From the NCBI RefSeq assembly GCF_000739555.1, contig NZ_BBJN01000033.1, positions 1 through 64,000 on the forward strand: DNA of 64,000 nt. Direction: 5' to 3'. The stretch comes from Halolamina rubra (GTDB lineage Archaea > Halobacteriota > Halobacteria > Halobacteriales > Haloferacaceae). Shown piece by piece: positions 1 through 64,000 of the stretch. The notes under the pieces are model-generated. The model ran no database searches, was not told the origin of the DNA, and saw only the letters and a list, made by a program, of their open reading frames with translations. Each line of letters starts with the position of its first letter. Within the stretch, counting starts at the first letter, position 1. The translations under genes were made by a program, and so were the position numbers.

Positions 1-728
1 CCGCCGTCCTCGACGACCGAGAACTCGCCTTCCGAGAGGTCGAGCCGTTCGAGTCGGAGGGTGTCCGAGTCGTGGTCGGTGACCATGTACAGCGAGTCGC
101 CCTCGGGGCCCCACTCGACGCTGCTGTAGCGGGCGCGGCCCTCGTGGGGCGTGACGTGGCTGATGCCGCCGTCGCTCACGTCGAGCACGTGCACGTCGTG
201 GTCGAAGCTCGAGTGGGCCTCGTGGACGAGCAGGCGGTCGTCCGCGGGCGACCAGCCCGCGAGGCTGAGCCAGCCGTCGCCCTCGTACACGAGCTCGGCG
301 TCGTTGCCGACGGCGTCGCGGTCCTGGACGTAGATGTCGAACACCGTGTGGTCCCGGCGGTTCGAGGCGAACGCGAAGCGCTCGCCGTCGCCGTCCCAGC
401 CGCCCCAGCGGTGCTTCGCGTCGGGGTGGCGGGTCCGGTTGGTGATCTCGCCGGTGTCGGTGTCGAGCGTGAACAGCTGAGCGCGCTCGTCGCCGCCTTG
501 GTCCTTCCCGAAGGCGAGCTCCGCGCGCTCGGGCGAGTAGTCGACGAACGTCACGCGGTCGTCGTAGAACGTGCGCTGGACGGGCCACTCGCCGGGGCCG
601 TCGACGGTCCAGACCTGTGCAGTGCCGGTGGTGTCCATCAGGAACGCCAGCCGCTCGCTGTCGGGGGCGAACGAGCCGCCGTACGCGCTCCGGACGTTGA
701 GGTACCGCTCAATGTCGTACGTTGTCAC
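1..728 (-). CDS. S9-family peptidase, N-terminal beta-propeller part (partial)
   Basis: The reading frame is open from a GTG at 726-728 to the window edge (242 codons) and its 3' end lies outside. The product starts MTTYDIERYLNVRSAYGGSF and carries repeated propeller-type blades with phrases such as SFAPDSERLAF, WGGWDGDGERFAFASN, LAGWSPADDRLLV and SVEWGPEGDSLYMV. This is typical of the TolB/WD40-like propeller that gates the catalytic alpha/beta-hydrolase domain in prolyl oligopeptidase (S9) enzymes. The catalytic Ser-Asp-His domain would be in the missing part, so the peptidase call rests on the propeller alone; a stand-alone TolB-like protein is possible. It is divergent from the J-domain gene. 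Confidence 0.75.
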   Translation of the reverse strand, partial: MTTYDIERYLNVRSAYGGSFAPDSERLAFLMDTTGTAQVWTVDGPGEWPVQRTFYDDRVTFVDYSPERAELAFGKDQGGDERAQLFTLDTDTGEITNRTRHPDAKHRWGGWDGDGERFAFASNRRDHTVFDIYVQDRDAVGNDAELVYEGDGWLSLAGWSPADDRLLVHEAHSSFDHDVHVLDVSDGGISHVTPHEGRARYSSVEWGPEGDSLYMVTDHDSDTLRLERLDLSEGEFSVVEDG

Positions 729-847
729 GGCTCACCTGTTCGCGGTGGGACACAAAGGTAGTTCGGGTCCCGGTGAACCCCCGCGGCGGCTCGGTTCGGG
801 GCGCCGGCGGCGAGTCGTTGAAGAGGCTGCCGACCGTACGGGACAGC

Positions 848-1564
848 GTGCTTCCCGCCGTTCAGACTGGGCTCCCCTCGTGGCTGGTCTCCGGCCTGCT
901 GCTCGGCGTCGCCGCCTCCGTCGTCGTCGCCGTCGTGTTCGTCCTCGGCGAGCGCTACATCCCCGCGCCCGACCGGAGCGGCCGGCGCGTCGGCGGCCCG
1001 GGCCAGCAGCGGGCCGGGCTCCGGGAGATCTTCGACGCGGCCGACGAGCCGTTCCTCGAGAACTACCAGCTCGGCACCACCACGGTCGCGTTCTACCTCC
1101 CGGACCGGGACGTGGCGATCACGTTCGACCCGCGAGCCTACCTCCGGCTCACGGACGGCCCGACCCACGTGGTGCTCTGTGAACACGGGGTGCCGGCCGC
1201 CACGATCGCCCGCCGGCTCCCGTTCGACCTCGGCGTCGGCGCCGGCCGGCGGGCCACGGGCGCCGGCCCGCGAGACGCCCGTACGGGGCCGCGTGGGGGG
1301 CGCGCCGGCGCCCGCGGTCGCCGCGCCGGTCCGGGCGGCAGGTTCACCGGCGCCCGGGGCGGGCAGGGAGACGGGCGCGGCCGCCGTGACCCGGTCGGCG
1401 ACGCGTTCGAGTTCCTCGGGCTGAGCCGCGACGCCGACGCCGACGCGGTGCAGTCGGCGTACCGCGAACGAGTGAAGGAGCTCCACCCGGATCAGGGCGG
1501 CAGCGAGGCGGAGTTCAAGCGGCTGCAGGAGGCGTACAACACCGCGAAGGAGTACGCCGGCTGA
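848..1564 (+). CDS. Membrane-anchored J-domain (DnaJ-like) protein
   Basis: From the GTG start the product has 238 residues. A hydrophobic segment near residues 10-30 (WLVSGLLLGVAASVVVAVVF) is followed by a soluble region, a Gly/Arg-rich low-complexity linker and a C-terminal J domain with the HPD motif (KELHPDQGGS). The J domain stimulates Hsp70 ATPase; here it would sit at the cytoplasmic face of the membrane. An in-frame ATG at 722 was rejected because it would overlap the divergent S9 gene and add a non-hydrophobic Arg-rich leader. The J-domain call is firm. The partner and role are unknown. Confidence 0.75.
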   Translation: MLPAVQTGLPSWLVSGLLLGVAASVVVAVVFVLGERYIPAPDRSGRRVGGPGQQRAGLREIFDAADEPFLENYQLGTTTVAFYLPDRDVAITFDPRAYLRLTDGPTHVVLCEHGVPAATIARRLPFDLGVGAGRRATGAGPRDARTGPRGGRAGARGRRAGPGGRFTGARGGQGDGRGRRDPVGDAFEFLGLSRDADADAVQSAYRERVKELHPDQGGSEAEFKRLQEAYNTAKEYAG

Positions 1565-1583
1565 GCCGCCGACCACACGTACG

Positions 1584-1589
1584 TTTATC
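1584..1589 (+). promoter_or_regulatory. TATA-like box of the amphi-Trp gene
   Basis: TTTATC lies 24-29 nt before the ATG at 1613, the usual archaeal TATA-to-start distance for a nearly leaderless mRNA. A purine-rich TAGGAG stretch also precedes the start. Confidence 0.45.
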
Positions 1590-1612
1590 CCCGTCTCACT
1601 CGTAGGAGACGT

Positions 1613-1894
1613 ATGCCCGAAGAAGTGCTCTTCAAGTCCGAGAACGGTCTGAGCCGAAGCGAGATCGCCGACTACCTCCGCCGCGTGGCCGACTCCCTCG
1701 AACAGGGCGGCGAGATCACCCTCGAGGCCGGCGCGGAGTCGGTGACGGTCGACCCCTCGGAGCGGTCGACGTTCGAGGTGAAAGTCGAGCGCGAGGGGCC
1801 GGCCGACAGCCCCGAGAAGAGCGTCGAGTTCGAGATCGAGTGGACGGAGGGCGAGTCCGGCGGCGAGGGGAACGGCGAGCTCCGGATCGACTAG
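1613..1894 (+). CDS. Amphi-Trp domain-containing protein
   Basis: This 93-residue acidic protein has the N-terminal LFKSENGLSRSEIADYLRRV pattern, then GGEITLEAG and FEVKVE strands and FEIEWTEGE near the end, matching the amphi-Trp domain family common in haloarchaea. Function is not established in the family. Its TAG stop lies in a CTAG shared head-on with the stop of the convergent regulator gene. Confidence 0.8.
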   Translation: MPEEVLFKSENGLSRSEIADYLRRVADSLEQGGEITLEAGAESVTVDPSERSTFEVKVEREGPADSPEKSVEFEIEWTEGESGGEGNGELRID

Positions 1895-2670
1895 CTCCCC
1901 TCGACGACGTACTCGGTGTCGCCGTCCCGGAGCGCGTCGGTCACCCGGCCGACCTCGTCGCGCGTGACGGCGACGACGACCTCCTGGCCCCGTCCTGCCG
2001 CAGCCGCCGCGACCTCGCCAGCCGCGGCGCTGACCGCGGGCGCGTGGTCGATCTCGCGGAGCGCGACGACGGCCTCGACGCCGCTCGCGAGCACCAGGTC
2101 CGCCGCCTCGCAGGCCGCGGCGAGCGCCGCGTCGTCGATGCCGCGGCTCCCGCCGGCCCTGACGGGTGGGATCTGGTACACCGTCACGGTGCCCGGCGCC
2201 ATGTCGATGACGCCCTCGAACCCCGTGACGCCCACGTCGGTGCCGGCCTCGGCGTCGGTGGTCGCGACGCCGGTCGCCGCGCCCTCGTCGCCGGGAGTCG
2301 CGTGGAGCAGCCCGTTCCGGATCGACAGGGAGACGGTGTCACCGGCCGCCACGTCGTCGACGGCGATCGCGGCGTCCTCCTGGAGGCTCTCGAGCACGTC
2401 GTCGGTGACGTGGTCGACGTACCGGCGCAGCGACTTGGCCTCGCGGAACAGCCAGTCGACGCCCTCCTTGGTGACGCGGTAGCGCGAGCGCCCCTCCTTC
2501 TCGACGAGCCCGTCGTCGACCAGCTCCCGGATGTACTCGCTGACCGCCTGGCTCGTGACGCCGACGGCGTCGGCGATCTCCCCCTGACTCACCGCCGGCT
2601 GGCGGTCGGCGATCTCCGCGAGGATCCGGAACCGGCTCGCGGTGCGTTTGTCCGCCAGCGCGTCGCTCAT
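1891..2670 (-). CDS. Winged-helix (MarR-type) transcriptional regulator
   Basis: The product has 259 residues. Residues 1-75 form a winged helix: a recognition-helix region in GEIADAVGVTSQAVSEYIRE and a wing in GLVEKEGRSRYRVTKEGVDW. The remaining 180 residues are a haloarchaeal C-terminal region with small alternating strands (VDDVAAGDTVSLSIRNGLLH) and an Ala-rich Rossmann-like part, which may bind a small ligand. The start ATG is placed 25 nt below a TATA-like box. The target genes are unknown; the divergent neighbour is not close enough to suggest autoregulation of a pair. Confidence 0.8.
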   Translation of the reverse strand: MSDALADKRTASRFRILAEIADRQPAVSQGEIADAVGVTSQAVSEYIRELVDDGLVEKEGRSRYRVTKEGVDWLFREAKSLRRYVDHVTDDVLESLQEDAAIAVDDVAAGDTVSLSIRNGLLHATPGDEGAATGVATTDAEAGTDVGVTGFEGVIDMAPGTVTVYQIPPVRAGGSRGIDDAALAAACEAADLVLASGVEAVVALREIDHAPAVSAAAGEVAAAAAGRGQEVVVAVTRDEVGRVTDALRDGDTEYVVEGS

Positions 2671-2694
2671 GGCCGGGGTGTGGGCTGGCCCGCA

Positions 2695-2700
2695 CATAAA
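2695..2700 (-). promoter_or_regulatory. TATA-like box of the winged-helix regulator
   Basis: TTTATG on the minus strand, 25-30 nt above the ATG at 2670, fits a leaderless haloarchaeal promoter. Confidence 0.45.
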
Positions 2701-2717
2701 CCGCCCGACCCGCAGGC

Positions 2718-3989
2718 TCAGCCGTCGAGATCGGCGGTGACCGCTGCCGCCGCGCGCCGTCCGCTCTCCAGGGCGCCCTGGATCGACGACCAGCGCGTGT
2801 AGTCGCCCGCGAGATACACCGAGCCCGGCGGATCGTCGACGGCCGGCAGCCGCGCGTGAGTCCCCGGCGGCTGGGCGAACTGCGCGAACGGGATCCGGTC
2901 GGTCGCGATCGGCTCCAGCCCCGACACGTCGCGCTCGGGGTACCACGACGAGAGCGCCTCGCGCGTCTGAGCCGCGAGTTCGTCGGCGGCGCGGTCCTGT
3001 ACGCCGTCGTCGACGAACGACGCCGCGAGCAGCGCGTCGTCGCTGCCGTCGCCGTACTCCGGCGCGACCGCCGAGAGCTGGGCGACGGTGTTGGGCGCCT
3101 CGCTCCCGGCGTTGAGCATGATGCGCGTGCCGGCGTCGAGTTCCGGGCCCGGCAGGCGGTACTGTTGGGTGACGACGCCGGCGCCCTCGGTCGGGATCGA
3201 CTCGACGCCGGTGAGCTCGTGGGCCGTCGGCGGGTCCGTGGCGACGACGGCGGCGTCGAACTCGCGGTCCGCGCCCTCGACGGCGAGGCGCACACCGTCG
3301 CCGGCCGCGTCCACGTCGTCGACGGCGGCGCCGGTCCGCTCGTCGACGCCCGCCTCCCGGGCGCGATCGGCCAACTGTGCGGGGATGGCGCCCATCCCCG
3401 CGGCGGGGACGACGATGTTCCCGAGCGACATCGCGCGGAACGTGTACTCGAACACGTTCGCGGAGGTCGAGAGCGAGCGGTCGAGCGTGATCCCGCCGTA
3501 CAGCGGCGCGGCGAAGTTCTCGACGAACCGTTCTGAGAAGCCGGCCTCGCGCAGGTACTCGCGGATCGAGCGGTCCGGCGCGTCGAACTCGGGCCAGTCG
3601 CCGCTCGTCAGTCGACGCCGGAGCCGGAGCGTCCGGAGCTTGTCGGCGAGGCTGACCTCGCGGGAGAGCGCCGACGGGAGGAGCGCCCCCGGATCGCGCA
3701 GCGGGTCCGAGAGGGTCGAGCGCTTCCCGGGGCGACAGATCACGCCCCCCGGCGCGAACGACCGGAGCGAGAGCGCCTCGAGATCGAGCTCCCGGCGGAC
3801 CGCGGGGTAGGCGTCGAACAGCACCTGGAACCCGCGGTCGCAGGTGAACCCGTCGACCTGCCGGCTGCGGACCCGGCCCCCGAGCGCCGCGCGCTCTTCG
3901 AACAGCGTCACGTCGTTGCCCGACTCGGCGAGCCGGCGGGCCGCGACCAGCCCCGAGAGTCCGCCGCCGGCGACGGCGATGGTGTGCAT
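2718..3989 (-). CDS. NAD(P)/FAD-dependent oxidoreductase (phytoene-desaturase / amine-oxidase-like)
   Basis: The 423-residue product opens with a dinucleotide-binding motif, VAGGGLSGLVAARRLAESG, followed by FEERAALGGRVRS and CDRGFQVLF, the FAD-binding signature of the amine oxidase/phytoene desaturase superfamily. The C-terminal second FAD motif is VYLAGDYTRWSSIQGALESG. Members oxidise or desaturate carotenoids, polyprenoids or amines, and the substrate cannot be read from the sequence. No carotenoid genes lie alongside. The start at the ATG just before the VAGGG motif gives the usual family N-terminus. Confidence 0.85.
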   Translation of the reverse strand: MHTIAVAGGGLSGLVAARRLAESGNDVTLFEERAALGGRVRSRQVDGFTCDRGFQVLFDAYPAVRRELDLEALSLRSFAPGGVICRPGKRSTLSDPLRDPGALLPSALSREVSLADKLRTLRLRRRLTSGDWPEFDAPDRSIREYLREAGFSERFVENFAAPLYGGITLDRSLSTSANVFEYTFRAMSLGNIVVPAAGMGAIPAQLADRAREAGVDERTGAAVDDVDAAGDGVRLAVEGADREFDAAVVATDPPTAHELTGVESIPTEGAGVVTQQYRLPGPELDAGTRIMLNAGSEAPNTVAQLSAVAPEYGDGSDDALLAASFVDDGVQDRAADELAAQTREALSSWYPERDVSGLEPIATDRIPFAQFAQPPGTHARLPAVDDPPGSVYLAGDYTRWSSIQGALESGRRAAAAVTADLDG

Positions 3990-4092
3990 ACCGGTCGTTC
4001 GAGCGGCGGCCCCAAAGCTCCGGTGCCGCCGGAGAAGCGGCGAAGCCGGCCGGAGTCGACAGGTGATAGCCGCTGCCACGCCAGCGACCCGT

Positions 4093-5409
4093 ATGGCAGA
4101 CTGGATCGCGGAGACGTTCAGGAGCGACGCCGGCTGGGACCACCTCGAGACGCTGGTCGACATCGGCAACCGCATGGCTGGCCAGCCCGGCGAGATGGCG
4201 GGGCTGGAGGCGACCCGCGACGCGTTCGACGCCGTCGGCGCCCGCGACGCCCGCGTCGAGACGTTCGATCTCGCGGGGTGGGAGCGCGGGAGTAGCTCGA
4301 TCGCCACCCCCGAGACCGTCGAGGAGTGCATCGCGCTCCCGCGGGGCCCCGCGGGTGAGGTGACCGCGGAGCTGGTCGACCTCGGCGCCGGCCTCCCGGC
4401 GGACTTCGAGTCGACGGACGTCGAGGGGAAGATCGTGCTCGCCACCTCGGACGTGCCGGACTACTTCGACCGCTACATCCACCGGACCGAGAAGTACCAG
4501 TACGCCGTCGAGGGCGGCGCCGCCGCGTTCGTCTACGCCAACCACGTGCCCGGCCAACTCCCGCCGACGGGGAGTGTCAACGGCAGCGACGGCGGCCCGT
4601 ACGGCGACATCCCGGCCGTCGGCGTCTCCTCGGAGACCGGCGCACGGCTCGCCCGACGGTTCGACGGCGAGGAAGTCACCGTCTCCGTCGACTGTGAGAC
4701 CCCCGAGACCCAGTCGGGCAACGCGGTCGCCGAACTCGGCCCCGACACCGAGGAGGTGGTGCTCCTCTCGAGCCACGTCGACGCCCACGACATCGCGGAG
4801 GGCGCGCGGGACAACGGCGCCGGGACGGCGACGATCGTCGAGGTCGCGAAGGCGCTCGCGGCCCGCGAGGACGACCTCGATACGCGCGTGAAGTGCATCG
4901 CCTACGGCGCCGAGGAAGTCGGGCTCGTCGGCTCCGAACTGGAAGCCGAGAACGCCGACCTCGACGCGATCAAGGGGATCGTCAACGTCGACTCGAACAT
5001 GGGCGAGCGGACGCTCGAGCTCACGACCCACCGATTCGACGAGCTCGACGCCGCCGCGAGCCGGGTGAGCGAGCGGTTCGACCACCCGATCGCGACGGTG
5101 CCGCGGATGGTCCCCCACTCCGACCACTGGCCGTTCGTGCGCTGGGGCGTCCCGGGCTACATGGTCTCGAGCAAGTCCGAGTCCGCGGGGCGTGGCTGGG
5201 GCCACACCTCGGCCGACACGCTCGACAAGCTGGAGGGCCGGACCCTCCGCGAGCAGGCGATCCTGCTGACCGAACTGGTCGTCGAAGTCGCCGACGCGTC
5301 GGTCGAGATCCCCCACGAGGAGCCCGAGACGATGGCCGGCTACCTCAAAGACGAGGACCAGGCGATCGGGATGAAGAAGACGAACGGCTGGCCCTACGAG
5401 TTCGAGTAG
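4093..5409 (+). CDS. M28-family zinc metallopeptidase with PA domain
   Basis: The 438-residue product has an M28 (aminopeptidase Y/carboxypeptidase Q-like) layout. A PA insert around residues 95-200 (KIVLATSDVPDY, GAAAFVYANH) splits the peptidase. Metal-site motifs are SSHVDAHD, DNGAGTATIVEVAKAL, YGAEEVGLVGS (catalytic Glu-Glu) and PHSDHWPFVRWGVPGYM. Such enzymes remove N-terminal residues from peptides using two zinc ions. No signal peptide or lipobox is seen, so it is probably cytoplasmic. The frame is open upstream, but the ATG at 4093 begins the conserved domain; the upstream extension overlaps the divergent oxidoreductase gene. Confidence 0.88.
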   Translation: MADWIAETFRSDAGWDHLETLVDIGNRMAGQPGEMAGLEATRDAFDAVGARDARVETFDLAGWERGSSSIATPETVEECIALPRGPAGEVTAELVDLGAGLPADFESTDVEGKIVLATSDVPDYFDRYIHRTEKYQYAVEGGAAAFVYANHVPGQLPPTGSVNGSDGGPYGDIPAVGVSSETGARLARRFDGEEVTVSVDCETPETQSGNAVAELGPDTEEVVLLSSHVDAHDIAEGARDNGAGTATIVEVAKALAAREDDLDTRVKCIAYGAEEVGLVGSELEAENADLDAIKGIVNVDSNMGERTLELTTHRFDELDAAASRVSERFDHPIATVPRMVPHSDHWPFVRWGVPGYMVSSKSESAGRGWGHTSADTLDKLEGRTLREQAILLTELVVEVADASVEIPHEEPETMAGYLKDEDQAIGMKKTNGWPYEFE

Positions 5410-5475
5410 GCTCCCTGCGGGGGGTTCCGCACCCAGACCACCGTCGTTTTACCCACGCCCGCCGAGCGGGGGACC

Positions 5476-6189
5476 ATGACGCAGTCGTCGCCGATCAGTC
5501 GGGTCAGCCTGCACGGCGCGGCCGCCGACGCCGACCTCTCCCCGCTCTCGGTCGTCGACGACGACGCCGAGGCCGTCGTCGCGGTCGGCGCCGAGGCGGT
5601 CGCCGACGCCGGGCGCTCGTCGGACGGCACACCGGTTCTCGCAGTCGGCTTGGGCGACGGCCGGCAGGGCACCACGCGGGACAACCTGGATGCCGCCGCG
5701 GCCGCGCTGGCGGAGGGCCAGTATCGCCGCGTCACCCACCCCGTGCTCGGCGTCGACGCCGACGGCGAGCAGGTCGGCCGGGCGGTCCTCGACGTGACGC
5801 TGATGACCAGCGAGCCCGCGCGGATCTCGGAGTACGCGCTGGTCGCCGACGGCGAGCGCCTGTTCGACGTGCGCGCCGACGGCGTCGTCGCGTCGACGCC
5901 GCTGGGGTCGGGGGGGTACGGCCGCGCGGCCGGCGGGCCGGTGGTCGCCCCCGGCGGCGGGCTCTCGGTGGTCCCGGTGTCGCCGTTCTCGACGCGGGCG
6001 AGCCCGTGGGTCGTCCCCGGGCCGTTCGAGCTCCGGGTCGAACGCGACGAGGGCGCAGTCTCGCTGTTCCTCGACGGCGAGGAGCGCGGACAGGTCCACC
6101 CGGACGACCCCGTCGAGATCGGCGTCGTGGACGAGTTCACCTGCCTCCGACCGCCGGTCGCGGGGTCGCCGGAATTGGAAAAGCACTAA
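5476..6189 (+). CDS. Degenerate ATP-NAD kinase-like protein
   Basis: The 237-residue product aligns with the NAD kinase fold in its C-terminal half: ADGVVASTPLGSGGYGRAAGGPVV corresponds to the DGxxxSTPTGSTAY..AGGP motif, and SRASPWVVP- and VHPDDPVEIG-like elements follow. The N-terminal catalytic GGDGT loop is replaced by VAVGAEAVADAG around residue 35, and the Asn-Glu element is absent. It may bind NAD or a nucleotide without kinase activity. Haloarchaea usually carry a second, canonical NAD kinase elsewhere. The call to the fold is fair; the function is unknown. Confidence 0.7.
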   Translation: MTQSSPISRVSLHGAAADADLSPLSVVDDDAEAVVAVGAEAVADAGRSSDGTPVLAVGLGDGRQGTTRDNLDAAAAALAEGQYRRVTHPVLGVDADGEQVGRAVLDVTLMTSEPARISEYALVADGERLFDVRADGVVASTPLGSGGYGRAAGGPVVAPGGGLSVVPVSPFSTRASPWVVPGPFELRVERDEGAVSLFLDGEERGQVHPDDPVEIGVVDEFTCLRPPVAGSPELEKH

Positions 6190-6213
6190 ACCGTCCTGTG
6201 CCGATATGCGGGT

Positions 6214-6654
6214 ATGACCCCACTGCAGTTCGCCGTCCCGATCGGGGCGCTCGAATCGTTCTCCGGGGCGTTCCCCTACGTGATTCTAGCACTCGTCGTC
6301 GCCAACCTCCTCACTCGGCATCTCGCCTACCGGAGCTACAAGCGAGCCGCCGAGAACGGCGCCGACGCGCTGGATCGCTACACGCCGCACATGACCATCT
6401 CCGCGCTGGCGATCCTCGCCTCGCTGCTGTATCTCGTGATCGAACCGCACTCCGGCATGGTGATCTCCACGCTGGTCGTCGGGACGTTCGTCGCGGACAT
6501 CTTCGAGTTCGAGGCCCGGCAGGTGGAGGCCCGGAACAACCTGGAGATCGAGAAGCCCAAGGGCGCTATCACCGCCTCCGTCGTCGCCCTCCTGTACGCG
6601 ATGTACCTGGCGCTGTTCTGGGTCATCCAGGGGCCCTGGGAAGCGGTCATCTGA
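6214..6654 (+). CDS. Small multi-pass membrane protein (DUF7313-like)
   Basis: The product has 146 residues with about four hydrophobic segments (FPYVILALVVANLLTRH, ISALAILASLLYLVI, MVISTLVVGTFVADIF, VVALLYAMYLALFWVI) and a short cytoplasmic loop rich in charged residues. It resembles a haloarchaeal family that sits beside the cytochrome b operon. Function is unknown. It faces the operon convergently, 316 nt from its last gene. Confidence 0.7.
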   Translation: MTPLQFAVPIGALESFSGAFPYVILALVVANLLTRHLAYRSYKRAAENGADALDRYTPHMTISALAILASLLYLVIEPHSGMVISTLVVGTFVADIFEFEARQVEARNNLEIEKPKGAITASVVALLYAMYLALFWVIQGPWEAVI

Positions 6655-6970
6655 TCGGCGCCGACCTCCTTCGACGGTTTCAGACGCCATTTAGCAGCTG
6701 CGTTCTCCGCCACGCAATCAGTGGTAGCCGCCGTGCCGGCGGCGCTCGTTGGTCGAACTGCTCTCGAGCCCTTACTGGTTGCCCGCGGGGGGGAGCGCAC
6801 GCGTGGCGTCGACGACGACGGCGGCGCGCCGACACCGCAGAGGCGTCGTTCGACTCGCCCGGCGACGGGGAGTTAATGGAGACCGATCCCGCACGTCGGC
6901 GGCGCGGGCGCGGCGAACCCGTCGCTGCGGGCGCAGCGGGTAGGAAGAACCGGAGAAGCCGTCCGTGGAG
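6655..6970. other. Intergenic stretch without a recognisable gene
   Basis: These 316 nt separate two convergent membrane-protein genes. Open frames here are Arg-rich shadows without a plausible start or codon bias. A short GC-rich palindrome (CGCTGCGGGCGCAGCG) lies near 6923-6938. Nothing else is seen. Confidence 0.5.
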
Positions 6971-7240
6971 CTACTCGTCGACGACCAGCGCCTCGCGGGC
7001 CTGTCGGGTGGCGGGGATGATCACCCAGAACGTGAACGCGCCCAGCAGCGCGGTCCAGAACATCAGGTCGCCGAGGAAGATCCCCAGCGTGTCGAACACC
7101 GTCCCGGGCTCCTCCGGCGGCGCCGCAACCAGCTGTCGGGTGCTCTCGAAACTGGGCGTGCGGTACCAGCTCGCGGAGATCATCCAGACGAGGGCGGCCA
7201 CGCTGAACAGCCCGAACCCCTTCATGAACTCGTCAGCCAT
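6971..7240 (-). CDS. Small membrane protein of the cytochrome b operon (DUF7314-like)
   Basis: This 89-residue product has two hydrophobic segments (FGLFSVAALVWMISASW and FLGDLMFWTALLGAFTFWVI) and a charged C-terminus (RQAREALVVDE). It is last in the minus-strand series that begins with halocyanin, though the 217-nt gap with repeats upstream may weaken co-transcription. Its place suggests an accessory subunit of the cytochrome b complex; this is inference from context. Confidence 0.65.
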   Translation of the reverse strand: MADEFMKGFGLFSVAALVWMISASWYRTPSFESTRQLVAAPPEEPGTVFDTLGIFLGDLMFWTALLGAFTFWVIIPATRQAREALVVDE

Positions 7241-7358
7241 TACCTGAATTTGGGCCGCCAGCCCTCTTCAGCGTTTCCCATCCCGGCCGCCGGGGGATCG
7301 GTTCGTGATCGGTGTCGTCCGCAGCGAGAATCATCGCTGGAGTGTGCTGCCACTCCCC

Positions 7359-7486
7359 GTCGGCACTCATCTCCGTCGGGGCCGGTTAGTCGTCACCGGC
7401 ACTCATCTCCGCCGAGGCCGGTTAGTCGTCACCGGCGCTCATCTCCGTCGAGGCGGGTTAGTCGTCACCGGCACTCATCTCCGCCG
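7359..7486. repeat. 36-bp direct tandem repeat duplicating a gene's stop region
   Basis: A 36-nt unit beginning GGTTAGTCGTCACCGGC recurs at 7384, 7420 and 7456, preceded by a 25-nt partial copy at 7359-7383. Copies differ at only a few positions. The copy at 7456 contains the last codons (AEMSAGDD) and TAA stop of the upstream membrane-protein gene, so the array is a repeated copy of that 3' end. Units are contiguous, without spacers, so it is not CRISPR. Confidence 0.85.
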
Positions 7487-7790
7487 CCTTGAACCGCGTG
7501 CCAAGCACGTACACGGCGGCGCCGAGCGCGATCGACAGCAGCCCGGCGACGGCGAACAGCGCCGAGAGAAGCGAGTCCGAGGGCGAGAGCGACAGCGCGC
7601 CGAGTATCGATCGGGCGAGTTGGCGGAGCAGCCCCGTCCCGAGCGCGGCGGCGTCGAGCAACAGGAAGCCGAACACGACCGCGAACACCGCGATCAGCGT
7701 CGAGAACACGGTCACCGTCTTGTACAGCCGCAGGGGGACCTCCACGTCGCGCCCCTCGCGGCCGTCGGTGCGGCGGTCGTCGTCGGCCAC
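7458..7790 (-). CDS. Two-helix membrane protein of the cytochrome b operon (DUF7315-like)
   Basis: This 110-residue product has a polar N-terminus (residues 1-22), a first hydrophobic segment VFSTLIAVFAVVFGFLLLDA and a second near ALFAVAGLLSIALGAAVYVL. It lies 3 nt below petD and is probably co-transcribed with it. No cofactor-binding residue pattern is visible. An accessory or assembly role in the complex is inferred from conservation of the neighbourhood. Its final codons are the source of the 36-bp tandem array downstream. Confidence 0.7.
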   Translation of the reverse strand: MADDDRRTDGREGRDVEVPLRLYKTVTVFSTLIAVFAVVFGFLLLDAAALGTGLLRQLARSILGALSLSPSDSLLSALFAVAGLLSIALGAAVYVLGTRFKAAEMSAGDD

Positions 7791-7793
7791 GGC

Positions 7794-8555
7794 CTACTTC
7801 GGCGGCCGCAGCCGGTAGTAGCGTCGGTTGAGGTCGTACATGTACCCCTCCCGCATCGTCTTCAGCACCGCGTAGGTGATGGCGCCCACGACGATCGGGG
7901 CCAGGAACGTCAGGTCGAACAGCAGGCTGACGTTCATCGGCATGATGTTCTGGATCGACAGCATCGACATGGTGAACGCGAACGTCACGCCGCCCATCCC
8001 GATCGCGGCCCAGAACGGCTGCTCGACCGGGCGTCGCGCGCTCCCCTTGTTGAGGAACGGGACGATCGCGATGGCGCCGACGATGACGACGTTGGCGAGC
8101 ACGCCGTACGTCCGGTCGGCCATCAGCTTCTGCCCGTTCAGCAGCGAGATCGCGGGGTTGAGGTCACCCAGCTTCAGCAGGCCGAACGACCAGTAGAGGT
8201 ACCAGTCCGGCAGGATGATCGCCGGCGTCGAGCTCGGGTTCGCCGGGTTGCCGATGTGGGGCGGCAGCGTCGCCGACAGCAGCAGCAGCATGCCGACGAA
8301 GAAGCTGGTCAGCGCGAGGTTGCGGATCAGCTCGTGGGGCCACGTCGGGAACCCCAGCACGTCGCGCTCAACGTAGGTGGACTGCTCGCGCAGGTCCTGG
8401 TCCTCGCGGCGGGCCCGCTCGAAGTACTCGTACGTGAGACGGGGGAGCCCCGCCCGGCGCTTCTTGCGCTCGCTCCACGTCGGCGTCTCGTCGTCCGGGG
8501 GGACGATGCCGGTTCCGCCGTCGGTTCGTGCGTCGGGTTGGTTGTCGTCGCTCAT
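7794..8555 (-). CDS. petD: Cytochrome b, C-terminal part (subunit IV / PetD-like)
   Basis: The product has 253 residues with an 80-residue polar N-terminal extension, then about four transmembrane segments. The quinol-oxidation motif PEWY appears as LPDWYLYWSFGLLKL, the usual place for it in the C-terminal cytochrome b domain, with Asp in place of Glu. Together with PetB it makes a split cytochrome b of b6f-like organisation that passes electrons from menaquinol towards halocyanin. It lies 4 nt after petB, so co-transcription is nearly certain. The extension is probably cytoplasmic and is specific to this group. Confidence 0.9.
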   Translation of the reverse strand: MSDDNQPDARTDGGTGIVPPDDETPTWSERKKRRAGLPRLTYEYFERARREDQDLREQSTYVERDVLGFPTWPHELIRNLALTSFFVGMLLLLSATLPPHIGNPANPSSTPAIILPDWYLYWSFGLLKLGDLNPAISLLNGQKLMADRTYGVLANVVIVGAIAIVPFLNKGSARRPVEQPFWAAIGMGGVTFAFTMSMLSIQNIMPMNVSLLFDLTFLAPIVVGAITYAVLKTMREGYMYDLNRRYYRLRPPK

Positions 8556-8559
8556 TGTA

Positions 8560-9360
8560 TCAGTGGGGTTCCGCGATGCCCTGCATCCAGACGATCGCGA
8601 TGTGGATCGCGATCAGCGATGTCACCACGAACGGGAGCAGGAACACGTGGAGGATGTACATTCGCTGGAGCGTCGGTGCGCCGAGCGAGAAGCCGCCGAA
8701 CACCAGCTGGGCGACCCACTCGCCGATCACTGGGATCGACAGCGCCATCTCGACGCCGATCTGTCCCGCCCAGTAGGCGAGCTGGTCCCACGGCAGCAGG
8801 TAGCCCGTGTACCCGAAGCCCATCGTGAGGCTGATCAGGACGATCCCGAGCAGCCAGTTGAGCTCGCGGGGCTCCTTGTACGCGCCGGTGAAGTAGACGC
8901 GGAGCATGTGCAGGAACACCGCCGCGGTCATCACCTGCGCCGACCAGCGGTGGATCGAGCGCAGCATGAAGCCGAACTGGAGGTCCTGCATGATCATCGC
9001 GATCTGGGAGTAGGCGACGGTGCCGGTCTCCGCGGCGGCCGCCGACGGGGTGTAGTAGAACCCCAGTAAGGCGCCCGAGAGCGCGGCGACGACGTACGCG
9101 AGCGTGGAGAACGACCCCAGCGCGTACAGCGGGTACCAGTACCAGAACTTGTTGTCGAGGTTGTACTGCTCGGTGTGGCTCTTCGGCATCTGGAGGTTGA
9201 CGCGGTAGTACATCGTCTCCAGGAGCTCCAGGTAGTCGACGACCCGGAACCGCTTGTCGAGCCAGATGAGGGTGAACAGGTACCCCTTCTCGATGGGGGA
9301 GAGCTGCTTCTCCTCCATCCAGCCGAGATGGTCGTGTTCGTCTTTCTCTTTGAGGCTCAT
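8560..9360 (-). CDS. petB: Cytochrome b, N-terminal part (PetB-like)
   Basis: This 266-residue product has four core transmembrane helices. The heme-ligand histidines lie in helix II (RSIHRWSAQ and VFLHMLRVYFTGAYK) and helix IV (YILHVFLLPF and IAIHIAIVW). GFGYTGYLLPWDQLAYW is the conserved quinone-pocket region. It belongs to the b6-type branch. The gene lies between a small DUF7318-like gene (3 nt) and petD (4 nt). The soluble N-terminal 60 residues are unusual for b6. Confidence 0.93.
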   Translation of the reverse strand: MSLKEKDEHDHLGWMEEKQLSPIEKGYLFTLIWLDKRFRVVDYLELLETMYYRVNLQMPKSHTEQYNLDNKFWYWYPLYALGSFSTLAYVVAALSGALLGFYYTPSAAAAETGTVAYSQIAMIMQDLQFGFMLRSIHRWSAQVMTAAVFLHMLRVYFTGAYKEPRELNWLLGIVLISLTMGFGYTGYLLPWDQLAYWAGQIGVEMALSIPVIGEWVAQLVFGGFSLGAPTLQRMYILHVFLLPFVVTSLIAIHIAIVWMQGIAEPH

Positions 9361-9363
9361 TGG

Positions 9364-9753
9364 TTATCGTTTGTAGTACGGGTAGACGGCACGCTTGAGC
9401 TGGTCCCAGACGCCGGCGCCCTCGAACTGTTCGCCGTCGACCTGGTCGCCGCGCACGTAGAGGTCCTCCCACTTGCGTCGGCGCTTCTTGACCACCATCA
9501 CGTCCGGCAGGAACTCCTTGCGGTAGATCGCGAGGATGAACGCCAGATCGATGAACACGATCGCGAGCAGGCCGCCGAGGAACATGTTCCCGTCGGCGGT
9601 CAGCCCCCAGCCGGAGACCAGCCCCCAGGTGAACATGAACACGAAGACGATCTCCAGCAGCGTCAGGAGCACGATCGCGATCGCCGCGGCCGTGCTCTCA
9701 CGCGCCGGCTCGTAGCGGTGGATGTCGCCGTAGGTGGAGCCCGACGTGGACAT
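9364..9753 (-). CDS. Two-helix membrane protein between halocyanin and cytochrome b (DUF7318-like)
   Basis: This 129-residue product has two helices (AAAIAIVLLTLLEIVFVFMF and MFLGGLLAIVFIDLAFILAI) followed by a basic loop, VVKKRRRKWEDLYVRG, and a tail ending PYYKR. Its start codon overlaps the halocyanin stop by one nucleotide (TGATG), so translation is probably coupled. It occupies the place where a Rieske subunit would be expected but has no Cys or His cluster motif. An anchoring or assembly role for the complex is inferred. Confidence 0.72.
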   Translation of the reverse strand: MSTSGSTYGDIHRYEPARESTAAAIAIVLLTLLEIVFVFMFTWGLVSGWGLTADGNMFLGGLLAIVFIDLAFILAIYRKEFLPDVMVVKKRRRKWEDLYVRGDQVDGEQFEGAGVWDQLKRAVYPYYKR

Positions 9754-10394
9754 CAGTCACCACCTCCACCGGTGTTGCCGGTGTTGGGCGATTCGCCGTA
9801 CTTGAGGACGTAGAACGTGAACACGAGGCTGACGAACATCATCAGGATCGTCGCCGCGCCCACCCAGTGAGGGTGGATCGGCGCGCCGATCTCGTGGAGC
9901 TCCCGTTCGCCGCCGCCGGCTGCGGTCTGTTCGAGCTCCTCGACGACCTCGACGGTGCCCACCATCCCGACGCCCTCGTGGGGAATACAGAAGTACTCGT
10001 GGGTGCCGAGCGTCTCGAACGTGTGCTCGTAGCTCTCCCCGCCGGGGACGTCGCCCTGGTCGGGGTAGTTGTCCCGCGCGGCCTGTTCGTTGTCGAACCC
10101 GCCCGACGCCCAGTAGTCGGCGCCGTCCGGGATGTCCTCCTCGTAGGCCGTCACACTGTGCCCGACCGAGCCGACGTTCTCCCAGACCACGGTGTCGCCG
10201 ACCGCGACCGTGATGTCCTCGGGGTCGAAAACGAGGCCGTCGGTCATGTCGACAGTGTGTGTCGTCCCGCCACCACCGCCGCCCTCGGTGCCAGTGGCCG
10301 TGCCGGTGCCTTCCTGCCCGGCTGCGACCCCCGAGCCGAGGGCGACGGCCCCGCCGGAGCCGCCTGTCGCTCGGAGAAAATCCCGCCTCTTCAT
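9753..10394 (-). CDS. Halocyanin (blue copper protein), Tat-exported, C-terminally anchored
   Basis: The 213-residue product starts with a Tat signal (MKRRDFLRATGGSGG), then a Gly-rich linker and a plastocyanin-like domain. The type-1 copper ligands are His79 (GHSVTAY), Cys136, His139 and Met144 in YFCIPHEGVGM. A single helix (VGAATILMMFVSLVFTFYVL) near residues 175-195 anchors it to the outer face. It should carry electrons between the cytochrome b complex and a terminal oxidase, replacing cytochrome c. It is the first gene of the operon. Confidence 0.92.
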   Translation of the reverse strand: MKRRDFLRATGGSGGAVALGSGVAAGQEGTGTATGTEGGGGGGTTHTVDMTDGLVFDPEDITVAVGDTVVWENVGSVGHSVTAYEEDIPDGADYWASGGFDNEQAARDNYPDQGDVPGGESYEHTFETLGTHEYFCIPHEGVGMVGTVEVVEELEQTAAGGGERELHEIGAPIHPHWVGAATILMMFVSLVFTFYVLKYGESPNTGNTGGGGD

Positions 10395-10420
10395 ACGGCC
10401 AAAAGGTGGGACGGCCGGCG

Positions 10421-10426
10421 CTTAAA
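10421..10426 (-). promoter_or_regulatory. TATA-like box of the halocyanin-petBD operon
   Basis: TTTAAG on the minus strand, 27-32 nt above the halocyanin ATG, is the only good promoter match before the operon. Confidence 0.45.
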
Positions 10427-10492
10427 CCCACCGTTTCACGCCACCCGGCGCGGCCGGCCACACCGGCAGACGGCGGCGGGGAGCCCGTTCGA

Positions 10493-11320
10493 TCAGTCGG
10501 TACCGTCTTCGTCGCCGTCGTCGCCCAGCTGCGGCACGAACTCCGGGCGCTCGCCCGCCTCCTCGACGGCGCGCAGCCGGTCGCGGTACTCAGCGGCGCG
10601 GAACCGGTCCGAGAGCCGCGCGTTCGCGACGACCGCGAACAGGAACACGCCGACGGCGACGAACAGCAGTCCGAGCACGGGACCGATCACGCCGCCCTGC
10701 GGGACGTCGGGCTGGAGGTCCCAGATCAGCGAGCCGATCACCAGTCCGACCCCGGCGACGATCTGGGCGGCGGCGACGAGCTGGAGCATCGTGTTGCCGA
10801 GCTCACCGGAGCCGGACTCCACCTCGTCGGGGTCCGGGAGGCTCGGGTCCTCCGGGGGGGTCTGGACCTCGTACTGCTCCATCGAGCACAGCGCCACCGT
10901 CGGCTCCACGTCCCTGAGCACGGTGCCCTCGCCCTCGACGCTCCCGTCGGGGTTGACGATGGCGTACCCCTCGTCGGAGTAGGCGAGCAGTCGGTCGCCC
11001 TCGGGCCCGGGGTGGCGCTCGAGCCGCGCGAACACCTCCCGAGTCGCGATCCGGGTCTGCAGGTCCTGCTCGACCCGGTCGATCAGCTCCGAGCCCGTGA
11101 TCCACGTGTCCGGGTCGAACACCGCCTCCCACTCCTCGCGCTCCATCTCCGCCATGTCCGCCGGGCCGAAGTCGTCGAAGTCGTACTCCGCCTCGACCGC
11201 CTCGCGCAGCGCGTCGAGGTCGGTGGACTCGCGCTCGGCGTCGTCGGGGTCGTCCGATGCCCCGTCGGCGTCCGCGGGGGTCCGCCCCGGAGCGGCGTCG
11301 TCGTCGGAGGGGTCGGCCAT
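10493..11320 (-). CDS. Acidic protein with two C-terminal membrane helices (DUF7319-like)
   Basis: This 275-residue product has a very acidic N-terminus (residues 1-60), a soluble middle with EEWEAVFDPDTWITGSELID and the strands LLAYSDEGYAIVNPDGSVEG, and two helices near residues 180-240 (MLQLVAAAQIVAGVGLVIGS and VLGLLFVAVGVFLFAVVANA). It lies about 100 nt upstream of the halocyanin gene on the same strand, and the same family recurs next to this operon in haloarchaea. Biochemical role is unknown; association with respiration is inferred from position. Confidence 0.68.
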   Translation of the reverse strand: MADPSDDDAAPGRTPADADGASDDPDDAERESTDLDALREAVEAEYDFDDFGPADMAEMEREEWEAVFDPDTWITGSELIDRVEQDLQTRIATREVFARLERHPGPEGDRLLAYSDEGYAIVNPDGSVEGEGTVLRDVEPTVALCSMEQYEVQTPPEDPSLPDPDEVESGSGELGNTMLQLVAAAQIVAGVGLVIGSLIWDLQPDVPQGGVIGPVLGLLFVAVGVFLFAVVANARLSDRFRAAEYRDRLRAVEEAGERPEFVPQLGDDGDEDGTD

Positions 11321-11423
11321 AGCGGGGGTTGGACTGGCGCGCCGTTAAGCGCTTCGCGAGCGGCCCGCGGGCGGCGCGCCGGAGTCGCACCCTTTAGGCG
11401 GGCCGGGCGCCAACCGTCGGTGA

Positions 11424-11903
11424 ATGGTCTCGGAGTCGACGGCCGCGACGCTCGCGGCGGCGTCTGTCACGCTCAGCCTCCCCTTCTTCCTCTACGGCGC
11501 GTGGTACGCGATCGAGACGGAGGTGATGACGTGGGACCGCCTGCTCCACCACCTGAAGTTCGTCGTCACCGGGCTCGTGCTGACGACGGCGCCGATGCTG
11601 CTGTGGATGATCCCGCGGTTCGTCGACCAGTTCAGCGGGCTCGCGGCGCTGCACGCCTTCCTCGGGCTGCAGGCGTACGCCCTGCTGCTGGTGGCGCTCA
11701 CGGGGATCGTGCGGATCTTCCAGGCCAAACGCGAGGCGGAGCTGTACCGGAACCCCGACCCGGACGCCGACATCGGCGACCTCCACGAGAACATGGGCGC
11801 CTGGCGCCGCCGGCTCCGGGTCGGCGTGTTCGGCTACCTGATCCTCTGGATCCTGGCGTACCTCCTCGGGATCTACCGCTACCTGCTGCTGCACGTCCTC
11901 TGA
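11424..11903 (+). CDS. Four-helix membrane protein (DUF7321-like)
   Basis: The product has 159 residues with about four hydrophobic segments. Several are flanked by histidines (WDRLLHHLKFVV, LAALHAFLGLQAYALLL, YRYLLLHVL), a pattern that would allow heme binding but does not prove it. It is divergent from the DUF7319-like gene and convergent with nth (7-nt gap). Association with the neighbouring electron-transport genes is inferred. Confidence 0.65.
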   Translation: MVSESTAATLAAASVTLSLPFFLYGAWYAIETEVMTWDRLLHHLKFVVTGLVLTTAPMLLWMIPRFVDQFSGLAALHAFLGLQAYALLLVALTGIVRIFQAKREAELYRNPDPDADIGDLHENMGAWRRRLRVGVFGYLILWILAYLLGIYRYLLLHVL

Positions 11904-11910
11904 CGGCCGA

Positions 11911-12594
11911 TCACCACGCCTCGCCGCTGGCGAGGTCGACCCCCCCGTCGCCCTGCTCCGAGGGACAGAGTTCCGCGAGCACGCAGTCGCCGCAGTCGGG
12001 GTTGCGAGCGGTACAGACCGCGCGCCCGTGGTCGATCAGCAGGTGGGTGAACTGCTGCCAGTGGGTCTCCGGCACCACGTCGAGCAGGTCCCGCTCGATC
12101 GCCTCGGGCCGCTCCGCCTCGGTCAGCCCGAGTCGGCGGCTGATCCGCTGGACGTGCGTGTCGACGACGATCCCCTCGACCACGTCGTGGGCGTGCTGGA
12201 GCACGACGTTGGCGGTCTTCCGGCCGACGCCGGAGAGCTCGGTGAGCTCGTCCATCGTGTCCGGCACCTCGCCGTCGTGCTCCTCGACGAGCGTCTCGCC
12301 GATGCTCTTGAGGTAGCCCGCCTTGGAGTTGTGGAACGTGATACCGTAGATGTCGTCGGCCAGCTGCTCCTCGTCGGCCGCGGCGTAGTCGGCGGCGGAC
12401 TCGTACTTCTCGAACAGCTCCTCGGTCACCTCGTTGACGCGCTCGTCGGTACACTGCGCCGAGAGCACGACCGCGACCAGGAGTTCGAGTCGCGTCTCGA
12501 AGTTCAGCGAGATAGTTGAGTCGGGGTACTCGGCTTCGAGGCGGTCGATCACCTCGGCCGCCTGCTCGCCGCGTGGCTCGAGTGGCTCGCCCAT
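11911..12594 (-). CDS. nth: Endonuclease III (DNA glycosylase/AP lyase)
   Basis: The 227-residue product has the HhH-GPD fold. LSAQCTDERVN is the conserved N-terminal motif; LSGVGRKTANVV holds the catalytic Lys; VVDTHVQRISRRLGL holds the catalytic Asp. The [4Fe-4S] loop CTARNPDCGDCVLAELC has the C-x6-C-x2-C-x5-C spacing. It removes oxidised pyrimidines and cleaves the abasic site in base excision repair. Length and motifs are normal, with a slightly acidic extension at each end. Confidence 0.95.
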   Translation of the reverse strand: MGEPLEPRGEQAAEVIDRLEAEYPDSTISLNFETRLELLVAVVLSAQCTDERVNEVTEELFEKYESAADYAAADEEQLADDIYGITFHNSKAGYLKSIGETLVEEHDGEVPDTMDELTELSGVGRKTANVVLQHAHDVVEGIVVDTHVQRISRRLGLTEAERPEAIERDLLDVVPETHWQQFTHLLIDHGRAVCTARNPDCGDCVLAELCPSEQGDGGVDLASGEAW

Positions 12595-12678
12595 ACCCCG
12601 CGTTCCGCTCCCCGGGGGTTGAACGGTTCGGTCGCGGCCCGCTGGCGTCGACGCCGCGCGCGGCGGACGACGCCGCGG

Positions 12679-13284
12679 CTACATCCCGGTGCCGGTCGTG
12701 AACTCGTAGCTGTAGATCCAGTTGAGGATCAGGTACGTCAGCACGCCCATCGAGAGCGAGAGGATCCACGAGCCGGCGGCGATGCGGCCGACCTTCCTGT
12801 GCGGCGTCTCCAGTCGGAGCTCCCGCGGGCTGTGGGTCAGCCCGAGCACCAGCGCGTACAGCACGACGGGGACGGCGACGACGGAGAGGATGATGTGGAC
12901 CGCGAGCATCAGCAGGTAGGCGTAGTAGATCGGGTCGGGCGCGCCGACGAGCTCCTTCGTCCCGCCGCCGCCGATCTTCCAGAGGTAGAGCACGAGAAAG
13001 ACCATGATCAGCCCGAACGCGCTCCCCATCGCCTTCCGGTGTTTCTCCACCTCGTCCTCGCGGATCCACTTCCAGCCGAGGAGCAGCAGCAGCGTCGCCG
13101 TCGTGTTGATCGCGGCGATGGCGTGGGAGAACAGGTTCACCTGCGCGTTCGTCAGGTCGGGGAACACCGACTCGGGGATCGCGCCGGCGAACGTCCCGAT
13201 CACCAGCGCGTACCCGACCACCGAGAGCACGGCGACGGTCGCCAGCGGCCGGTCACGGGCCCGCGACCGGAGGGAGTCAAGCAT
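12679..13284 (-). CDS. DUF420 membrane protein
   Basis: This 201-residue product has about five transmembrane segments and the DUF420 pattern: NLFSHAIAAINTTATLLLLL, KHRKAMGSAFGL, MLAVHIILSVVAVPVVLYAL and HRKVGRIAAGSWILSLSMGV. Histidines spaced in helices are typical of the family, which is linked to cytochrome oxidase assembly in bacteria. The ATG at 13284 was chosen; the frame extends another 32 codons without domain features. Position near halocyanin and cytochrome b genes fits a respiratory role. Confidence 0.85.
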   Translation of the reverse strand: MLDSLRSRARDRPLATVAVLSVVGYALVIGTFAGAIPESVFPDLTNAQVNLFSHAIAAINTTATLLLLLGWKWIREDEVEKHRKAMGSAFGLIMVFLVLYLWKIGGGGTKELVGAPDPIYYAYLLMLAVHIILSVVAVPVVLYALVLGLTHSPRELRLETPHRKVGRIAAGSWILSLSMGVLTYLILNWIYSYEFTTGTGM

Positions 13285-13374
13285 GGTCGGGCGCAGGGTC
13301 CGGAGCGACAAGGCGGTTCGGGTTCCGGCCCGGGGCGAAGTCCGGGGGTTTATCACCGATAACGAGCAATCCAC

Positions 13375-13620
13375 TCCCACGGGTGATGGCGACGCACCCG
13401 TCTCCGGTCGGACGGGCCGACTCCCGCCGCGACGGGGTGGCCCCCACGGCGCGGCGGACTGGCGCCACCGGCTCGACCGACCACTCTCGCCGCGTGCCCC
13501 AAGGACAGGTCACGCGGCGGTTCTCAGCTCCCGAGCGACCGCTCCCCGCTCGGGGGCGTTCTCACGGCGATTAGTGACGTCGCTGGTTTCCGACGACCGA
13601 GCGCAGCGAACGGTCGGTCT
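13375..13620 (+). ncRNA. Candidate structured RNA in the egsA-DUF420 gap (speculative)
   Basis: A TATA-like TTTATC near 13349 is followed by a run of perfect stem-loops: ACGGGTG/CACCCGT (13379-13401), GCCGCGTG/CACGCGGC (13489-13518), CCCGAGCG/CGCTCGGG (13530-13554) and CGACCG/CGGTCG (13594-13616). No protein-coding frame is convincing. The last stem overlaps the egsA stop and may be a terminator for the other strand. Signatures of 7S SRP RNA or RNase P RNA were sought and not found. GC-rich DNA makes chance stems common, so this is only a candidate. Confidence 0.25.
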
Positions 13621-14665
13621 AGATGACGCCGGTCGTCTCGGCCACGTCCCGCGCCGCCTTCTCGGTGATCCCGTCGCCCAGCACCGTGTAGCGGTCGCGG
13701 ATCTCGTGGGCGCTGGTCATCGCCTCCAGCAGTTCGTCCTCGCTCACGTCCAGATCCGCCGCCGTCGTCGGCGCGTCGAGGCTCGCGAGCGCGTCGCGGA
13801 TGTCCCGCCAGAGCCCGTCCGGCCCGTCGTGGAGGTAGGCGGTCATGATCGACGCGACGCCGACCTGGTGGCCGTGGAGCGCGCGCCCCGGCGCGATGCG
13901 GTCCAGTTGGTGGGAGATCAGGTGCTCGGCGCCCGAGGCGGGGCGCGAGGAGCCGGCGATGGACATCGCCACGCCCGAAGAGACGAGCGCCTTCACGACG
14001 ATCCAGGCGGACTCCTCCAGCCCCGGCCGGATCAGGTCGGCGTTGTCGACGAGCATCTCCGCGGTCATCCGGGAGAGCGCGCCGCCGTACTCCGAGTACT
14101 CCACCCCTTTCAGGCGCTGGGCCAGCGTCCAGTCCGCGACGGCGGTGTAGTTCGAGATGATGTCCGCACAGCCCGCGGTCGTGAGCTCCCACGGCGCGTC
14201 GGCGATCACCTCGGTGTCGGCGACGACCGCCAGCGGCGGCTCGGCGGCGACGGAGTGGCGGGTGTCCCCCTCCGGGATCGAGCCGCGGCCGGAGACGATC
14301 CCGTCGTGGCTCGCCGCGGTCGGGACGGAGACGAACCCCACGTCGAGCTCGTCGCTGGCCATCTTCGCGGTGTCGATGGGTTTCCCGCCGCCGAGGCCGA
14401 CGAGGTAGCCGGCCTCCGCGCGCTCGGCGGCGTCGATGACTTTCCGCACCTGGTCGAAGCTCGCCTCCTCGACGACGACGGTCTCCGACGCCGGGAGCTG
14501 GTCGCGCACGCGGTCGCCGACGATCCGGTTCGGCGAGGGGCTGGTGACGATCAGCGGCGTACCGGAGAGGTAGAGCTCGCCCACGGCGTCGCCGAGCTCG
14601 TCGAGCACCCCGTGGCCGACGACGACGTTCCGGGGGAGCCGGATCCACGTCGATTTGTCGAACAT
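13619..14665 (-). CDS. egsA: sn-glycerol-1-phosphate dehydrogenase
   Basis: The 348-residue product is an iron-alcohol-dehydrogenase-fold enzyme. VGLGGGKPIDTAKMAS is the NAD(P)-binding loop, VSVPTAASHDGIVSGRGS is the archaeal G1PDH signature, and metal-binding histidines lie in GAEHLISHQLD and HGHQVGVASI. It reduces dihydroxyacetone phosphate to sn-glycerol-1-phosphate, the first committed step of archaeal membrane lipid synthesis. Length is normal for the family. It is monocistronic, or follows the LysE-type gene at 14716 after a 50-nt gap. Confidence 0.96.
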   Translation of the reverse strand: MFDKSTWIRLPRNVVVGHGVLDELGDAVGELYLSGTPLIVTSPSPNRIVGDRVRDQLPASETVVVEEASFDQVRKVIDAAERAEAGYLVGLGGGKPIDTAKMASDELDVGFVSVPTAASHDGIVSGRGSIPEGDTRHSVAAEPPLAVVADTEVIADAPWELTTAGCADIISNYTAVADWTLAQRLKGVEYSEYGGALSRMTAEMLVDNADLIRPGLEESAWIVVKALVSSGVAMSIAGSSRPASGAEHLISHQLDRIAPGRALHGHQVGVASIMTAYLHDGPDGLWRDIRDALASLDAPTTAADLDVSEDELLEAMTSAHEIRDRYTVLGDGITEKAARDVAETTGVI

Positions 14666-14715
14666 GCACCGGTGGTCGGGTGCGGTCGTGAAAAGCGGTT
14701 CGTCAGTCGACGCCC

Positions 14716-15486
14716 TCAGCCCAGCACGCGCCACGCCTCGAGCAGGAAGCTGACGCCGAACCCGCCGAGCACCAGCGCGCTTAGCGCGGCGACCGCTGGC
14801 GCGAACGAGTCGACGCGGCGGCCGGCTTGCACCAGCGCCGCCGGGAAACACGCCAGCCAGAGCGCGATCCCGCCGAACAGCCCGACGATCAGCGCGGGGC
14901 TGCCCGTCTCGACGACGAACACGCCCGTCAGCGCCTCGCCGACGTACGGGAGCACCGCCAGCACGTCGAGCCGCCCGGGATCGAGCAGGCCGACACCGAC
15001 GGTCAGCCAGAACAGGATCTGGTAGGGGTTCGTGAGCGCGAGCACGAACGCGCGACGGAACCCCGTCGACTCCTCCAGGTCGAGTTCGGGCGCCCCGCCC
15101 GTGTCGGTGCTCGCCTCGGCCGCCGCGTCGATCTCGGACTGGTCGGCGTCGCTCGCACCGCCCCCGCCCTCCATCGACGACGGCGCGAACGTCGCCCGGA
15201 CGCTGTTGGCGGCGCCGTAGGCGAAGTACAGCATCAGCAGCCCCCCGACGCCGAACAGCACGCCCTGAAGCGTCGGGTACTGCTGGACGACACTGACGAC
15301 CCCGGCCAGCGCGAGCAGGAAGAACACGAAGTCCGCCAGCCCCGCGCCGAGCCCGGCTTTCACGCCCGCTACCCAGCCGCGGAGCACGCTCTCCTCGGCG
15401 ATCACCGCGTTCATCGGCCCCGGCGGCGCCGCGAGGGCGAGCCCGAACGCGGCACCGGCGACGAGCGACGGAACGACCTCGAACAC
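14716..15486 (-). CDS. LysE/RhtB-family translocator
   Basis: The 256-residue product has six predicted helices and the LysE hallmark near the N-terminus (AAPPGPMNAVIAEESVLRGW). A hydrophilic Asp/Ser-rich loop of about 40 residues (near 105-145) separates helices 3 and 4, longer than in bacterial members. FVLALTNPYQILFW matches the second conserved segment. The family exports amino acids or small cations. The substrate is not deducible. Confidence 0.85.
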   Translation of the reverse strand: MFEVVPSLVAGAAFGLALAAPPGPMNAVIAEESVLRGWVAGVKAGLGAGLADFVFFLLALAGVVSVVQQYPTLQGVLFGVGGLLMLYFAYGAANSVRATFAPSSMEGGGGASDADQSEIDAAAEASTDTGGAPELDLEESTGFRRAFVLALTNPYQILFWLTVGVGLLDPGRLDVLAVLPYVGEALTGVFVVETGSPALIVGLFGGIALWLACFPAALVQAGRRVDSFAPAVAALSALVLGGFGVSFLLEAWRVLG

Positions 15487-15526
15487 GGTCAGAGCAGGGG
15501 CCGGAACTGCGAAAAAACCGCCCGGT

Positions 15527-16300
15527 TCACCGGCGCCGCAGGACGCCGACCGTCGCCGCGACGATCAGGGCCCCGATCGCGGCGTAGAGCACCACCGTCG
15601 GCGCGCCGAGCACCACGACGCCGAACGCGAGGAACACGAGGGCGGCGCCCGCCTCGATGTAGTGGGTCGGCAGCACCGCCTCGACCTTCTCGCCGATGAC
15701 GGCGTCGACGCCGGTTCGGAGCGCCAGCGCGGCGATCACGCCGACGAACACCGACACGGGGGCGTCGGGGAACGTCGCCGCGAGGTTGATCGTCAGCAGC
15801 TGGGTCTTGTCGCCGAACTCCGCGAACAGCACGAACAGAAAGCCCGTCAGCAGGCCGCCGTAGCTCCCGACCCGCGCGAGCAGCACGTCGGGCACGAGCA
15901 TCCCCGTGAGCCCAACGTCGAGCCCGGTGCCCGAGGTCAGCGACAGCGACTCCTCGCCGTCGCGGAACCCCCGGACCGACGACCGCGCGGTCCAGAGGCC
16001 GAAGAGGACGAACAGCCCGCCGGTGAGCAGCGTCACCACGCCGGCGGGGAGCACCGAGACGACGTACTGGCCGAACGCGACCTCGAGCGCCGACCAGAGC
16101 GTGAACGCGCCCATGGCGCCGAGGAAGACGGCCTTGGCGTCGTACCGGGTGGCGAGGGTGATGACGACCAGCTGGCCCTTGTCGCCGAACGTCGCGAGCA
16201 GGTTCGCCAGGAACGCGGCCGCCAGCGGGCCGTGTTCGGCGTAGCGACCGACGACGGCGTCGAGCCCCGACTGCAGGGGCAGCGCGATCACTCCGGGCAC
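15527..16300 (-). CDS. GDT1/TMEM165 (UPF0016)-family cation transporter
   Basis: The product has 257 residues, a GTG start and six or seven helices in two inverted halves. The second half carries the canonical ExGDKTQ motif (FAEFGDKTQLLTINLAA). The first half has TFGDKGQLVVITLA, where the key Glu is Thr and the Thr is Gly. Family members move Mn2+ and Ca2+ across membranes. It starts 2 nt after the stop of the DtxR-type regulator gene, so the two form one operon, which suggests manganese efflux under metal control. Confidence 0.85.
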   Translation of the reverse strand: MPGVIALPLQSGLDAVVGRYAEHGPLAAAFLANLLATFGDKGQLVVITLATRYDAKAVFLGAMGAFTLWSALEVAFGQYVVSVLPAGVVTLLTGGLFVLFGLWTARSSVRGFRDGEESLSLTSGTGLDVGLTGMLVPDVLLARVGSYGGLLTGFLFVLFAEFGDKTQLLTINLAATFPDAPVSVFVGVIAALALRTGVDAVIGEKVEAVLPTHYIEAGAALVFLAFGVVVLGAPTVVLYAAIGALIVAATVGVLRRR

Positions 16301-16302
16301 GC

Positions 16303-16977
16303 TCAGGCGTCCGCCTCCGTCGCCGCCCTGACGCGGATCGCGTCGGCGATCTCCTCGGGGAGGCTCTGCTCCTCGCCGCCGTCGAGGCGGACCGTCACCA
16401 TCCCGAACGGCGCCACGTCGACGATCTCGACCGTCGTCTCCGGCGTGAGCCCCGCGTCGGCGAGGTAGTCGAGCTCGTCCTGCTCCCGGTGGTGGACCCG
16501 GGAGACGACGACGCTGTCGCCGACGGCGAAGCTGCTCAGCCGTTCGCCCGCCATCTCGTCGACGGGTTCGAGCGTCTCCGTCGGGATCGGGTCGCCGTGG
16601 GGGTCGACCGCCGGATCGTCGAGCGCCTCCGCCATCCGTCGCTCGAGGTCTTCGCTGATGTGGTGTTCGAGCGTGTCCGCCTCGTCGTGGACCTCCGTCC
16701 AGTCGAAGTCGAGATGCTCGGCGAGGTACGCCTCGAGCAGGCGGTGGTGGCGCACCACCTCGAGCGCCACCGTCTGGCCCTCCTCGGTGAGTTCGACGCC
16801 GCTGTACTTCTCGCGGTCGATCAGCCCCCGGTCGTCGAGCTTCTCCATCATGCTCGTCACCGTGGGCGGGGTCTTGTCGAGATACTCCGCGACGGCGGAG
16901 GTGGAGACGGGCGCGCCGTCCTGGCGCTGGAGCACGTAGATCGCCTTCAGATAGTCCTCCATCGCGTCACTCAGCAT
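16303..16977 (-). CDS. DtxR/MntR-type metal-dependent regulator with FeoA domain
   Basis: The product has 224 residues. The winged helix is residues 1-65 (YLKAIYVLQRQDGAPVSTSA, TPPTVTSMMEKLDDRGLI). The metal-binding and dimerisation domain is 66-145 with VRHHRLLEAYLAEHL and DTLEHHISEDLERRM. The FeoA/SH3-like domain is 150-215 (VVVSRVHH, PFGMVTVRLDG). It should bind DNA when loaded with Mn2+ or Fe2+. It precedes the GDT1-type transporter by 2 nt and probably controls its own operon. Confidence 0.92.
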   Translation of the reverse strand: MLSDAMEDYLKAIYVLQRQDGAPVSTSAVAEYLDKTPPTVTSMMEKLDDRGLIDREKYSGVELTEEGQTVALEVVRHHRLLEAYLAEHLDFDWTEVHDEADTLEHHISEDLERRMAEALDDPAVDPHGDPIPTETLEPVDEMAGERLSSFAVGDSVVVSRVHHREQDELDYLADAGLTPETTVEIVDVAPFGMVTVRLDGGEEQSLPEEIADAIRVRAATEADA

Positions 16978-17048
16978 GTCGAACGCTACGTTTCACCGCG
17001 TCAAAAGAACCACGGTCGAACCGCCGGGCCGCGGCCGGGAACTGTGAA

Positions 17049-17054
17049 GTTAAG
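17049..17054 (+). promoter_or_regulatory. TATA-like box of the alpha/beta hydrolase gene
   Basis: GTTAAG lies 27-32 nt before the ATG at 17081. It is a weak match but correctly spaced. Confidence 0.3.
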
Positions 17055-17080
17055 CCCCCGGAACACGTATCTCCAATCGA

Positions 17081-18114
17081 ATGAAACTCCGACGCGCCCT
17101 CAGCTACGCGACCCTCGGGATCGGCGCCGCCGCGGCCACGAACGCCCTCCTCCGGCGCGACGCCGGCGACCTGCCGCCCGCGCTCGACGGGATGCAGCGA
17201 ACGTACCGCTGGCGCGGCATGAACGTCGCCTACACCGAGGCCGGGGAGCCGACGGATCCGGACCTCGTCCTCCTGCACGGCGTCAACGCCGCCGGCTCGT
17301 CGGGCGAGTGGCGCGCGGTGTTCGACGCCCTCGCCGAGGAGTACCACGTGATCGCGCCGGACCTTCCGGGGTACGGGCGCTCGGACCGCCCGCCGGTTCG
17401 CTACTCCGCGCCGCTGTACGAGGCGTTCGTCGAGTCGTTCCTCGGCGAGTTCGGCGACGACGACGGGCCCGCCGTGATCGCCTCCTCGCTCTCGGCGTCG
17501 TACGCGGCCGCGGCGGCGCGAACCGTCCCCGTCTCGCGGTTCGTGCTCGTCTGTCCGACCACCACAACCGGCCCGGGCGGCGGGACGTGGGTGCGCGAAC
17601 TCGTCCGGTCGCCGCTTGTCGGCGAAGCGCTGTTCAACGCGGTCACCTCCAGACCCGCGATCGACTACTTCAACGCCGACCACGCTACGCCGACCCGGAG
17701 GGGCCCGACGAGGAGTGGGCGGAGTACGAGTGGCGCACCGCCCACCAGGAGAACGCCCGGTTCGCGCCGGCGGGGTTCCTGGCCGGCGATCTCGACAGCG
17801 AGCTCGACCTCGGCGCGACGCTCGCCGACCTCGACGCCCCGACGACGATCGTCTGGGGGCGCGAGACGGAGATGAGCCCGGTCGCCGACGGCGAGGAGCT
17901 CGCCCGCGCCGCGGGCGCGGAACTGCTCGTGTTCGACCGCGCGAAGCTCCTGCCCCACGTCGAGCGCGCCGACGCCTTCCTCGACTACGTGCTGGAGGGC
18001 GAACTGCCGGCGGATCACTCGGTGATCCGTGAGTACGACCCGAGCGACCCCGACTCGTCGGACGTCGAGGCCGAGGCTGCCGGATCCGAGACGCAGGACG
18101 CGAACGCGGACTGA
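17081..18114 (+). pseudogene. Alpha/beta hydrolase, reading frame broken by a 1-nt deletion
   Basis: The first frame (17081 to about 17686) encodes the N-terminal half: VLLHGVNAAGSSGEW (oxyanion hole), PDLPGYGRSDRPP and the nucleophile-elbow region AVIASSLSASYAAAAA. After ...IDYFNADH the protein continues in the next frame with YADPEGPDEEWAEYEW, TTIVWGRETEMSP (the Asp-region strand) and LLPHVERADAFLDYVLEG (catalytic His). Total length of 1,034 nt is one short of 345 codons, consistent with a single missing base near 17685-17690. The two halves together make a complete 344-residue hydrolase, so this is a fresh frameshift or a sequence error. Confidence 0.85.
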
Positions 18115-18201
18115 GGGCGGTACAGCTTTCGAGCGACGTTCGTACGCACGCCGCGGCTGGCCAGCGCAGCGGTACGAGGGACGGAGGCGATTATCTCCGC
18201 T

Positions 18202-18468
18202 TCAGGGTCGTCCCTTCGTCGGTCCGGCCGACTCCCGTTCCCCGCGCGTGTCGAACCCGAGGAGCCGGTTCATCGGGCACTTCTGCACGAGCCCAGTGAC
18301 CAGCAGTATCGCGCCGACGAGGAACACGACCACGGAGGTGAGTGCCTGTGGGAAGGGCCCGACCGCGAGCACGAGTAGGCCGGCGTAGCCGGCCACGCCT
18401 GCCAGTATCAGGAGGGGGCCGAGGACGAGCCGGGCGATGCGGTCCGCGCCACCGACGTTCTTTTGCAT
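18202..18468 (-). CDS. YgaP-like / DUF2892 small membrane protein
   Basis: The 88-residue product has the DUF2892 pattern: MQKNVGGADRIARLVLGPLL at the N-terminus, two helices (ILAGVAGYAGLLVLAVGPF and VVVFLVGAILLVTGLVQKC) and the conserved CPMNRLLGF end. In bacteria the same domain is fused to rhodanese in YgaP; here it stands alone. Function is unknown. Confidence 0.85.
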   Translation of the reverse strand: MQKNVGGADRIARLVLGPLLILAGVAGYAGLLVLAVGPFPQALTSVVVFLVGAILLVTGLVQKCPMNRLLGFDTRGERESAGPTKGRP

Positions 18469-18629
18469 ACCTACATCTACGCGCTCTCGGTACTTAAATC
18501 GGGTAGCTGTCGGCGAGCCAAGAGGAAGGCGTGTGGCGCCGGAGAGCAGCTCGTCGAGCTGTCGACGTTCGTCGGTGACGGGAGCGATCCAGGGAGACGC
18601 CGGTGGCTACCCACCGCCTGGATCCCCGC

Positions 18630-19001
18630 CTACAGCGGGCGCAGCACCAGCACGTCGTCGCCGGTGGTCTCGCTCGCGCCCACGTCGGGCTCGACCGCGT
18701 CGCCGATCTCGACCGCTCCGGGCTCGGCGTCGACGACGCCCGTCAGCCGGACGGCGCCGAACTCGGCGACGACGGTGTCGTACGGCGCGTCGGCCTGGAA
18801 CGACGGCGCCGGAACGTGGACGGTCGTGACCGCCGCGACGGTGCCCGTCTCCGGGAGGGGCTCCTCGGCGAACTCGGTCGAGCCACAGTCCGGGCAGACC
18901 CGCCGCGGCGGCAGGTGACCGTGGCCGTTCTCGCACTCGACGTAGTACCCCTCGTCGGCGGCGAACGCGTGCAGCCACTCGTCGAAGCCGGCGTCGCTCA
19001 T
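18630..19001 (-). CDS. Zn-ribbon OB-fold (DUF35) protein, thiolase partner
   Basis: The product has 123 residues: an N-terminal helix, a zinc ribbon (YYVECENGHGHLPPRRVCPDC, ligand Cys residues in CENGH and CPDC) and an OB fold ending DDVLVLRPL. DUF35 proteins bind CoA and bridge acyl-CoA thiolases to partner enzymes, as in the archaeal thiolase/HMG-CoA synthase complex. Its ATG overlaps the thiolase TGA by 4 nt (ATGA), so the two are translationally coupled and probably form a complex. Confidence 0.88.
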   Translation of the reverse strand: MSDAGFDEWLHAFAADEGYYVECENGHGHLPPRRVCPDCGSTEFAEEPLPETGTVAAVTTVHVPAPSFQADAPYDTVVAEFGAVRLTGVVDAEPGAVEIGDAVEPDVGASETTGDDVLVLRPL

Positions 19002-20176
19002 TCCGCCACCTCCAGCACGTGAACCACCGCGGAGGCGACGGTCCCACCCGCGTTGTGCGTGACGCCGACCTCGGCGTCGGCGACCGCGTCGCTGTTGGGG
19101 TGGTCACCCCGGAGCAGTCGCGTCATCTCCGCGATCTGCGAGCCGCCGGTCGCGCCGACGGGGTGACCTTTCGCCTTCAGGCCGCCCGAGAGGTTGATCG
19201 GCAAGTCGCCGTCCGCGCGGGTCTCGCCGCGCCGGGCGGCGCCGAGCCCCTCGCCGGGCTCGTAGAAGCCGAGGGACTCGATCGCGAGCACCTCCGCGAT
19301 CGTGAAGCAGTCGTGGACCTCCGCGAGATCCACGTCGGCGGCGTCGATACCCGCGTCGTCGTACGCCATCGCCGCGGCGTCGTCGGCCGCGGGCGTGCGG
19401 GCGAGGTACTCTCGATCCTGCAGCGCCATCCGGTCGGTGCCCTGGCCGGTGCCGACGACCGCCACGTCGGCCGAGAGCTCGTTCGCCGCCGCGTACTCCT
19501 CGCTCACGAGCACGACCGCCGAGGCGCCGTCGGTGACCGGACAGCAGTCGAACAGCCCCAGCGGCTCGGCGACGGGTGGCGCGTCGAGCGCCTGCTCGAC
19601 GGAGATCTCGCGCTGGTACTGCGCGTACTCGTTGGGGAGCGCGTTGTCGTGGTTCTTCGACGCGACGTTCGCGAGGTCGGTTTTGAGGGTGTCCTCGTCG
19701 ACGCCGAACGCCTCGGCGTACGCCGTCGCCATCAGGGCGTACGCCCCGGGGAACGTGACCCCGGCCCGGATCTCGTACAGCTCGTCGGCGGCGATGGCGA
19801 GGGCCTCGGTCGTCTCCGGGGTGTCGTTGTTGGTCATCCGCTCCATCCCGCCGGCGAGCACCACGTCGGCCTCGCCCGAGCGGACCGTCCGGACCGCCTC
19901 GCGGACGGCGACGCCGGCCGACGCGCAGGCCTCCTCGTAGCGCGTCGCCGGGCAGTCGAGCCCCGCGGCCTCGGCCAATAGCGGCGCCGTGTGGCCCTGG
20001 CCCTCCAGCAGCGAGCCCGCGAAGTTGCCGACGTTCAACTGCTCGACGTCCTCGAGCGGGACGCCGGCGTCCTCCCGCGCGTTCAGCGCCGCCTCGGCGA
20101 ACAGGTCGCGGCCGGTCCGTTCGGGGTGCGAGCCGAAGTGGGTGAGCCCCACGCCGGCCACGCGCACGCCAGTCAT
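18998..20176 (-). CDS. Thiolase-family protein (acetyl-CoA C-acyltransferase / SCP2-like)
   Basis: The 392-residue product has the archaeal thiolase pattern: the active-site Cys in YEEACASAGVAVREA, LAGGMERMTN, VHDCFTIAEVLAIESLGFYE, GGLKAKGHPVGATGGSQIAE with the conserved His, and HNAGGTVASAVVHVLE in place of the usual CxG end. It could make acetoacetyl-CoA for isoprenoid synthesis or take part in fatty-acid turnover. The adjoining DUF35 gene supports an archaeal thiolase complex. No HMG-CoA synthase gene is next to it. Confidence 0.9.
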   Translation of the reverse strand: MTGVRVAGVGLTHFGSHPERTGRDLFAEAALNAREDAGVPLEDVEQLNVGNFAGSLLEGQGHTAPLLAEAAGLDCPATRYEEACASAGVAVREAVRTVRSGEADVVLAGGMERMTNNDTPETTEALAIAADELYEIRAGVTFPGAYALMATAYAEAFGVDEDTLKTDLANVASKNHDNALPNEYAQYQREISVEQALDAPPVAEPLGLFDCCPVTDGASAVVLVSEEYAAANELSADVAVVGTGQGTDRMALQDREYLARTPAADDAAAMAYDDAGIDAADVDLAEVHDCFTIAEVLAIESLGFYEPGEGLGAARRGETRADGDLPINLSGGLKAKGHPVGATGGSQIAEMTRLLRGDHPNSDAVADAEVGVTHNAGGTVASAVVHVLEVAE

Positions 20177-20199
20177 GCATCGGAATTGACGGCGTTCGG

Positions 20200-20205
20200 C
20201 TAAAG
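20200..20205 (-). promoter_or_regulatory. TATA-like box of the thiolase-DUF35 operon
   Basis: CTTTAG on the minus strand, 24-29 nt above the thiolase ATG at 20176. Confidence 0.4.
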
Positions 20206-20282
20206 GCCTGCCGGAGTCGTCGAGCGCGGCCCCCCGGCTGCGTTCCGGCAGGCCCTTCCCGCACCGGTTCCAGGGTCCACGC

Positions 20283-21476
20283 ATGTTCAGCGACGCGTTC
20301 GTCGGACTCACCTGCACCGACTGCGGCGCCAGCCTCACCGTCGACGACGCCGACCCAGAAGCCATCGCCGGCGCCGGCCGGTGCCCCGACTGCGGGGCGC
20401 CCCGAGTTCCGGAGTACGACCTCGACGCCGTCGACGCCGACGCGGTCCGGGCGGGACCCCGCGCGTGGGATCGCGACGCCGTCCTCCCGTTCGACGCCGA
20501 CGCCGCGCTCTCGGCCGCCGAGGGCGGCACCCCGAGCGTCGACGCCCCCCGGGTCGCCGAGGAACTCGACCTGGCGGGCGTCGAGATCAAGGACGAGGCG
20601 CGCAACCCCACCGGCTCGGTGCTGGATCGCGGGCTCTCGGTCGCGGTGACCGCGGCCGACGCCGCCGGCGCGGAGCTGATCGCCTGCGCGTCGCCGGGCA
20701 ACGCCGGCCAGTCGATGGCGGCCTACGCCGGCCAGGTCGACCTGCGCTCCTACGCGTTCGTGCCGACGCGCTCGCCGTTCTCGAACAAGGCGATGGTGAA
20801 CGTCCACGGCGGCGAGATGAAGGTCGTCCCGGGGCGGCTGGGCGACGCCGTCGACGCGCTCGCCGAGGAGCTCCAGTCGGAGTACGTCGACCTCGGCGCG
20901 TTCGCCTCGCCGTTCCGCCACGACGGGCTGAAAACCGTCGCCTACGAGCTCCTCGCGGACCGGGACTGGGACGCCCCCGACGCCGTCGTGCTCCCCGCGG
21001 GCACGGGCGAACTCGTCGTCGGCGTCGTCGACGGCCTCCGGGAGTGCGTGGAACTTGGGCTGATCGACGAGCTCCCGCCGGTGTACGCCGTGCAGGCCGA
21101 GGGCTGTGCGCCCATCGCGGCCGCCTGGCAGGCGGGCCGGGACGACACCGAGCAGTGGGAGACCCCGGACACGATCGTCGGCGAACTCGAGGTCGCGGAC
21201 CCGCCGGGCGGCGCGCTGGCGCTGTCGGCGATCGCGGAGACCGGCGGCGAGGCGCTGACCGTCGAGGACGCCGACGCGCTGGAGAGCGCGGTCGCGGTGG
21301 CGTCGACGGAGACGGTGGAGGTGGGGCTGGCCGGCGGCGTCGCGGCGGCCGGGCTCTGGGCGCTCGCGGCTGACGGCACGCTCGGGAGCGACGACGAGGC
21401 GGTGGTCGTGAACACCGAGGCGGCGACGAAGGCGCCGGACGTGCTCCGGAGCCACCTGATGGGCCAGGGCGTCTGA
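20283..21476 (+). CDS. Threonine-synthase-like fold-II PLP protein lacking the Schiff-base lysine
   Basis: The 397-residue product has an N-terminal zinc ribbon (CTDC at 11-14, CPDC at 34-37) and a fold-type II PLP domain similar to threonine synthase: IKDEARNPTGSVLDRG, ASPGNAGQSMAAYAG, FVPTRSPFSNKAMVNVHGG, LPAGTGELVVGVVDG and YAVQAEGCAPIAAAWQAG. In threonine synthase the motif is NPTGSFKDRG; here residue 114, the lysine that binds PLP, is Leu (codon CTG). The glycine-rich phosphate loop is also altered (PAGTGE). A catalytic role in threonine formation is therefore doubtful; it may be a regulatory paralogue. Confidence 0.82.
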   Translation: MFSDAFVGLTCTDCGASLTVDDADPEAIAGAGRCPDCGAPRVPEYDLDAVDADAVRAGPRAWDRDAVLPFDADAALSAAEGGTPSVDAPRVAEELDLAGVEIKDEARNPTGSVLDRGLSVAVTAADAAGAELIACASPGNAGQSMAAYAGQVDLRSYAFVPTRSPFSNKAMVNVHGGEMKVVPGRLGDAVDALAEELQSEYVDLGAFASPFRHDGLKTVAYELLADRDWDAPDAVVLPAGTGELVVGVVDGLRECVELGLIDELPPVYAVQAEGCAPIAAAWQAGRDDTEQWETPDTIVGELEVADPPGGALALSAIAETGGEALTVEDADALESAVAVASTETVEVGLAGGVAAAGLWALAADGTLGSDDEAVVVNTEAATKAPDVLRSHLMGQGV

Positions 21477-21488
21477 ACGGGAGCCGTC

Positions 21489-21790
21489 TCAGGCGTCGAG
21501 GTCCCAGTCGGCGTCGGACACCTCGACGCGGGCGGCCTCCTCGTCGTCGGCGAGCGCGCGGAACGCGAACGTGTGGCCGTGCCGCTCGAGTCGAACGTCG
21601 ATGCTCCCCGCCTCGACCGTGAACTCTTCCTCGATCCGGTCCGGCCGGTCGTCCTCGCGGTCGGGGGTGACGCCGTAGTCGCGATAGCTGAACTGTGTGG
21701 TCGTCTCGATGAACCCGTCCTCGTCGAGCACGTCGCGTCGACGCCGTCGTGGCTGCTCGTCTCCCGGACGACGAGCGTGTACGTGGTCAT
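21489..21790 (-). pseudogene. Small hypothetical protein, frame broken by a 1-nt deletion
   Basis: An ATG at 21790 opens MTTYTLVVRETSSHDGVDA, and the frame then slips near 21735; the next frame continues DVLDEDGFIETTTQFSYRDY and runs to the TGA at 21489, ending VEVSDADWDLDA. The length of 302 nt is one base short of 101 codons. The joined protein has 100 residues with alternating strands and no family I can name. Neither half alone has a plausible start plus stop, supporting a single missing base. Confidence 0.65.
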
Positions 21791-21916
21791 AACTGTGTGC
21801 ATAGATGGCACGAACCAAGAAATCAACGGCGGGACGCGTCGTTTCGCTGGTCCTCCCCGCCCGAGCGGATGGCCGGCTTCCGGGACGCTTTCCCCGTTGC
21901 CCACGAACGGTCGACC

Positions 21917-22909
21917 ATGTCCGACAGCGCGCTCGTCGTCGGCGGCACCCGGTTCGTCGGCCGCCACACCGTCGAGGAACTGCTCGATCACGGCTACCAC
22001 GTCACGATCTTCAACCGCGGGAACCACGACAACCCCTTCGCCGACCGCGAGGGCGTCGACCACGTCGAGGGCGACCGCCGTGACGAGACCGACCTGAAGG
22101 CCGCCAAACTGTCGGTCGAGCCCGACGTCGTCATCGACTGCGTCGCCTACTACCCCGCGGACGTGGCGATCGCGACCGACATCTTCAGCGACGTGGACGG
22201 GTACGTGTACATCTCCTCCGGCGACGCCTACGGCGCCGAGGAGATCCCCAAGCGCGAGGACGAGACGCCGATGCGGGACTGCACAGAGGAACAGGCCGTC
22301 GACGAGTCCGGCGAGACGTACGGCAACCGGAAGGCCGAGGGCGACCGGGAGGTCGTCGCCGCGGCCGAGGAGGGCGTCAACGCGATGTCGGTCCGCCCCT
22401 GTATCGTCTACGGCCCGTACGACTACACCGAGCGGATGGACTACTGGCTCGACCGCGTCGACAGCTACGACCGCGTGGTCGTCCCCGGCGACGGACAGAA
22501 CCTCTGGCACCGCGCGTACGTCGAGGACGTGGCCAGCGCGCTCCGGGTCGTCGCCGAGGAGGGGGAGCCGGGCGAGTTCTACAACGTCGGCGACCGGACG
22601 GCGGTCACGCTCGACGAGATGCTCGACCTGATGGCCGACGCGATGGACACCGAGATCGAGGTCGTCCACGCGGGCGAGCGCGAGCTCGACGCGGCCGGAC
22701 TCGAACCGGACGACTTCGTCCTCTACCGGGAGTACCCGCACCTGCTCGACACGAACAAGCTCGCCGACCTCGGCTGGTCGTCGACGCCGCTCGAGGCGGC
22801 GATGGCCCGGACCGTCGAAGAGCACCGTGAGTCGGACCGCGACGGCGCGGAGTACGACCCCGGCCGCGAGAACGAGGAGGCGGTGCTGTCGGTGCTCGAT
22901 ACGCTCTGA
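21917..22909 (+). CDS. NAD-dependent epimerase/dehydratase (extended SDR)
   Basis: The 330-residue product begins with ALVVGGTRFVGRHTVEELLD, an NAD-binding motif of the atypical extended SDR group. YVYISSGDAYGAE, then VDESGETYGNRKAEGDREVV, gives the Tyr-x3-Lys active site. RPCIVYGPYDYTERMDYWLD and WHRAYVEDVASAL follow as in UDP-glucose 4-epimerase and chloroplast RNA-binding SDR proteins. The substrate (a nucleotide sugar) is inferred from the family. The ATG at 21917 sits right before the Rossmann motif; the open frame upstream was discarded. Confidence 0.87.
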   Translation: MSDSALVVGGTRFVGRHTVEELLDHGYHVTIFNRGNHDNPFADREGVDHVEGDRRDETDLKAAKLSVEPDVVIDCVAYYPADVAIATDIFSDVDGYVYISSGDAYGAEEIPKREDETPMRDCTEEQAVDESGETYGNRKAEGDREVVAAAEEGVNAMSVRPCIVYGPYDYTERMDYWLDRVDSYDRVVVPGDGQNLWHRAYVEDVASALRVVAEEGEPGEFYNVGDRTAVTLDEMLDLMADAMDTEIEVVHAGERELDAAGLEPDDFVLYREYPHLLDTNKLADLGWSSTPLEAAMARTVEEHRESDRDGAEYDPGRENEEAVLSVLDTL

Positions 22910-22927
22910 AAACGGACGCGCGACCGC

Positions 22928-23623
22928 TCAGAACTCCGTCTCCCGGCTCTCCTCGCTGATGCCGGCGACCTCCTCCTCCAGCCACTCGCGGAACCACTTC
23001 ACGCGCTTCAGCCGCTGGTGACCGATCGACTCGGCGGTGTCGCTCTCGACGCGCTCGCAGTGCTCCTTCCCGCGCTCGAGCACGCGGTCGACCATCTCCG
23101 CGGCGTCCATGTGGGTGCGGGCCTCGTACCCCATCCGGAGCAGCATCAGCACCGTCCCGTTGGCGCCGACCTTGTCCAGCACGTCGCCCTCGATCATGCA
23201 CTGGGTCTCGAGGGACACGTCCGAGAGCGGCCCCTGGTAGGAGTGGTCGGCGACGACGCTGCACACCTCGTCGACGAACGAGTCCGGGAACTCGCCCCGG
23301 CTCTGGAGGTACTCCCGGGCGACGCGCGCGCCGGCGTCGGCGTGGCGGTCCTGCTCGGCCTCGAGTTTCGCCACGTCGTGGAACACGGCGGCGACGCGGA
23401 CGACGTGGACGTTGGCGCCCTCCTTCTCGGCGATGTGGGTCGCGATCTCGACGACGTTCCGGATGTGGTTGAACCGGTAGTCCGCGGAGTGCCACGGGTA
23501 CCAGCGCATCCGCCCGCCGTCGTCCTCGCTCTCGACGCTGGCGGCGAGGTAGTCGTGGACGAACTCCTCCATCTCGGCAAACTCCTCGGCGGAGACCGGT
23601 GCGTCCCTTATCTCGACGCCCAT
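22928..23623 (-). CDS. HD-domain phosphohydrolase
   Basis: The product has 231 residues. HD motifs are HSADYRFNHIRNVVEIATHI, VAAVFHDVAKLEAEQDRHAD (the HD pair) and SVVADHSYQGPLSD, with a late Asp in MIEGDVLDKVGANGTVLMLL. The family hydrolyses phosphomonoesters or nucleotides with divalent metals. No attached domain indicates its substrate. It is convergent with the epimerase gene (18-nt gap). Confidence 0.85.
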   Translation of the reverse strand: MGVEIRDAPVSAEEFAEMEEFVHDYLAASVESEDDGGRMRWYPWHSADYRFNHIRNVVEIATHIAEKEGANVHVVRVAAVFHDVAKLEAEQDRHADAGARVAREYLQSRGEFPDSFVDEVCSVVADHSYQGPLSDVSLETQCMIEGDVLDKVGANGTVLMLLRMGYEARTHMDAAEMVDRVLERGKEHCERVESDTAESIGHQRLKRVKWFREWLEEEVAGISEESRETEF

Positions 23624-23823
23624 GGTCCCCCTCCGCGTGCGTTCTGACAGCGTGCGTAGTTCATTACTGGAGAGGAGGGCCGTTTCGCTCTTAGTCGTTG
23701 CGGGACCGGGAGACGGGCGATCTCGGCCCGTCACGTGGCCGTCGGTCGAATCGGGATCCGGGGTCGCCCCGCGGCCTTGCTGGGGACAGAACCGTTAGGT
23801 GCGTTCGGGTGCTGCCGAGCCGT

Positions 23824-24612
23824 ATGACCGACCAGCGCTACCTCGAGGACGCGACGGTGCGGGAGTTCGAGGCGACCGTCGAACGCACGGTGAGCGACGA
23901 CCGCGTCGTGCTCGATCGCACCCACTTCTACCCCGAGGGCGGCGGCCAGCCCGCCGACCACGGCACGATCACCGACGCCGACGGCCGCGTCTGGAACGTC
24001 GTCGACGTGCAGAAACACGACGGGATCCACCACTACCTCGAACCCGGCCCGGGCGTCGACGGCGACGAGCTCCCCGAGGCCGGCTCGACCGTGACGGGCG
24101 AACTCGACTGGGAGCGCCGGTACAGCCACATGCGCTACCACACCGCCCAGCACCTGCTGTCGGCGCTGCTGCTGAACGAGTTCGACGCCGAGACGACCGG
24201 GAACCAGGTCCGCGCCCACAAGGCGACGCTGGACTGCGCCTACGAGCGCTTCGACGATGACGAGCTCCGGCGGATCGAGCAGCGGATGAACGAGCTGGTC
24301 GAGCAGGCCCGCCCCGTGGAGTGGTACGTGCTCGACCGCGAGACGGCCGAGGCGGAGCTCGACCCCGAGCGCACGCGGCTCTCGCTGCTGCCGGACTCGA
24401 TCACGGAGATCCGGATCGTCGAGATCGGCGGGCGCTCCGCGCGCGGCGCCGAAGAGGAAGGCGCCGACCCCGGGGGCGACGACGAGCCGTTCGACCGAAC
24501 CGCCTGCGCCGGCACGCACGTCTCCAACACCGAGGAGATCGGTGCGGTGACCGTGACGGGTCGGGAGACGAAGGGGAGCGAGGAGGAGCGGATCACGTTC
24601 GAACTCGCATGA
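23824..24612 (+). CDS. alaX: Alanyl-tRNA editing protein (AlaX-M type)
   Basis: The product has 262 residues. The N-terminal part (LDRTHFYPEGGGQPADHGTI) matches the AlaRS-like OB region found in AlaX-M and -L. The editing domain has zinc ligands in HTAQHLLSALLL (HxxxH) and TACAGTHVSNTEEIG (C..H). It deacylates Ser- and Gly-tRNA-Ala in trans. A Glu/Asp/Gly-rich loop at about residues 205-222 is inserted before the CAGTH motif. Its TGA overlaps the next ATG (ATGA). Confidence 0.92.
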   Translation: MTDQRYLEDATVREFEATVERTVSDDRVVLDRTHFYPEGGGQPADHGTITDADGRVWNVVDVQKHDGIHHYLEPGPGVDGDELPEAGSTVTGELDWERRYSHMRYHTAQHLLSALLLNEFDAETTGNQVRAHKATLDCAYERFDDDELRRIEQRMNELVEQARPVEWYVLDRETAEAELDPERTRLSLLPDSITEIRIVEIGGRSARGAEEEGADPGGDDEPFDRTACAGTHVSNTEEIGAVTVTGRETKGSEEERITFELA

Positions 24613-25589
24613 ACGTCCGCCAGGTCGTCCCGAAGGACGCGATCCCGAGCGTCGACGACCCCGAGTTTCGCGACACCCACCCCGAGCCGGGCGACGAGGT
24701 CGTCGGCGTCGAGATCGACGGCGAGGCCAGGGCGTACCCCATCCGCTACCTGAACTACCACGAGATCGTCAACGACCGCGTCGGCGGGGTCCCGATCGCG
24801 GCGACCTGGTGTCCGCTCTGTGGCAGCGTCGTCGTCTACGACCGGCGACCGACCGCGGGGGAGCTCCCCGCCGAAATCGACGACCCCGGAACGCTCGAGT
24901 TCGGCGTGAGCGGGAAACTGGCCGACGACGACCTGGTGATGTACGACCGCGAGACGGGGTCGGAGTGGAAGCAGTCGCTGGGCGAGGCGATCGCCGGCCC
25001 GCTCGCGGGGGCGCGCCTCCGGATCCGCCCCGCGACGACGACTACGTGGGCGCGGTTCCGCGATGGCCACCCCGACGCCGTCGTCATGGCCGAACCGGGC
25101 GGCGAGAGCGAGGCCGCGGGCGACGGCGCCGAGCCGGAGCCGGTCGACTACGACGACGACCCGTACCGCGACTACTTCGAGGCCGAGGGGTTCGGGCTCG
25201 ACGCCCACCGCGGCGACGGCGGCGGCCGGGAGTGGGACCGCGAGGACCTCGCCGCGAAGGAGCGCGTGCTGGGCTTGGAGATCGGCGGCGACGCGCTGGC
25301 GTTCCCGAGCGGCCGAGTCGAGGCGGCCGGAAGTGTCGCCACCGCCACCGTCGGCGGCGAGGACGTGGTGGTCGTCGCAGACGGCGGGGAGATGGCGGCC
25401 TACCGCGACCCGGGGTTCGACTGGCGCGCCGCCGAGGACGGACTCCGCGGCGACGGCACGCTGTGGGACGCCGCCACCGGCGAGCCCCTCGACGGCTCGG
25501 GACGCGACCCGCTCGAGCGGCTCCCGGCGCAGTGGCTGTTCGCGTTCGCGTGGCAGGACGACCACGGCGACGCGTTCTGGTCCCCCTGA
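24609..25589 (+). CDS. DUF3179 domain-containing protein
   Basis: The 326-residue product has the DUF3179 pattern: GVEIDGEARAYPIRYLNYHE, then TWCPLCGSVVVYDR with a CxxC pair, LEFGVSGKLADDDLVMYDRE and GSEWKQSLGEAIAGPLAG. Secreted bacterial members carry a signal peptide; this one has none. Biochemical function is unknown; the conserved Cys pair suggests redox or metal binding. Its ATG overlaps the alaX stop, so they are co-translated. Confidence 0.88.
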   Translation: MNVRQVVPKDAIPSVDDPEFRDTHPEPGDEVVGVEIDGEARAYPIRYLNYHEIVNDRVGGVPIAATWCPLCGSVVVYDRRPTAGELPAEIDDPGTLEFGVSGKLADDDLVMYDRETGSEWKQSLGEAIAGPLAGARLRIRPATTTTWARFRDGHPDAVVMAEPGGESEAAGDGAEPEPVDYDDDPYRDYFEAEGFGLDAHRGDGGGREWDREDLAAKERVLGLEIGGDALAFPSGRVEAAGSVATATVGGEDVVVVADGGEMAAYRDPGFDWRAAEDGLRGDGTLWDAATGEPLDGSGRDPLERLPAQWLFAFAWQDDHGDAFWSP

Positions 25590-25660
25590 GACCACGGCGA
25601 CGAGCGCGAACGGCGCCGCGGCAGTCACGCTTTTGCCCGTCCCGCCGAAACCCACGACGC

Positions 25661-26041
25661 ATGACAGATGACGACCGCTCGCTCTCGTCGCTCGGACGGA
25701 TCGCGCTCGGCCTCGGGCTCGCGCTGCAGGCGACCGAGGACTTCCGGGACATGGAGGACACCGTCGAGTACGCCGAGTCCGCGGGCGTGCCGATGCCCGA
25801 GACGCTCGCGCCGCTGGCGTCGGGGTCGATGGTCGCCGCGGGGCTGGGGATCGCGCTCTGGCGGCTCCCCCGGCTCGCGACCGGCGCCGCCGCGGGCTTC
25901 CTCGCGGTGGTGACGCCGACGATGCACGACTTCTGGAACGCCGAGGACGGCGGCAGCGGCGACCGGCTCGCCTTCTTCGGCAACCTCGCGATGCTCGGCG
26001 GCGTGCTCGTGTTCCTGCGGGAGGCGTGGCGTCGGGACTGA
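25661..26041 (+). CDS. DoxX-like small membrane protein
   Basis: The 126-residue product has about four helices, with LGRIALGLGLALQATEDFRD first, LAPLASGSMVAAGLGIALWR in the middle and LAFFGNLAMLGGVLVFLREA last, separated by a loop with PTMHDFWNAED. This agrees with the DoxX family (subunits or partners of quinone-linked oxidoreductases). It lies 71 nt below the DUF3179 gene on the same strand. Confidence 0.72.
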   Translation: MTDDDRSLSSLGRIALGLGLALQATEDFRDMEDTVEYAESAGVPMPETLAPLASGSMVAAGLGIALWRLPRLATGAAAGFLAVVTPTMHDFWNAEDGGSGDRLAFFGNLAMLGGVLVFLREAWRRD

Positions 26042-26075
26042 GAAACGGGTCGATCGCGAAAGTTCTCTGCCGGCG

Positions 26076-27644
26076 TCAGTCGTCCGCCGGCCCCTGCAGC
26101 ACCGACGGTCGCTCGGCGACCGACGCGGAGGTGACCGCCGAGACGCCGACGACCAGCGCGAGGCCGACGAGCATCCCGACGACCGACGACGACCAGCCCG
26201 CGAAGCTCTCGATCACGCCGGGGACGACGACGCCCAAGACGGTCGTCGTCTCGCCGGCCGGCGGCGTGAACGTCGTCACCATGTAGAACAGCTGGCTGCC
26301 CAGGATCGCCGCGAGCATCCCCGACAGCGTCGTTCTGGACCAGTAGAGCGCGACGATCACGGGCGGAGCCAACTGGGCGAACCCGCCGAAGGCGGTGTCG
26401 CCGATCACGAACAGCGACGGCGGGTTGAACAGGCTCGCGACGAACGCGAGCGTCGCGAAGACGGCGACGCCGACGCGGGCGATCAGATCCTCGCGGCGCT
26501 CGCTGGCGTCGGCGTTGACGAACGGGCGGTAGAGGTCGCGGGTGAAGTACGACGAGCCCGACAGCAGCATCGAGTCCGAGGAGGACATCATCGCCGCCAT
26601 CGCGCCCGCGACGACGAGCGCCGCGAACCACGTCGGCGTGTACTCGGCGAGCAGGCCCGGGAGGATGTTGCCGCTCTCGGGCATCGGCACGCCGAGGCCG
26701 GCCGCCCACGCGCCGAGCATGAACGCCGGGACGAACAGCAGGAGGACGACGACGGGCCACAGCGCCATCGTCCGCTTCAGCACTTTCTCGGAGTTCGCGA
26801 CGAAGAAGCGCTGGTTCACCTGCGGGAACATCGCGACGCCGAAGGCGATGCCGATGGCCTGCGAGAGCATCCACGGCAGCGAGTAGGCGCCGCCGCCCAG
26901 CAGCGACGGCGACGACGAGCCGTCGCCCAGCGCGAGGAACTCGGGGTTCGTCGACGCCACCGCGTCGGTCGCGGCGCCGATGCCGCCGACCGCCGAGAGC
27001 ACCCAGACGAACGCCGCCCAGACCATCGTGAGCATGAACAGGCCCTGCAGCGTGTCGGTCCAGGCGACGCCGCGCATCCCCGAGAGCACGACGTAGACGA
27101 TCATGAACACCGTGATCAGCCCCGCGCCGGCCCAGTAGGGGACGGCGCCGTTGGTCAGCGCCGAGAGCGCGCCGCCGGCGCCGACCTGCTGGAGCATCAC
27201 GTACGGGAACAGCCAGAACAGCGAGACGAGCGCGACCGTCGCCCGGAGCGTCGGCGAGCCGAACCGGTCGCCCAGCATCTCGCCCAGCGTCACGTAGCCG
27301 TACTCGCGGCCGACGAGCCACTGCTTGTAGCCGACGACGTACCAGAGCACGCCGAAGATGATCCCGTCCATCAGCCCCATCACGAGGATCCATTCGGGCC
27401 CGAGCCCGTAGGCGATGTTCGGGCCGGCGAAGAACGTGAACGCCGACAGCAGCGTCGCGAACGTCGTGAACAGCAGGACGACCGTCCCCAGCGTCCGCGA
27501 GGCGAGGTAGTAGTCCTCGGCCGTGCGGTCGGTCAGGCGGTAGGCGACCAGCCCCACGCCCAGCGCGAGCAGGAGGTAGGCGACGATGATGCCGAGCTGG
27601 ATCGTCACCGCGGACTGGAGCGGGCCAGCGGCCGCGAGGGTCAC
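26076..27644 (-). CDS. Sodium:solute symporter (SSS family)
   Basis: The 522-residue product has about 13 helices, with SSS landmarks: YYLASRTLGTVVLLFTTFAT, SAFTFFAGPNIAYGLGPEWI, GMRGVAWTDTLQGLFMLTMV and VVAGAMAAMMSSSDSMLLSG (sodium-site Ser residues). The GTG at 27644 overlaps the DUF3311 stop by 4 nt (GTGA) and was preferred to the long Arg-rich upstream extension. The DUF3311-SSS pair is typical of monocarboxylate/pantothenate-type symporters. The substrate is unknown. Confidence 0.9.
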   Translation of the reverse strand: MTLAAAGPLQSAVTIQLGIIVAYLLLALGVGLVAYRLTDRTAEDYYLASRTLGTVVLLFTTFATLLSAFTFFAGPNIAYGLGPEWILVMGLMDGIIFGVLWYVVGYKQWLVGREYGYVTLGEMLGDRFGSPTLRATVALVSLFWLFPYVMLQQVGAGGALSALTNGAVPYWAGAGLITVFMIVYVVLSGMRGVAWTDTLQGLFMLTMVWAAFVWVLSAVGGIGAATDAVASTNPEFLALGDGSSSPSLLGGGAYSLPWMLSQAIGIAFGVAMFPQVNQRFFVANSEKVLKRTMALWPVVVLLLFVPAFMLGAWAAGLGVPMPESGNILPGLLAEYTPTWFAALVVAGAMAAMMSSSDSMLLSGSSYFTRDLYRPFVNADASERREDLIARVGVAVFATLAFVASLFNPPSLFVIGDTAFGGFAQLAPPVIVALYWSRTTLSGMLAAILGSQLFYMVTTFTPPAGETTTVLGVVVPGVIESFAGWSSSVVGMLVGLALVVGVSAVTSASVAERPSVLQGPADD

Positions 27645-27856
27645 GCCGACCACCCCCCCATCCAGACGCCCCAGCCGTGCTGGGTGAACACGGCGAAGGT
27701 GATCGACGCCAGCACCATCCAGCCGACGTGCCACCAGAGCCACACCGGGAGGCCGGCGACGACGGTCGAGTCGTTCCAGAGGAACCACGGGATCGCCAGG
27801 GCCGCCAGCAGGAGGAACGCGGCGCCCCACGCCAGCGACGCAGTACGAGTCGGCAT
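27641..27856 (-). CDS. DUF3311 small membrane protein, symporter partner
   Basis: This 71-residue product has two helices (LAWGAAFLLLAALAIPWFLW and LWWHVGWMVLASITFAVFTQ). It precedes and overlaps the SSS symporter gene, the usual place for DUF3311, and is probably a small auxiliary subunit. An AT-rich stretch near 27885-27895 (TACTATTTTC on this strand) about 30-40 nt upstream may be the operon promoter. Confidence 0.8.
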   Translation of the reverse strand: MPTRTASLAWGAAFLLLAALAIPWFLWNDSTVVAGLPVWLWWHVGWMVLASITFAVFTQHGWGVWMGGWSA

Positions 27857-28202
27857 TGTGGAGCGGAATTCTCATCTAGTTGTGAAAATAGTACCGGAAT
27901 AGCGAACACCAACCGGTCTTGAAGAAAATTCTCCTTCAACGAACGGCGCCAGTGGAAGAGAGCCACCAAAAACGCGGGACGGCTGTCGGTGCGCGTCGCG
28001 GTCGATGGGATCGCGGTCCGCGGGCGTCGCAGTCGGCGTCGTCGGTCTGCGGGTGTCGCGGTCCGCGGGCGTCGCGTTCGGCGTCGTCGGCGCGCTCGGG
28101 CGTCGCGGTCGGCGTCGTCACCGCTCACGGGCGTCGCCGTCGCTGGTACTGCGCGTCGCTGCCGCTGTCGGTTCGAAAGCGTGCGAGAACGGGCGCGGCG
28201 CC
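27857..28202. repeat. Intergenic region with 35-nt near-identical direct repeats
   Basis: A 35-nt segment TCGCGGTCCGCGGGCGTCGC... at 28011-28045 is repeated at 28056-28090 with two mismatches (45-nt period), and a shorter third copy follows at 28091-28120. The rest is GC-rich and without a supported gene; the left end carries the AT-rich promoter region of the DUF3311-symporter operon. Confidence 0.7.
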
Positions 28203-29192
28203 TCAGTCGTCCGCTTCGGCGCGATCGGCGCGGGGGATCGTCACGTCCGGGAGGTTCGCCTCGATCTCCTCGCGTCGCTCCCCGAACGGGCCGGGGAGCA
28301 CGAGTCGCCCGCCGAGGTCGTCGAGCGGTTCGTCGCTGTCGTAGCCCGGCCCGTTCGTCGCGAGTTCGAACAGCACGCCGGCGTGTTCACGGAAGTACAC
28401 CGAGCGGAACCAGTGGCGGTCGATCTGCTGGGTGGGGTCGAGCCCGCGCGAGCGGACGGCCGTCCGCATCGACTCCTGGTCCGCGTCGGTCGGCGTCTGG
28501 AACGCGACGTGGTGGACGGTGCCGTGGCCGTTGCGGCCGCCCTGGATCGTCGGCAGCACGTCGACGTACGACCCGACGGGCCCGTCGGCGGCGAAGCGCG
28601 TGCGCTCGTCGCCCGGCGTGTCGCCCTGGGCCTGTTCGGTGCCGACGCGGTCGAGCCCCATCGTCTCCAGCAGCTCCTCGGTCGGGTCGGGGTCGGCGAG
28701 CCAGAGCGTCACCGAGTGGAACCCGCGGATCGCCGCCGACTCGGGGACGAACGCCGTCCACGGCACCGTGGGGTCGTCGTCGCCGATCTCGGTCGCGACC
28801 AGTTCGACCGGGAGGCCGTCGGGGTCCCGGAACGGGAGGACGGTCTCACCGAAGCGGTCGACGCGCTCGTCGTAGTCGACGCCGTACTCGTCGAAGCGCT
28901 CCTCCCAGTAGTCGAGGCTCCCCTCGGGGACCCGGAACGCGACCCGGGAGACCTGCCCGGAGCCGACCGTCCCCTGGGGCATCTCCTCCCACGGGAAGAA
29001 CGTCATGCTCGTGCCGGGCGTCCCCTCCGCGTCGGCGAAGAAGAAGTGGTAGGTGCTCGGGTCGTCCTGGTTGATCGAGCGCTTCACGAACCGGAGCCCG
29101 AGCGTCTCGGCCCAGAAGTCGAGGTTCCGCTGCGGATCGCCGGCGACGCAGGTGACGTGGTGGATGCCCGGCGTGGGCGTTGGGTCAGCCAT
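28203..29192 (-). CDS. Ring-cleaving dioxygenase, VOC/glyoxalase superfamily (MhqO-like)
   Basis: The 329-residue product has two tandem VOC units. The first opens GIHHVTCVAGDPQRNLDFWA, and the second GFHSVTLWLADPDPTEELLE, each with a metal His. VHHVAFQTPTDADQESMRTA and the Glu-bearing FREHAGVLFELATNGPGY complete the metal site. It resembles MhqO/LinE-type extradiol dioxygenases that degrade hydroquinones. The substrate is inferred only from similarity. The ATG at 29192 was chosen since the frame upstream runs antisense to the tRNA region. Confidence 0.87.
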   Translation of the reverse strand: MADPTPTPGIHHVTCVAGDPQRNLDFWAETLGLRFVKRSINQDDPSTYHFFFADAEGTPGTSMTFFPWEEMPQGTVGSGQVSRVAFRVPEGSLDYWEERFDEYGVDYDERVDRFGETVLPFRDPDGLPVELVATEIGDDDPTVPWTAFVPESAAIRGFHSVTLWLADPDPTEELLETMGLDRVGTEQAQGDTPGDERTRFAADGPVGSYVDVLPTIQGGRNGHGTVHHVAFQTPTDADQESMRTAVRSRGLDPTQQIDRHWFRSVYFREHAGVLFELATNGPGYDSDEPLDDLGGRLVLPGPFGERREEIEANLPDVTIPRADRAEADD

Positions 29193-29274
29193 ACCCGTCG
29201 TAGTCGCCGGATGGACTTGAGTCCGCGCTGACGTGCGTGTCACCTGGGGGCGTCGACGCCCGGCGGAAGAGAAG

Positions 29275-29296
29275 TAGTCCCGGGCGGATTCGAACC
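29275..29296 (-). repeat. Duplicated 3' end of tRNA-Gln (candidate attachment-site scar)
   Basis: These 22 nt are identical to the last 22 nt of the tRNA-Gln gene at 29373-29394 (acceptor 3' strand and T arm). The copy lies 98 nt away in the same orientation and is not part of a foldable tRNA; a small hairpin (GAGGAC/GTCCTC, 29300-29323) follows. Such tRNA 3' duplications mark integration by tRNA-targeting integrases. No integrase gene lies between. Confidence 0.7.
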
Positions 29297-29372
29297 ACGA
29301 GGACTTCGCTTCGCTCGTCCTCTGGCGTCGAATCCGCAACGAGCTACTCGTCCTCACTACGTTCGGACAGAA

Positions 29373-29475
29373 TAGTCCCGGGCGGATTCGAACCGCCGTC
29401 GAAGGCTGTCCCCCCCGTCCGGAGTCTCCGAACGGGTCCAAAGGCCCTCATGATTGGCCACTACACCACGGGACT
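29373..29475 (-). tRNA. tRNA-Gln (anticodon TTG) with a 30-nt intron
   Basis: The minus strand folds as a cloverleaf: acceptor AGTCCCG/CGGGACT with discriminator A; anticodon stem AGGGC/GCCTT; anticodon TTG preceded by CT; T arm GGCGGTTCGAATCCGCC. An archaeal intron (29408-29437) interrupts after position 37; it can form an 11-bp helix (CCCGTTCGGAG/CTCCGGACGGG) as expected of a bulge-helix-bulge target for splicing endonuclease. CCA is not encoded. AT-rich sequence at 29501-29513 is a likely promoter. Confidence 0.93.
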
Positions 29476-29517
29476 GTACTCGAAGCAAGCGGCGCGCCGT
29501 ACAAGAGTATTACCGTC

Positions 29518-29949
29518 TCAGTCCGCCCCCTCGCACGTTCCCGCGAGGTAGCAGCAGGCGTCGGCGTCGGCGTCGAAGCAGTCGGGGCACTCCTCGGCGC
29601 GGTCGATGATCGTGTCGAGTCGCTCCGCGACGGTCTCGTCGATCACCGGCTCGAGCTGCTGGGCCTCGTCGCGGAACTCCTCGACGCCGAGCACGTTCGC
29701 GAGGAAGCGCTCGAGGATGCAGTACGTCTGAAGCGCGTTCTCCGCGCGGCTGATCCCCTCGTCGGTGAGCGACACGCCCTTGTACTTCTCGTGCTCGGCG
29801 AGCCCCCGCTCCTCGAGCTTCCCGATCATCTCGTTCGCGCTCGCGGGACTCACGTCGAGCGAGTCGGCGACACGCCCCGTCGCCGCCGGGCCGTCGTCCA
29901 TGCGCTGGACCAGATAGATCGCTTTCAGGTACTGATTGGCCGTGTTCAT
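29518..29949 (-). CDS. DtxR-type metal regulator with Cys-rich tail
   Basis: The product has 143 residues. A DtxR winged helix (residues 1-60: YLKAIYLVQRMDDGPAATGR, SPASANEMIGKLEERGLAEH) is followed by a shortened metal/dimerisation region with YCILERFLANVLGVEEF. A C-terminal tail has the motif CPDCFDADADACCYLAGTC with five Cys. No FeoA domain is present. The Cys cluster could bind Fe, Zn or a cluster and replace the usual His-rich site. Its ATG overlaps the stop of the ferritin-like gene (ATGA). Confidence 0.87.
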   Translation of the reverse strand: MNTANQYLKAIYLVQRMDDGPAATGRVADSLDVSPASANEMIGKLEERGLAEHEKYKGVSLTDEGISRAENALQTYCILERFLANVLGVEEFRDEAQQLEPVIDETVAERLDTIIDRAEECPDCFDADADACCYLAGTCEGAD

Positions 29950-30452
29950 TCGCGAGCCTCCATGATCCGGGTGACCTCCTCGACCCCCGCCGCCTCCTCG
30001 TCGCGGATCTCGGTCAGCACGCCGAGCACGCGATCCCGTTCGAGCGAGAACGTCGCGTCGCTGGCCTCGATCGCGTCGATCAGGTCGTCGTAGAACTTGT
30101 AGGCCGTCTCCTCGTTGCAGAGCTGGTCGTACAGCACGCCGTCGAAGTCCTCGGGCTTCGTGCGGCCGTAGCGGGCCTCGACGAGCGACTCGACGCTCTC
30201 GAACGGGATCGACTCGGCGTCGAGCTCGTCGACCAGCTCCTCCAGCCGTTCGCGGTGGTTGGCCGACTCGGCGGCGGCCTCCTCCAGCAGCGCCTCCACG
30301 TCGGCCTCGAGGTCGCGGTCCTCCTCGGCGAGGCTCTGGTAGTGCCGGTAGGCGCGAGCCTCGACGACCTCCTCGAGCACCACCCCGATCTGGAGCAGGC
30401 GGGCGAGCTGGTGGTCGGAGTCGACCTGCTGGTCGACGCTCACCGTGACCAC
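29946..30452 (-). CDS. Ferritin-like/rubrerythrin-type four-helix protein
   Basis: The 168-residue product is all-helical with carboxylate and His motifs spaced as in ferritin-like di-iron proteins: LEEVVEARAYRHYQSLAEED, AAAESANHRERLEELVDEL, LCNEETAYKFYDDLIDAIEA and EIRDEEAAGVEEVTRIMEA. It has a GTG start and overlaps the DtxR-type gene by 4 nt. The pair suggests iron storage or oxidative-stress defence under metal control. Whether it oxidises iron or peroxide is not deducible. Confidence 0.78.
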   Translation of the reverse strand: MVTVSVDQQVDSDHQLARLLQIGVVLEEVVEARAYRHYQSLAEEDRDLEADVEALLEEAAAESANHRERLEELVDELDAESIPFESVESLVEARYGRTKPEDFDGVLYDQLCNEETAYKFYDDLIDAIEASDATFSLERDRVLGVLTEIRDEEAAGVEEVTRIMEARE

Positions 30453-30587
30453 CGCCAGTCGGCGTCCGATACCGTCCTCATCAGTGCCGACTCCGGGAGG
30501 CAGGGACTTAAGCCCGGCCCTTCAGCGGGTCCGGCGGCGCCGACTGAACCCGGAAGTCCGAAGCATCCCGAACGTGAACGCCCCCGC

Positions 30588-31799
30588 GTGTCTTCCCGCG
30601 ACCGGACCGCGCTCGCGCTCGTCGTCTGGGCGGTGATGCTCTCCCAGACGCTGCTGTACCCGGGCGTGGACCGGCTCGTGGCGGCGATGGGGTTCGGCAG
30701 CGGCAACTACCTCGACGCCAGCACGTGGTTCCTCGCCGCCGAGTTCGCCGCGTTCGCGCTCGCCGCCGGGGTCTGGGGCGCCGCCAGCGACACGGTCGGC
30801 CGCCGCATCCCGTTCGTCGCCGCCGGGGCCGTGCTGGGCGCCGTCGGCTACGGCGTCCTCGGACTGCTCGGGCCCACCGACCCGGCGTTCTCGCTCGTGC
30901 TGGTCGTCCGGTTCCTGCAAGGCGCTGCCACGGTCGGCGCGTTCTCACTGGCGATGTCGATGCTCGCCGACCTCGGCGAGGGGGCCGGCCGGAACATGGG
31001 CGCCGCCGGCATCGCGATCGGGTTCGGTACCGCCCTCGGCGCGCCGCTCGGCGGCCAGCTCTACGCGATCGGCCCGTTCGTGCCGCTGTGGACCGGGGCG
31101 GTGCTGCTGACGATCGTCGGCGCCGCGACGCTGCTCGTCGCCGACCGCGCCCCCGAGGGCGACCACGAGGGCGTGCGCGAGGCGCTCGGCGCGCTCCGCC
31201 GGACGCCGACGCTGGCGGTGCCGTTCGCGTTCGGCTTCGCCGACCGCATGACGGCTGGCTTCTTCGCGCTCGTCGGGACCGTCTACTTCCGGACCGCGTT
31301 CTCTCTCTCGCCAGCGGAGACCGGGATCACGCTCGCGCTGTTCTTCGCCCCGTTCGGGCTGCTCCAGTACCCCTTCGGCCGGCTCTCCGACCGGTTCGGT
31401 CGCACGGCGCCGATCGTCGCCGGCTCGGCGTTCTACGGGATCGTCGTGCTCGGGATCGGCGCCGCGGAGTCGACGTTCGCCGCACAGGGTGACGCACTGC
31501 TGGCCGTGCAGTTCGGGATGGTCGCCGTCGGCGTGCTCGGCGCGCTGATGGCACCGGCGACGATGGCGCTAGTGGTCGATCTGGCGCCGGCGGGCGAGCG
31601 CGGCGTCGCGCTGGGCGGGTTCAACATCGCCGGCAGCCTCGGCTTCCTCGCGGGCGTCGTCGGCGGCGGGCTGATCGCCGACGACCTGGGCTACCCCGCC
31701 GCGTTCGGCTTCGCCGGCGGCGCCGAGATCCTGCTGGCGCTGGTCGCGATCCCGGCGTTCCTGCGGCTGCAGATCAGTCGCGAGAAGCTGTTCAGCTAG
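30588..31799 (+). CDS. MFS transporter
   Basis: The 403-residue product has 12 predicted helices. The loop 2-3 motif is VWGAASDTVGRRIPFVAAGA, and RLSDRFGRTAPIVAGSAFYG is its counterpart in the second half; helix 5 has GIAIGFGTALGAPLGGQLY, similar to drug/proton antiporters. The GTG at 30588 directly precedes the first helix. The substrate is unknown. Confidence 0.88.
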   Translation: MSSRDRTALALVVWAVMLSQTLLYPGVDRLVAAMGFGSGNYLDASTWFLAAEFAAFALAAGVWGAASDTVGRRIPFVAAGAVLGAVGYGVLGLLGPTDPAFSLVLVVRFLQGAATVGAFSLAMSMLADLGEGAGRNMGAAGIAIGFGTALGAPLGGQLYAIGPFVPLWTGAVLLTIVGAATLLVADRAPEGDHEGVREALGALRRTPTLAVPFAFGFADRMTAGFFALVGTVYFRTAFSLSPAETGITLALFFAPFGLLQYPFGRLSDRFGRTAPIVAGSAFYGIVVLGIGAAESTFAAQGDALLAVQFGMVAVGVLGALMAPATMALVVDLAPAGERGVALGGFNIAGSLGFLAGVVGGGLIADDLGYPAAFGFAGGAEILLALVAIPAFLRLQISREKLFS

Positions 31800-31827
31800 T
31801 CGGAAAGAACGGAAAGCGGCGGTCGCC

Positions 31828-33041
31828 TCAGGCGAGGCGTTCGCGGACGAGCTCCTCGACGTCGTCGCGGAACTCCTCGACGGCGATCTCCTCGAGCACG
31901 GGCACGAAGAACCCCTCGACGAGCATGTTGCGTGCCTGCTCCGGGGAGATGCCACGTGAGGTCATGTAGAACAGGTCCTGCTGGTCGACCTGCCCGACCG
32001 TCGCGGAGTGGCTGGCCTCGGTGTCGTGGTTCTTGATGATCAGCTTCGGCGAGGCGTCGGCCTCGCTGTCGTCGCTGAGCATCAGGGTGTTCTCACGCTG
32101 GTAGGAGGAGGTGTCCCAGGCGTCACGGCCGACGTCCTGGACGCCCTCGTACACCGAGCGCGCGGTGTCGTCGAGCACGCCGCGGGTCACGAGGTCCGCG
32201 GTGGTGTGCTCGGCGTTGTGCCAGACACGCGCGTTCACGTCGAAGTGCTGGTCCTCGTGGCCGAAGAACGAGCCCACGATCTGGGACTCGCTCCCCTCGC
32301 CGTCGAGTTCCGTCTCCACGTCGGAGCGCGTGATCTGGGTGCCGAAGTTGCCCTCGATCCAGTTGATCGTGGCGTCGTCGCCCGCGATCCCGTGCTTGAG
32401 CGTGTAGCAGTAGGCGTCCTCCGAGAGGTCCTGCAGCGAGCCGAACTGGACGTTCGAGTTCGCGCCGGCGGCGACCTCGACGAGGTTGCTGAAGTAGCGA
32501 CCCTCGTCGTCGGCGGTCGGCCCCTCGTCGTCGATCGCTTCGAGGATCGTGACGGAGGCGCTCTCCTCGGTCACCACCAGCGTGTGGCTGAACAGGGAGT
32601 CCGAGCGCATCTCGGTCCGGATCTTCACGTCCTCGGCGTCGACGCCCTCGGGGACGTAGATCAGCGTGCCGGTGGTGAACAGCGCCGCCGACAGCGCGGT
32701 GAGGTAGTTCGTCTCCGGGTCGAGCGTCGCGCCGAGCTCCTCGCGGACGAGCTCCTCGTCTCGTCGAGGGCGGTCTCGAAGTCGAGCACTTCGACGCCCT
32801 CGGCGGTGACACGCTCGGTCTCGTCGGACTGGTTCAGCGGGTCGACGAGCTGCTCGAACTGCAGGTCGGTGAGGTTCGTCCACCGACGGCCGGGCGTCTG
32901 GATCACGTCCGGCAGGTCCAGGTCGTCGAGCGCGTCGAGCGCGTCGAGACGGCGTTCGAGCAGCCAGTCGGGTTCGTCGCGGGCCGCCGAGAGGTCGCGG
33001 ACGACCTCCTCGGTGAGCCCCTGTTTGAGCGTCGCACTCAT
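31828..33041 (-). pseudogene. sufD: SufD (Fe-S scaffold subunit), frame broken by a 1-nt deletion
   Basis: The first frame (33041 to about 32760) encodes MSATLKQGLTEEVVRDLSAA through EGVEVLDFETALDE. The next frame carries on with EELVREELGATLDPETNYLT, SAALFTTGTLIYVPEGVDAE and the SufD/SufB beta-helix to HDTEASHSATVGQVDQQDLF and EEFRDDVEELVRERLA. The 1,214-nt length is one base short of 405 codons; a missing base between 32759 and 32760 restores an intact 404-residue SufD. SufD with SufBC builds Fe-S clusters and is usually essential, so a sequencing or assembly error is the likely cause. It overlaps the sufB stop by 1 nt. Confidence 0.9.
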
Positions 33042-34471
33042 TATCCGAGGCTCCCCTCCATCTCGAGCTCCACCAGTCGATTCAGCTCGACGGCGTACTC
33101 GATCGGCAGCTCCTCCGTGATCGGCTCGATGAACCCCGAGACGATCATCTGCTTGGCGTCGTCGTCGTCGAGCCCGCGGGTCTGGAGGTAGAAGATGTCC
33201 TCGTCGCCGATCTTCCCCACCGTCGCCTCGTGGGCCACGTCGACCTTCGACTCGTTGATCTCCATGTACGGCATCGTGTCGGAGGTCGACTCGTTGTCGA
33301 ACATCAGCGCGTCACACTCGACGGCCGTCGAGGAGTTCTCGGCGCCGTCGGCGATGTGGACGAGGCCGCGGTAGTTCGTGCGGCCACCGTCCTTGCTGAT
33401 GGACTTCGACTCGATGGTGGACTTCGTGTTCGGCGCGTTGTGGTACACCTTCGCGCCGGTGTCGATGTCCTGGCCCTCGCCCGCGAAGGCGATGGTGATG
33501 TGGTTGTCGCTCGCGCCGCGACCCTTGAGGACCGTCGACGGGTAGAGCATCGTCGCTTTCGAGCCCATCGAGCCCGAGATCCACTCCATGCGCCCGTTCT
33601 GCTCGACGAGGGCGCGCTTCGTGTTGAGGTTGTACGTGTTCTTCGACCAGTTCTGCACGGTCGAGTACTGGACGTGGGCGTCCTCGCCGACGTACACCTC
33701 GACGCCGCCGGAGTGGAGGTTGAACGCGGAGTACTTCGGGGCGGAACAGCCCTCGATGTAGTGGACCTCCGAGCCCTCCTCGGCGATGATCAGCGTGTGC
33801 TCGAACTGGCCCATCCCTTCCGAGTTCATCCGGAAGTACGCCTGGACGGGCATGTCGACCGTCACGCCCTCGGGGACGTAGACGAACGAGCCGCCCGACC
33901 AGATGGCGCCGTGGAGCGCGGCGAACTTGTTGTCGCTCGGGGGGACACAGTCCGTCATGAAGTGCTCCTTGACGAGCTCGGGGTGCTCGTCGACGGCCTG
34001 GTCCATGTTCATGAACACGACGCCCTTGTCCTCCCATCGCTCCAGCATGTTCTGGTAGACGACTTCGGACTCGTACTGGGCGCCGACGCCCGAGAGCGCG
34101 TTCTTCTCGGCCTCGGGGATGCCCAGCTTGTCGAACGTGTCCTTGATGTCGTCCGGGAGGTCGGTCCAGTCGTCGACGCCGCCACGGGTCTCGATGTCCG
34201 GGCGGATGTACGGGACGATCTCGTTGATGTCCATCTCCGACAGGTCGGGCTGGCCCGGCCAGTCGGTCGGCATCGGCATCGCCTGGAACTGCTTGAGCGC
34301 ACGGAGGCGTCGCTCGCGCATCCAGTCGGGCTCGTCCTTGTCGTCGGAGATCGCGTGGATCGTCTCCTCGGTCAGCCCTTTCTCCGCCGCGTAGGCGGCC
34401 TCGGAGTCCTTCTTGAAGTCGAAGCGCTCCTCGGTGTCGGTCTGTTGTAGGTGGTCCTGGTCTGAGCTCAT
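33041..34471 (-). CDS. sufB: Fe-S cluster assembly protein SufB
   Basis: The 476-residue product has a helical N-terminus and the SufB right-handed beta-helix: GVGAQYESEVVYQNMLERWE, FVYVPEGVTVDMPVQAYFRM, YIEGCSAPKYSAFNLHSGGV, DAHVQYSTVQNWSKNTYNL and VDVAHEATVGKIGDEDIFYL (conserved C-terminal Glu-Ala-Thr). It is the scaffold on which Fe-S clusters form with SufC and SufD. The gene starts 4 nt after sufC and its stop overlaps the sufD start. Confidence 0.96.
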   Translation of the reverse strand: MSSDQDHLQQTDTEERFDFKKDSEAAYAAEKGLTEETIHAISDDKDEPDWMRERRLRALKQFQAMPMPTDWPGQPDLSEMDINEIVPYIRPDIETRGGVDDWTDLPDDIKDTFDKLGIPEAEKNALSGVGAQYESEVVYQNMLERWEDKGVVFMNMDQAVDEHPELVKEHFMTDCVPPSDNKFAALHGAIWSGGSFVYVPEGVTVDMPVQAYFRMNSEGMGQFEHTLIIAEEGSEVHYIEGCSAPKYSAFNLHSGGVEVYVGEDAHVQYSTVQNWSKNTYNLNTKRALVEQNGRMEWISGSMGSKATMLYPSTVLKGRGASDNHITIAFAGEGQDIDTGAKVYHNAPNTKSTIESKSISKDGGRTNYRGLVHIADGAENSSTAVECDALMFDNESTSDTMPYMEINESKVDVAHEATVGKIGDEDIFYLQTRGLDDDDAKQMIVSGFIEPITEELPIEYAVELNRLVELEMEGSLG

Positions 34472-34475
34472 GATG

Positions 34476-35390
34476 TTAGGCCGTCTCGTACACCTGCTCG
34501 CGCACCCAGTCGTACCCTTTCTCCTCGAGCTTCTCGGCGAGTTCGGCGTCGCCGTCCATGACGACCTCGCCGTCGAGCATCACGTGGACCCGGTCGGGCT
34601 CCACGTAGTCGAGGATCCGCTGGTAGTGGGTGATCTGCAGGACGCCGGTGCCCTGCTCGTCGCGCAGTCGTTCGATACCCTGTGCAACGTCGTTCAGGCG
34701 GTCGATGTCGAGCCCGGAGTCGATCTCGTCCAGCACGGCGATCGACGGCTCGAGGATCGCGGCCTGCAGCACCTCGTTCTGCTTCTTCTCGCCGCCGGAG
34801 AAGCCGGCGTTGAGGTAGCGCTGGGCGAACGACTCGTCCATGTCCAGCAGCTCCATCTTCTCGCTCAGGATCTGCTGGAACTCGGCGACGCCGATCTCGC
34901 CGTCGTCGGCGGGGCCCTCCATCGGGGAGGTCTCGTACCCCTCGTCCTCCTCCTTCTCGGCCTCGGCTTCGTCCTCGTCCTCGAAGAGCTCCTCGCGCTC
35001 CTCGAGCTTGGCGTTGAGCGCCTGGCGGAGGAAGTTGGTCATGGTGACCCCCTCGATCTCGGCGGGGTACTGGAAGGCGAGGAAGATGCCCAGCGCGGCC
35101 CGCTCGTTGGGTTCGAGGTCGAGCAGGTCCCAGTGGTAGTGCTCCTCCTCGAGCTCCTCGTCGACGTCCGCGAGGTCCTCGTCGTCGAGGTGGAGCGTGA
35201 TCTCGCCATCGGTCACCTCGTAGGCCGGGTGGCCCGCGATGACTTTGGCGGTCGTGGACTTCCCCGACCCGTTCGGGCCCATCAGGGCGTGGATCTCCCC
35301 GGAGTTGACCTCCAGATCGACCCCGCGAAGGATTCGCTCTCCGTTCTCGGCGACTTCCGCGTGTAGGTTGTTGATTTCGAGTGTAGCCAT
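34476..35390 (-). CDS. sufC: Fe-S cluster assembly ATPase SufC
   Basis: The 304-residue ABC ATPase has Walker A GPNGSGKSTTAKVIAG, Q-loop FLAFQYPAEIEGV, signature FSGGEKKQNEVLQAAILEPS, Walker B IAVLDEIDSGLDID and H-loop ITHYQRILDYV. An acidic insertion of about 40 residues between the Q-loop and signature (EDEDEAEAEKEEDEG) is longer than in bacterial SufC (about 250 residues) and fits a haloadapted protein. It energises SufBD. It is first in the sufCBD operon. Confidence 0.96.
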   Translation of the reverse strand: MATLEINNLHAEVAENGERILRGVDLEVNSGEIHALMGPNGSGKSTTAKVIAGHPAYEVTDGEITLHLDDEDLADVDEELEEEHYHWDLLDLEPNERAALGIFLAFQYPAEIEGVTMTNFLRQALNAKLEEREELFEDEDEAEAEKEEDEGYETSPMEGPADDGEIGVAEFQQILSEKMELLDMDESFAQRYLNAGFSGGEKKQNEVLQAAILEPSIAVLDEIDSGLDIDRLNDVAQGIERLRDEQGTGVLQITHYQRILDYVEPDRVHVMLDGEVVMDGDAELAEKLEEKGYDWVREQVYETA

Positions 35391-35635
35391 TCGTAGCCTC
35401 GTGGGTCTACATGGGGGTGTCGCACCCATGAACGTTACGCATCACCCCCCGAGTAATTTCGAGTCTGGAAAAATGATTTTCTGAATCGGGAAGATCTGCG
35501 ACGGTGTCCGGGTCGTGCCGTTTCAGGAGGCTCGCCGCAACAGCGCGGATTTTCCGGGTCCGTTCCGGCGGTGAGTACGGCCGCTTGCGCCGACACCCGA
35601 AAGGGGTTTCCCGGTTCGGGCCACGGGTTCCGGCA
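35391..35635. other. Divergent intergenic region between sufC and the DUF2298 gene
   Basis: These 245 nt hold the promoters of two divergent genes. An AT-rich block (35455-35480, GAGTAATTTCGAG and AAAAATGATTTTC) is a candidate core promoter region for the sufCBD operon on the minus strand. No gene or RNA was seen. Confidence 0.35.
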
Positions 35636-38011
35636 ATGCAGTATCTCGCCGTGCTCGTCTGGCTGTCGGTTTTCGCGGGGCTGGCGGTGCTCGGCTACCC
35701 GCTCGCGGCCCGGCTGTTCGCCCGCTTCCGGAGCCGCGGCGTCGGCTTCGCGCTCCCGGCGGCGCTGGTGACGATCTGGCTCCCGGTGTACTGGCTCGGC
35801 AAGCTCTCCTTCGGCCCGCTCACGGTGGCTGCGGGCGTCGCCGTCCTCGTCGGCGTCGCCGCCGCGCTGGGGCTGGACCGCGAGGCGCTGCGGGATGGGG
35901 AGCCACGACTCGCCGACGACCTCGGCGTCGATCGCCGCGTCGTCGCCGAGACCGCGGTCGTGTTCGTCGCCGCCTTCCTGTTCCTCGTCGCGATCCGGAG
36001 CGCCGACCCGGCGGTCCACGCCAGCGGCGGCGAGAAGTACCTCGACTTCGGGATGCTCCGGACGCTGCTGCGTTCGGGGGCGCTCCCGCCGGAGGACTTC
36101 TGGTTCGCGGGCGAGCCGGTGCAGTACTACTACGGCGGCCACCTCGTCGCGGCGATCCTCACCTACCTGACCGGCACGGCGCCGGAACTGGCGTACAACC
36201 TCGCGCTCGCTGGGTTCTACGCGATGCTCGTGACCGCGGCGTACGACCTCGCGAGCAACGTCGCGGCCGAGCGCGGCGTCGACGCCACGCTTGGCGGCGC
36301 GTTCGCCGCCTTCTTCGTCGGCTTCGCGAGCAACCTCGCCACGATCGGTCGGCTCCTTCTCGGGCTCCTTCCCCCCGGCCTCCGCGAGTCGATCGCGCCC
36401 GGGATCAAAGTGCTCCCGCTGTCGGGCGAGGGGTTCAGCTACTGGAACGCCAGCCGCGTGATCACCGACAGCGTCGACGGCGACACGTTCCCGACGATCA
36501 ACGAGTTCCCGCTGTTCGCGTGGCTCAACGGCGACATGCACGCCCACATGATGGGGACGCCGTTCCTCCTGCTCGCGGCGGCGCTGGGGTTCGCGCTCTA
36601 CCTGACTCCCGCCGACGAGCGCCGGCGCCGGCTGGGGCTGCTGGCCGTGGTTCCACTGCTCGGGCTGTTCCAGATCGTCACGAGCACCTGGAGCTTCCCC
36701 TCGGTGTTCGGGATCACCTACCTCGCGCTGGCGCTCGCGCCCGCGAGCCCGACCGCGCTGCTCCCGCCCGGCGTCGCCGAGCGCGTCCGGACGCTCCGCC
36801 GGCGGGCAGCGGACTCCCTGGGCGAATCGGGCGCGGAGTCGCCGGCCGCATCGGGCGACGACCCGGCCGCCCGTGCGCTCGAGGAACTCGAACGCCTGCT
36901 CGTTCCGCTGGGCGTCGTCGGCGCCCTCGGCGCGGTCGCGGCCGTGCTCGCGGCGCCGTTCCTCGCGGCGACGATGACCGGCGGGAGCAGTCGGACGATC
37001 GAGTTCCTCCCCGCCGCGGCGCGAAGCGGGGTGCTCGAACTGTTCGCCGTCCACGGCGCCTTCCTCGTCGTGTTCGGGCTCTACCTGCTCGGGCGAGTCG
37101 AGCGCGACCGGCGCTGGTCGCTGGCGCTGGCGATCGTCGCCGTCGCCGCCGTGACGATCACGCTCCCGCTGGACGTGCTGGCCTTCACGCTCCCGCTGCT
37201 GGTGCTGGGCTGGGCCGTCCTCCGGTTCCGCGACGCGGGGTACGAGACGGTGCTGATCGTCGCCGGCGCGGGGCTGGTCACGATCGTCGAGTTCGTGTTC
37301 GTCAACGAGCAGGCCGGGCCGCTCCGGATGAACACGGTGTTCAAGACGTACATGCAGATCTGGGCGTTCTGGGGCGTCGCCGCCGGCGCCGCCGTCGCGG
37401 GCCTGCTCGGTCGTGCGGGGCAGGCAGTCCAAGCCGCGGACCGCCCAGCCCTCGGCCGCGGGGTCGCCGCGCCGGTGTTGGTCGCGGTGCTCGTCGTGAC
37501 CACCTCGCTGTACGGCGGGTTCGCGCTCTCGGGCCACTTCGCGGGCGCCGAAGAGCCGACGCTCGACGCCACCTCGATGCCGAGCTGGTACGACGAGAGC
37601 GAGCTCGCGGCGGTCGACTGGCTCGACCGGAACGCCGACGGCGAGACGGTGATCGTCTCCGCGCCCGGCACCGGCGGCGAGCCCGGCATGTACAGCTGGG
37701 AGGCCTCCATCGCCGCCAGCCTCACGGGCGTCCCCACGGTCGCCGGCTGGGCCCACGAGGTCGGCTACCGCGGGCCGGACGCCTACTACGCCCGGGCGGA
37801 GGCCGTCGACGCGCTGTACACCGGCTCGCCCGCCGAGGCGGCGTCGGTGATCCGCGAGCACGAGGTGGAGTACGTCTGGGTCGGCGCCGCCGAGCGCGGG
37901 CGGTACGGCAACGAACTGGTGAACTTCAGCGATCGCGAGGGGTACGAGCCCGTGTTCGTCGAAGGGGACGTCGTCGTCTACGAGGTGACGGCGTCGGAGT
38001 TGCCCGAGTGA
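35636..38011 (+). CDS. DUF2298 large membrane protein (archaeal/chloroflexi YYY family)
   Basis: The 791-residue product has about 14 helices. Motifs are YLDFGMLRTLLRSGALPPED, WFAGEPVQYYYGGHLVAAIL (the YYY signature), EFPLFAWLNGDMHAHMMGTP and NTVFKTYMQIWAFWGVAAG. The family (Chlor_Arch_YYY) resembles GT-C glycosyltransferases with a DxD-like Asp in the first loop; the acceptor is unknown. The C-terminal 150 residues form an extracytoplasmic domain. The ATG at 35636 starts the first helix. Confidence 0.9.
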   Translation: MQYLAVLVWLSVFAGLAVLGYPLAARLFARFRSRGVGFALPAALVTIWLPVYWLGKLSFGPLTVAAGVAVLVGVAAALGLDREALRDGEPRLADDLGVDRRVVAETAVVFVAAFLFLVAIRSADPAVHASGGEKYLDFGMLRTLLRSGALPPEDFWFAGEPVQYYYGGHLVAAILTYLTGTAPELAYNLALAGFYAMLVTAAYDLASNVAAERGVDATLGGAFAAFFVGFASNLATIGRLLLGLLPPGLRESIAPGIKVLPLSGEGFSYWNASRVITDSVDGDTFPTINEFPLFAWLNGDMHAHMMGTPFLLLAAALGFALYLTPADERRRRLGLLAVVPLLGLFQIVTSTWSFPSVFGITYLALALAPASPTALLPPGVAERVRTLRRRAADSLGESGAESPAASGDDPAARALEELERLLVPLGVVGALGAVAAVLAAPFLAATMTGGSSRTIEFLPAAARSGVLELFAVHGAFLVVFGLYLLGRVERDRRWSLALAIVAVAAVTITLPLDVLAFTLPLLVLGWAVLRFRDAGYETVLIVAGAGLVTIVEFVFVNEQAGPLRMNTVFKTYMQIWAFWGVAAGAAVAGLLGRAGQAVQAADRPALGRGVAAPVLVAVLVVTTSLYGGFALSGHFAGAEEPTLDATSMPSWYDESELAAVDWLDRNADGETVIVSAPGTGGEPGMYSWEASIAASLTGVPTVAGWAHEVGYRGPDAYYARAEAVDALYTGSPAEAASVIREHEVEYVWVGAAERGRYGNELVNFSDREGYEPVFVEGDVVVYEVTASELPE

Positions 38012-38024
38012 GTGGCCACCTCGG

Positions 38025-38309
38025 TCACTCGTCGGGGACTTCGTAGACCCTGACCGTCTCGGGCGTCAGGACGACCGGGTGGTGCCAGATCGAGAGCTCC
38101 AGGCGAACCGGCATCTCCGCGGCGAACAGTTCGTCCATGGCGTCGGTCGCGACGTGGTCGTAGAGCGTCGTCTCCCGCTCCCGAACGTCGGTCTCGAGCG
38201 CGTCGAACGCCGCGGTCACGGCCTCGACGGCCGTCTCGTCACGATCGATCGAGTACGTGACGAGCCTGTCGGTCGGTGGCGGGTCGGAACCACGCCTCGC
38301 GGGAACCAT
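38025..38309 (-). CDS. HalOD1 output-domain protein
   Basis: The 94-residue product consists of one HalOD1 domain: LVTYSIDRDETAVEAVTAAF, then LYDHVATDAMDELFAAE and a terminal strand pair VRLELSIWHHPVVLTPETV. The domain occurs in haloarchaea alone or with receiver domains and is presumed a signalling output. The ATG at 38309 was chosen although the frame continues upstream through the 75-bp repeat array; that extension has no domain. Confidence 0.75.
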   Translation of the reverse strand: MVPARRGSDPPPTDRLVTYSIDRDETAVEAVTAAFDALETDVRERETTLYDHVATDAMDELFAAEMPVRLELSIWHHPVVLTPETVRVYEVPDE

Positions 38310-38386
38310 AATCTGACCGAACCACGCCAAAAATAAAGGTGTACCGGAGCTATTGAAACCGTCCGCGAACTCTGGCGGCTGGCCTC

Positions 38387-38610
38387 GAGCCGCGGTTTTC
38401 GGTTTTTCACGACGACGGCATACGCTCCGGCGCCGCGGCACGGAGGTCGCGACGGGTCGCGAGCCGCCGTTTTCGGTTTTACACGATCGCGGCAGCACGC
38501 TCCGACGCCGCGGCACAGAGGCCGCGGCGGATCGCGAGCCGCGGTTTTCGGTTTTACACGATCGCGGCAGCACGCTCCGACGCCGCGGCACGGAGGCCGC
38601 GGCGGGTCGC
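38387..38610. repeat. 75-bp tandem repeat, three copies
   Basis: Units start at 38387, 38461 and 38536 with a partial fourth at 38611 (periods 74, 75, 75). Copies 2 and 3 differ at three positions. Each holds CGGTTTTCGGTTTT-type T-rich sequence followed by CACGATCGCGGCA. The array fills the gap between the HalOD1 gene and the end of the HAH_0734-family gene, both on the minus strand. Confidence 0.9.
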
Positions 38611-38625
38611 GAGCCGCGATCGGCG

Positions 38626-38892
38626 TTAGACGTTCAGCGGGTTCTTCTCGCTCACGATCTCGACGTCCTCGGCGTCGACGCTCTCGGTGTCGAGCCAGTG
38701 GGGGACGTACTGCCGCTTGTCGTACGTCTCGCGGTCCTCCTCGGTGCCGACCGTACACCACAGCTGGGGCTCGTCGGGGCCGTGCCAGTCGCCCTGTCGG
38801 TTGACGCCGAAACAGATCAGCTCTTCCCCGTCGACCTCGATGACGTCGTCGCGTCGGACCCCCGCGTCGCCGTGGACGATGAGCTGCTTCAT
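38626..38892 (-). CDS. HAH_0734-family protein
   Basis: The 88-residue soluble product has the pattern [40 protein letters not shown] and [19 protein letters not shown], as in the conserved haloarchaeal HAH_0734 family next to rpl44e. Function is unknown. It is divergent from the ribosomal gene cluster. Confidence 0.82.
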
Positions 38893-38956
38893 GCGCTTGG
38901 GTTCGCCGAGACGTTCCTTAACCGCTTCGCTCCCCCGCCGGTCGAGACCAAACGGG

Positions 38957-38962
38957 TTTTAA
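38957..38962 (+). promoter_or_regulatory. TATA-like box of the rpl44e cluster
   Basis: TTTTAA lies 39-44 nt before the rpl44e ATG, implying a short leader of 10-15 nt. Confidence 0.4.
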
Positions 38963-39000
38963 CTGCGCCTCCCGAAGTCGCCGCCAAGAGGCGAATATCC

Positions 39001-39282
39001 ATGGAGATGCCACGCCGCATGAACACGTACTGTCCGCACTGTGACGCCCACCACGAACACGAGGTCGAGAAGGTTCGATCCGGCCGCCAGACCGGGATGA
39101 AGTGGGCCGCCCGCCAGCAGAAGCGCGGCAAGAAAGTCATCGGGAACTCCGGGAAGTTCTCGAAGGTGCCGGCCGGCAACAAGCCGACCAAGAAGACCCA
39201 CCTGAAGTACATCTGCTCGGACTGCAACAAGGCCCACATGCGAGAAGGGTGGCGGACCGGCCGCCTGGAGTTCCAGGAATGA
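39001..39282 (+). CDS. rpl44e: Ribosomal protein eL44 (L44e)
   Basis: The 93-residue basic protein has the L44e sequence pattern [40 protein letters not shown] with a zinc site (CPHC and CSDC). It lies in the large ribosomal subunit near the E site. Two nearby Met codons (39001, 39007) are possible starts; the first was chosen. Its TGA overlaps the rps27e ATG. Confidence 0.97.
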
Positions 39283-39452
39283 CGGGGAGCTTCGTCACCG
39301 TCGTCTGTCCGGACTGCGAGAACGAGCAGATCGTCTTCCAGAACGCGTCCACGACGGTCAACTGCGCCGTCTGTGGCACCACGCTGGCGACGCCGACCGG
39401 CGGGAAGGCCGACATCAACGGCGAAGTCGCCGACGTCGTCGAGGCGCGATAG
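39279..39452 (+). CDS. rps27e: Ribosomal protein eS27 (S27e)
   Basis: The 57-residue zinc-ribbon protein has [11 protein letters not shown] and [18 protein letters not shown], the eS27 pattern. It belongs to the small ribosomal subunit. It overlaps rpl44e by 4 nt and lies 6 nt before the aIF2-alpha gene, so the three are one transcription unit. Confidence 0.96.
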
Positions 39453-39458
39453 CACCAC

Positions 39459-40253
39459 ATGGCGGGGAACGAGTGGCCCGAACCGGGTGAGCTCGTAGTC
39501 GGAACCGTCGACGAGATCGCCGACTTCGGCGTGTTCGTCGACATGGAGGGCTACGAGCACCGCGGGCTGGTCCACATCTCGGAGGTCGCCTCCGGCTGGA
39601 TCAAGAACGTCCGCGACCACGTCAGCGTCGGTCGCACGGTCGTCGCGAAGGTGCTCGAAGTCGACGAGTCGGCCCAGCAGGTCGACCTGTCGCTGAAGGA
39701 CGTGAACGAGCACCAGCGCAAGGAGACGATCCAGCGCTGGAAGAACCAGCAGAAAGCGGACAAGTGGATGGAGCTCGCCTTCGGCGAGGACCACGACCGC
39801 GACGACGTGGTCGAGTCACTGCTGGTCGAGTACGACTCGCTGTACGAGGCGTTCGAGGAGGCCGCCGTCCACGGGATGGAGGCGCTCGAGGGCGTCGACC
39901 TCGCGGACGAGGACGCCCAGGCGGTCGTCCAGACCGCCCGCGAGAACGTCTCGGTGCCGTACGTCAACGTCACCGGCTACGTCGACATCCGCTCGCCCGG
40001 TCCCGACGGCGTCGACGACGTGAAGGAGGCGCTCCGAGCCGCCGCCGGCGAGGGCGACCACGACGTGCCCGAGGAGGTCGAGCTCGAGGTCTCCTACGTC
40101 GGCGCCCCGGAGTACCGCATCGAGGTGCAGGCGCCCGACTACAAGACCGCCGAGGCCGAACTCGAGGCCGCCGCGGCACGCGCCGAAACCGCGATCGAGG
40201 AACTCGGCGGCACCGCCGAGTACCACCGCGAGCGCAAGGAAGACGACGAATGA
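39459..40253 (+). CDS. tif2a: Translation initiation factor aIF2 alpha subunit
   Basis: The product has 264 residues. An N-terminal S1/OB domain ([40 protein letters not shown]) is followed by a helical domain and a C-terminal alpha-beta domain ([18 protein letters not shown] region), as in archaeal/eukaryal eIF2-alpha. With beta and gamma subunits it brings initiator Met-tRNA to the ribosome. Its TGA overlaps the nop10 ATG. Confidence 0.96.
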
Positions 40254-40441
40254 CGAAGTCGGACATCCGCGTCTGTTCGGCGTGGGAGTCCGAACACGAA
40301 CGACCCGTCTACACGCTTTCTCCGACGTGTCCCGACTGCGGCGCCGAGGCGATCAACTCCGCGCCCGCGCCGTTCGACCCCGCGGACCCGTACGGCGAGT
40401 ACCGCCGCCGGGCCCGCGACGCCGGTCCTGACACGAACTGA
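40250..40441 (+). CDS. nop10: H/ACA RNP protein Nop10
   Basis: The 63-residue product has a small zinc-ribbon-derived segment ([20 protein letters not shown]) and [14 protein letters not shown] at the C-terminal helix, matching Nop10, a component of the H/ACA RNP with Cbf5, L7Ae and Gar1 that makes pseudouridine in rRNA. The cluster of this gene with aIF2-alpha and PAC2 is conserved in archaea. Confidence 0.93.
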
Positions 40442-40484
40442 GGGTTTCGACGCACCTTTACCCGCCGGTGGACCATTCGAGTGT

Positions 40485-41429
40485 ATGGAACCCATCGACA
40501 TCGAGACCGTCGCGGACCCCGACCTCCGGGAGCCCGTACTGGTCGAGGGGCTGCCCGGCGTCGGCCACGTCGGCAAACTCGCCGCCGAGCACCTGCTGGA
40601 GGAGTTCGAGAGCACGCTCGTCCGCCGGGTGTACGCCGACGAGTTCCCCCCGCAGGTCGACGTGGACGACGACGGCGTCGCCTCGCTGACCCACGCCTCC
40701 TTCCACGCCGTCGACCTCTCCTCGCCGACGCCGACCGACGTCGACGACGAGGACGACGAGGAAGCCGACGACGGCGAAGCCGACGCGGACGACGAGAACC
40801 CCGAGGGCGACGCGCTCGCCGACGGCGGCGAGGTCGACGCCGAGGGTGAAGCCGAGACCGAGGACGGCGACGACGCCGAGGACGAGGACCCCGGCACCGT
40901 CCCGACCGACCGCGACCTGCTCGTGCTCACCGGCAACCACCAGGCCGGGAGCAACAAGGGTCACTACCAGCTGACGGAGGCGTTCCTGGACGTGGCCGAA
41001 GGGTTCGGCGTCGAGGAGGCGTACGCGCTCGGCGGCGTCCCGACGGGCGAACTGATCGAGGAGCACAACGTCCTCGGCGCCGTCAGCGACCCCGAACTGA
41101 CCGAGTCGCTCTCCGACGCCGGCGTCGAGTTCCGCGGCGACGAGCCGGCGGGCGGCATCGTCGGCGTCTCGGGGCTACTGCTCGGTCTCGGCGGCCGCCG
41201 CGATCTCGACGTGGCCTGCCTGATGGGCGAGACGAGCGGCTACCTCGTCGACCCCAAGAGCGCGCAGGCGGTGCTGGAGACGCTGGAGCAGCAGCTCGAG
41301 TTCCGCGTCGACTTCGCTGCGCTCGAGAAGCGCGCCGAGGAGATGGAGGAGGTCGTGAGCAAGATCCAGCAGATGCAGGAGGGCGGCGGCGCCGGCCCCA
41401 GCGACGAGGAACTGCGGTACATCGGCTGA
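40485..41429 (+). CDS. PAC2-family proteasome assembly chaperone homologue
   Basis: The 314-residue product has PAC2 motifs: VLVEGLPGVGHVGKLAAEHL at residues 18-37, VYADEFPPQV, LLVLTGNHQAGSNKGHY, YALGGVPTGEL and GGIVGVSGLLLGLGGRRDLD, then a C-terminal coiled helix. Residues 84-142 are an acidic, almost neutral-residue-free insertion (Asp/Glu-rich, ending EDEDPGTVPTDR) in the first half. The family helps assemble proteasomes or binds related rings. The gene follows nop10 by 43 nt, close to PAN. Confidence 0.9.
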   Translation: MEPIDIETVADPDLREPVLVEGLPGVGHVGKLAAEHLLEEFESTLVRRVYADEFPPQVDVDDDGVASLTHASFHAVDLSSPTPTDVDDEDDEEADDGEADADDENPEGDALADGGEVDAEGEAETEDGDDAEDEDPGTVPTDRDLLVLTGNHQAGSNKGHYQLTEAFLDVAEGFGVEEAYALGGVPTGELIEEHNVLGAVSDPELTESLSDAGVEFRGDEPAGGIVGVSGLLLGLGGRRDLDVACLMGETSGYLVDPKSAQAVLETLEQQLEFRVDFAALEKRAEEMEEVVSKIQQMQEGGGAGPSDEELRYIG

Positions 41430-41484
41430 CCGGCGGCGTCGACCGACCCGGGAGAACTAAGTTCGGGCGCGCCCCCGTGTCGGT

Positions 41485-41607
41485 ATGGACACCGACCACC
41501 CGTCGTGGCGCGCGCTCGCAGGCACTCTCGGTGGCTACGGACTGATCCTGGTGGCGATGACGCTGCTGCTGTTCGCGGTGCCGACGGCGATCTTCTACCT
41601 GCTCTAG
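41485..41607 (+). CDS. Short single-helix membrane protein
   Basis: A 40-codon frame from the ATG at 41485 encodes MDTDHPSWRALAGTLGGYGL, then a hydrophobic tail (ILVAMTLLLFAVPTAIFYLL). A cytoplasmic polar N-terminus and one helix are evident. Its TAG stop shares a CTAG with the stop of the convergent MazG-like gene, a pattern seen at four other places here and supporting reality of this frame. Function is unknown. Confidence 0.6.
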   Translation: MDTDHPSWRALAGTLGGYGLILVAMTLLLFAVPTAIFYLL

Positions 41608-41924
41608 GCGCCGGAGCCGGCGTCGCCGCCGTTCTCGATCCGCGTCTCGTACTTCGAGAGCGACGTCTCGAGCGCGTCGCCGGCGTCGACGTCGAGTTCG
41701 TCCGCTAGCGCGAGCAGCGCGAACAGCGCGTCGCCGAGTTCGTCTTCCGGCACGGAGAGCGACGCCGGCGAGTGGCCGTACTCGCTCGATTCGGCGGCGT
41801 CGGCCGCCACCTCACCGACTTCGGCGGCGAGGTCGAGCAGGCGGTAGGCGGGCGGGGCGTGCATCCCGTTCTCGTCGACGAACGCGGCCACCTGCTGCTG
41901 GGCCGTGGAGAGATCCTCGGGCAT
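41604..41924 (-). CDS. MazG-like nucleotide pyrophosphohydrolase
   Basis: The 106-residue all-helical protein has the MazG pattern: YRLLDLAAEVGEVAADAAES (ExxE metal pair) and VPEDELGDALFALLALADEL (ExxD). It would hydrolyse non-canonical nucleoside triphosphates to monophosphates. Length is that of single-domain MazG-like proteins. Confidence 0.85.
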   Translation of the reverse strand: MPEDLSTAQQQVAAFVDENGMHAPPAYRLLDLAAEVGEVAADAAESSEYGHSPASLSVPEDELGDALFALLALADELDVDAGDALETSLSKYETRIENGGDAGSGA

Positions 41925-41970
41925 AGCTACCCGACAGGAAGGCGGGAAGGAAAAGCCGGCGACGCGCCGA

Positions 41971-43185
41971 TCAGGCGAACGCGGGCGACTCGCCGGCCTC
42001 GACGGCGTCGGTCCCCTGGAGCTTCGCCCAGGCCTCCTCGAAGTCCCGGCGCTCGATCTCGGTGCGGTCGTCGCGGATCGCGAACATCCCGGCCTCGGTG
42101 CAGATCGCTTTCACGTCGGCGCCGGAGGCGTCCTCGGTCAGTTCCGCGAGTTCGGCGAAGTCCACGTCGTCGGCGACGTTCATGTCGCGGGTGTGGATCT
42201 GGAAGATGAGCTCGCGACCCTCGGGGTCGGGCTTGGGCACCTCGATGAGGCGGTCGAAGCGACCGGGGCGGAGGATCGCCTCGTCCAGCATGTCGAAGCG
42301 GTTCGTCGCCGCGATGATTCGGATGTCGCCGCGCTCGTCGAACCCGTCCATCTCGGAGAGGAGCTGCATCATCGTGCGCTGGACCTCGGCGTCGCCGGAA
42401 GTCTTCGAGTCGGTCCGCTTCGAGGCGATCGCGTCGATCTCGTCGATGAAGATGACCGCGGGCTCGTTCTCGCGGGCGACCTCGAACAGGTCGCGGACGA
42501 GCTTGGCGCCCTCGCCGATGAACTTGTGGACGAGCTCGGAGCCGGCCATCTTGATGAAGCTCGCGTCGGTCTCGTTGGCGACCGCCTTCGCGAGCATCGT
42601 CTTCCCCGTCCCGGGCGGGCCGTGGAGCAGGATCCCGCTCGGGGGCTGGATGCCGACCGTGTCGAACGTCTCGGGCTGCTGGAGCGGCAGTTCGACCGTC
42701 TCGCGCACCTCGCGCATCTGGTCCTGCAGGCCGCCGATGTCGCCGTAGGTCACGTCCGGCGAGTGGTCGATCTGCATCACGCGGGCCCGCACGTCCGTCT
42801 CGCGGGTGAGCTTCTGGACGACCGACAGCGAGTTGTTCACCGCGACGCGGTCGTCGGGCTCGATCTCCTCCCGCATCTCGTCGGTGACCTCCGTCAGCGC
42901 CTCCTGGTTGTTGCCGTGCTGCTTGATGACGACGCCGTCGTCGTTGATCTCCTGGACCGTCGCGACGAACAGCGGCGACTGCTTGAGCTTCTCGTTCTCG
43001 TGGGAGAGCCGTTCGAGCTTCTGCTGGTACTTGTTGTTCTCGGCGTTCGCGTCGAGCAGGCTGTCACGCATCTGCTCGTTCTGGTCCTCCAGATCCTCGA
43101 GACGCTCGCGCAGGGACTCGATCTTCTCCTGTTGCGACGCCGTCTCCTCGTAGGGGAGTTCGACGTCGTCAACCGTATCGCTCAT
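41971..43185 (-). CDS. pan1: Proteasome-activating nucleotidase (PAN)
   Basis: The 404-residue AAA ATPase has an N-terminal coiled coil (residues 8-75), an OB domain, then Walker A GPPGTGKTMLAKAV, Walker B AVIFIDEIDAIASKR, sensor AATNRFDMLDEAILRPGRFD and a helical lid. The C-terminus ends SPAFA with aromatic Phe at the second-last position, a variant of the HbYX tail that docks on the 20S proteasome. It unfolds substrates for proteasomal degradation. Haloarchaea often have two PANs. Confidence 0.96.
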   Translation of the reverse strand: MSDTVDDVELPYEETASQQEKIESLRERLEDLEDQNEQMRDSLLDANAENNKYQQKLERLSHENEKLKQSPLFVATVQEINDDGVVIKQHGNNQEALTEVTDEMREEIEPDDRVAVNNSLSVVQKLTRETDVRARVMQIDHSPDVTYGDIGGLQDQMREVRETVELPLQQPETFDTVGIQPPSGILLHGPPGTGKTMLAKAVANETDASFIKMAGSELVHKFIGEGAKLVRDLFEVARENEPAVIFIDEIDAIASKRTDSKTSGDAEVQRTMMQLLSEMDGFDERGDIRIIAATNRFDMLDEAILRPGRFDRLIEVPKPDPEGRELIFQIHTRDMNVADDVDFAELAELTEDASGADVKAICTEAGMFAIRDDRTEIERRDFEEAWAKLQGTDAVEAGESPAFA

Positions 43186-43208
43186 TGGCGGACCGTAAGC
43201 GGCTGACT

Positions 43209-43216
43209 CTTATGAG
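43209..43216 (-). promoter_or_regulatory. TATA-like box of the PAN gene
   Basis: CTCATAAG on the minus strand lies 24-31 nt above the ATG at 43185, consistent with a leaderless transcript. Confidence 0.45.
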
Positions 43217-43322
43217 GCTTCGGGTCCCGTCGGAATCCACCGCGGGACGGACCGCAAGCACAGCGCCGCTGTCCCCCGTATCCACCCGAATCCTCAAGTG
43301 GGATTGGGCGACCAAGCCCGCC

Positions 43323-43619
43323 GTGACCGACCCGGACGCAGTCGCACGGGCGCTGGCCCGACTGGCCAGCGGCGCCGCCCGACACCGCGAGCGCGACACC
43401 GACGACACGGACTCCCGAAGCGTCGTCGCCGACGCCGAGGCGGCGATGGAGCGCGTGAGCACGGCGGCGGCGTTCGTCGACGCCGGCCGCGAGGCCGAGC
43501 TCCGCCGCGCCGTCGAGGACGCCGACGGTCGCGGTGACGACGCGCTCGCGACGCGGGGTCGGGCAGTGCTGTCGACGCTGGAGGCGTTCCGCGACGCGGC
43601 CGGCCAGGAGCGTGAGTGA
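43323..43619 (+). CDS. Haloarchaeal hypothetical protein upstream of mre11
   Basis: From the GTG at 43323 a 98-residue helical, Ala/Arg/Asp-rich product (VTDPDAVARALARLASGAAR, ...AVLSTLEAFRDAAGQERE) is encoded. An in-frame upstream ATG would add an Arg/Ser-rich leader lacking haloarchaeal acidity and was rejected. I recognise no domain. It lies 75 nt before mre11 on the same strand, so they may be co-transcribed. Confidence 0.55.
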   Translation: MTDPDAVARALARLASGAARHRERDTDDTDSRSVVADAEAAMERVSTAAAFVDAGREAELRRAVEDADGRGDDALATRGRAVLSTLEAFRDAAGQERE

Positions 43620-43694
43620 TCCTCGTCGGGGGGCCGACCACTTCCACCCCGCTCGCGCAACGCTCTTCCCGGGAGGGGTCGTAGCCGTGGGCAG

Positions 43695-44966
43695 ATGACT
43701 CGGGTGATACACACGGGCGACACCCACGTCGGCTACCAGCAGTACCACTCCCCCGAGCGCCGGGCGGACTTCCGCCGGGCGTTCGACGCCGTAGTCGACG
43801 ACGCCGTCGAGGAGGGCGTCGACGCGGTGGTGCACGCCGGCGACCTGTTCCACGACCGCCGGCCCGAACTGCCGGACCTGATGGCCGTGCTCTCGGCGCT
43901 CCGGCGACTGGACGACGCCGGCATCCCGTTCCTCGCCGTCGTCGGGAACCACGAGGCCACCCGGTCCGGCGAGTGGCTGGACCTGTTCGAGGGGACCGGG
44001 CTCGCGACGCGGCTCGACGACACGCCCGAGATCGTCGGCGACACCGCGTTCTACGGGCTCGACTGGGTTCCGGAGTCGCGCCGAGACGACCTCGAGTACG
44101 AGTTCGCCGACCACGACGCCGACCACGCGGCGCTGGTCTCCCACGGCCTGTTCACTCCCTTCGAGTTCGGCGAGTGGGACACCGAAACGGTGCTCTCCGA
44201 ATCGTCGATCGAGTTCGACGCGATGCTGCTCGGCGACAACCACAAACCCGACACCGCCGAGGTGTCGGGGACGTGGGTGACGTACTGCGGGTCGACCGAG
44301 CGCGCGAGTGCGAGCGAGGAGGACGCCCGCGGCTACAACCTCGTCACGTTCAACGATGGGGAGGTCGACATCCGTCGGCGCAGCCTCGACACACGCCCGT
44401 TCGCGTTCGTCTCCGTCGACCTCGCCGACGGTGAGGGGGTCGATCGCGTGCGCGAGCAGGTGCGCCAGCACGATTTGGAGGACGCGGTCTGCATCGTCGA
44501 GATCACCGGCGAGGGCGAGCCCGTCACCCCCGCCGCGATCGAGGAGGCCGGCGAGGAGGCGGGCGCGCTGCTCGTGCGTGTCACCGACCGCCGGGAGATC
44601 GAGGAGGAGGCCGAGATCGGCGTCAGCTTCGCCGACCCCGACGACGCGGTGAGCGAGCGCGTCGCGGAGATGGGTTTGTCGACGGCCGCCCGCGGCGTCG
44701 ACGAGACGGTTCGGGAGAGCAAAGTCGCCGACTCGAACGTGCGCGAGGCGGTGAAGAACCGCGTTTCGGAGCTCCTCGACGAGGAGCCCGACGCGTTCGA
44801 GAGCGCCGGGGGCGAGGACGGCCCGACGGGCGATGACGCCGCCGAGGACGACGACGGCGTCGACGGCGGGGCGACCGGAGAAAGCGAGAGCGGTGGCGAC
44901 GAGGCCGACGAGGAACCGGCACCACAGGACGACGCGGCGCAGGGCACCATGGAGGAGTACCTGTGA
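43695..44966 (+). CDS. mre11: DNA double-strand break repair nuclease Mre11
   Basis: The 423-residue product has the five phosphoesterase motifs: [54 protein letters not shown] and [14 protein letters not shown], which bind two Mn2+. Residues 370-415 form an acidic tail (EEDD-rich). It is the nuclease of the Mre11-Rad50 complex that processes broken ends. Its TGA overlaps the rad50 GTG start by 4 nt. Confidence 0.95.
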
Positions 44967-47656
44967 AGTTCGACCGCCTGCGGCTGCGGAACTTCAAACC
45001 GTACGCCGACACGGACCTGCGCTTCGAGGACGGCGTCACCGTGATCCACGGGCTCAACGGCTCCGGGAAATCCTCGCTGCTCGAGGCCTGCTTCTTTGCG
45101 CTGTACGGGTCGCGAGCGCTCGACGGCACCCTCGACGACGCGGTCACGACCGGCGCCGACGAGACCGACGTGGAGCTGTGGTTCACCCACGCGGGCGAGG
45201 AGTTCAAGATCACACGGGAGCTCCGGCGCTCCGGCGACTCGATCTCGACGCGCACCTGCACGCTCGACGCCCCCGACGGCGTCGTCGAGGGCGCCCGCGA
45301 CGTGCGGAAGTTCGTCGGCGAGGAGCTGCTCCGGATGGACAGCGACTCGTTCCGCAACTGCGCGTACATCCGGCAGGGCGAGGTGAACCGACTGATCAAC
45401 GCCTCCCCGCGGGAGCGCCGGGAGATGATCGACGACCTGCTCCAGCTGGGGAAGCTGGAGGAGTACCGCGAGCGCGCCAGCGACGCCCGGCTGGGGGTCG
45501 AGGACGTGCTCTCGGACAAGCGCGGCGGGCTGAACAAGCTCGACGAGCAGATCGAGGCGAAGCAGGCGAAGGATCTCCACGACCAGCTAAACGATCTGGA
45601 GAGCGATCTTCGGGAGCTCGACGACGAGATCGAGCGTTTCGAGGGGAACCGCGAGGACGCCCGCGAGACGAAGGAGGAGGCGGAGTCGATCATCGAGCAG
45701 GCCGAGGAGCGCGAGAGCGAGCTCGAGGAGCTGAGCGAGGAGATCGAGGAGCTCGAGGCGTCGATCCGCGAGACCGAGAGCGAGCGCGAGGCGCTGCTCG
45801 ACGAGATCACCGAGATCCGCGAAAGGATCGAGGAGCGTGAGGCCGAGATCGACGAGCTCGCCGACGCCGCCGGCATCGACGACGCGACCGAGGACGCGGT
45901 CGCCGACGCACGCGAGGCGCTCGACGACCGGGAGGAGACGGTCCGCGAGCAGCGCCAGGAGCAGCGCGACCGCGTCACCAGCCTCGAGAGCGAGGCCGAG
46001 AGCCGCCGGGACGAGGCCGAGCGCCTGCGCGAGGACGCGAGCGAGAAGCGCGAGCGCGCAGACGAGCTGGAGAGCGAAGCCGAAACCGACGAGGCCGACC
46101 TCGAGGAGCTACGTGCAGACCTGGAGGAGGTCGTCGCGGAGCGCGAGGAGATCGAGGCCCGGTTCGCCGAGGCGCCCGTCGATATCGGCGAGGCCGAGAG
46201 CCACCGAGCGGCGCTCCGCGAGGAACTCGACGACGTGCAGGCGGAGATAGAGGAGACGGTCGGTCAGCTCGCCTCGGCGCGGGACCGCGTCGAGGAGGCC
46301 GAGGAACTGCTCGAGGAAGGACACTGTCCCGAGTGTGGCCAGCCAGTCGAGGACTCCCCTCACGTCGACACGCTCGAAGCGGACCGCGAGCGCGTCGAGG
46401 AGCTGTCGGCCGAGCTCGGCCGGCTCAACGGCCGGAAAGCCGACCTCAAAGCCGACATCGAGGACGCCGAGTCCCTCGTCGACGCCGAGAGTCGCGCGGC
46501 GACCCTCGACGAGCGCCGGGAGCTACTCGAGGCCCGCGTCGAGGAGCTCGCGGACGAGATCGAGGCCGACCGCGCGGAGGCCGAGGAGCTCCGTGAGGAG
46601 GCCGACGACCTGGCGGCGGAGGCCGAGGAGGTCGAGAACGCGGCCGACGAAACCGAAACCGACGCCGAGGAGGCCCGGGAGCGCGTCGACGAACTCGACG
46701 GCGAACTCGAGGACGTCGACGGGCGCCGCGAGCGACTCGACGCCGTCGACGACACCCTCGTCGCTATCGACGACGACGAGGACGAGATCGACCGGCTGCG
46801 GGAGCAGCGCGAGAGCAAGGCCGAACTCGCCGACGAGCGCCGCGACCGACTGGAGGCGCTCCGGGAGCGCCGCGACGAGCTCCGCGAGCAGTTCGACCGC
46901 GACCGCGTCGAGAAAGCCCGAGAGAACCGGGACGAGGCCGTCGACTACCTCGAGAAAGTCGAGGCGAAGCTCGACTCGCTCGCCGAGCGCCGCGACGAGT
47001 TGACCGGCGAGATCGGCAGCGTCGAGAACGAGATCCGGGAGCTCGAGGAGCTCCGCGACGACCGCGAGGAACTCGCCGAGACCGTCGCCGACTTAGAGTC
47101 GCTCCACGAGGAGACCGAGCAGTTGGAGCGGACCTACGGCGACCTCCGGGCGGAGCTGCGCCAGCGCAACGTCGAGACGCTCGAACGGATGCTGAACGAG
47201 ACGTTCGACCTCGCCTACGGCAACGACGCCTACTCACACATCGAGCTCGACGGCGAGTACGACCTGACCGTCTACCAGAAGGACGGCACGCCGCTGTCAC
47301 CCGAGCAGCTCTCCGGCGGCGAGCGCGCGCTGTTCAACCTCTCGCTGCGGTGTGCGATCTACCGCCTGCTGTCGGAGGGGATCGAGGGCGCGGCGCCGAC
47401 GCCGCCGCTGATCCTCGACGAGCCGACGGTGTTCCTGGATTCGGGGCACGTCTCCCGGCTGGTCCACCTCGTCGAGGAGATGCGCGGGTTCGGCGTGCGC
47501 CAGATCCTGATCGTGAGCCACGACGAGGAGCTGGTCGACGCCGCCGACGAGCTCGTCACCGTCGAGAAGGACACGACGACGAACCGCTCGACAGCGCGCC
47601 GGGAGGACGCCGCGACGCTCGCCCGGGCGGAGGCGATCCTGGAGGGCGACGACTAG
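44963..47656 (+). CDS. rad50: DNA double-strand break repair ATPase Rad50
   Basis: The 897-residue product is an SMC-like ATPase. Walker A ([17 protein letters not shown]) is near residue 30. Long coiled coils (residues 150-440 and 470-740, Glu/Arg-rich) flank the zinc hook CPECGQP near residue 455. Signature [13 protein letters not shown] is near residue 783, and Walker [14 protein letters not shown] follows, with an H-loop in [11 protein letters not shown]. It holds Mre11 and tethers DNA ends. It is co-transcribed with mre11; the TAG shares CTAG with the convergent gene. Confidence 0.96.
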
Positions 47657-48096
47657 GCGTCGTCGGGCGCCGACCCGTCGGCGCGCAGCAGTTCGACCGC
47701 TTCTTCGGCCGGCTCGGTCGCCGCGTAGCCGCGCTCGCCAGCGACGCGGCACTCCGCCACCAGCCCCGCCGCGCGGAGCTCGGCGAACAGCCCGTTGAAG
47801 TCGCTCTCGCACAGCCCGGACTGCGAGAGCAGGTCGACCACCGCGGTCGGCCCGTCGTCGACGAGCAGCACCAGCACCCCGAGCGTTCGCTCGTCGTGGG
47901 CCGCCGTCACGACCTGCCGGACCGGTTCAGGGATCCCCGCGGCGGCGACCGCGATCGACCCGTCGGCGACCGGCTCGACCGCGTCGGCGTCGACGCGCCA
48001 CTCCTCGCCCGTCGCGGGGTCGCGGAGCCGTGCGGTCCCGTCGGTCGTCGACAGCAACAGGTGGCGCTCGCCGTCGGGAGTCTCGACCGTTCGCAT
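47653..48096 (-). CDS. DUF7346-like haloarchaeal protein (winged-helix-like C-terminus)
   Basis: The 147-residue product has an N-terminal beta region ([30 protein letters not shown]) and a C-terminal helical part resembling a winged helix ([20 protein letters not shown], ...[20 protein letters not shown]). Family position beside rad50 is conserved in haloarchaea. A regulatory or repair role is possible but unproven. Confidence 0.68.
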
Positions 48097-48142
48097 CGCT
48101 CGTCACCAGGAGGTTGGCGTGGAAAACGGTTCCGGGGCGGCC

Positions 48143-48571
48143 TCAGTCCTCGTCTCGGTCGTCGTCCGTGTCGGTGGCGTCGGCGGGTTCGTCGCTCTCA
48201 GTTGCGTCGTCCCCGTCGTCGGCGTCTTCGGCGTCGAACTCGCGGTAGACGCCGTACGCCCGCCAGAACGCCACCAGCCCAGCTGCGACCAGTACCGCGG
48301 AAACGACCGCGCGGCCCCGGAGCGCGTAGACGACGGGGCCGAGCGCGATCAGGAGGACGGCCGCGTTGACGTAGATCACCGCCGCCCAGAACGCCGACGC
48401 AGTCTCCGAGCCGACTTCGGTCTCCACGTCGTCGCCGCCACCGCTACCGGTGCGCTCACGGAGTTCGGCCTCCATGTCCCGGGCTTTCGGGCCGTCGTAG
48501 CCGTCGTCGGCGTCGTCGAACGGCTCGACGGTCCCCTCGACGAACGCCTCGACCGGGTCGTCGTCGCTCAC
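48143..48571 (-). CDS. Acidic protein with two membrane helices (DUF7322-like)
   Basis: The 142-residue product has an acidic N-terminus (residues 1-55), two hydrophobic segments (AFWAAVIYVNAAVLLIALGP and AVVSAVLVAAGLVAFWRAYG) and an Asp/Glu-rich tail. It resembles a haloarchaeal family known only by number. No function is assigned. Confidence 0.65.
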   Translation of the reverse strand: MSDDDPVEAFVEGTVEPFDDADDGYDGPKARDMEAELRERTGSGGGDDVETEVGSETASAFWAAVIYVNAAVLLIALGPVVYALRGRAVVSAVLVAAGLVAFWRAYGVYREFDAEDADDGDDATESDEPADATDTDDDRDED

Positions 48572-48615
48572 GGGTCACCTCCCGGGGCGAGCGAGAAAAG
48601 GGTTCCCAGTCCGCC

Positions 48616-48792
48616 TCAGCGCCGCTCCGCGAGCGACACCGTCGCGTCGCTCCGGAGCCACGCAAGCGGCGCCTCCGCGTCGTAGAACACGACGCCGCCG
48701 TCGACCTCGTACGTCTCGACGGTGTCGAAGCCGTCGTCGGTCGGTCCCGGGCGTTCCGATGCCGCCTTCGGCAGACCGCTCTCGTCGGGCAT
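48616..48792 (-). CDS. DUF7331-like small soluble protein
   Basis: The 58-residue product (MPDESGLPKAASERPGPTDD, then DTVETYEVDGGVVFYDAEAP and LAWLRSDATVSL) matches a short beta-rich haloarchaeal family. A possible start 15 nt upstream (MVLIT) lacks conservation support; the ATG at 48792 was chosen. Function is unknown. Confidence 0.62.
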   Translation of the reverse strand: MPDESGLPKAASERPGPTDDGFDTVETYEVDGGVVFYDAEAPLAWLRSDATVSLAERR

Positions 48793-48865
48793 GGTAATCA
48801 GTACCAAGCAGTCGGGTAAATGCCTTTCGGGGGTGTGCGAAACCCCGGCCCGCGGACCACCGTCG

Positions 48866-48871
48866 TTTTAA
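48866..48871 (+). promoter_or_regulatory. TATA-like box of polB
   Basis: TTTTAA lies 24-29 nt before the polB ATG at 48895. Confidence 0.5.
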
Positions 48872-48894
48872 CGCATCCCGGCAAACCACCGCCA

Positions 48895-51630
48895 ATGAGT
48901 GAGAGCGAGCAGTGGGGGCTCGACGAGTTCGAGGCTCCCGACGGGGGCCGGCCCGACGAGGAGGCGGCCGTCGTCGCCGGGGACGCCGGGCAGACTGTCA
49001 GCGAGGTGGTCGACGCCGCGGACCTGAAGTTCCCCGACAGCGACGGAGTCGTCCGGATGAAGGTCACGCAGGTCGACTACACCGTCGAGGGCTCCGGCGC
49101 CGAGGAGTACCCCGTCGTCCACGTGTTCGGCCGCACCGCCGACAACGAGTACGAACACGTCCGCGTGCTCGGCGTGGAGCCGTACTTCTACGTCCCCACG
49201 GAGAACGTCGCGGATCGCGCGCTGACCGAGGAGTACGACGCGATCCTCGACACCCGCGAGGAGGACCCCAACGGTGAGCGCTTCGAGTCGATCCGTGGCG
49301 AGCCGCTGACGAAGGTGATCGGCCGAACGCCCCGCGACGTGGGGCAGATGCGTGACGACTTCGACGAACACTACGAGGCGGACATCCTGTTCCCGAACCG
49401 CTTCCTGATCGACAAGGACGTGAGCGCCGGCCTGCAGGTGCCCGAGCGCCGCCTCGACGACGGCCGGATCCAGGTGCGCTACGACGACGAGGAGCTGGTC
49501 GCCGTCGACGCCCCGACCGAGGCCGACCTGCGAGTCAACACGTTCGACATCGAAGTCGACGACCGCTCCGGCTTCCCCGAGGACGGCGAGGAGCCCATCG
49601 TCTGTCTCACCTCCCACGACTCCTACGACGACGAGTACGTCGTCTGGCTGTTCGACGCCCCCGACGCCGAGGTCGACGCCCCCGCGGTGCTCGACGAGTA
49701 CGAGCAGATCGCCGACTCGGGCAGCGTCGACGTGCGCGTGTTCGACGAGGAGCCGGCGATGCTCGACGCCTTCGTCGAGTACGTCGAGGACACCAACCCC
49801 GACGTGCTCACGGGCTGGAACTTCGAGGACTTCGACATGCCGTACGTGCTCGACCGGCTGGAGCTGGTCGACCCCTCGACCGACTACGACCTCGACGTCG
49901 ACCGGCTCTCCCGCGTCGACGAGGTGTGGCGCTCGGACTGGGGCGGCCCGGACGTGAAGGGCCGGGTCGTGTTCGACCTGCTGTACGGCTACAAGCAGAT
50001 CGTGATCAAGGAGCTCGAGTCGTTCCGCCTCGACGCCATCGGCGAGCGCGAGCTCGACGTCGGGAAGGAGCACTACTCCGGCGACATCGGCGACCTCTGG
50101 GAGCAGGACCCCGAGCAGCTGCTGGAGTACAACCTCCGGGACGTGGAGCTCTGCGTCGAGATCGACCGCAAGCAGTCCGTGATCGCGTTCTGGGACGAGG
50201 TGCGCTCGTTCGTCGGCTGCAAGCTGGAGGACGCCCCCACCGCGGGCGACGCCGTCGACATGTACGTGCTGCACAAGGCGTACGGCGAGTTCGGCCTGCC
50301 GTCGAAGGGGCAGCAGGAGGCCGCCGAGGAGTTCGAGGGCGGCGCCGTCTTCGAACCGATCTCCGGCGTGATGGAGAACGTCACCGTGCTCGACCTGAAG
50401 TCGCTGTACCCGATGTCGATGGCGACGATCAACAGTTCGCCGGAGACGAAAGTCGACCCCGAGGAGTACGACGGCGAGACGTACCGCGCCCCCGACGGCA
50501 CCCACTTCCGGAAGGAGCCGGACGGGATCATGCGCGAGATGATCGACGAGCTCCTCACCGAGCGCGAGGAGAAGAAGGAGCTCCGCGACCAGCACGAGCC
50601 GGATTCGGAGGCGTACGAGCGCTACGACCGGCAGCAGGGCGGGGTGAAGGTGATCATGAACTCGCTGTACGGCGTCTCGGGCTGGGACCGCTTCCGCCTC
50701 TACGACACCGAGGGCGCCGCCGCCGTGACGGCGACGGGCCGGGAGGTCATCGAGTTCACCGAGACCGCCGCCGAGGAGATCGGCCACGAAGTCGCGTACG
50801 GCGACACGGACAGCGTCATGTTGTCACTTGGCGGAGAGGTATCCAAGGAGGACGCCATCGAGCAGTCCTTCGGCATCGAGGAGCACATCAACGAGCGCTA
50901 CGACGACTTCGCGAGCGACGAGCTCAACGCCGAGAGCCACCGGTTCGAGATCGAGTTCGAGAAGCTCTACCGGCGGTTCTTCCAGGCCGGCAAGAAGAAG
51001 CGCTACGCCGGCCACATCGTCTGGAAGGAGGGGAAGGACGTCGACGACATCGACATCACCGGGTTCGAGTACAAGCGCTCGGACATCGCCCCCGTCACCA
51101 AGCGCGTCCAGAAGGAGGTGATCGACATGATCGTCCGCGGCGGCGAGCTGGACGACGTGAAGGAGTACCTCCACGACGAGATCACCACCTTCGAGGAGGG
51201 GGAGGCGGACCTGGAGGAGGTCGGCATCCCCGGCGGCATCGGGAAGCGCCTCGACGCCTACGACACCGACACCGCGCAGGTCCGGGGCGCGAAGTACGCG
51301 AACCTGCTGCTGGGCACAAACTTCCAGCGCGGCTCCAAGCCGAAACGGCTCTACCTGAAGAAGGTCCACCCCGAGTTCTGGCAGCGCATGGAGAACGAGC
51401 ACGGGTTCGACCCCCAGACCGACCCGCTGTATCGGGAGTTCAAGCGCGACCCCGACGTGATCTGCTTCGAGTACGCCGAGGAGGTGCCCGAGGAGTTCGA
51501 GATCGACTGGCCGAAGATGCTCGACAAGACGCTCAAGGGGCCGATCGAGCGCGTGATCGAGGCGCTGGGGCTCTCGTGGGACGAGGTGAAGTCCGGCCAG
51601 GAGCAGACCGGCCTCGGGCAGTGGGGCTGA
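48895..51630 (+). CDS. polB: Family B DNA polymerase
   Basis: The 911-residue product has exonuclease motifs FDIEVDDRSGFPED (near residue 217), GWNFEDFDMPYVLDRL and YNLRDVELCVEID. Polymerase motifs are DLKSLYPMSMATIN (A, near 499), KVIMNSLYGVSG (B) and YGDTDSV (C, near 634). It is the replicative/proofreading archaeal PolB. No intein interrupts motif A, B or C, where haloarchaeal inteins are common. The ATG at 48895 was chosen over an open upstream frame for its leaderless promoter spacing. Confidence 0.96.
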   Translation: MSESEQWGLDEFEAPDGGRPDEEAAVVAGDAGQTVSEVVDAADLKFPDSDGVVRMKVTQVDYTVEGSGAEEYPVVHVFGRTADNEYEHVRVLGVEPYFYVPTENVADRALTEEYDAILDTREEDPNGERFESIRGEPLTKVIGRTPRDVGQMRDDFDEHYEADILFPNRFLIDKDVSAGLQVPERRLDDGRIQVRYDDEELVAVDAPTEADLRVNTFDIEVDDRSGFPEDGEEPIVCLTSHDSYDDEYVVWLFDAPDAEVDAPAVLDEYEQIADSGSVDVRVFDEEPAMLDAFVEYVEDTNPDVLTGWNFEDFDMPYVLDRLELVDPSTDYDLDVDRLSRVDEVWRSDWGGPDVKGRVVFDLLYGYKQIVIKELESFRLDAIGERELDVGKEHYSGDIGDLWEQDPEQLLEYNLRDVELCVEIDRKQSVIAFWDEVRSFVGCKLEDAPTAGDAVDMYVLHKAYGEFGLPSKGQQEAAEEFEGGAVFEPISGVMENVTVLDLKSLYPMSMATINSSPETKVDPEEYDGETYRAPDGTHFRKEPDGIMREMIDELLTEREEKKELRDQHEPDSEAYERYDRQQGGVKVIMNSLYGVSGWDRFRLYDTEGAAAVTATGREVIEFTETAAEEIGHEVAYGDTDSVMLSLGGEVSKEDAIEQSFGIEEHINERYDDFASDELNAESHRFEIEFEKLYRRFFQAGKKKRYAGHIVWKEGKDVDDIDITGFEYKRSDIAPVTKRVQKEVIDMIVRGGELDDVKEYLHDEITTFEEGEADLEEVGIPGGIGKRLDAYDTDTAQVRGAKYANLLLGTNFQRGSKPKRLYLKKVHPEFWQRMENEHGFDPQTDPLYREFKRDPDVICFEYAEEVPEEFEIDWPKMLDKTLKGPIERVIEALGLSWDEVKSGQEQTGLGQWG

Positions 51631-51698
51631 GCCCGGCGTCCCCCTGAGAGCCACAGAAGTTCGGACGCTTTTTCCCCACCCGCGCGGAACGCCGCCAC

Positions 51699-52466
51699 AT
51701 GTCCCGCTCCGTCGGCGTGGTGGTCCCCGCCTACCGGCCGGACGTGGCCCGGCTCTCGCGCTACGTCCGCGCGCTCGACGAGCGACTCGCCCCCGCCGAG
51801 CTCCGGATCGAACTCGACGACCCCGCCCCCGGCGACGCCGACGCCCTCGCCGACCTCCCGGCGACGGTGCACGTCGCGGACCGCCGCCGCGGGAAGGGCG
51901 CCGCCATCACCGAGGGGTTCGACGCGCTCTCGACGGACGTGCTGGCGTTCGCCGACGCCGACGGCTCGACGCCCGCCGACTCGGTGGCGAACGTGATCGA
52001 CCCCGTCGCCTCAGGCGAGTTCGACCTCGCGGCCGGCTCGCGACGCCACCCCGAGGCGACCGTCCAGTCCCACCAGAAGACGCTGCGGCGCTTCCTCGGC
52101 GACGGGTTCGCGTGGCTGGCCCGCCAGCTGCTCACCCCGGACCTGTACGACTACCAGTGCGGCGCGAAGGCGGTGTCGGCGAACTTCTGGTCGCGGCTCC
52201 GGCGCCACCTCACCGAGTCGGGGTTCGCGTGGGACATCGAACTGCTCGCGATCGCGGGCGCGCTCGGCGGGAAGATCGCCGAGGTACCGGTGGTCTGGGA
52301 GGACCAGCCCGAGTCGACGGTCGACCCCGTGCGCGACACGCTCTCGCTGTTCACCGGGCTGCTGGCCGCCCGCCACCGCGCGAAGGCGGTCCGGGGCGAT
52401 CGACTCCACGAGCTGCTGGCCGCACGGCTCGACCGACCACTCCTGATCGAGCGGGGTGGGCAGTGA
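51699..52466 (+). CDS. Family 2 glycosyltransferase (dolichyl-phosphate hexose synthase type)
   Basis: The 255-residue product has GT2 features: VGVVVPAYRPDVARLSRYVR, RRRGKGAAITEGFDALSTDV, the DxD motif LAFADADGSTP, and AGSRRHPEATVQSHQKTLRR with WDIELLAIAGALGGKIAEVP. It would transfer a sugar from UDP/GDP to dolichyl phosphate for N-glycosylation or polysaccharide lipid carriers. It overlaps the GtrA gene by 4 nt, the usual pairing. Confidence 0.88.
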   Translation: MSRSVGVVVPAYRPDVARLSRYVRALDERLAPAELRIELDDPAPGDADALADLPATVHVADRRRGKGAAITEGFDALSTDVLAFADADGSTPADSVANVIDPVASGEFDLAAGSRRHPEATVQSHQKTLRRFLGDGFAWLARQLLTPDLYDYQCGAKAVSANFWSRLRRHLTESGFAWDIELLAIAGALGGKIAEVPVVWEDQPESTVDPVRDTLSLFTGLLAARHRAKAVRGDRLHELLAARLDRPLLIERGGQ

Positions 52467-52909
52467 ACGGGATCCCGGACGAACTGCTCGCCGTCGATCG
52501 GTTCGGCCAGTTCGTCTCCGTCGGCGCGGTCGGCGCCGTGTTCGACCTCACGACGAGCTCGGTGCTGAGCGCCGGCGTCGGCGTCCCGCCCGAGATCGCG
52601 AAGCTGGTCGGCGCCGAGGTGGCGATCGTCGTCATGTTCGTCGTCAACGAGCGCTGGACGTTCGCGGCCCACGGCGACGACGGCGGCTGGGCGATCCTGC
52701 GCCGGTTCCTGAAGTCGAACCTGGTGCGCAGCGGCGGCGTCGCCGTCCAAGTCGGCGTGGTGGCGGCACTGACACGGCTCCCGATCGCGCTGACGGCGTT
52801 CGGCGTGGATCTCTGGGAGCTGGCGACGTTCCCGATCGCGATCGGCTGCTCGCTCCTGCTGAACTACGTGCTCGAGAGCCTGTTCACGTGGCGAGTGACC
52901 GCTGACTGA
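52463..52909 (+). CDS. GtrA-family membrane protein
   Basis: The 148-residue product has four helices and the GtrA pattern: FGQFVSVGAVGAVFDLTTSS, AEVAIVVMFVVNERWTFAAH and CSLLLNYVLESLFTWRV. GtrA proteins flip or position lipid-linked sugars made by a neighbouring GT2. It has a GTG start overlapping the glycosyltransferase stop. Confidence 0.88.
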   Translation: MNGIPDELLAVDRFGQFVSVGAVGAVFDLTTSSVLSAGVGVPPEIAKLVGAEVAIVVMFVVNERWTFAAHGDDGGWAILRRFLKSNLVRSGGVAVQVGVVAALTRLPIALTAFGVDLWELATFPIAIGCSLLLNYVLESLFTWRVTAD

Positions 52910-52947
52910 CCCCGGGAAGAACCGACAGAGGGCGACCGAAACAGAAC

Positions 52948-52955
52948 GCTTAACC
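52948..52955 (+). promoter_or_regulatory. Promoter box of initiator tRNA-Met
   Basis: GCTTAACC lies 24-31 nt before the tRNA 5' end, matching an archaeal TATA position. Confidence 0.45.
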
Positions 52956-52978
52956 GTCGTACCCGATTTGGTACAGGT

Positions 52979-53053
52979 AGCGGGATGGGATAGCCAGGAG
53001 ATTCCGCCGGGCTCATAACCCGGAGATCGGTAGTTCAAATCTACCTCCCGCTA
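52979..53053 (+). tRNA. Initiator tRNA-Met (anticodon CAT)
   Basis: The sequence folds with acceptor AGCGGGA/TCCCGCT, anticodon stem CCGGG/CCCGG around loop CTCATAA, and T arm GGTAGTTCAAATCTACC. The three G-C pairs of the anticodon stem and the A1-T72 pair are initiator features. It lacks an intron and encoded CCA. Confidence 0.95.
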
Positions 53054-53059
53054 TATTCT

Positions 53060-53114
53060 CCTGCCGGCCGACGACGAACAACGAACATCGTGAGCTGTGA
53101 GTCCGGCCGGCAGG
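53060..53114 (+). repeat. Inverted repeat downstream of initiator tRNA
   Basis: CCTGCCGGCCG at 53060-53070 pairs with CGGCCGGCAGG at 53104-53114 (11 bp, 33-nt loop). It could form a hairpin at the tRNA transcript end. Further on, GGTTCGAATCTCCCTCCCA near 53179-53197 resembles a tRNA T arm, and TCTACCTCCCG (53208-53218) repeats 11 nt of the tRNA 3' end. No complete RNA gene is seen to 53232. Confidence 0.5.
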
Positions 53115-53232
53115 GATGTAGCGACGGAGTAGATTTGTACCCAGAGGGGGAGCGAGCGCCAGCGAGCGAACCCCTCGTGGTTCGAATCTCCCTCCCAAGA
53201 TTCACCTTCTACCTCCCGACAGCAGGCCCTTC

Positions 53233-53487
53233 TCACTCCCCCTCGTCAGCGAGCGCCGCGGCGATGCGCTCCTCGTCGCCGAGCCTGACCGCCACGACGA
53301 ACCCTGCGACCGCCAGTACGATGCCGACGGCGACGCCGGCGACGCGACTGACGAGCGACAGCGAGCCGACTATCGACGCAGCGAACGGGTCGGCGGTTCG
53401 GTAGCCGAGGAAGGCGGCGGCGAACGCCACGCCGCCGATCGAGACGGCCCCGCCGACGTAGGTCATCACGGTCTCGAACGCGGACAT
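53233..53487 (-). CDS. Two-helix membrane protein, unknown
   Basis: The 84-residue product has helices MTYVGGAVSIGGVAFAAAFL and VAGVAVGIVLAVAGFVVAVR with an acidic end (EERIAAALADEGE). The ATG at 53487 was chosen as the upstream part is Arg-rich. No family is recognised. Confidence 0.6.
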   Translation of the reverse strand: MSAFETVMTYVGGAVSIGGVAFAAAFLGYRTADPFAASIVGSLSLVSRVAGVAVGIVLAVAGFVVAVRLGDEERIAAALADEGE

Positions 53488-53600
53488 CAGTCTGCCCCTC
53501 GGAAGGCGCCGACAAACCGCTTTCGGCGCTCCCGCGACCGGCGCGACAGCGTGACCACAGACCCAAACGCCCTTCAGAACCCCTCGACTACCGGCTCCCA

Positions 53601-54029
53601 ATGCCTCCCGGGGAACGCATCGCCGATCTCGACGCCGTACCGGACGACAGCAGCCTCCTGATCACCGTCGCGGACCGCGAGAGCGGCGAGGAGCGCGAGG
53701 CCATCCTCGTCCGGGCGGGCGACGGCGTCGCCGCGTGGTTCAACTACTGCCAGCACTGGCGCGACGTGAACCTCGACACCGGCGACGGCGCGGTCCTCCG
53801 GGACGGCGAGCTCGTCTGCAAGCGCCACGGCGCCACGTTCGAGCGCGACAGCGGCGAGTGCACGTTCGGCCCCTGTGAGGGGGCGGTGCTCGACGAGCTC
53901 CCCGTCGAACTCGCCGACGGCGGCGTGTTCCTCGACGCCGACGGCTACGAGTTCGTCCGCGTGGGCGCGAGCGAGGACGACGCGGACGACGACATCCACA
54001 AGTCGACGGAGTCCCGGATCGGCTTCTGA
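53601..54029 (+). CDS. Rieske [2Fe-2S] domain protein
   Basis: The 142-residue product has the cluster motifs CQH (Cys50, His52) and CKRH (Cys73, His76) spaced as C-x-H-x20-C-x2-H, in FNYCQHWRDVNLD and LVCKRHGATF. It has no signal peptide or membrane anchor, so it is a soluble Rieske-type ferredoxin rather than a bc-complex Rieske subunit. The final His-Gly motif is that of ferredoxin components of oxygenases. Its electron partner is not visible nearby. Confidence 0.87.
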   Translation: MPPGERIADLDAVPDDSSLLITVADRESGEEREAILVRAGDGVAAWFNYCQHWRDVNLDTGDGAVLRDGELVCKRHGATFERDSGECTFGPCEGAVLDELPVELADGGVFLDADGYEFVRVGASEDDADDDIHKSTESRIGF

Positions 54030-54070
54030 GGAAGGACGGATTGATACCGCCGCGGCCCCTGGCTCCGGCA

Positions 54071-54220
54071 ATGAGCGAGGAGGACGGCGACCTGTACGAC
54101 GACGGCCTGCCCGAGGGCGAGAGCCCCGAGGAGGACGGGCTGGTGCTCAAGTTCATTATCGCCGCCGTGCTGCTGATCCTGCTGTACGCGGTCGCGACCA
54201 TCCTGCTGGCCGCGAGCTAG
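54071..54220 (+). CDS. Short membrane protein with C-terminal helix
   Basis: A 49-codon frame: a strongly acidic N-terminus (MSEEDGDLYDDGLPEGESPE) followed by one helix (FIIAAVLLILLYAVATILLA). It lies 41 nt after the Rieske gene and ends on a CTAG shared with the pabC-like gene. Its composition is typical of haloarchaeal small membrane proteins; function unknown. Confidence 0.65.
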   Translation: MSEEDGDLYDDGLPEGESPEEDGLVLKFIIAAVLLILLYAVATILLAAS

Positions 54221-55095
54221 TAGTACGCGTCCTCGACGCGCTCCCGGTAGCGCCGGGCGAGCAGCTCCGTCACCGGGCCGCCGCCGACGGTCGCGCCGTC
54301 GACGGCGTCGACGGGCCTGATCTCCCACGTGGAGTTGGTGCAGAACAGCTCTTCCGCCGAGCGCAGCGTCTCCGGGCCGAACGTCCCTTCGCGGACGGGG
54401 ATCCCCTCATCGTCGGCGATGTCGAGCACGGTCGCTCGGGTGATCCCCGGGAGCACCGGCCCCGAGAGCGCCGGGGTGAGCAGCCCGTCGCCGTCGACCG
54501 CGAACACGTTGCTGGTCGCCCCCTCCGCGACGTGGCCCGCCGAATCGAGCATGATCGCCTCGTCGGCGTCGGTGCCCCGGAGTTCGAGTCGCGCGAGGAT
54601 CCCGTTCAGGTAGTTATGCGTCTTCGCTCGCGCGGGCACGGCGGCGTCGGGGATCCGCCGGGTCGATACCGTCTGTAGCGTCGCCGGGCCGTCCCAGACG
54701 GACTCGCCCGAGAGCCCGCCCCGCGGGAGCGGTTTGACGACGACGACCACGGTCGGATCGACCTCGGGGTCGGGGTCGAGCTTGCCGGGCTGGACGCCCC
54801 GCGAGATCGAGAGCCGGACGTAGGCGTCGGCCAGGTCGTTCGCATCGAGTGTCGCGAGGATCCGGTTGTGGAGGTCGTCGCGAGCCAGCCCGTGGTCGAT
54901 CGCGAGCAGGTCGCAGGTCTCGGCGAGTCGGTCGGCGTGGGCGTCCCAGCCGAACACGTCGCCGCCGTACGCGCGGAGCGTCTCGAAGGCGGCGTCGCCG
55001 TACTGGAACCCGCGGTCCTCGACCGACACCGTCGCCTCGCCGGCCGGGACGAGCTCGCCGTCGACGTGGAACACGCGGTCCGATCCGTCGCTCAT
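54217..55095 (-). CDS. pabC: Class IV aminotransferase, aminodeoxychorismate lyase-like
   Basis: The 292-residue product has fold-IV motifs: VSVEDRGFQYGDAAFETLRA, the PLP lysine in PARAKTHNYLNGILARLEL, EAIMLDSAGHVAEGATSNVF and ELFCTNSTWEIRPVDAVDG. With PabA and PabB it would convert aminodeoxychorismate to p-aminobenzoate, a folate precursor. Branched-chain or D-amino-acid transferases share the fold, but the operon (4-nt overlap with pabA) favours PabC. Confidence 0.85.
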   Translation of the reverse strand: MSDGSDRVFHVDGELVPAGEATVSVEDRGFQYGDAAFETLRAYGGDVFGWDAHADRLAETCDLLAIDHGLARDDLHNRILATLDANDLADAYVRLSISRGVQPGKLDPDPEVDPTVVVVVKPLPRGGLSGESVWDGPATLQTVSTRRIPDAAVPARAKTHNYLNGILARLELRGTDADEAIMLDSAGHVAEGATSNVFAVDGDGLLTPALSGPVLPGITRATVLDIADDEGIPVREGTFGPETLRSAEELFCTNSTWEIRPVDAVDGATVGGGPVTELLARRYRERVEDAYY

Positions 55096-55694
55096 GGCTC
55101 CCACCCACGGCTCGTCGCGAGAAAGTTCTTGATCATCGTTTTCCCGTGCTCGGTGAGGATGCTCTCGGGGTGGAACTGGACGCCCACGTGGGGCTGCTCC
55201 CGGTGGCGGACCGCCATCACGACGCTCTCGTCGTCGGTCGTCGCCGTCTCGACCAGGGCGTCCGGAATCGCCGAGCGCTCGACCGCCAGCGAGTGGTAGC
55301 GCCCGACCTCGATCCCGTCGGGCAGGTCGGCGAACACGCCCGCGCCGTCGTGGCTGATCCGCGAGGGCTTGCCGTGGACGACCGCCTCGGCGTGGCCCAC
55401 CGGGGCGCCGTTGGCGGCACAGAGCGCCTGGTGGCCGAGACAGACCCCCAGCGTCGGGTAGCTGAGCTCGCTGAACACCGCCATCGAGACCCCGGCCTCC
55501 TGGGGCGTCCCGGGCCCCGGGGAGACGACGATGCCGTCCGGGTCGAGCTCGCGGATCCCGGCGGCGTCGACGGCGTCGTTGCGCCGCACGATCACCTCGC
55601 CGTCAAGCGGTTGGACCGCCTCGCCGACGTACTGCACGAGGTTGTACACGAAGGAGTCGTAGTTGTCGATCACGAGGATCGCCGGGCCGCTCAT
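55092..55694 (-). CDS. pabA: Glutamine amidotransferase, aminodeoxychorismate/anthranilate synthase component II
   Basis: The 200-residue class I amidotransferase has [20 protein letters not shown], the oxyanion loop [13 protein letters not shown], the nucleophile in [14 protein letters not shown], and the His-Glu pair in [15 protein letters not shown]. It delivers ammonia to the chorismate enzyme in the next gene. PabA and TrpG are nearly indistinguishable by sequence. The start overlaps pabB stop (ATGA). Confidence 0.9.
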
Positions 55695-57253
55695 CGCTCG
55701 GCCCTCGCGCCGTCGTCGTCCGCATCGGCGGCCACTTCGAGGCCGCCGGCCTCCAGCGCGTCGTCGACGGCGCGGATCAGCGCCCGGGCCTTGTCCAGCG
55801 TCTCCTCGTACTCCGCGTCCGGCTCGGAGTCGTGAACGATCCCGGCGCCGACGCTGAGGTGGTACTCCTGGGCGTGGCGCACCAGCGTCCGGATCACGAT
55901 GTTGAGGGTCGCGCGGCCGTCGAAGCCGAAGATCCCCATGCTGCCGGTGTAGGGGCCGCGGCGACGGCTCTCGAGCTCGTCGATGATCTCCATCGTCCGG
56001 GGTTTGGGCGCGCCGGTGATGGTGCCGCCGGGGAACGTGGCGGCGATCGCGTCGGCGAGCGTCGCGTCCTCGCGGAGTCGCCCCTCGACCAGCGAGACGA
56101 GATGCATCACCTCCGCGTAGCGGTCGATCCGGCGGTACTCCGTCACCTCGACGCTGCCGTACTCGCTGATCTTGCCGAGGTCGTTTCGCTCCAGGTCGAC
56201 CAGCATCGCGTGCTCGGCGCGCTCCTTCTCGTCGCTCCCGAGGTCGTCGGCGAGCGCGGCATCTTCCGCCTCGGTGTCGCCGCGGGGTCGCGTGCCGGCG
56301 ATGGGTTCGGTCAGCAGGCGGTCGCCGTCGCGGTCCAGCAGGAGCTCCGGGCTCGCGCTCACGAGGTCGACGCCGGGGAACTCCAGCAGCCCGGAGTACG
56401 GCGCCGGGTTCACCGCCCGGAGCGCGTCGTAGGCGTCGACGGGGTGGACCGCGGCGGGCGCGGCGAGGCGCTGTGAGACGTTCGCCTGGAACGTGTCGCC
56501 CGCCCGGACGTACTCCTTCACGCGGCGCACCCGCTCGCGGAACTGCTCGCGGCCGCAGGTGCTCTCGAACGCCGCCTCGTCGGCCGAAACCGGGGCGGCC
56601 CCAACCGCTGGGTCGCCGTCGTGGACCCGCCGACAGAGCTCGCGGGCGTCGGCAAGCGCGTCGTCGTAGCGGGCGTCGAGTGCGGCGTCGTCGGCGCCCG
56701 CGGGGACCGCCGGACAGGCGGTGATCCGCAGCGTCACGTCGCCGTCGTGTGGCTCCTCCCAGGCGGCCAGGCAGTCGTAGACGGCGACCTGCAGCGTCGG
56801 GAGGCCGCGGTCGTCGCCGTCGCCGTCCGGCAGGGACTCCAGCTCCCGCGCGACGTCGTAGGAGAGCCAGCCGATGGCGCCGCAGGGGTAGGGCACGTCG
56901 CAGTCGCCGCGAGCCAGCCCCTCACCGTCGAGCAGGCCGTCGAGCGCCGCCAGCGTCGGGGAGTCCCCCGAGCCGAACCGGCGGTCGTCGGCGTCCCCGC
57001 GGCGGGTTTCTGCCAGCACGGCGTCGCGGGAGACGGTGAGCCTGTCGACGGGGTCGACGCCGAAGTACCCCCAGCCCGACTGCCCGCCGGTGGTTTCGAG
57101 GAAGGCGCCGCCGTCGTCCCGGGCGCGTCGGTAGGCGTCGAACGGGTCGGCGACGACGGTCCGCAGTTCGACGGGCACCCGGGCGCCCGCCGGCGCGTCG
57201 GCGGCCACGGCGTGGAACTCCTCGCGCGTCGTGGCCACCGTGGGTTCGGTCAT
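55691..57253 (-). CDS. pabB: Chorismate-binding enzyme, aminodeoxychorismate synthase component I (or anthranilate synthase)
   Basis: The 520-residue product has the chorismate-binding fold: GWGYFGVDP in the N-terminal domain, [59 protein letters not shown] and [20 protein letters not shown]. The motif PIAGT, with Ala at residue ~319, resembles anthranilate synthase, whereas many PabB proteins have PIKGT with a catalytic Lys. The adjoining pabC-like gene favours p-aminobenzoate. It is first of the three-gene operon. Confidence 0.85.
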
Positions 57254-57299
57254 GACTCCACGGTCGGCAGGTAGCGGCTAAAAACGGGCGGGTCCGTCG

Positions 57300-57929
57300 T
57301 CAGTCGTCCCGGTCGTTCGCGCGGTCGATCCACTTCTGGACCGTCCCCTCCGGCGCCGTCGTCCGCTCGGCGACCTCGGCGGCGTCGGCGTCGCGGAGCT
57401 CCGCGACCGTCTCGATGCCGATCTCGCCCAGTCGCTCGGAGTAGGCCGGGCCGATCCCCTTGATCTCGTCGACCGACGGCGAGTCCGTCGCCGCCTCGGC
57501 CGCCTCGTCGGCGTCGGGGCCGGCATCCGCCACGTCGGTGGTCTCGTCGTCGGACTCCGGGCCCGCTGCCTCCGCGGGTTCGGCGCGCCCGGACGGCTCC
57601 TCCTGGGCGATCTCCTCGTCGACGAGCGACTCCGTCGACGCGTCGGCGTCGGTCTCGGCGGCGACCGGTTCGTCGTCCGCCTCGTCGGTCGCGGCGTCGT
57701 CGTCCCCCGATTCGTCGTCAGCCTCCTCGGTCGCCCCGTCCTCGGCCGACTCCGTGTCGGTGGTCGAGTCTGCCTGTTCGTCGTCGGCCTCGTCGGTGCC
57801 CTTCACCGCCGCCTCGGTCTCGGCGTCGGCGTCGTCGCGGTCCTGCACCGTCACGTCGCGCTCGGATCGCCCGGCGTCGTCCGAACCGGAGTCGAGCCCG
57901 AGGAGCCGTTTGAGCTTCCCCAGTACCAT
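57300..57929 (-). CDS. Acidic helix-hairpin-helix protein
   Basis: The 209-residue product starts with a basic patch (MVLGKLKRLLGLD), then about 130 residues of Asp/Glu/Ala-rich low complexity, and a C-terminal HhH domain, SVDEIKGIGPAYSERLGEIG, IETVAELRDADAAEVAERT, of the DUF4332 or RecA-hairpin type that binds DNA without sequence preference. The acidic middle may be disordered at low salt. A DNA-repair or topology role is possible but unproven. Confidence 0.75.
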   Translation of the reverse strand: MVLGKLKRLLGLDSGSDDAGRSERDVTVQDRDDADAETEAAVKGTDEADDEQADSTTDTESAEDGATEEADDESGDDDAATDEADDEPVAAETDADASTESLVDEEIAQEEPSGRAEPAEAAGPESDDETTDVADAGPDADEAAEAATDSPSVDEIKGIGPAYSERLGEIGIETVAELRDADAAEVAERTTAPEGTVQKWIDRANDRDD

Positions 57930-58004
57930 GCTGTCGCGGAAGATGACCCCCGATGGTAAAAAGCCAGCGTCGCCCTCGGCCGTTTCGGCCCCCGAACCCC
58001 GCAG

Positions 58005-58820
58005 TCAGCCGGCGAGCCGGTCCCGGAGCGCCCCGTCCATCGCCGCCACGGGGGCGTCGACGCCGGTCCAGCGCTCGAACGCGGCGACGCCCTGGTACAG
58101 CAGCATCCAGGCGCCGTCGACCGTCGTCGCCCCCGCGTCGGCCGCGTCGCGCAGCAGCCTGGTCCGCAGCGGCGAGTAGACGGCGTCGAGCACCGCGAGC
58201 TCGCCGTGGAGCAGTTCGGCGGGCACGGGTGAACTATCCGGGTCGTCCATCCCGACGCTGGTGGCGTTGACGAGCAGGTCCGCCTCGGGGAGTCGGTCCG
58301 CCAGGGCGTCCAGCCCGCCGGCCTCGACGCCGAGGGCGGCGAACTCGTCGGCAAGCGTCTCGGCGCGCTCGACGGTGCGGTTGGCGACGAACGTCTCCGC
58401 GCCCGCGTCCGCGAGGGCGTACGTGGCCGCCCGCCCCGCGCCGCCGGCGCCGACGACGACGGCCGAGCGGCCCTCGATCACCACGTCGTGGTGCTCGAAC
58501 GCCCGGATCACGCCCTCGGTGTCGGTGTTGTGGCCCTCCGGCGTCCCCCCGTCGAAGGTGATCGTGTTGACGGCGCCGACCGCTTCCGCGGTTGGGGTCG
58601 GGTCGACGTAGGGGAGCACGTCCTGTTTGAACGGGACCGTCACGTTGAGCCCGGCGACGCCCAGCGCGTCGGCGCCGGCGATCGCCTCGTCGATCCGGTC
58701 CGGGTCGGGTTCGAGCGTGACGTACCGCGCGTCCAGCGAGCGCGCGTCGTAGGCGGCCTCGTGCATCGGCGGCGAGAGCGAGTGTTCGACCGGTCGGCCG
58801 ATCAGCCCGTACACGTCCAT
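58005..58820 (-). CDS. aroE: Shikimate dehydrogenase
   Basis: The 271-residue product has the substrate motif [37 protein letters not shown] with the catalytic Lys, the Asp in [15 protein letters not shown], and NADP-binding [20 protein letters not shown]. It reduces 3-dehydroshikimate to shikimate in aromatic amino acid synthesis. It is 75 nt from the HhH gene on the same strand, close to the pab cluster that uses chorismate. Confidence 0.94.
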
Positions 58821-58909
58821 GCGTTCGGTGGGGTGAGCGGGCCGGAAAAAGGTCGCGGGCGCAGCCGGAGGCGACGGCTACTTGGCCGACCGGGGCTGAC
58901 CTCGGAGCA

Positions 58910-60247
58910 ATGAGTATCGGTATCGTCGTCTCGCGGGCCGACCGCGCGTCGGAGCACATCGGCGAGCAGCTGCTGGACCAGGGGGACTGGACCGAACACG
59001 AGGACGAGAAGCGGCCCGACGCCGCGGGCGGCGGCACGTACTACCGCGACGGGCCGTTCGAACTGCGGTCGTTCGACGACCTGCACATCCACCTCGACGA
59101 CCCGGCGCCGGCGTTCAGCGACGAGCCGCGCCTGCTGGTGTTCGTCTCCCGGCACGCCGGCGAGACGGGGGCGCTGTTGACCGGTCACTTCACCGGCAAC
59201 TTCGGCGAGGCGGAGTACGGCGGCGCGGACGGCGACCTCGCGGAGGCCGCCCCCAGCGCGCTCTCGGCGTACGTGAGCGCGCTCGAGGCCCACGCGCCAG
59301 AGAGGTACGAGGTCGCGATCGAGGGGACCCACCACGGGCCGACGGCGCTCGACACGCCGTCGATGTTCGCGGAGCTCGGTAGCGCCGAACAACAGTGGGA
59401 GGACCCCGACGGCGCCCGCGCGGTCGCGCAGGCGGTGCTCTCGCTGCGGGGCGTCGACGCCCACCGCGAGCGCCAGCTCGTCGGGATCGGCGGCGGCCAC
59501 TACGCCCCGCGGTTCTGGCGCGTCATCAGGGAGACGCCGTGGGCGGTCGGCCACGTCGCCAGCGACTGGCAGCTGTCGGAGCTGGGCCACCCGCGGAGCA
59601 ACGAGGCGCGCGCGGTGCTGGAGACCGCGTTCGAGCGCAGTGGCGCCAGCCACGCGCTGCTCGACGGCGACCACCCCGAACTCGCACGCACGATCGAGGA
59701 ACTGGGCTACAGGGTCGTGAGCGAGACGTGGGTCCGGACCGTCGGCGACCGCCCGCTGGCGCTGGTCGACGCGCTCGAGTCCGGCGTCGCGACCGTCGAC
59801 GAGGGGCTGCGGTTCGGTGCCCACGTTCCAGAGGCGCCGGAGGACTGGGAGGCGGTGAGCCTGCCGGACGACCTGCTCGCGGCCGCCCAGAACGTCGACG
59901 GCGAGGCGACCCGGGCGGCGGTGGCGGGCGCGACGGTCGCGTTCGACACGATCGAGAACGGGACCCGCGCGCGAGGTTCGGCGGCGGTGCCGGACGGCGA
60001 CCGCTACGGCGAGCTGATCGACGAGCTCGCGGCGATCCTGCGGGCGGAGTACGACGAGGTGCGCGTCGACGACGACGCCGTAATCGCCCGCGAGGAGGCG
60101 TTCGACCCGGAGAAAGCCGGGAAGCTCGGCGTCCCCGAGGGGCCGAAGATGGGGCGGCTCTCCGGCGGCGAGCCCGTCGAGGTCGGCGACGAGGAGATCC
60201 CGCCGTCGGCGGTGCTGAGCGAGCGAGAGGAGCGGTTCCCGGTCTGA
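58910..60247 (+). CDS. dtdA: D-aminoacyl-tRNA deacylase (DtdA/GEK1 family)
   Basis: The 445-residue product has the DtdA pattern: GIVVSRADRASEHIGEQLLD, LVFVSRHAGETGALLTGHFT, YEVAIEGTHHGPTALDTPSM and VGIGGGHYAPRFWRVIRETP. The histidines bind zinc. It removes D-amino acids from tRNA and is the archaeal and plant counterpart of bacterial Dtd. An added domain of about 170 residues follows residue 275, as in many haloarchaeal members. Confidence 0.93.
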   Translation: MSIGIVVSRADRASEHIGEQLLDQGDWTEHEDEKRPDAAGGGTYYRDGPFELRSFDDLHIHLDDPAPAFSDEPRLLVFVSRHAGETGALLTGHFTGNFGEAEYGGADGDLAEAAPSALSAYVSALEAHAPERYEVAIEGTHHGPTALDTPSMFAELGSAEQQWEDPDGARAVAQAVLSLRGVDAHRERQLVGIGGGHYAPRFWRVIRETPWAVGHVASDWQLSELGHPRSNEARAVLETAFERSGASHALLDGDHPELARTIEELGYRVVSETWVRTVGDRPLALVDALESGVATVDEGLRFGAHVPEAPEDWEAVSLPDDLLAAAQNVDGEATRAAVAGATVAFDTIENGTRARGSAAVPDGDRYGELIDELAAILRAEYDEVRVDDDAVIAREEAFDPEKAGKLGVPEGPKMGRLSGGEPVEVGDEEIPPSAVLSEREERFPV

Positions 60248-60320
60248 GCCGGCGTCGACGCCGCGCTGGGGGCCGGAAAGGGAGAAAGATGAATAGGCTC
60301 CACTGTATAGCAGGGGTCAA

Positions 60321-61475
60321 ATGGACTCTATCGTAGAGGAAGCTATCGACGAGGCCGAGGGCGAGGGCGGCGAGGAGCCCGACGCGACGGCCGAGGAGGA
60401 GACCCCGTCGGCGCAGGGCGCCGACGAGACCCCGACGTCTGGGAAGATGACCGACGAGCAGCTGCAGGACGTGCTGCAGGACCTCAAGACCAACATCACC
60501 GTGGTGGGCTGTGGCGGCGCCGGGGGCAACACGGTCAACCGCATGCACGAGGAGGGGATCCACGGCGCGAAGCTGGTCGCGGCCAACACCGACGTGCAGC
60601 ACCTCGTCTCCATCGAGGCCGACACGAAGATCCTGATGGGGAAGGAGAAAACCCAGGGTCGCGGCGCCGGCTCGCTCCCGCAGGTGGGCGAGGAGGCAGC
60701 GATCGAGTCCCAGGAGGAGATCAAGGAGTCGATCGACGGCTCGGACATGGTGTTCGTCACCGCCGGGCTCGGCGGCGGCACCGGCACGGGCTCGGCGCCC
60801 GTCGTCGCCAAGGCCGCCCAGGCCGCCGGCGCGCTGACGATCTCGATCGTCACCACCCCGTTCACCGCGGAGGGCGAGGTCCGACGAACCAACGCCGAGG
60901 CCGGGCTGGAACGACTGCGTGACGTGTCCGACACCGTCATCGTCGTGCCGAACGACCGCCTGCTCGACGCGGTCGGCAAGCTGCCCGTGAAGCAGGCGTT
61001 CAAAGTGTCCGACGAGGTGCTGATGCGCTCGGTGAAGGGGATCACCGAACTCATCACCAAGCCCGGGCTGGTGAACCTCGACTTCGCCGACGTGCGCACG
61101 GTGATGGAGAAGGGCGGCGTCGCGATGATCGGCCTCGGCGAGTCCGACACCGACGACAAGGCCGAGGACTCGGTGCAGTCCGCGCTCCGGTCGCCGTTAC
61201 TGGACGTGGACATCTCCGGCGCCAACTCCGCGCTGGTCAACGTCACCGGCGGCTCGGACATGTCCATCGGCGAGGCCGAGGGCGTCGTCGAGGAGATCTA
61301 CGACCGGATCGACCCCGACGCCCGCATCATCTGGGGCACCTCCGTCGACGAGGAGATCGAGGGGCGGATGCGCACGATGATCGTCGTGACCGGGGTGGAG
61401 TCCCCCCAGATCTACGGCGGCGGCGAGGCCGCCCAGCGCGGCCCGTCGAAGGAGCAGCTGCAGGACGTGAACTGA
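60321..61475 (+). CDS. ftsZ1: Cell division GTPase FtsZ1
   Basis: The 384-residue product has an acidic N-terminal tail (residues 1-55, [20 protein letters not shown]), then the tubulin/FtsZ GTPase domain: [40 protein letters not shown] (tubulin signature), [20 protein letters not shown] and [20 protein letters not shown] (T7 loop region). The C-terminal tail is short. Haloarchaea have two FtsZ proteins; this location before secE-spt5 marks it as FtsZ1, which organises the division site. Confidence 0.95.
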
Positions 61476-61565
61476 TCGGCCCCCGGAGTCCTTCGTTTTC
61501 GCCCTCGACTCGGGCAGCCCGTATTCAATAGATAGAAAAGGCGTCGGGGAGAAGTTCCCGCCAAG

Positions 61566-61739
61566 ATGGACGTCAAATACGACCTCTCGGAGTACATCCG
61601 CGTGCTCAAGCTCGCGAGCACCCCCGAGTGGGAGGAGTTCTCGATGGTCGCCAAGGTCGCCGGCGCCGGTATCTTCCTCATCGGGCTGCTCGGCTTCCTG
61701 ATGTTCGCGGTGATGAGCTTCATCCCGGGTGGTGCGTAG
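61566..61739 (+). CDS. secE: Protein translocase subunit SecE (Sec61 gamma)
   Basis: The 57-residue product (MDVKYDLSEYIRVLKLASTP) has the amphipathic helix EWEEFSMVAKVAG and one membrane helix (IFLIGLLGFLMFAVMSFIPG). It stabilises SecY in the translocon. Its TAG is directly followed by the spt5 ATG. AT-rich CAATAGATAGAAAA at about 61524-61540 lies 26-42 nt upstream and may be a promoter. Confidence 0.92.
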   Translation: MDVKYDLSEYIRVLKLASTPEWEEFSMVAKVAGAGIFLIGLLGFLMFAVMSFIPGGA

Positions 61740-62177
61740 ATGCCGATCTACGCCGTCAAGACCACCGCGAGCCAGGAGGAGACGGTCGCGGACATGATCG
61801 CCTCGAAGGAGATGCCCGAGATCCACGCCGTGCTGGCGCCGGACTCGCTGACCTCCTACGTGATGGTCGAGGCCGAGGACGACTCGATCATCGAGCGCGT
61901 GCTCGACGAGATCCCCCACGCCAACGGGATCGTGCCGGGCACGTCGTCGATGACCGAGGTCGAACACTTCCTCTCGCCGACCCCCGACGTGGAGGGGATC
62001 GCCGAGGGCGACATCGTCGAGCTCATCGCCGGCCCGTTCAAGGGCGAGAAGGCGCAGGTCCAGCGCATCGACGAGGGGAAAGACCAGGTGACGGTCGAGC
62101 TGTACGAGGCGACGGTGCCGATCCCGGTGACGGTGCGCGGCGACCAGATCCGCGTGCTCGACTCCGAGGAGCGCTGA
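61740..62177 (+). CDS. spt5: Transcription elongation factor Spt5 (NusG)
   Basis: The 145-residue product has an NGN domain (residues 1-85, [20 protein letters not shown]) and a KOW domain (residues 90-140, [20 protein letters not shown]). It binds RNA polymerase with Spt4 and increases processivity. Start follows secE stop without a gap. The ftsZ1-secE-spt5 order is conserved in haloarchaea. Confidence 0.96.
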
Positions 62178-62249
62178 GCGACGCGACCGCGGGCAGCTAC
62201 CGACTGCTGGTTTCTCAACGGTTTTGCCGCTCCGGCCACAACGCGGGGT

Positions 62250-62432
62250 ATGGAGTACGACTTCACACGTTCGGTCGCCCCGCTCGTCGCCATCGTCGCC
62301 GTCGCGGCGGTCGCGCTCACGAGCGTGATGACCGCCTCGACCGTGTTCATGATGGTGCTCCCCTCGATGATCGTCTTCTCGGTCGTCGCGTTCTTCCTCG
62401 GGATGAAACACGGCGAGTTCCGCGCGACGTAA
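62250..62432 (+). CDS. Small two-helix membrane protein (DUF7333-like)
   Basis: The 60-residue product has two hydrophobic segments (SVAPLVAIVAVAAVALTSVM and MVLPSMIVFSVVAFFLGMKH) and a short polar end, HGEFRAT. It follows spt5 by 72 nt. No function is known. Confidence 0.68.
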   Translation: MEYDFTRSVAPLVAIVAVAAVALTSVMTASTVFMMVLPSMIVFSVVAFFLGMKHGEFRAT

Positions 62433-62511
62433 CGATCCACGAACCGGTCGGTAGTCGGGTTGTAGCGAGCCGAAAAAGCGATCTCGCCGAGCGCGGCGTC
62501 GACGCCGCGAG

Positions 62512-62811
62512 CTACTCCGAGCGCGCGTTCAGCTGCTTGACGACGCTCTGGAGGTCGGCGCTCTCCTCGATCTCCTCCTTCACCGCCTCACGGGCGCGCA
62601 CGTCGCTACTGTCGGCGTCGTAGGCGCGGACGTACTCCGAGCGCGTGTGCTCGTCGAAGGCGTGCCGGATCGCGAAGTACCCCTCCGGGACGATCGTGCC
62701 ACAGACCGCACACTCGTGGCGCTGGTGTTCGGTCGTCTGGTGGACGATCACCTCCTCCGGGCCGTCGAACTCGCGGCCGCAGCCGTCGATCCCGCAGTTC
62801 CAGGCGTTCAT
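62512..62811 (-). CDS. Zinc-finger-like protein (DUF7565-like)
   Basis: The 99-residue product has a C2H2-like arrangement in WNCGIDGCGREF...VIVHQTTEH and a second, HECAVCGTIVPEGYFAIRHA, then a helical acidic tail. The two Cys-pair/His-pair sets suggest two zinc fingers. DNA or protein binding is possible. The ATG at 62811 begins MNAWNCGID; the upstream frame is Arg-rich and was dropped. Confidence 0.72.
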   Translation of the reverse strand: MNAWNCGIDGCGREFDGPEEVIVHQTTEHQRHECAVCGTIVPEGYFAIRHAFDEHTRSEYVRAYDADSSDVRAREAVKEEIEESADLQSVVKQLNARSE

Positions 62812-62906
62812 ACGCGCTCCGTTGTCGGGGGACGCCAAAAGGGTTCTCCCCGACGCCCGGCATCGAACACGGAGGCTATTTGGGGGGCGACCGACTGGGA
62901 GCGTAC

Positions 62907-63668
62907 GTGACTACGGCGACGACGCGGGTCGACATGCACGTCAAGCTGCTCGACGGGCGGGTCGTCGAGCGGGCGAAAGCCCGGGGGATCGACGTGCTGG
63001 TGTACGCCCCCCACTTCACGCGGCTGCCGGAGATCCGGGAGCGGGCCGAGCGCCACAGCGACGACGAGCTGCTGGTGGTGCCCGGCCGGGAGATATTCAC
63101 GGGCAACTGGCAGAACCGCCGGCACCTGCTCGCGGTGGGGATCTCGGAGCCCGTCCCGGACTTCATCTCCTTCGAGGGGGCGCTCTCCACGCTGGCCGAC
63201 CAGGAAGCCGCGCTCTGTGTCCCCCACCCGACGCTGCTGAACGTGAGCCTGGGCCGCCCGGAGATCCGGGCGTACGCCGACCACATCGACGCCGTCGAGA
63301 GCTACAACGTCAAGTCGCCGCCCCACGTCAACAGCCGGGCGAAGGCGATCATCGAGGAGGCCGGGCTCCCGTCGTTCGGCTCCTCCTACGCGCATCTCCG
63401 CGGGAGCATCGGCGAGGCCTGGACGGAGTTCGACGCCGAGATCGAGAGCGAGAGCGACCTCGTCGACGCGCTCGTCGACGGCGTCGACCGACAGGTCGTC
63501 CACCGCGCCGGCCCGCGCCACCGCCTCTGGAACGCCGCGGAGTTCGCTCACCTGGGGTACGAGAACTCCTGGGGGAAGATCGACCGCCTGTTCCTCTCGG
63601 GCACCGAGCCCACGCACCCCGACCACATCGCCTACGGCGGCCGGTTCGACGACGTGGCGGTGTACTAG
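62907..63668 (+). CDS. PHP-like metal-dependent phosphoesterase with altered first motif
   Basis: The 253-residue product (GTG start) resembles the PHP family: TRVDMHVKLLDGRVVERAKA, VLVYAPHFTRLPEIRERAER, LVVPGREIFTGNWQNRRHLL, LCVPHPTLLNVSLG and PPHVNSRAKAIIEEAGLPSF, ending THPDHIAYGGRFDDVAVY. The usual HxH at the N-terminus is HxK (His-Val-Lys). It may have lost one metal site. An alternative TTG start at 62880 is less likely. Its TAG shares CTAG with the following convergent gene. Confidence 0.75.
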   Translation: MTTATTRVDMHVKLLDGRVVERAKARGIDVLVYAPHFTRLPEIRERAERHSDDELLVVPGREIFTGNWQNRRHLLAVGISEPVPDFISFEGALSTLADQEAALCVPHPTLLNVSLGRPEIRAYADHIDAVESYNVKSPPHVNSRAKAIIEEAGLPSFGSSYAHLRGSIGEAWTEFDAEIESESDLVDALVDGVDRQVVHRAGPRHRLWNAAEFAHLGYENSWGKIDRLFLSGTEPTHPDHIAYGGRFDDVAVY

Positions 63669-64000
63669 ACCATCGCCGTCACGCCGCCGAGCTCCAGCCC
63701 CGGCGGGAGGTACTGCGGCAGCAGGTGGACGAACGCGGCGAACACCGCGACCTCGACCAGCGTGACGACGACGGTGACGACCTCCGCGAACTTGCTCGTG
63801 GTCGTCACGCCCGTCGGCGATCCGAACTCCTCGCTCCAGAACGGGTAGAACAGCGCGATGCCGCGCCTGCTCCCCAGCATGTCCAGCACGTAGTGGCTCA
63901 GGATCCCCGCCCAGACGAAGCTCAGGTTGCCGAAGAAGAACGGGTAGGCGAGCGCGATGCCGAGCACCGGGAGGTTGTGCAGCGTCTTGCGGTGCTTGCC
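63665..64000 (-). CDS. YdjM-type (DUF457) membrane metal-dependent hydrolase, partial
   Basis: The frame is open from the window edge to a TAG at 63665-63667 (112 codons). It starts GKHRKTLHNLPVLGIALA, which contains the HRKTLHN motif of the DUF457/YdjM family, and continues with FVWAGILSHYVLDMLGSRRG, where the His-Asp pair is a metal ligand set. C-terminal helices follow (VVTVVVTLVEVAVFAAFVHL). The N-terminus lies beyond the window. Hydrolase naming comes from the family and is not proven. Confidence 0.78.
   Translation of the reverse strand, partial: GKHRKTLHNLPVLGIALAYPFFFGNLSFVWAGILSHYVLDMLGSRRGIALFYPFWSEEFGSPTGVTTTSKFAEVVTVVVTLVEVAVFAAFVHLLPQYLPPGLELGGVTAMV

Follow-up and report, generated by a model that had tools for sequence, protein, structure and literature searches.

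The locus raises the question of how quinol could be oxidized by a cytochrome b operon that carries a halocyanin gene and no Rieske gene. The window, i.e., the whole stretch of DNA analysed, comprises 64,000 nucleotides of Halolamina rubra (contig NZ_BBJN01000033.1, positions 1 to 64,000). The initial annotation described positions 6214-11903 as one such run and left two explanations, in which either the Rieske protein is encoded elsewhere, or quinol reduces halocyanin by another route that runs through subunits of the DUF families.

Gene content of the halocyanin-cytochrome b run

Seven genes with matches to Pfam families lie on the minus strand, as first described. The run begins with DUF7319 (10493..11320; 275 aa, two predicted TM segments; PF24003, E 1e-96), followed by the gene of a type-1 copper halocyanin (9753..10394) with a Tat-like start, a copper domain (PF00127, E 2e-17) and a C-terminal TM anchor, and by DUF7318 (9364..9753; 129 aa, two TM; PF24002, E 3e-71). 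Cytochrome b is split into the b6-type PetB (8560..9360; 266 aa; PF00033, E 2e-45) and PetD (7794..8555; 253 aa; PF00032, E 1e-8), which carries the Qo motif PDWY. DUF7315 (7458..7790; 110 aa, two TM; PF23997, E 1e-36) and DUF7314 (6971..7240; 89 aa, two TM; PF23996, E 6e-38) complete the run. The genes DUF7313 (6214..6654; PF23995, E 9e-58) and DUF7321 (11424..11903; PF24007, E 1e-75), the latter a divergent neighbour, are outside the run because they are on the plus strand, so that the full range holds as one run for the seven inner genes only. The core gaps of 1-5 nt stood for the junctions DUF7318-PetB (3 nt, 9361..9363), PetB-PetD (4 nt) and PetD-DUF7315 (3 nt), but halocyanin and DUF7318 overlap by 1 nt, and the gaps are wider at the ends, with 98 nt between DUF7319 and halocyanin and 217 nt between DUF7315 and the downstream DUF7314. 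Among 80 PetB loci, DUF7319 and DUF7314 were each found in 74, DUF7313 in 63 and DUF7321 in 72; the strand of DUF7321 is opposite to the run in every one of its 72 loci. The orientation of DUF7313 varies among relatives.

The candidate haem histidines of PetB form the pairs H137/H151 and H238/H253, and their spacing (two patterns, one of them relaxed) was found in 79/79 PetB frames recovered from the 80 loci. The motif PDWY is present in 78/78 PetD proteins. The copper ligands H79, C136, H139 and M144 are kept in all 75 aligned halocyanins (the tail-less copy of locus L038 left out, the window's copy added), and a C-terminal TM tail was found in 74/75 operon copies. The halocyanin domain scored 63.9 bits with PF00127 (cut-off 21.2) and 36.3 bits with the halocyanin model TIGR03102, below its cut-off of 93.8. 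The operon halocyanin is thus predicted to be a type-1 copper protein with a plastocyanin-like domain and His/Cys/His/Met ligands.

A Rieske motif was not found in the run, and none of the nine proteins encoded here contains CxxCH. A small Rieske-domain gene (142 aa) lies within the window at 53601-54029, about 42 kb from the run.

The Rieske gene petA and its distribution

The absence of a Rieske motif, correctly noted at first, is local. A family profile, built from the gene that relatives carry in the operon, identified PetA (288 aa) on another contig of the same genome (G000:C64:56301-57167; 465 bits, E 8e-140), and the explanation that Rieske is encoded elsewhere was thereby borne out. 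The initial annotation had proposed this genome-wide search, and had named a Rieske subunit encoded elsewhere and present in the purified complex as the evidence that would overturn it; the genomic half has now been found. The protein shows a twin-arginine-like GRRRFVKG and the boxes CTHFCC..CACHQS, and is predicted to be a Rieske 2Fe-2S subunit that is exported and carries the CxH and CxxH boxes. It matches the NCBIfam model Rieske_proteo (TIGR01416) at E 9e-9, but with 35.6 bits against a cut-off of 97.4; the TAT model gave E 0.21 only.

The gene was overlooked in this genome because the protein is unusual. Box I has CC where GC is usual, and box II has HQS where HGS is usual. PF00355 (gathering cut-off 20.3 bits) does not match the protein at E<=1, and gave 16.9 bits for PetA of Hbt. 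salinarum and 15.7 bits for that of Natronomonas, both below the cut-off. In the own genome (92.9% complete, 71 contigs) this model found four domains, none of them membrane-type by reading of the frames. In two Halonotius genomes (G040 and G042) it gave no match at E<=0.001, while the PetA-family profile found PetA in both. A search of the own genome with PetB returned a single match, so no other cytochrome b of the PetB family was found there for PetA.

PetA, PetB, DUF7318, DUF7315 and DUF7319 were sought in a class sample of 97 genomes. PetA, PetB and DUF7318 occur in the identical 68/97 genomes, DUF7315 in 68/97 and DUF7319 in 67/97. A PetA profile search of the genomes behind named PetB loci found PetA in 50/50. 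Linkage, also observed directly, differs with the family: outside the window's family, the petA gene precedes that of PetB by 5-206 nt in 31/32 genomes, and inside it PetA adjoins PetB in 0/36. At 42 of the 80 PetB loci, petA sits just before PetB at the DUF7318-PetB junction, which in the window is 3 nt long; DUF7318 was thus rightly placed at the expected Rieske position. In G071, PetA is on another contig and DUF7319 is without a match. In a quick tree, the relocated copies of PetA group together (SH-aLRT 98), and the position of petA off the operon in every sampled genome of the window's family is consistent with one relocation. For tree, hhalign and permutation scoring, 51 of the 54 PetA rows were used, i.e., those with the start motif used for trimming. 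PetA and PetB are not in a one-to-one ratio, since certain genomes carry two or three petA genes.

Domain order of PetA

In PetA (boxes CTHFCC and CxCHQS), the sequence GPAPRxxPxIP, normally found after box II, precedes box I by about 170 residues, and the protein ends only about 20 residues after box II. This order suggests a natural circular permutation. In the own PetA, GPAP occupies residues 62-65, and C237, H239, C263 and H266 are the expected cluster ligands. Comparison by hhalign with canonical Rieske proteins aligned residues 60-82 with 150-172 and residues 220-268 with 104-143, i.e., segments in rotated order. When residues 56-86 were moved to the end, one collinear match to eight NarB-type Rieske proteins was obtained (NarB and NarC are the names that we assume for the canonical haloarchaeal Rieske/cytochrome b loci), and the score rose from 43.8 to 79.2; when the columns of this segment were shuffled, none of 60 trials exceeded 49.7. 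The GPAPR stretch alone matches the region after box II (E 1.2e-8), without a further significant match. Separate QcrA data give it the same position (284-304 of 319 in NF050121; 369-390 in PDB 7q21_A). Against the profile of 7q21_A, the moved form gave one collinear stretch (i-E 0.004) and the native form two that were out of order (6.2 and 0.2), with total scores of 25.7 and 25.3, respectively.

All 19 DUF7318 members tested matched the QcrA model NF050121 at E<=0.1 (best E 8e-6), at model positions 20-97, and DUF7318 also matches the protein encoded upstream of the NarB-type Rieske gene (hhalign, E 1.5e-7). In actinobacterial QcrA, the part that DUF7318 resembles is the N-terminal membrane portion. 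PetA is probably a circular permutant, in which the Pro loop and the last two strands would directly follow the Tat signal, with the QcrA-like membrane part encoded separately as DUF7318; the permuted gene would then have left the operon in the window's family.

Alternatively, the GPAPR match might be due to chance or convergence, and PetA would be a Rieske protein that kept the collinear order but was truncated and has diverged. The match spans a short stretch of 23 columns, and moving the segment brought no gain against 12 soluble Rieske proteins (46.1 to 45.8). HMMER totals were without a useful rise, for the PDB profile as given above and for NCBIfam QcrA (26.2 native, 25.8 moved, 26.3 control). 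Pfam scores of 16.9 and 15.7 bits became 16.9 and 17.5, with the own copy unmatched either way. The gain with the NarB-type proteins beyond all shuffles, the match of the isolated stretch, its position in the QcrA data and the few residues left after box II argue against this reading, which we regard as unlikely. The predicted structure of PetA (pLDDT 83.9, pTM 0.81) gave no match at E<=0.001, with no Rieske chain among the best 50 of 693 matches, nor any Rieske protein among the best 50 of 219 in a Foldseek search against viral models, again without a match at E<=0.001. For a soluble Rieske protein used as a control, whose model was of lower quality (pLDDT 61.2), the first 29 matches were all of Rieske type (E 0.009-0.16).

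The complex, its partners and related systems

The paired haem histidines, a Qo motif of the form P-x-W-Y/F and the boxes of the Rieske subunit place the system, by sequence, in the Rieske/cytochrome b superfamily. It is not classed as cytochrome bc1 or b6f proper because no CxxCH subunit (c1 or f) is encoded in the region, which has halocyanin instead. We consider it very likely that the run encodes the membrane core of a Rieske/cytochrome b complex with split cytochrome b, and that its Rieske subunit PetA comes from the single gene elsewhere in the genome.

Canonical membrane-type Rieske proteins of haloarchaea adjoin their own long cytochrome b, and PetA could in principle likewise serve a NarC-like cytochrome b, leaving PetBD without a Rieske protein. 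However, PetA adjoins PetB in nearly all genomes outside the window's family, a second cytochrome b of this kind was not found in the own genome, and the four genomes in which the only cytochrome b is a long one (G051, G052, G060 and G089; 40-45% identity) lack a full PetA, which makes such a partnership very improbable. A NarB-like Rieske protein as partner of PetBD was also rejected; in 8/8 canonical loci, a single stretch next to the Rieske gene is matched by PetB as well as by PetD (genes called in 5/8), i.e., the cytochrome b of that locus. A Rieske-free complex, in which halocyanin would take the high-potential electron straight from quinol at Qo with the DUF subunits assisting, was suggested by the run without a Rieske gene, its conserved membrane-anchored halocyanin and the PF00355 results, but was dropped, and is hardly tenable, once the profile of the right family had found PetA in the own genome, in both Halonotius genomes and throughout the genomes searched, with PetA accompanying PetB in 68/68 PetB genomes.

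The split complex is probably a menaquinol:halocyanin oxidoreductase, and halocyanin is its likely acceptor, which would replace cytochrome c1 or f. Menaquinol would be oxidized at the Qo site (PDWY of PetD), one electron passing through the two b haems of PetB and the other via the 2Fe-2S cluster of PetA to the membrane-anchored halocyanin, and from there to a terminal oxidase. Membrane anchoring of PetA is the likely role of DUF7318, with DUF7318 and PetA jointly equivalent to a single QcrA chain. The DUF7319, DUF7315 and DUF7314 proteins probably serve as accessory subunits. We infer from the gene data that PetA, halocyanin and the DUF proteins assemble in one complex.

In the actinobacterial QcrCAB (bcc) complex the gene order is cytochrome c - QcrA - QcrB, which is paralleled by halocyanin - DUF7318 plus PetA - PetB plus PetD. 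DUF7318 matches QcrA at 20-97 and PetA its Rieske part; however, QcrA is one chain in canonical order, whereas the haloarchaeal system has two genes, with the stretch from behind box II at the front, no CxxCH protein in the run and a split cytochrome b. The split into PetB and PetD is shared with cytochrome b6f and the Bacillus-type complexes, but a CxxCH protein of the cytochrome f kind is missing from the run. Cytochrome b6f carries a covalent haem c_n on a cysteine of PetB; the PetB of the run has no cysteine and therefore no covalent haem c_n. The NarB/NarC-type loci encode a Rieske protein, a cytochrome b and a membrane protein of about 200 aa with a DUF7318-like C-terminal part; they differ in the canonical Rieske order, in having a single long cytochrome b (474-534 aa in the gene calls) and in being separate loci. 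Baymann and coworkers (2012) are said to have described two such complexes in haloarchaea, of which the first is linked to nitrate reductase and the second has a split cytochrome b.

In Haloferax massiliensis (L159, the genome of locus L027), a PetA with CTHFCC adjoins a SAMP1-like gene, which we take to be SAMP1. A CTHEGC protein of Haloferax (L115) was rejected as HVO_2620-like, the neighbour of the SAMP1-like gene being the CTHFCC protein. As SAMP1 is HVO_2619, HVO_2620 is very probably PetA of this family. HVO_2620/HVO_0842/HVO_0841 are given as petABD of Haloferax volcanii in the consulted part of Pfeiffer et al. 2021; this complex III equivalent has the same PetB and PetD. That its petA is HVO_2620, by gene number likewise away from petBD, is thus already in print. 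The DUF subunits, the PetA motif and the rearranged order are not mentioned in that part.

An apparent gap in haloarchaeal respiration is removed, and quinol oxidation without a Rieske protein is not needed. Since the standard model PF00355 is blind to PetA, surveys relying on it could call such genomes Rieske-free. The permutation, if true, would be a rearranged topology in a highly conserved electron-transfer domain, and would be informative about the strand connectivity that is required for the Rieske fold and for docking at Qo. DUF7318, DUF7315, DUF7314 and DUF7319 become candidate subunits of complex III.

The operon and its conservation

The operon is real and conserved. Seven genes run on the minus strand: DUF7319 (11320-10493), halocyanin (10394-9753), DUF7318 (9753-9364), PetB (9360-8560), PetD (8555-7794), DUF7315 (7790-7458) and DUF7314 (7240-6971). 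DUF7313 (6214-6654) and DUF7321 (11424-11903), which bound the range given in the initial annotation, are on the plus strand. No Rieske protein is encoded in the run, as the annotation had stated.

Loci were fetched for 80 of 586 confirmed PetB relatives; the closest among the matches listed was from Halolamina salifodinae (96% identity). In these 80 loci, which include some contigs cut short, the neighbours of PetB were PetD (78), DUF7318 (77), halocyanin (76), DUF7315, DUF7319 and DUF7314 (74 each), DUF7321 (72) and DUF7313 (63). DUF7321 was opposite in strand to the run in 72/72 loci containing it, the strand of DUF7313 varied, and both remained near the run. DUF7318 and PetB are approximately 840-950 nt apart in many of the 80 loci, and this gap is a gene for a protein of about 280 aa (PetA) with a twin-arginine-like start and the motif CTHFCC...CxCHQS. 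A sequence pattern for PetA matched in 42 of the 80, ending at most about 100 nt from the PetB start; in a few the two genes overlap by as much as 4 nt.

Location and distribution of petA

The absence of a Rieske gene from the run had left two alternatives, a Rieske protein encoded elsewhere or a halocyanin reduced from quinol by another route involving the unknown subunits, and a search of the remaining genome for a membrane Rieske protein had been proposed. This search was run with a profile built from 13 PetA proteins (A1), and yielded a single strong match (G000:C64:56304-57164, E 8e-140); a second match, at E 0.2, was disregarded. The gene (G000:C64:56301-57167, on another contig; 8302-9168 of fetched locus L167) is isolated among genes that look unrelated, and encodes 288 aa with the boxes CTHFCC and CACHQS and the post-box-II stretch near the N-terminus. 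The Rieske protein is thus encoded elsewhere, and the presence of this gene contradicts a Rieske-free complex.

Pfam PF00355 does not match this PetA even at E<=1. It identified four Rieske domains in the genome. Their frames, as read, encode an oxygenase of the aromatic type (360 aa), a protein of 593 aa and two small proteins, one of 163 aa and one of 142 aa in the window (53601-54029); the membrane-type motif is absent from all four. The 142-aa protein has the boxes CQH...CKRH, and similar small Rieske proteins occur in many haloarchaeal genomes searched, at times several per genome. At E<=0.001, PF00355 also did not match PetA in, for example, Hbt. salinarum (G018) and Natronomonas (G010), for both of which the listing of matches is complete, unlike that for the 46 genomes searched as a whole.

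Starting from PetB loci, 50 genomes were searched and PetA was found in 50/50; the remaining loci are mostly from metagenome bins. Three PetA genes each were observed in G008, G019 and G031, and two each in G004, G022, G025, G029, G030, G037 and G039. In a class sample of 97 genomes (completeness >=90%), PetA, PetB and DUF7318 occur in the same 68 genomes and are all missing from 29, setting aside a PetA match at E 5e-4 in G051 and the sole PetB match, a long cytochrome b of 40-45% identity, in each of G051, G052, G060 and G089. Of the 97 genomes, 68 carry DUF7315 and 67 carry DUF7319 (sets compared by eye); DUF7319 was not found in G071 in this search. In a phylum sample of 148 genomes the PetA profile matched 18 (17 strongly, G051 weakly), all within the own order; genomes listed without a match comprise 6 of the own order and 14 elsewhere in the phylum, with 110 more.

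The window's family contributes 36 genomes, and in none of them is PetA near PetB: 16 have both on one contig, separated by 209 kb or more, and 20 have them on separate contigs. Outside the family, PetA is 5-206 nt upstream of PetB on the same strand in 31 of 32 genomes, the exception being G071, where PetA is on another contig than PetB. The relocated copies form one group in a quick tree (12 of 51 rows, SH-aLRT 98). A single relocation of petA, placed at the base of the family, would account for both the family-wide separation and this grouping.

In a Haloferax relative PetA adjoins a SAMP1-like ORF, which we take to be SAMP1. SAMP1 is HVO_2619 (PMC4500146), and Pfeiffer et al. 2021 (PMC8305020) list petABD as HVO_2620, HVO_0842 and HVO_0841; that petA is separate from petBD was thus implicit in print. 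Pfeiffer et al. also liken petABD to the b6-f complex, give it as absent from about a third of haloarchaea, and name halocyanin as probable acceptor. A literature search, with most subscription journals outside its coverage, found no earlier report on DUF7318/7319/7315 or on a circularly permuted Rieske protein.

Halocyanin and DUF7318

The copper ligands of the operon halocyanin are conserved in 75/75 copies and a C-terminal membrane anchor is present in 74/75. Beyond the four copper ligands, histidine 176 of the window's halocyanin, just before the anchor, is kept in 75/75. No CxxCH protein is encoded in the run, and halocyanin therefore likely stands in for c1/f. Kletzin et al. 2015 (PMC4429474) were unable to identify a haem-c protein for the bc complex of haloarchaea, which fits with halocyanin in that place.

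In a scan of 19 DUF7318 members, every one matched QcrA in its N-terminal part at E<=0.1 (best 8e-6; window's copy 3.9e-4); in a profile search of PDB sequences, the direct match to QcrA was weak (E 0.51). QcrA is a single chain, and given this likeness DUF7318 followed by PetA resembles one QcrA chain split over two genes. The membrane protein encoded ahead of the canonical-order, NarB-type Rieske proteins also resembles DUF7318 in its C-terminal half (hhalign, E 1.5e-7; tblastn match in 3 of 8 NarB-type loci). A second haloarchaeal Rieske/cytochrome-b system, of a membrane protein of about 200 aa, a canonical Rieske protein and a long cytochrome b, was observed in fetched loci L115 (3041-5717), L120 (3380-6157), L121 (2859-5534) and L122 (2928-6077); the C-terminal half of its membrane protein resembles DUF7318.

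Domain order in PetA

At least 51 of the 60 best matches of the PetA profile among PDB sequences are Rieske subunits by name, and DnaK fragments appear at E >0.1 only. The PetA boxes (224-269) align with 324-362 of QcrA (7q21_A), and residues 60-81 (GPAPRGMPQIPIEID) with 369-390, after box II of QcrA; the match is thus out of order. The NCBIfam QcrA model agrees (PetA 62-82 to 284-304 of 319). The stretch matched out of order corresponds to the cluster-covering Pro loop and the last two strands.

When 51 PetA sequences were compared, profile against profile, with eight NarB-type Rieske proteins, two separate matches resulted (E 1.8e-6 and 7.6e-6); these became one collinear match (score 79.2, E 1.4e-11) once residues 56-86 were moved to the end. 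As a control, windows of 31 residues were moved from 27 positions. Scores were 55.6-78.9 for the six windows with starts between 42 and 72, which include the stretch whole or in part, and 41.9-49.0 for the 21 with starts from 78 onward. When the columns of the moved stretch were shuffled 60 times, the mean score was 44.0 and the maximum 49.7. Moving it brought no gain against soluble Rieske proteins and left HMMER totals level.

For a confident model of Hbt. salinarum PetA (pLDDT 83.9, pTM 0.81), Foldseek gave no match at E<=0.001, and the best 50 of 693 matches include no Rieske chain. The poorer comparison model of the window's small Rieske protein (pLDDT 61.2, two sequences) likewise gave none at E<=0.001, and its first 29 matches (E 0.009-0.16) were Rieske ferredoxins, oxygenases and one nitrite reductase small subunit, which we take to be Rieske-like. 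A permutation would make an order-bound structural alignment of PetA fail despite a sound model; a large insert could also cause this. PetA, the one element of the system that stays noteworthy, is likely, though not proven to be, a circularly permuted Rieske protein.
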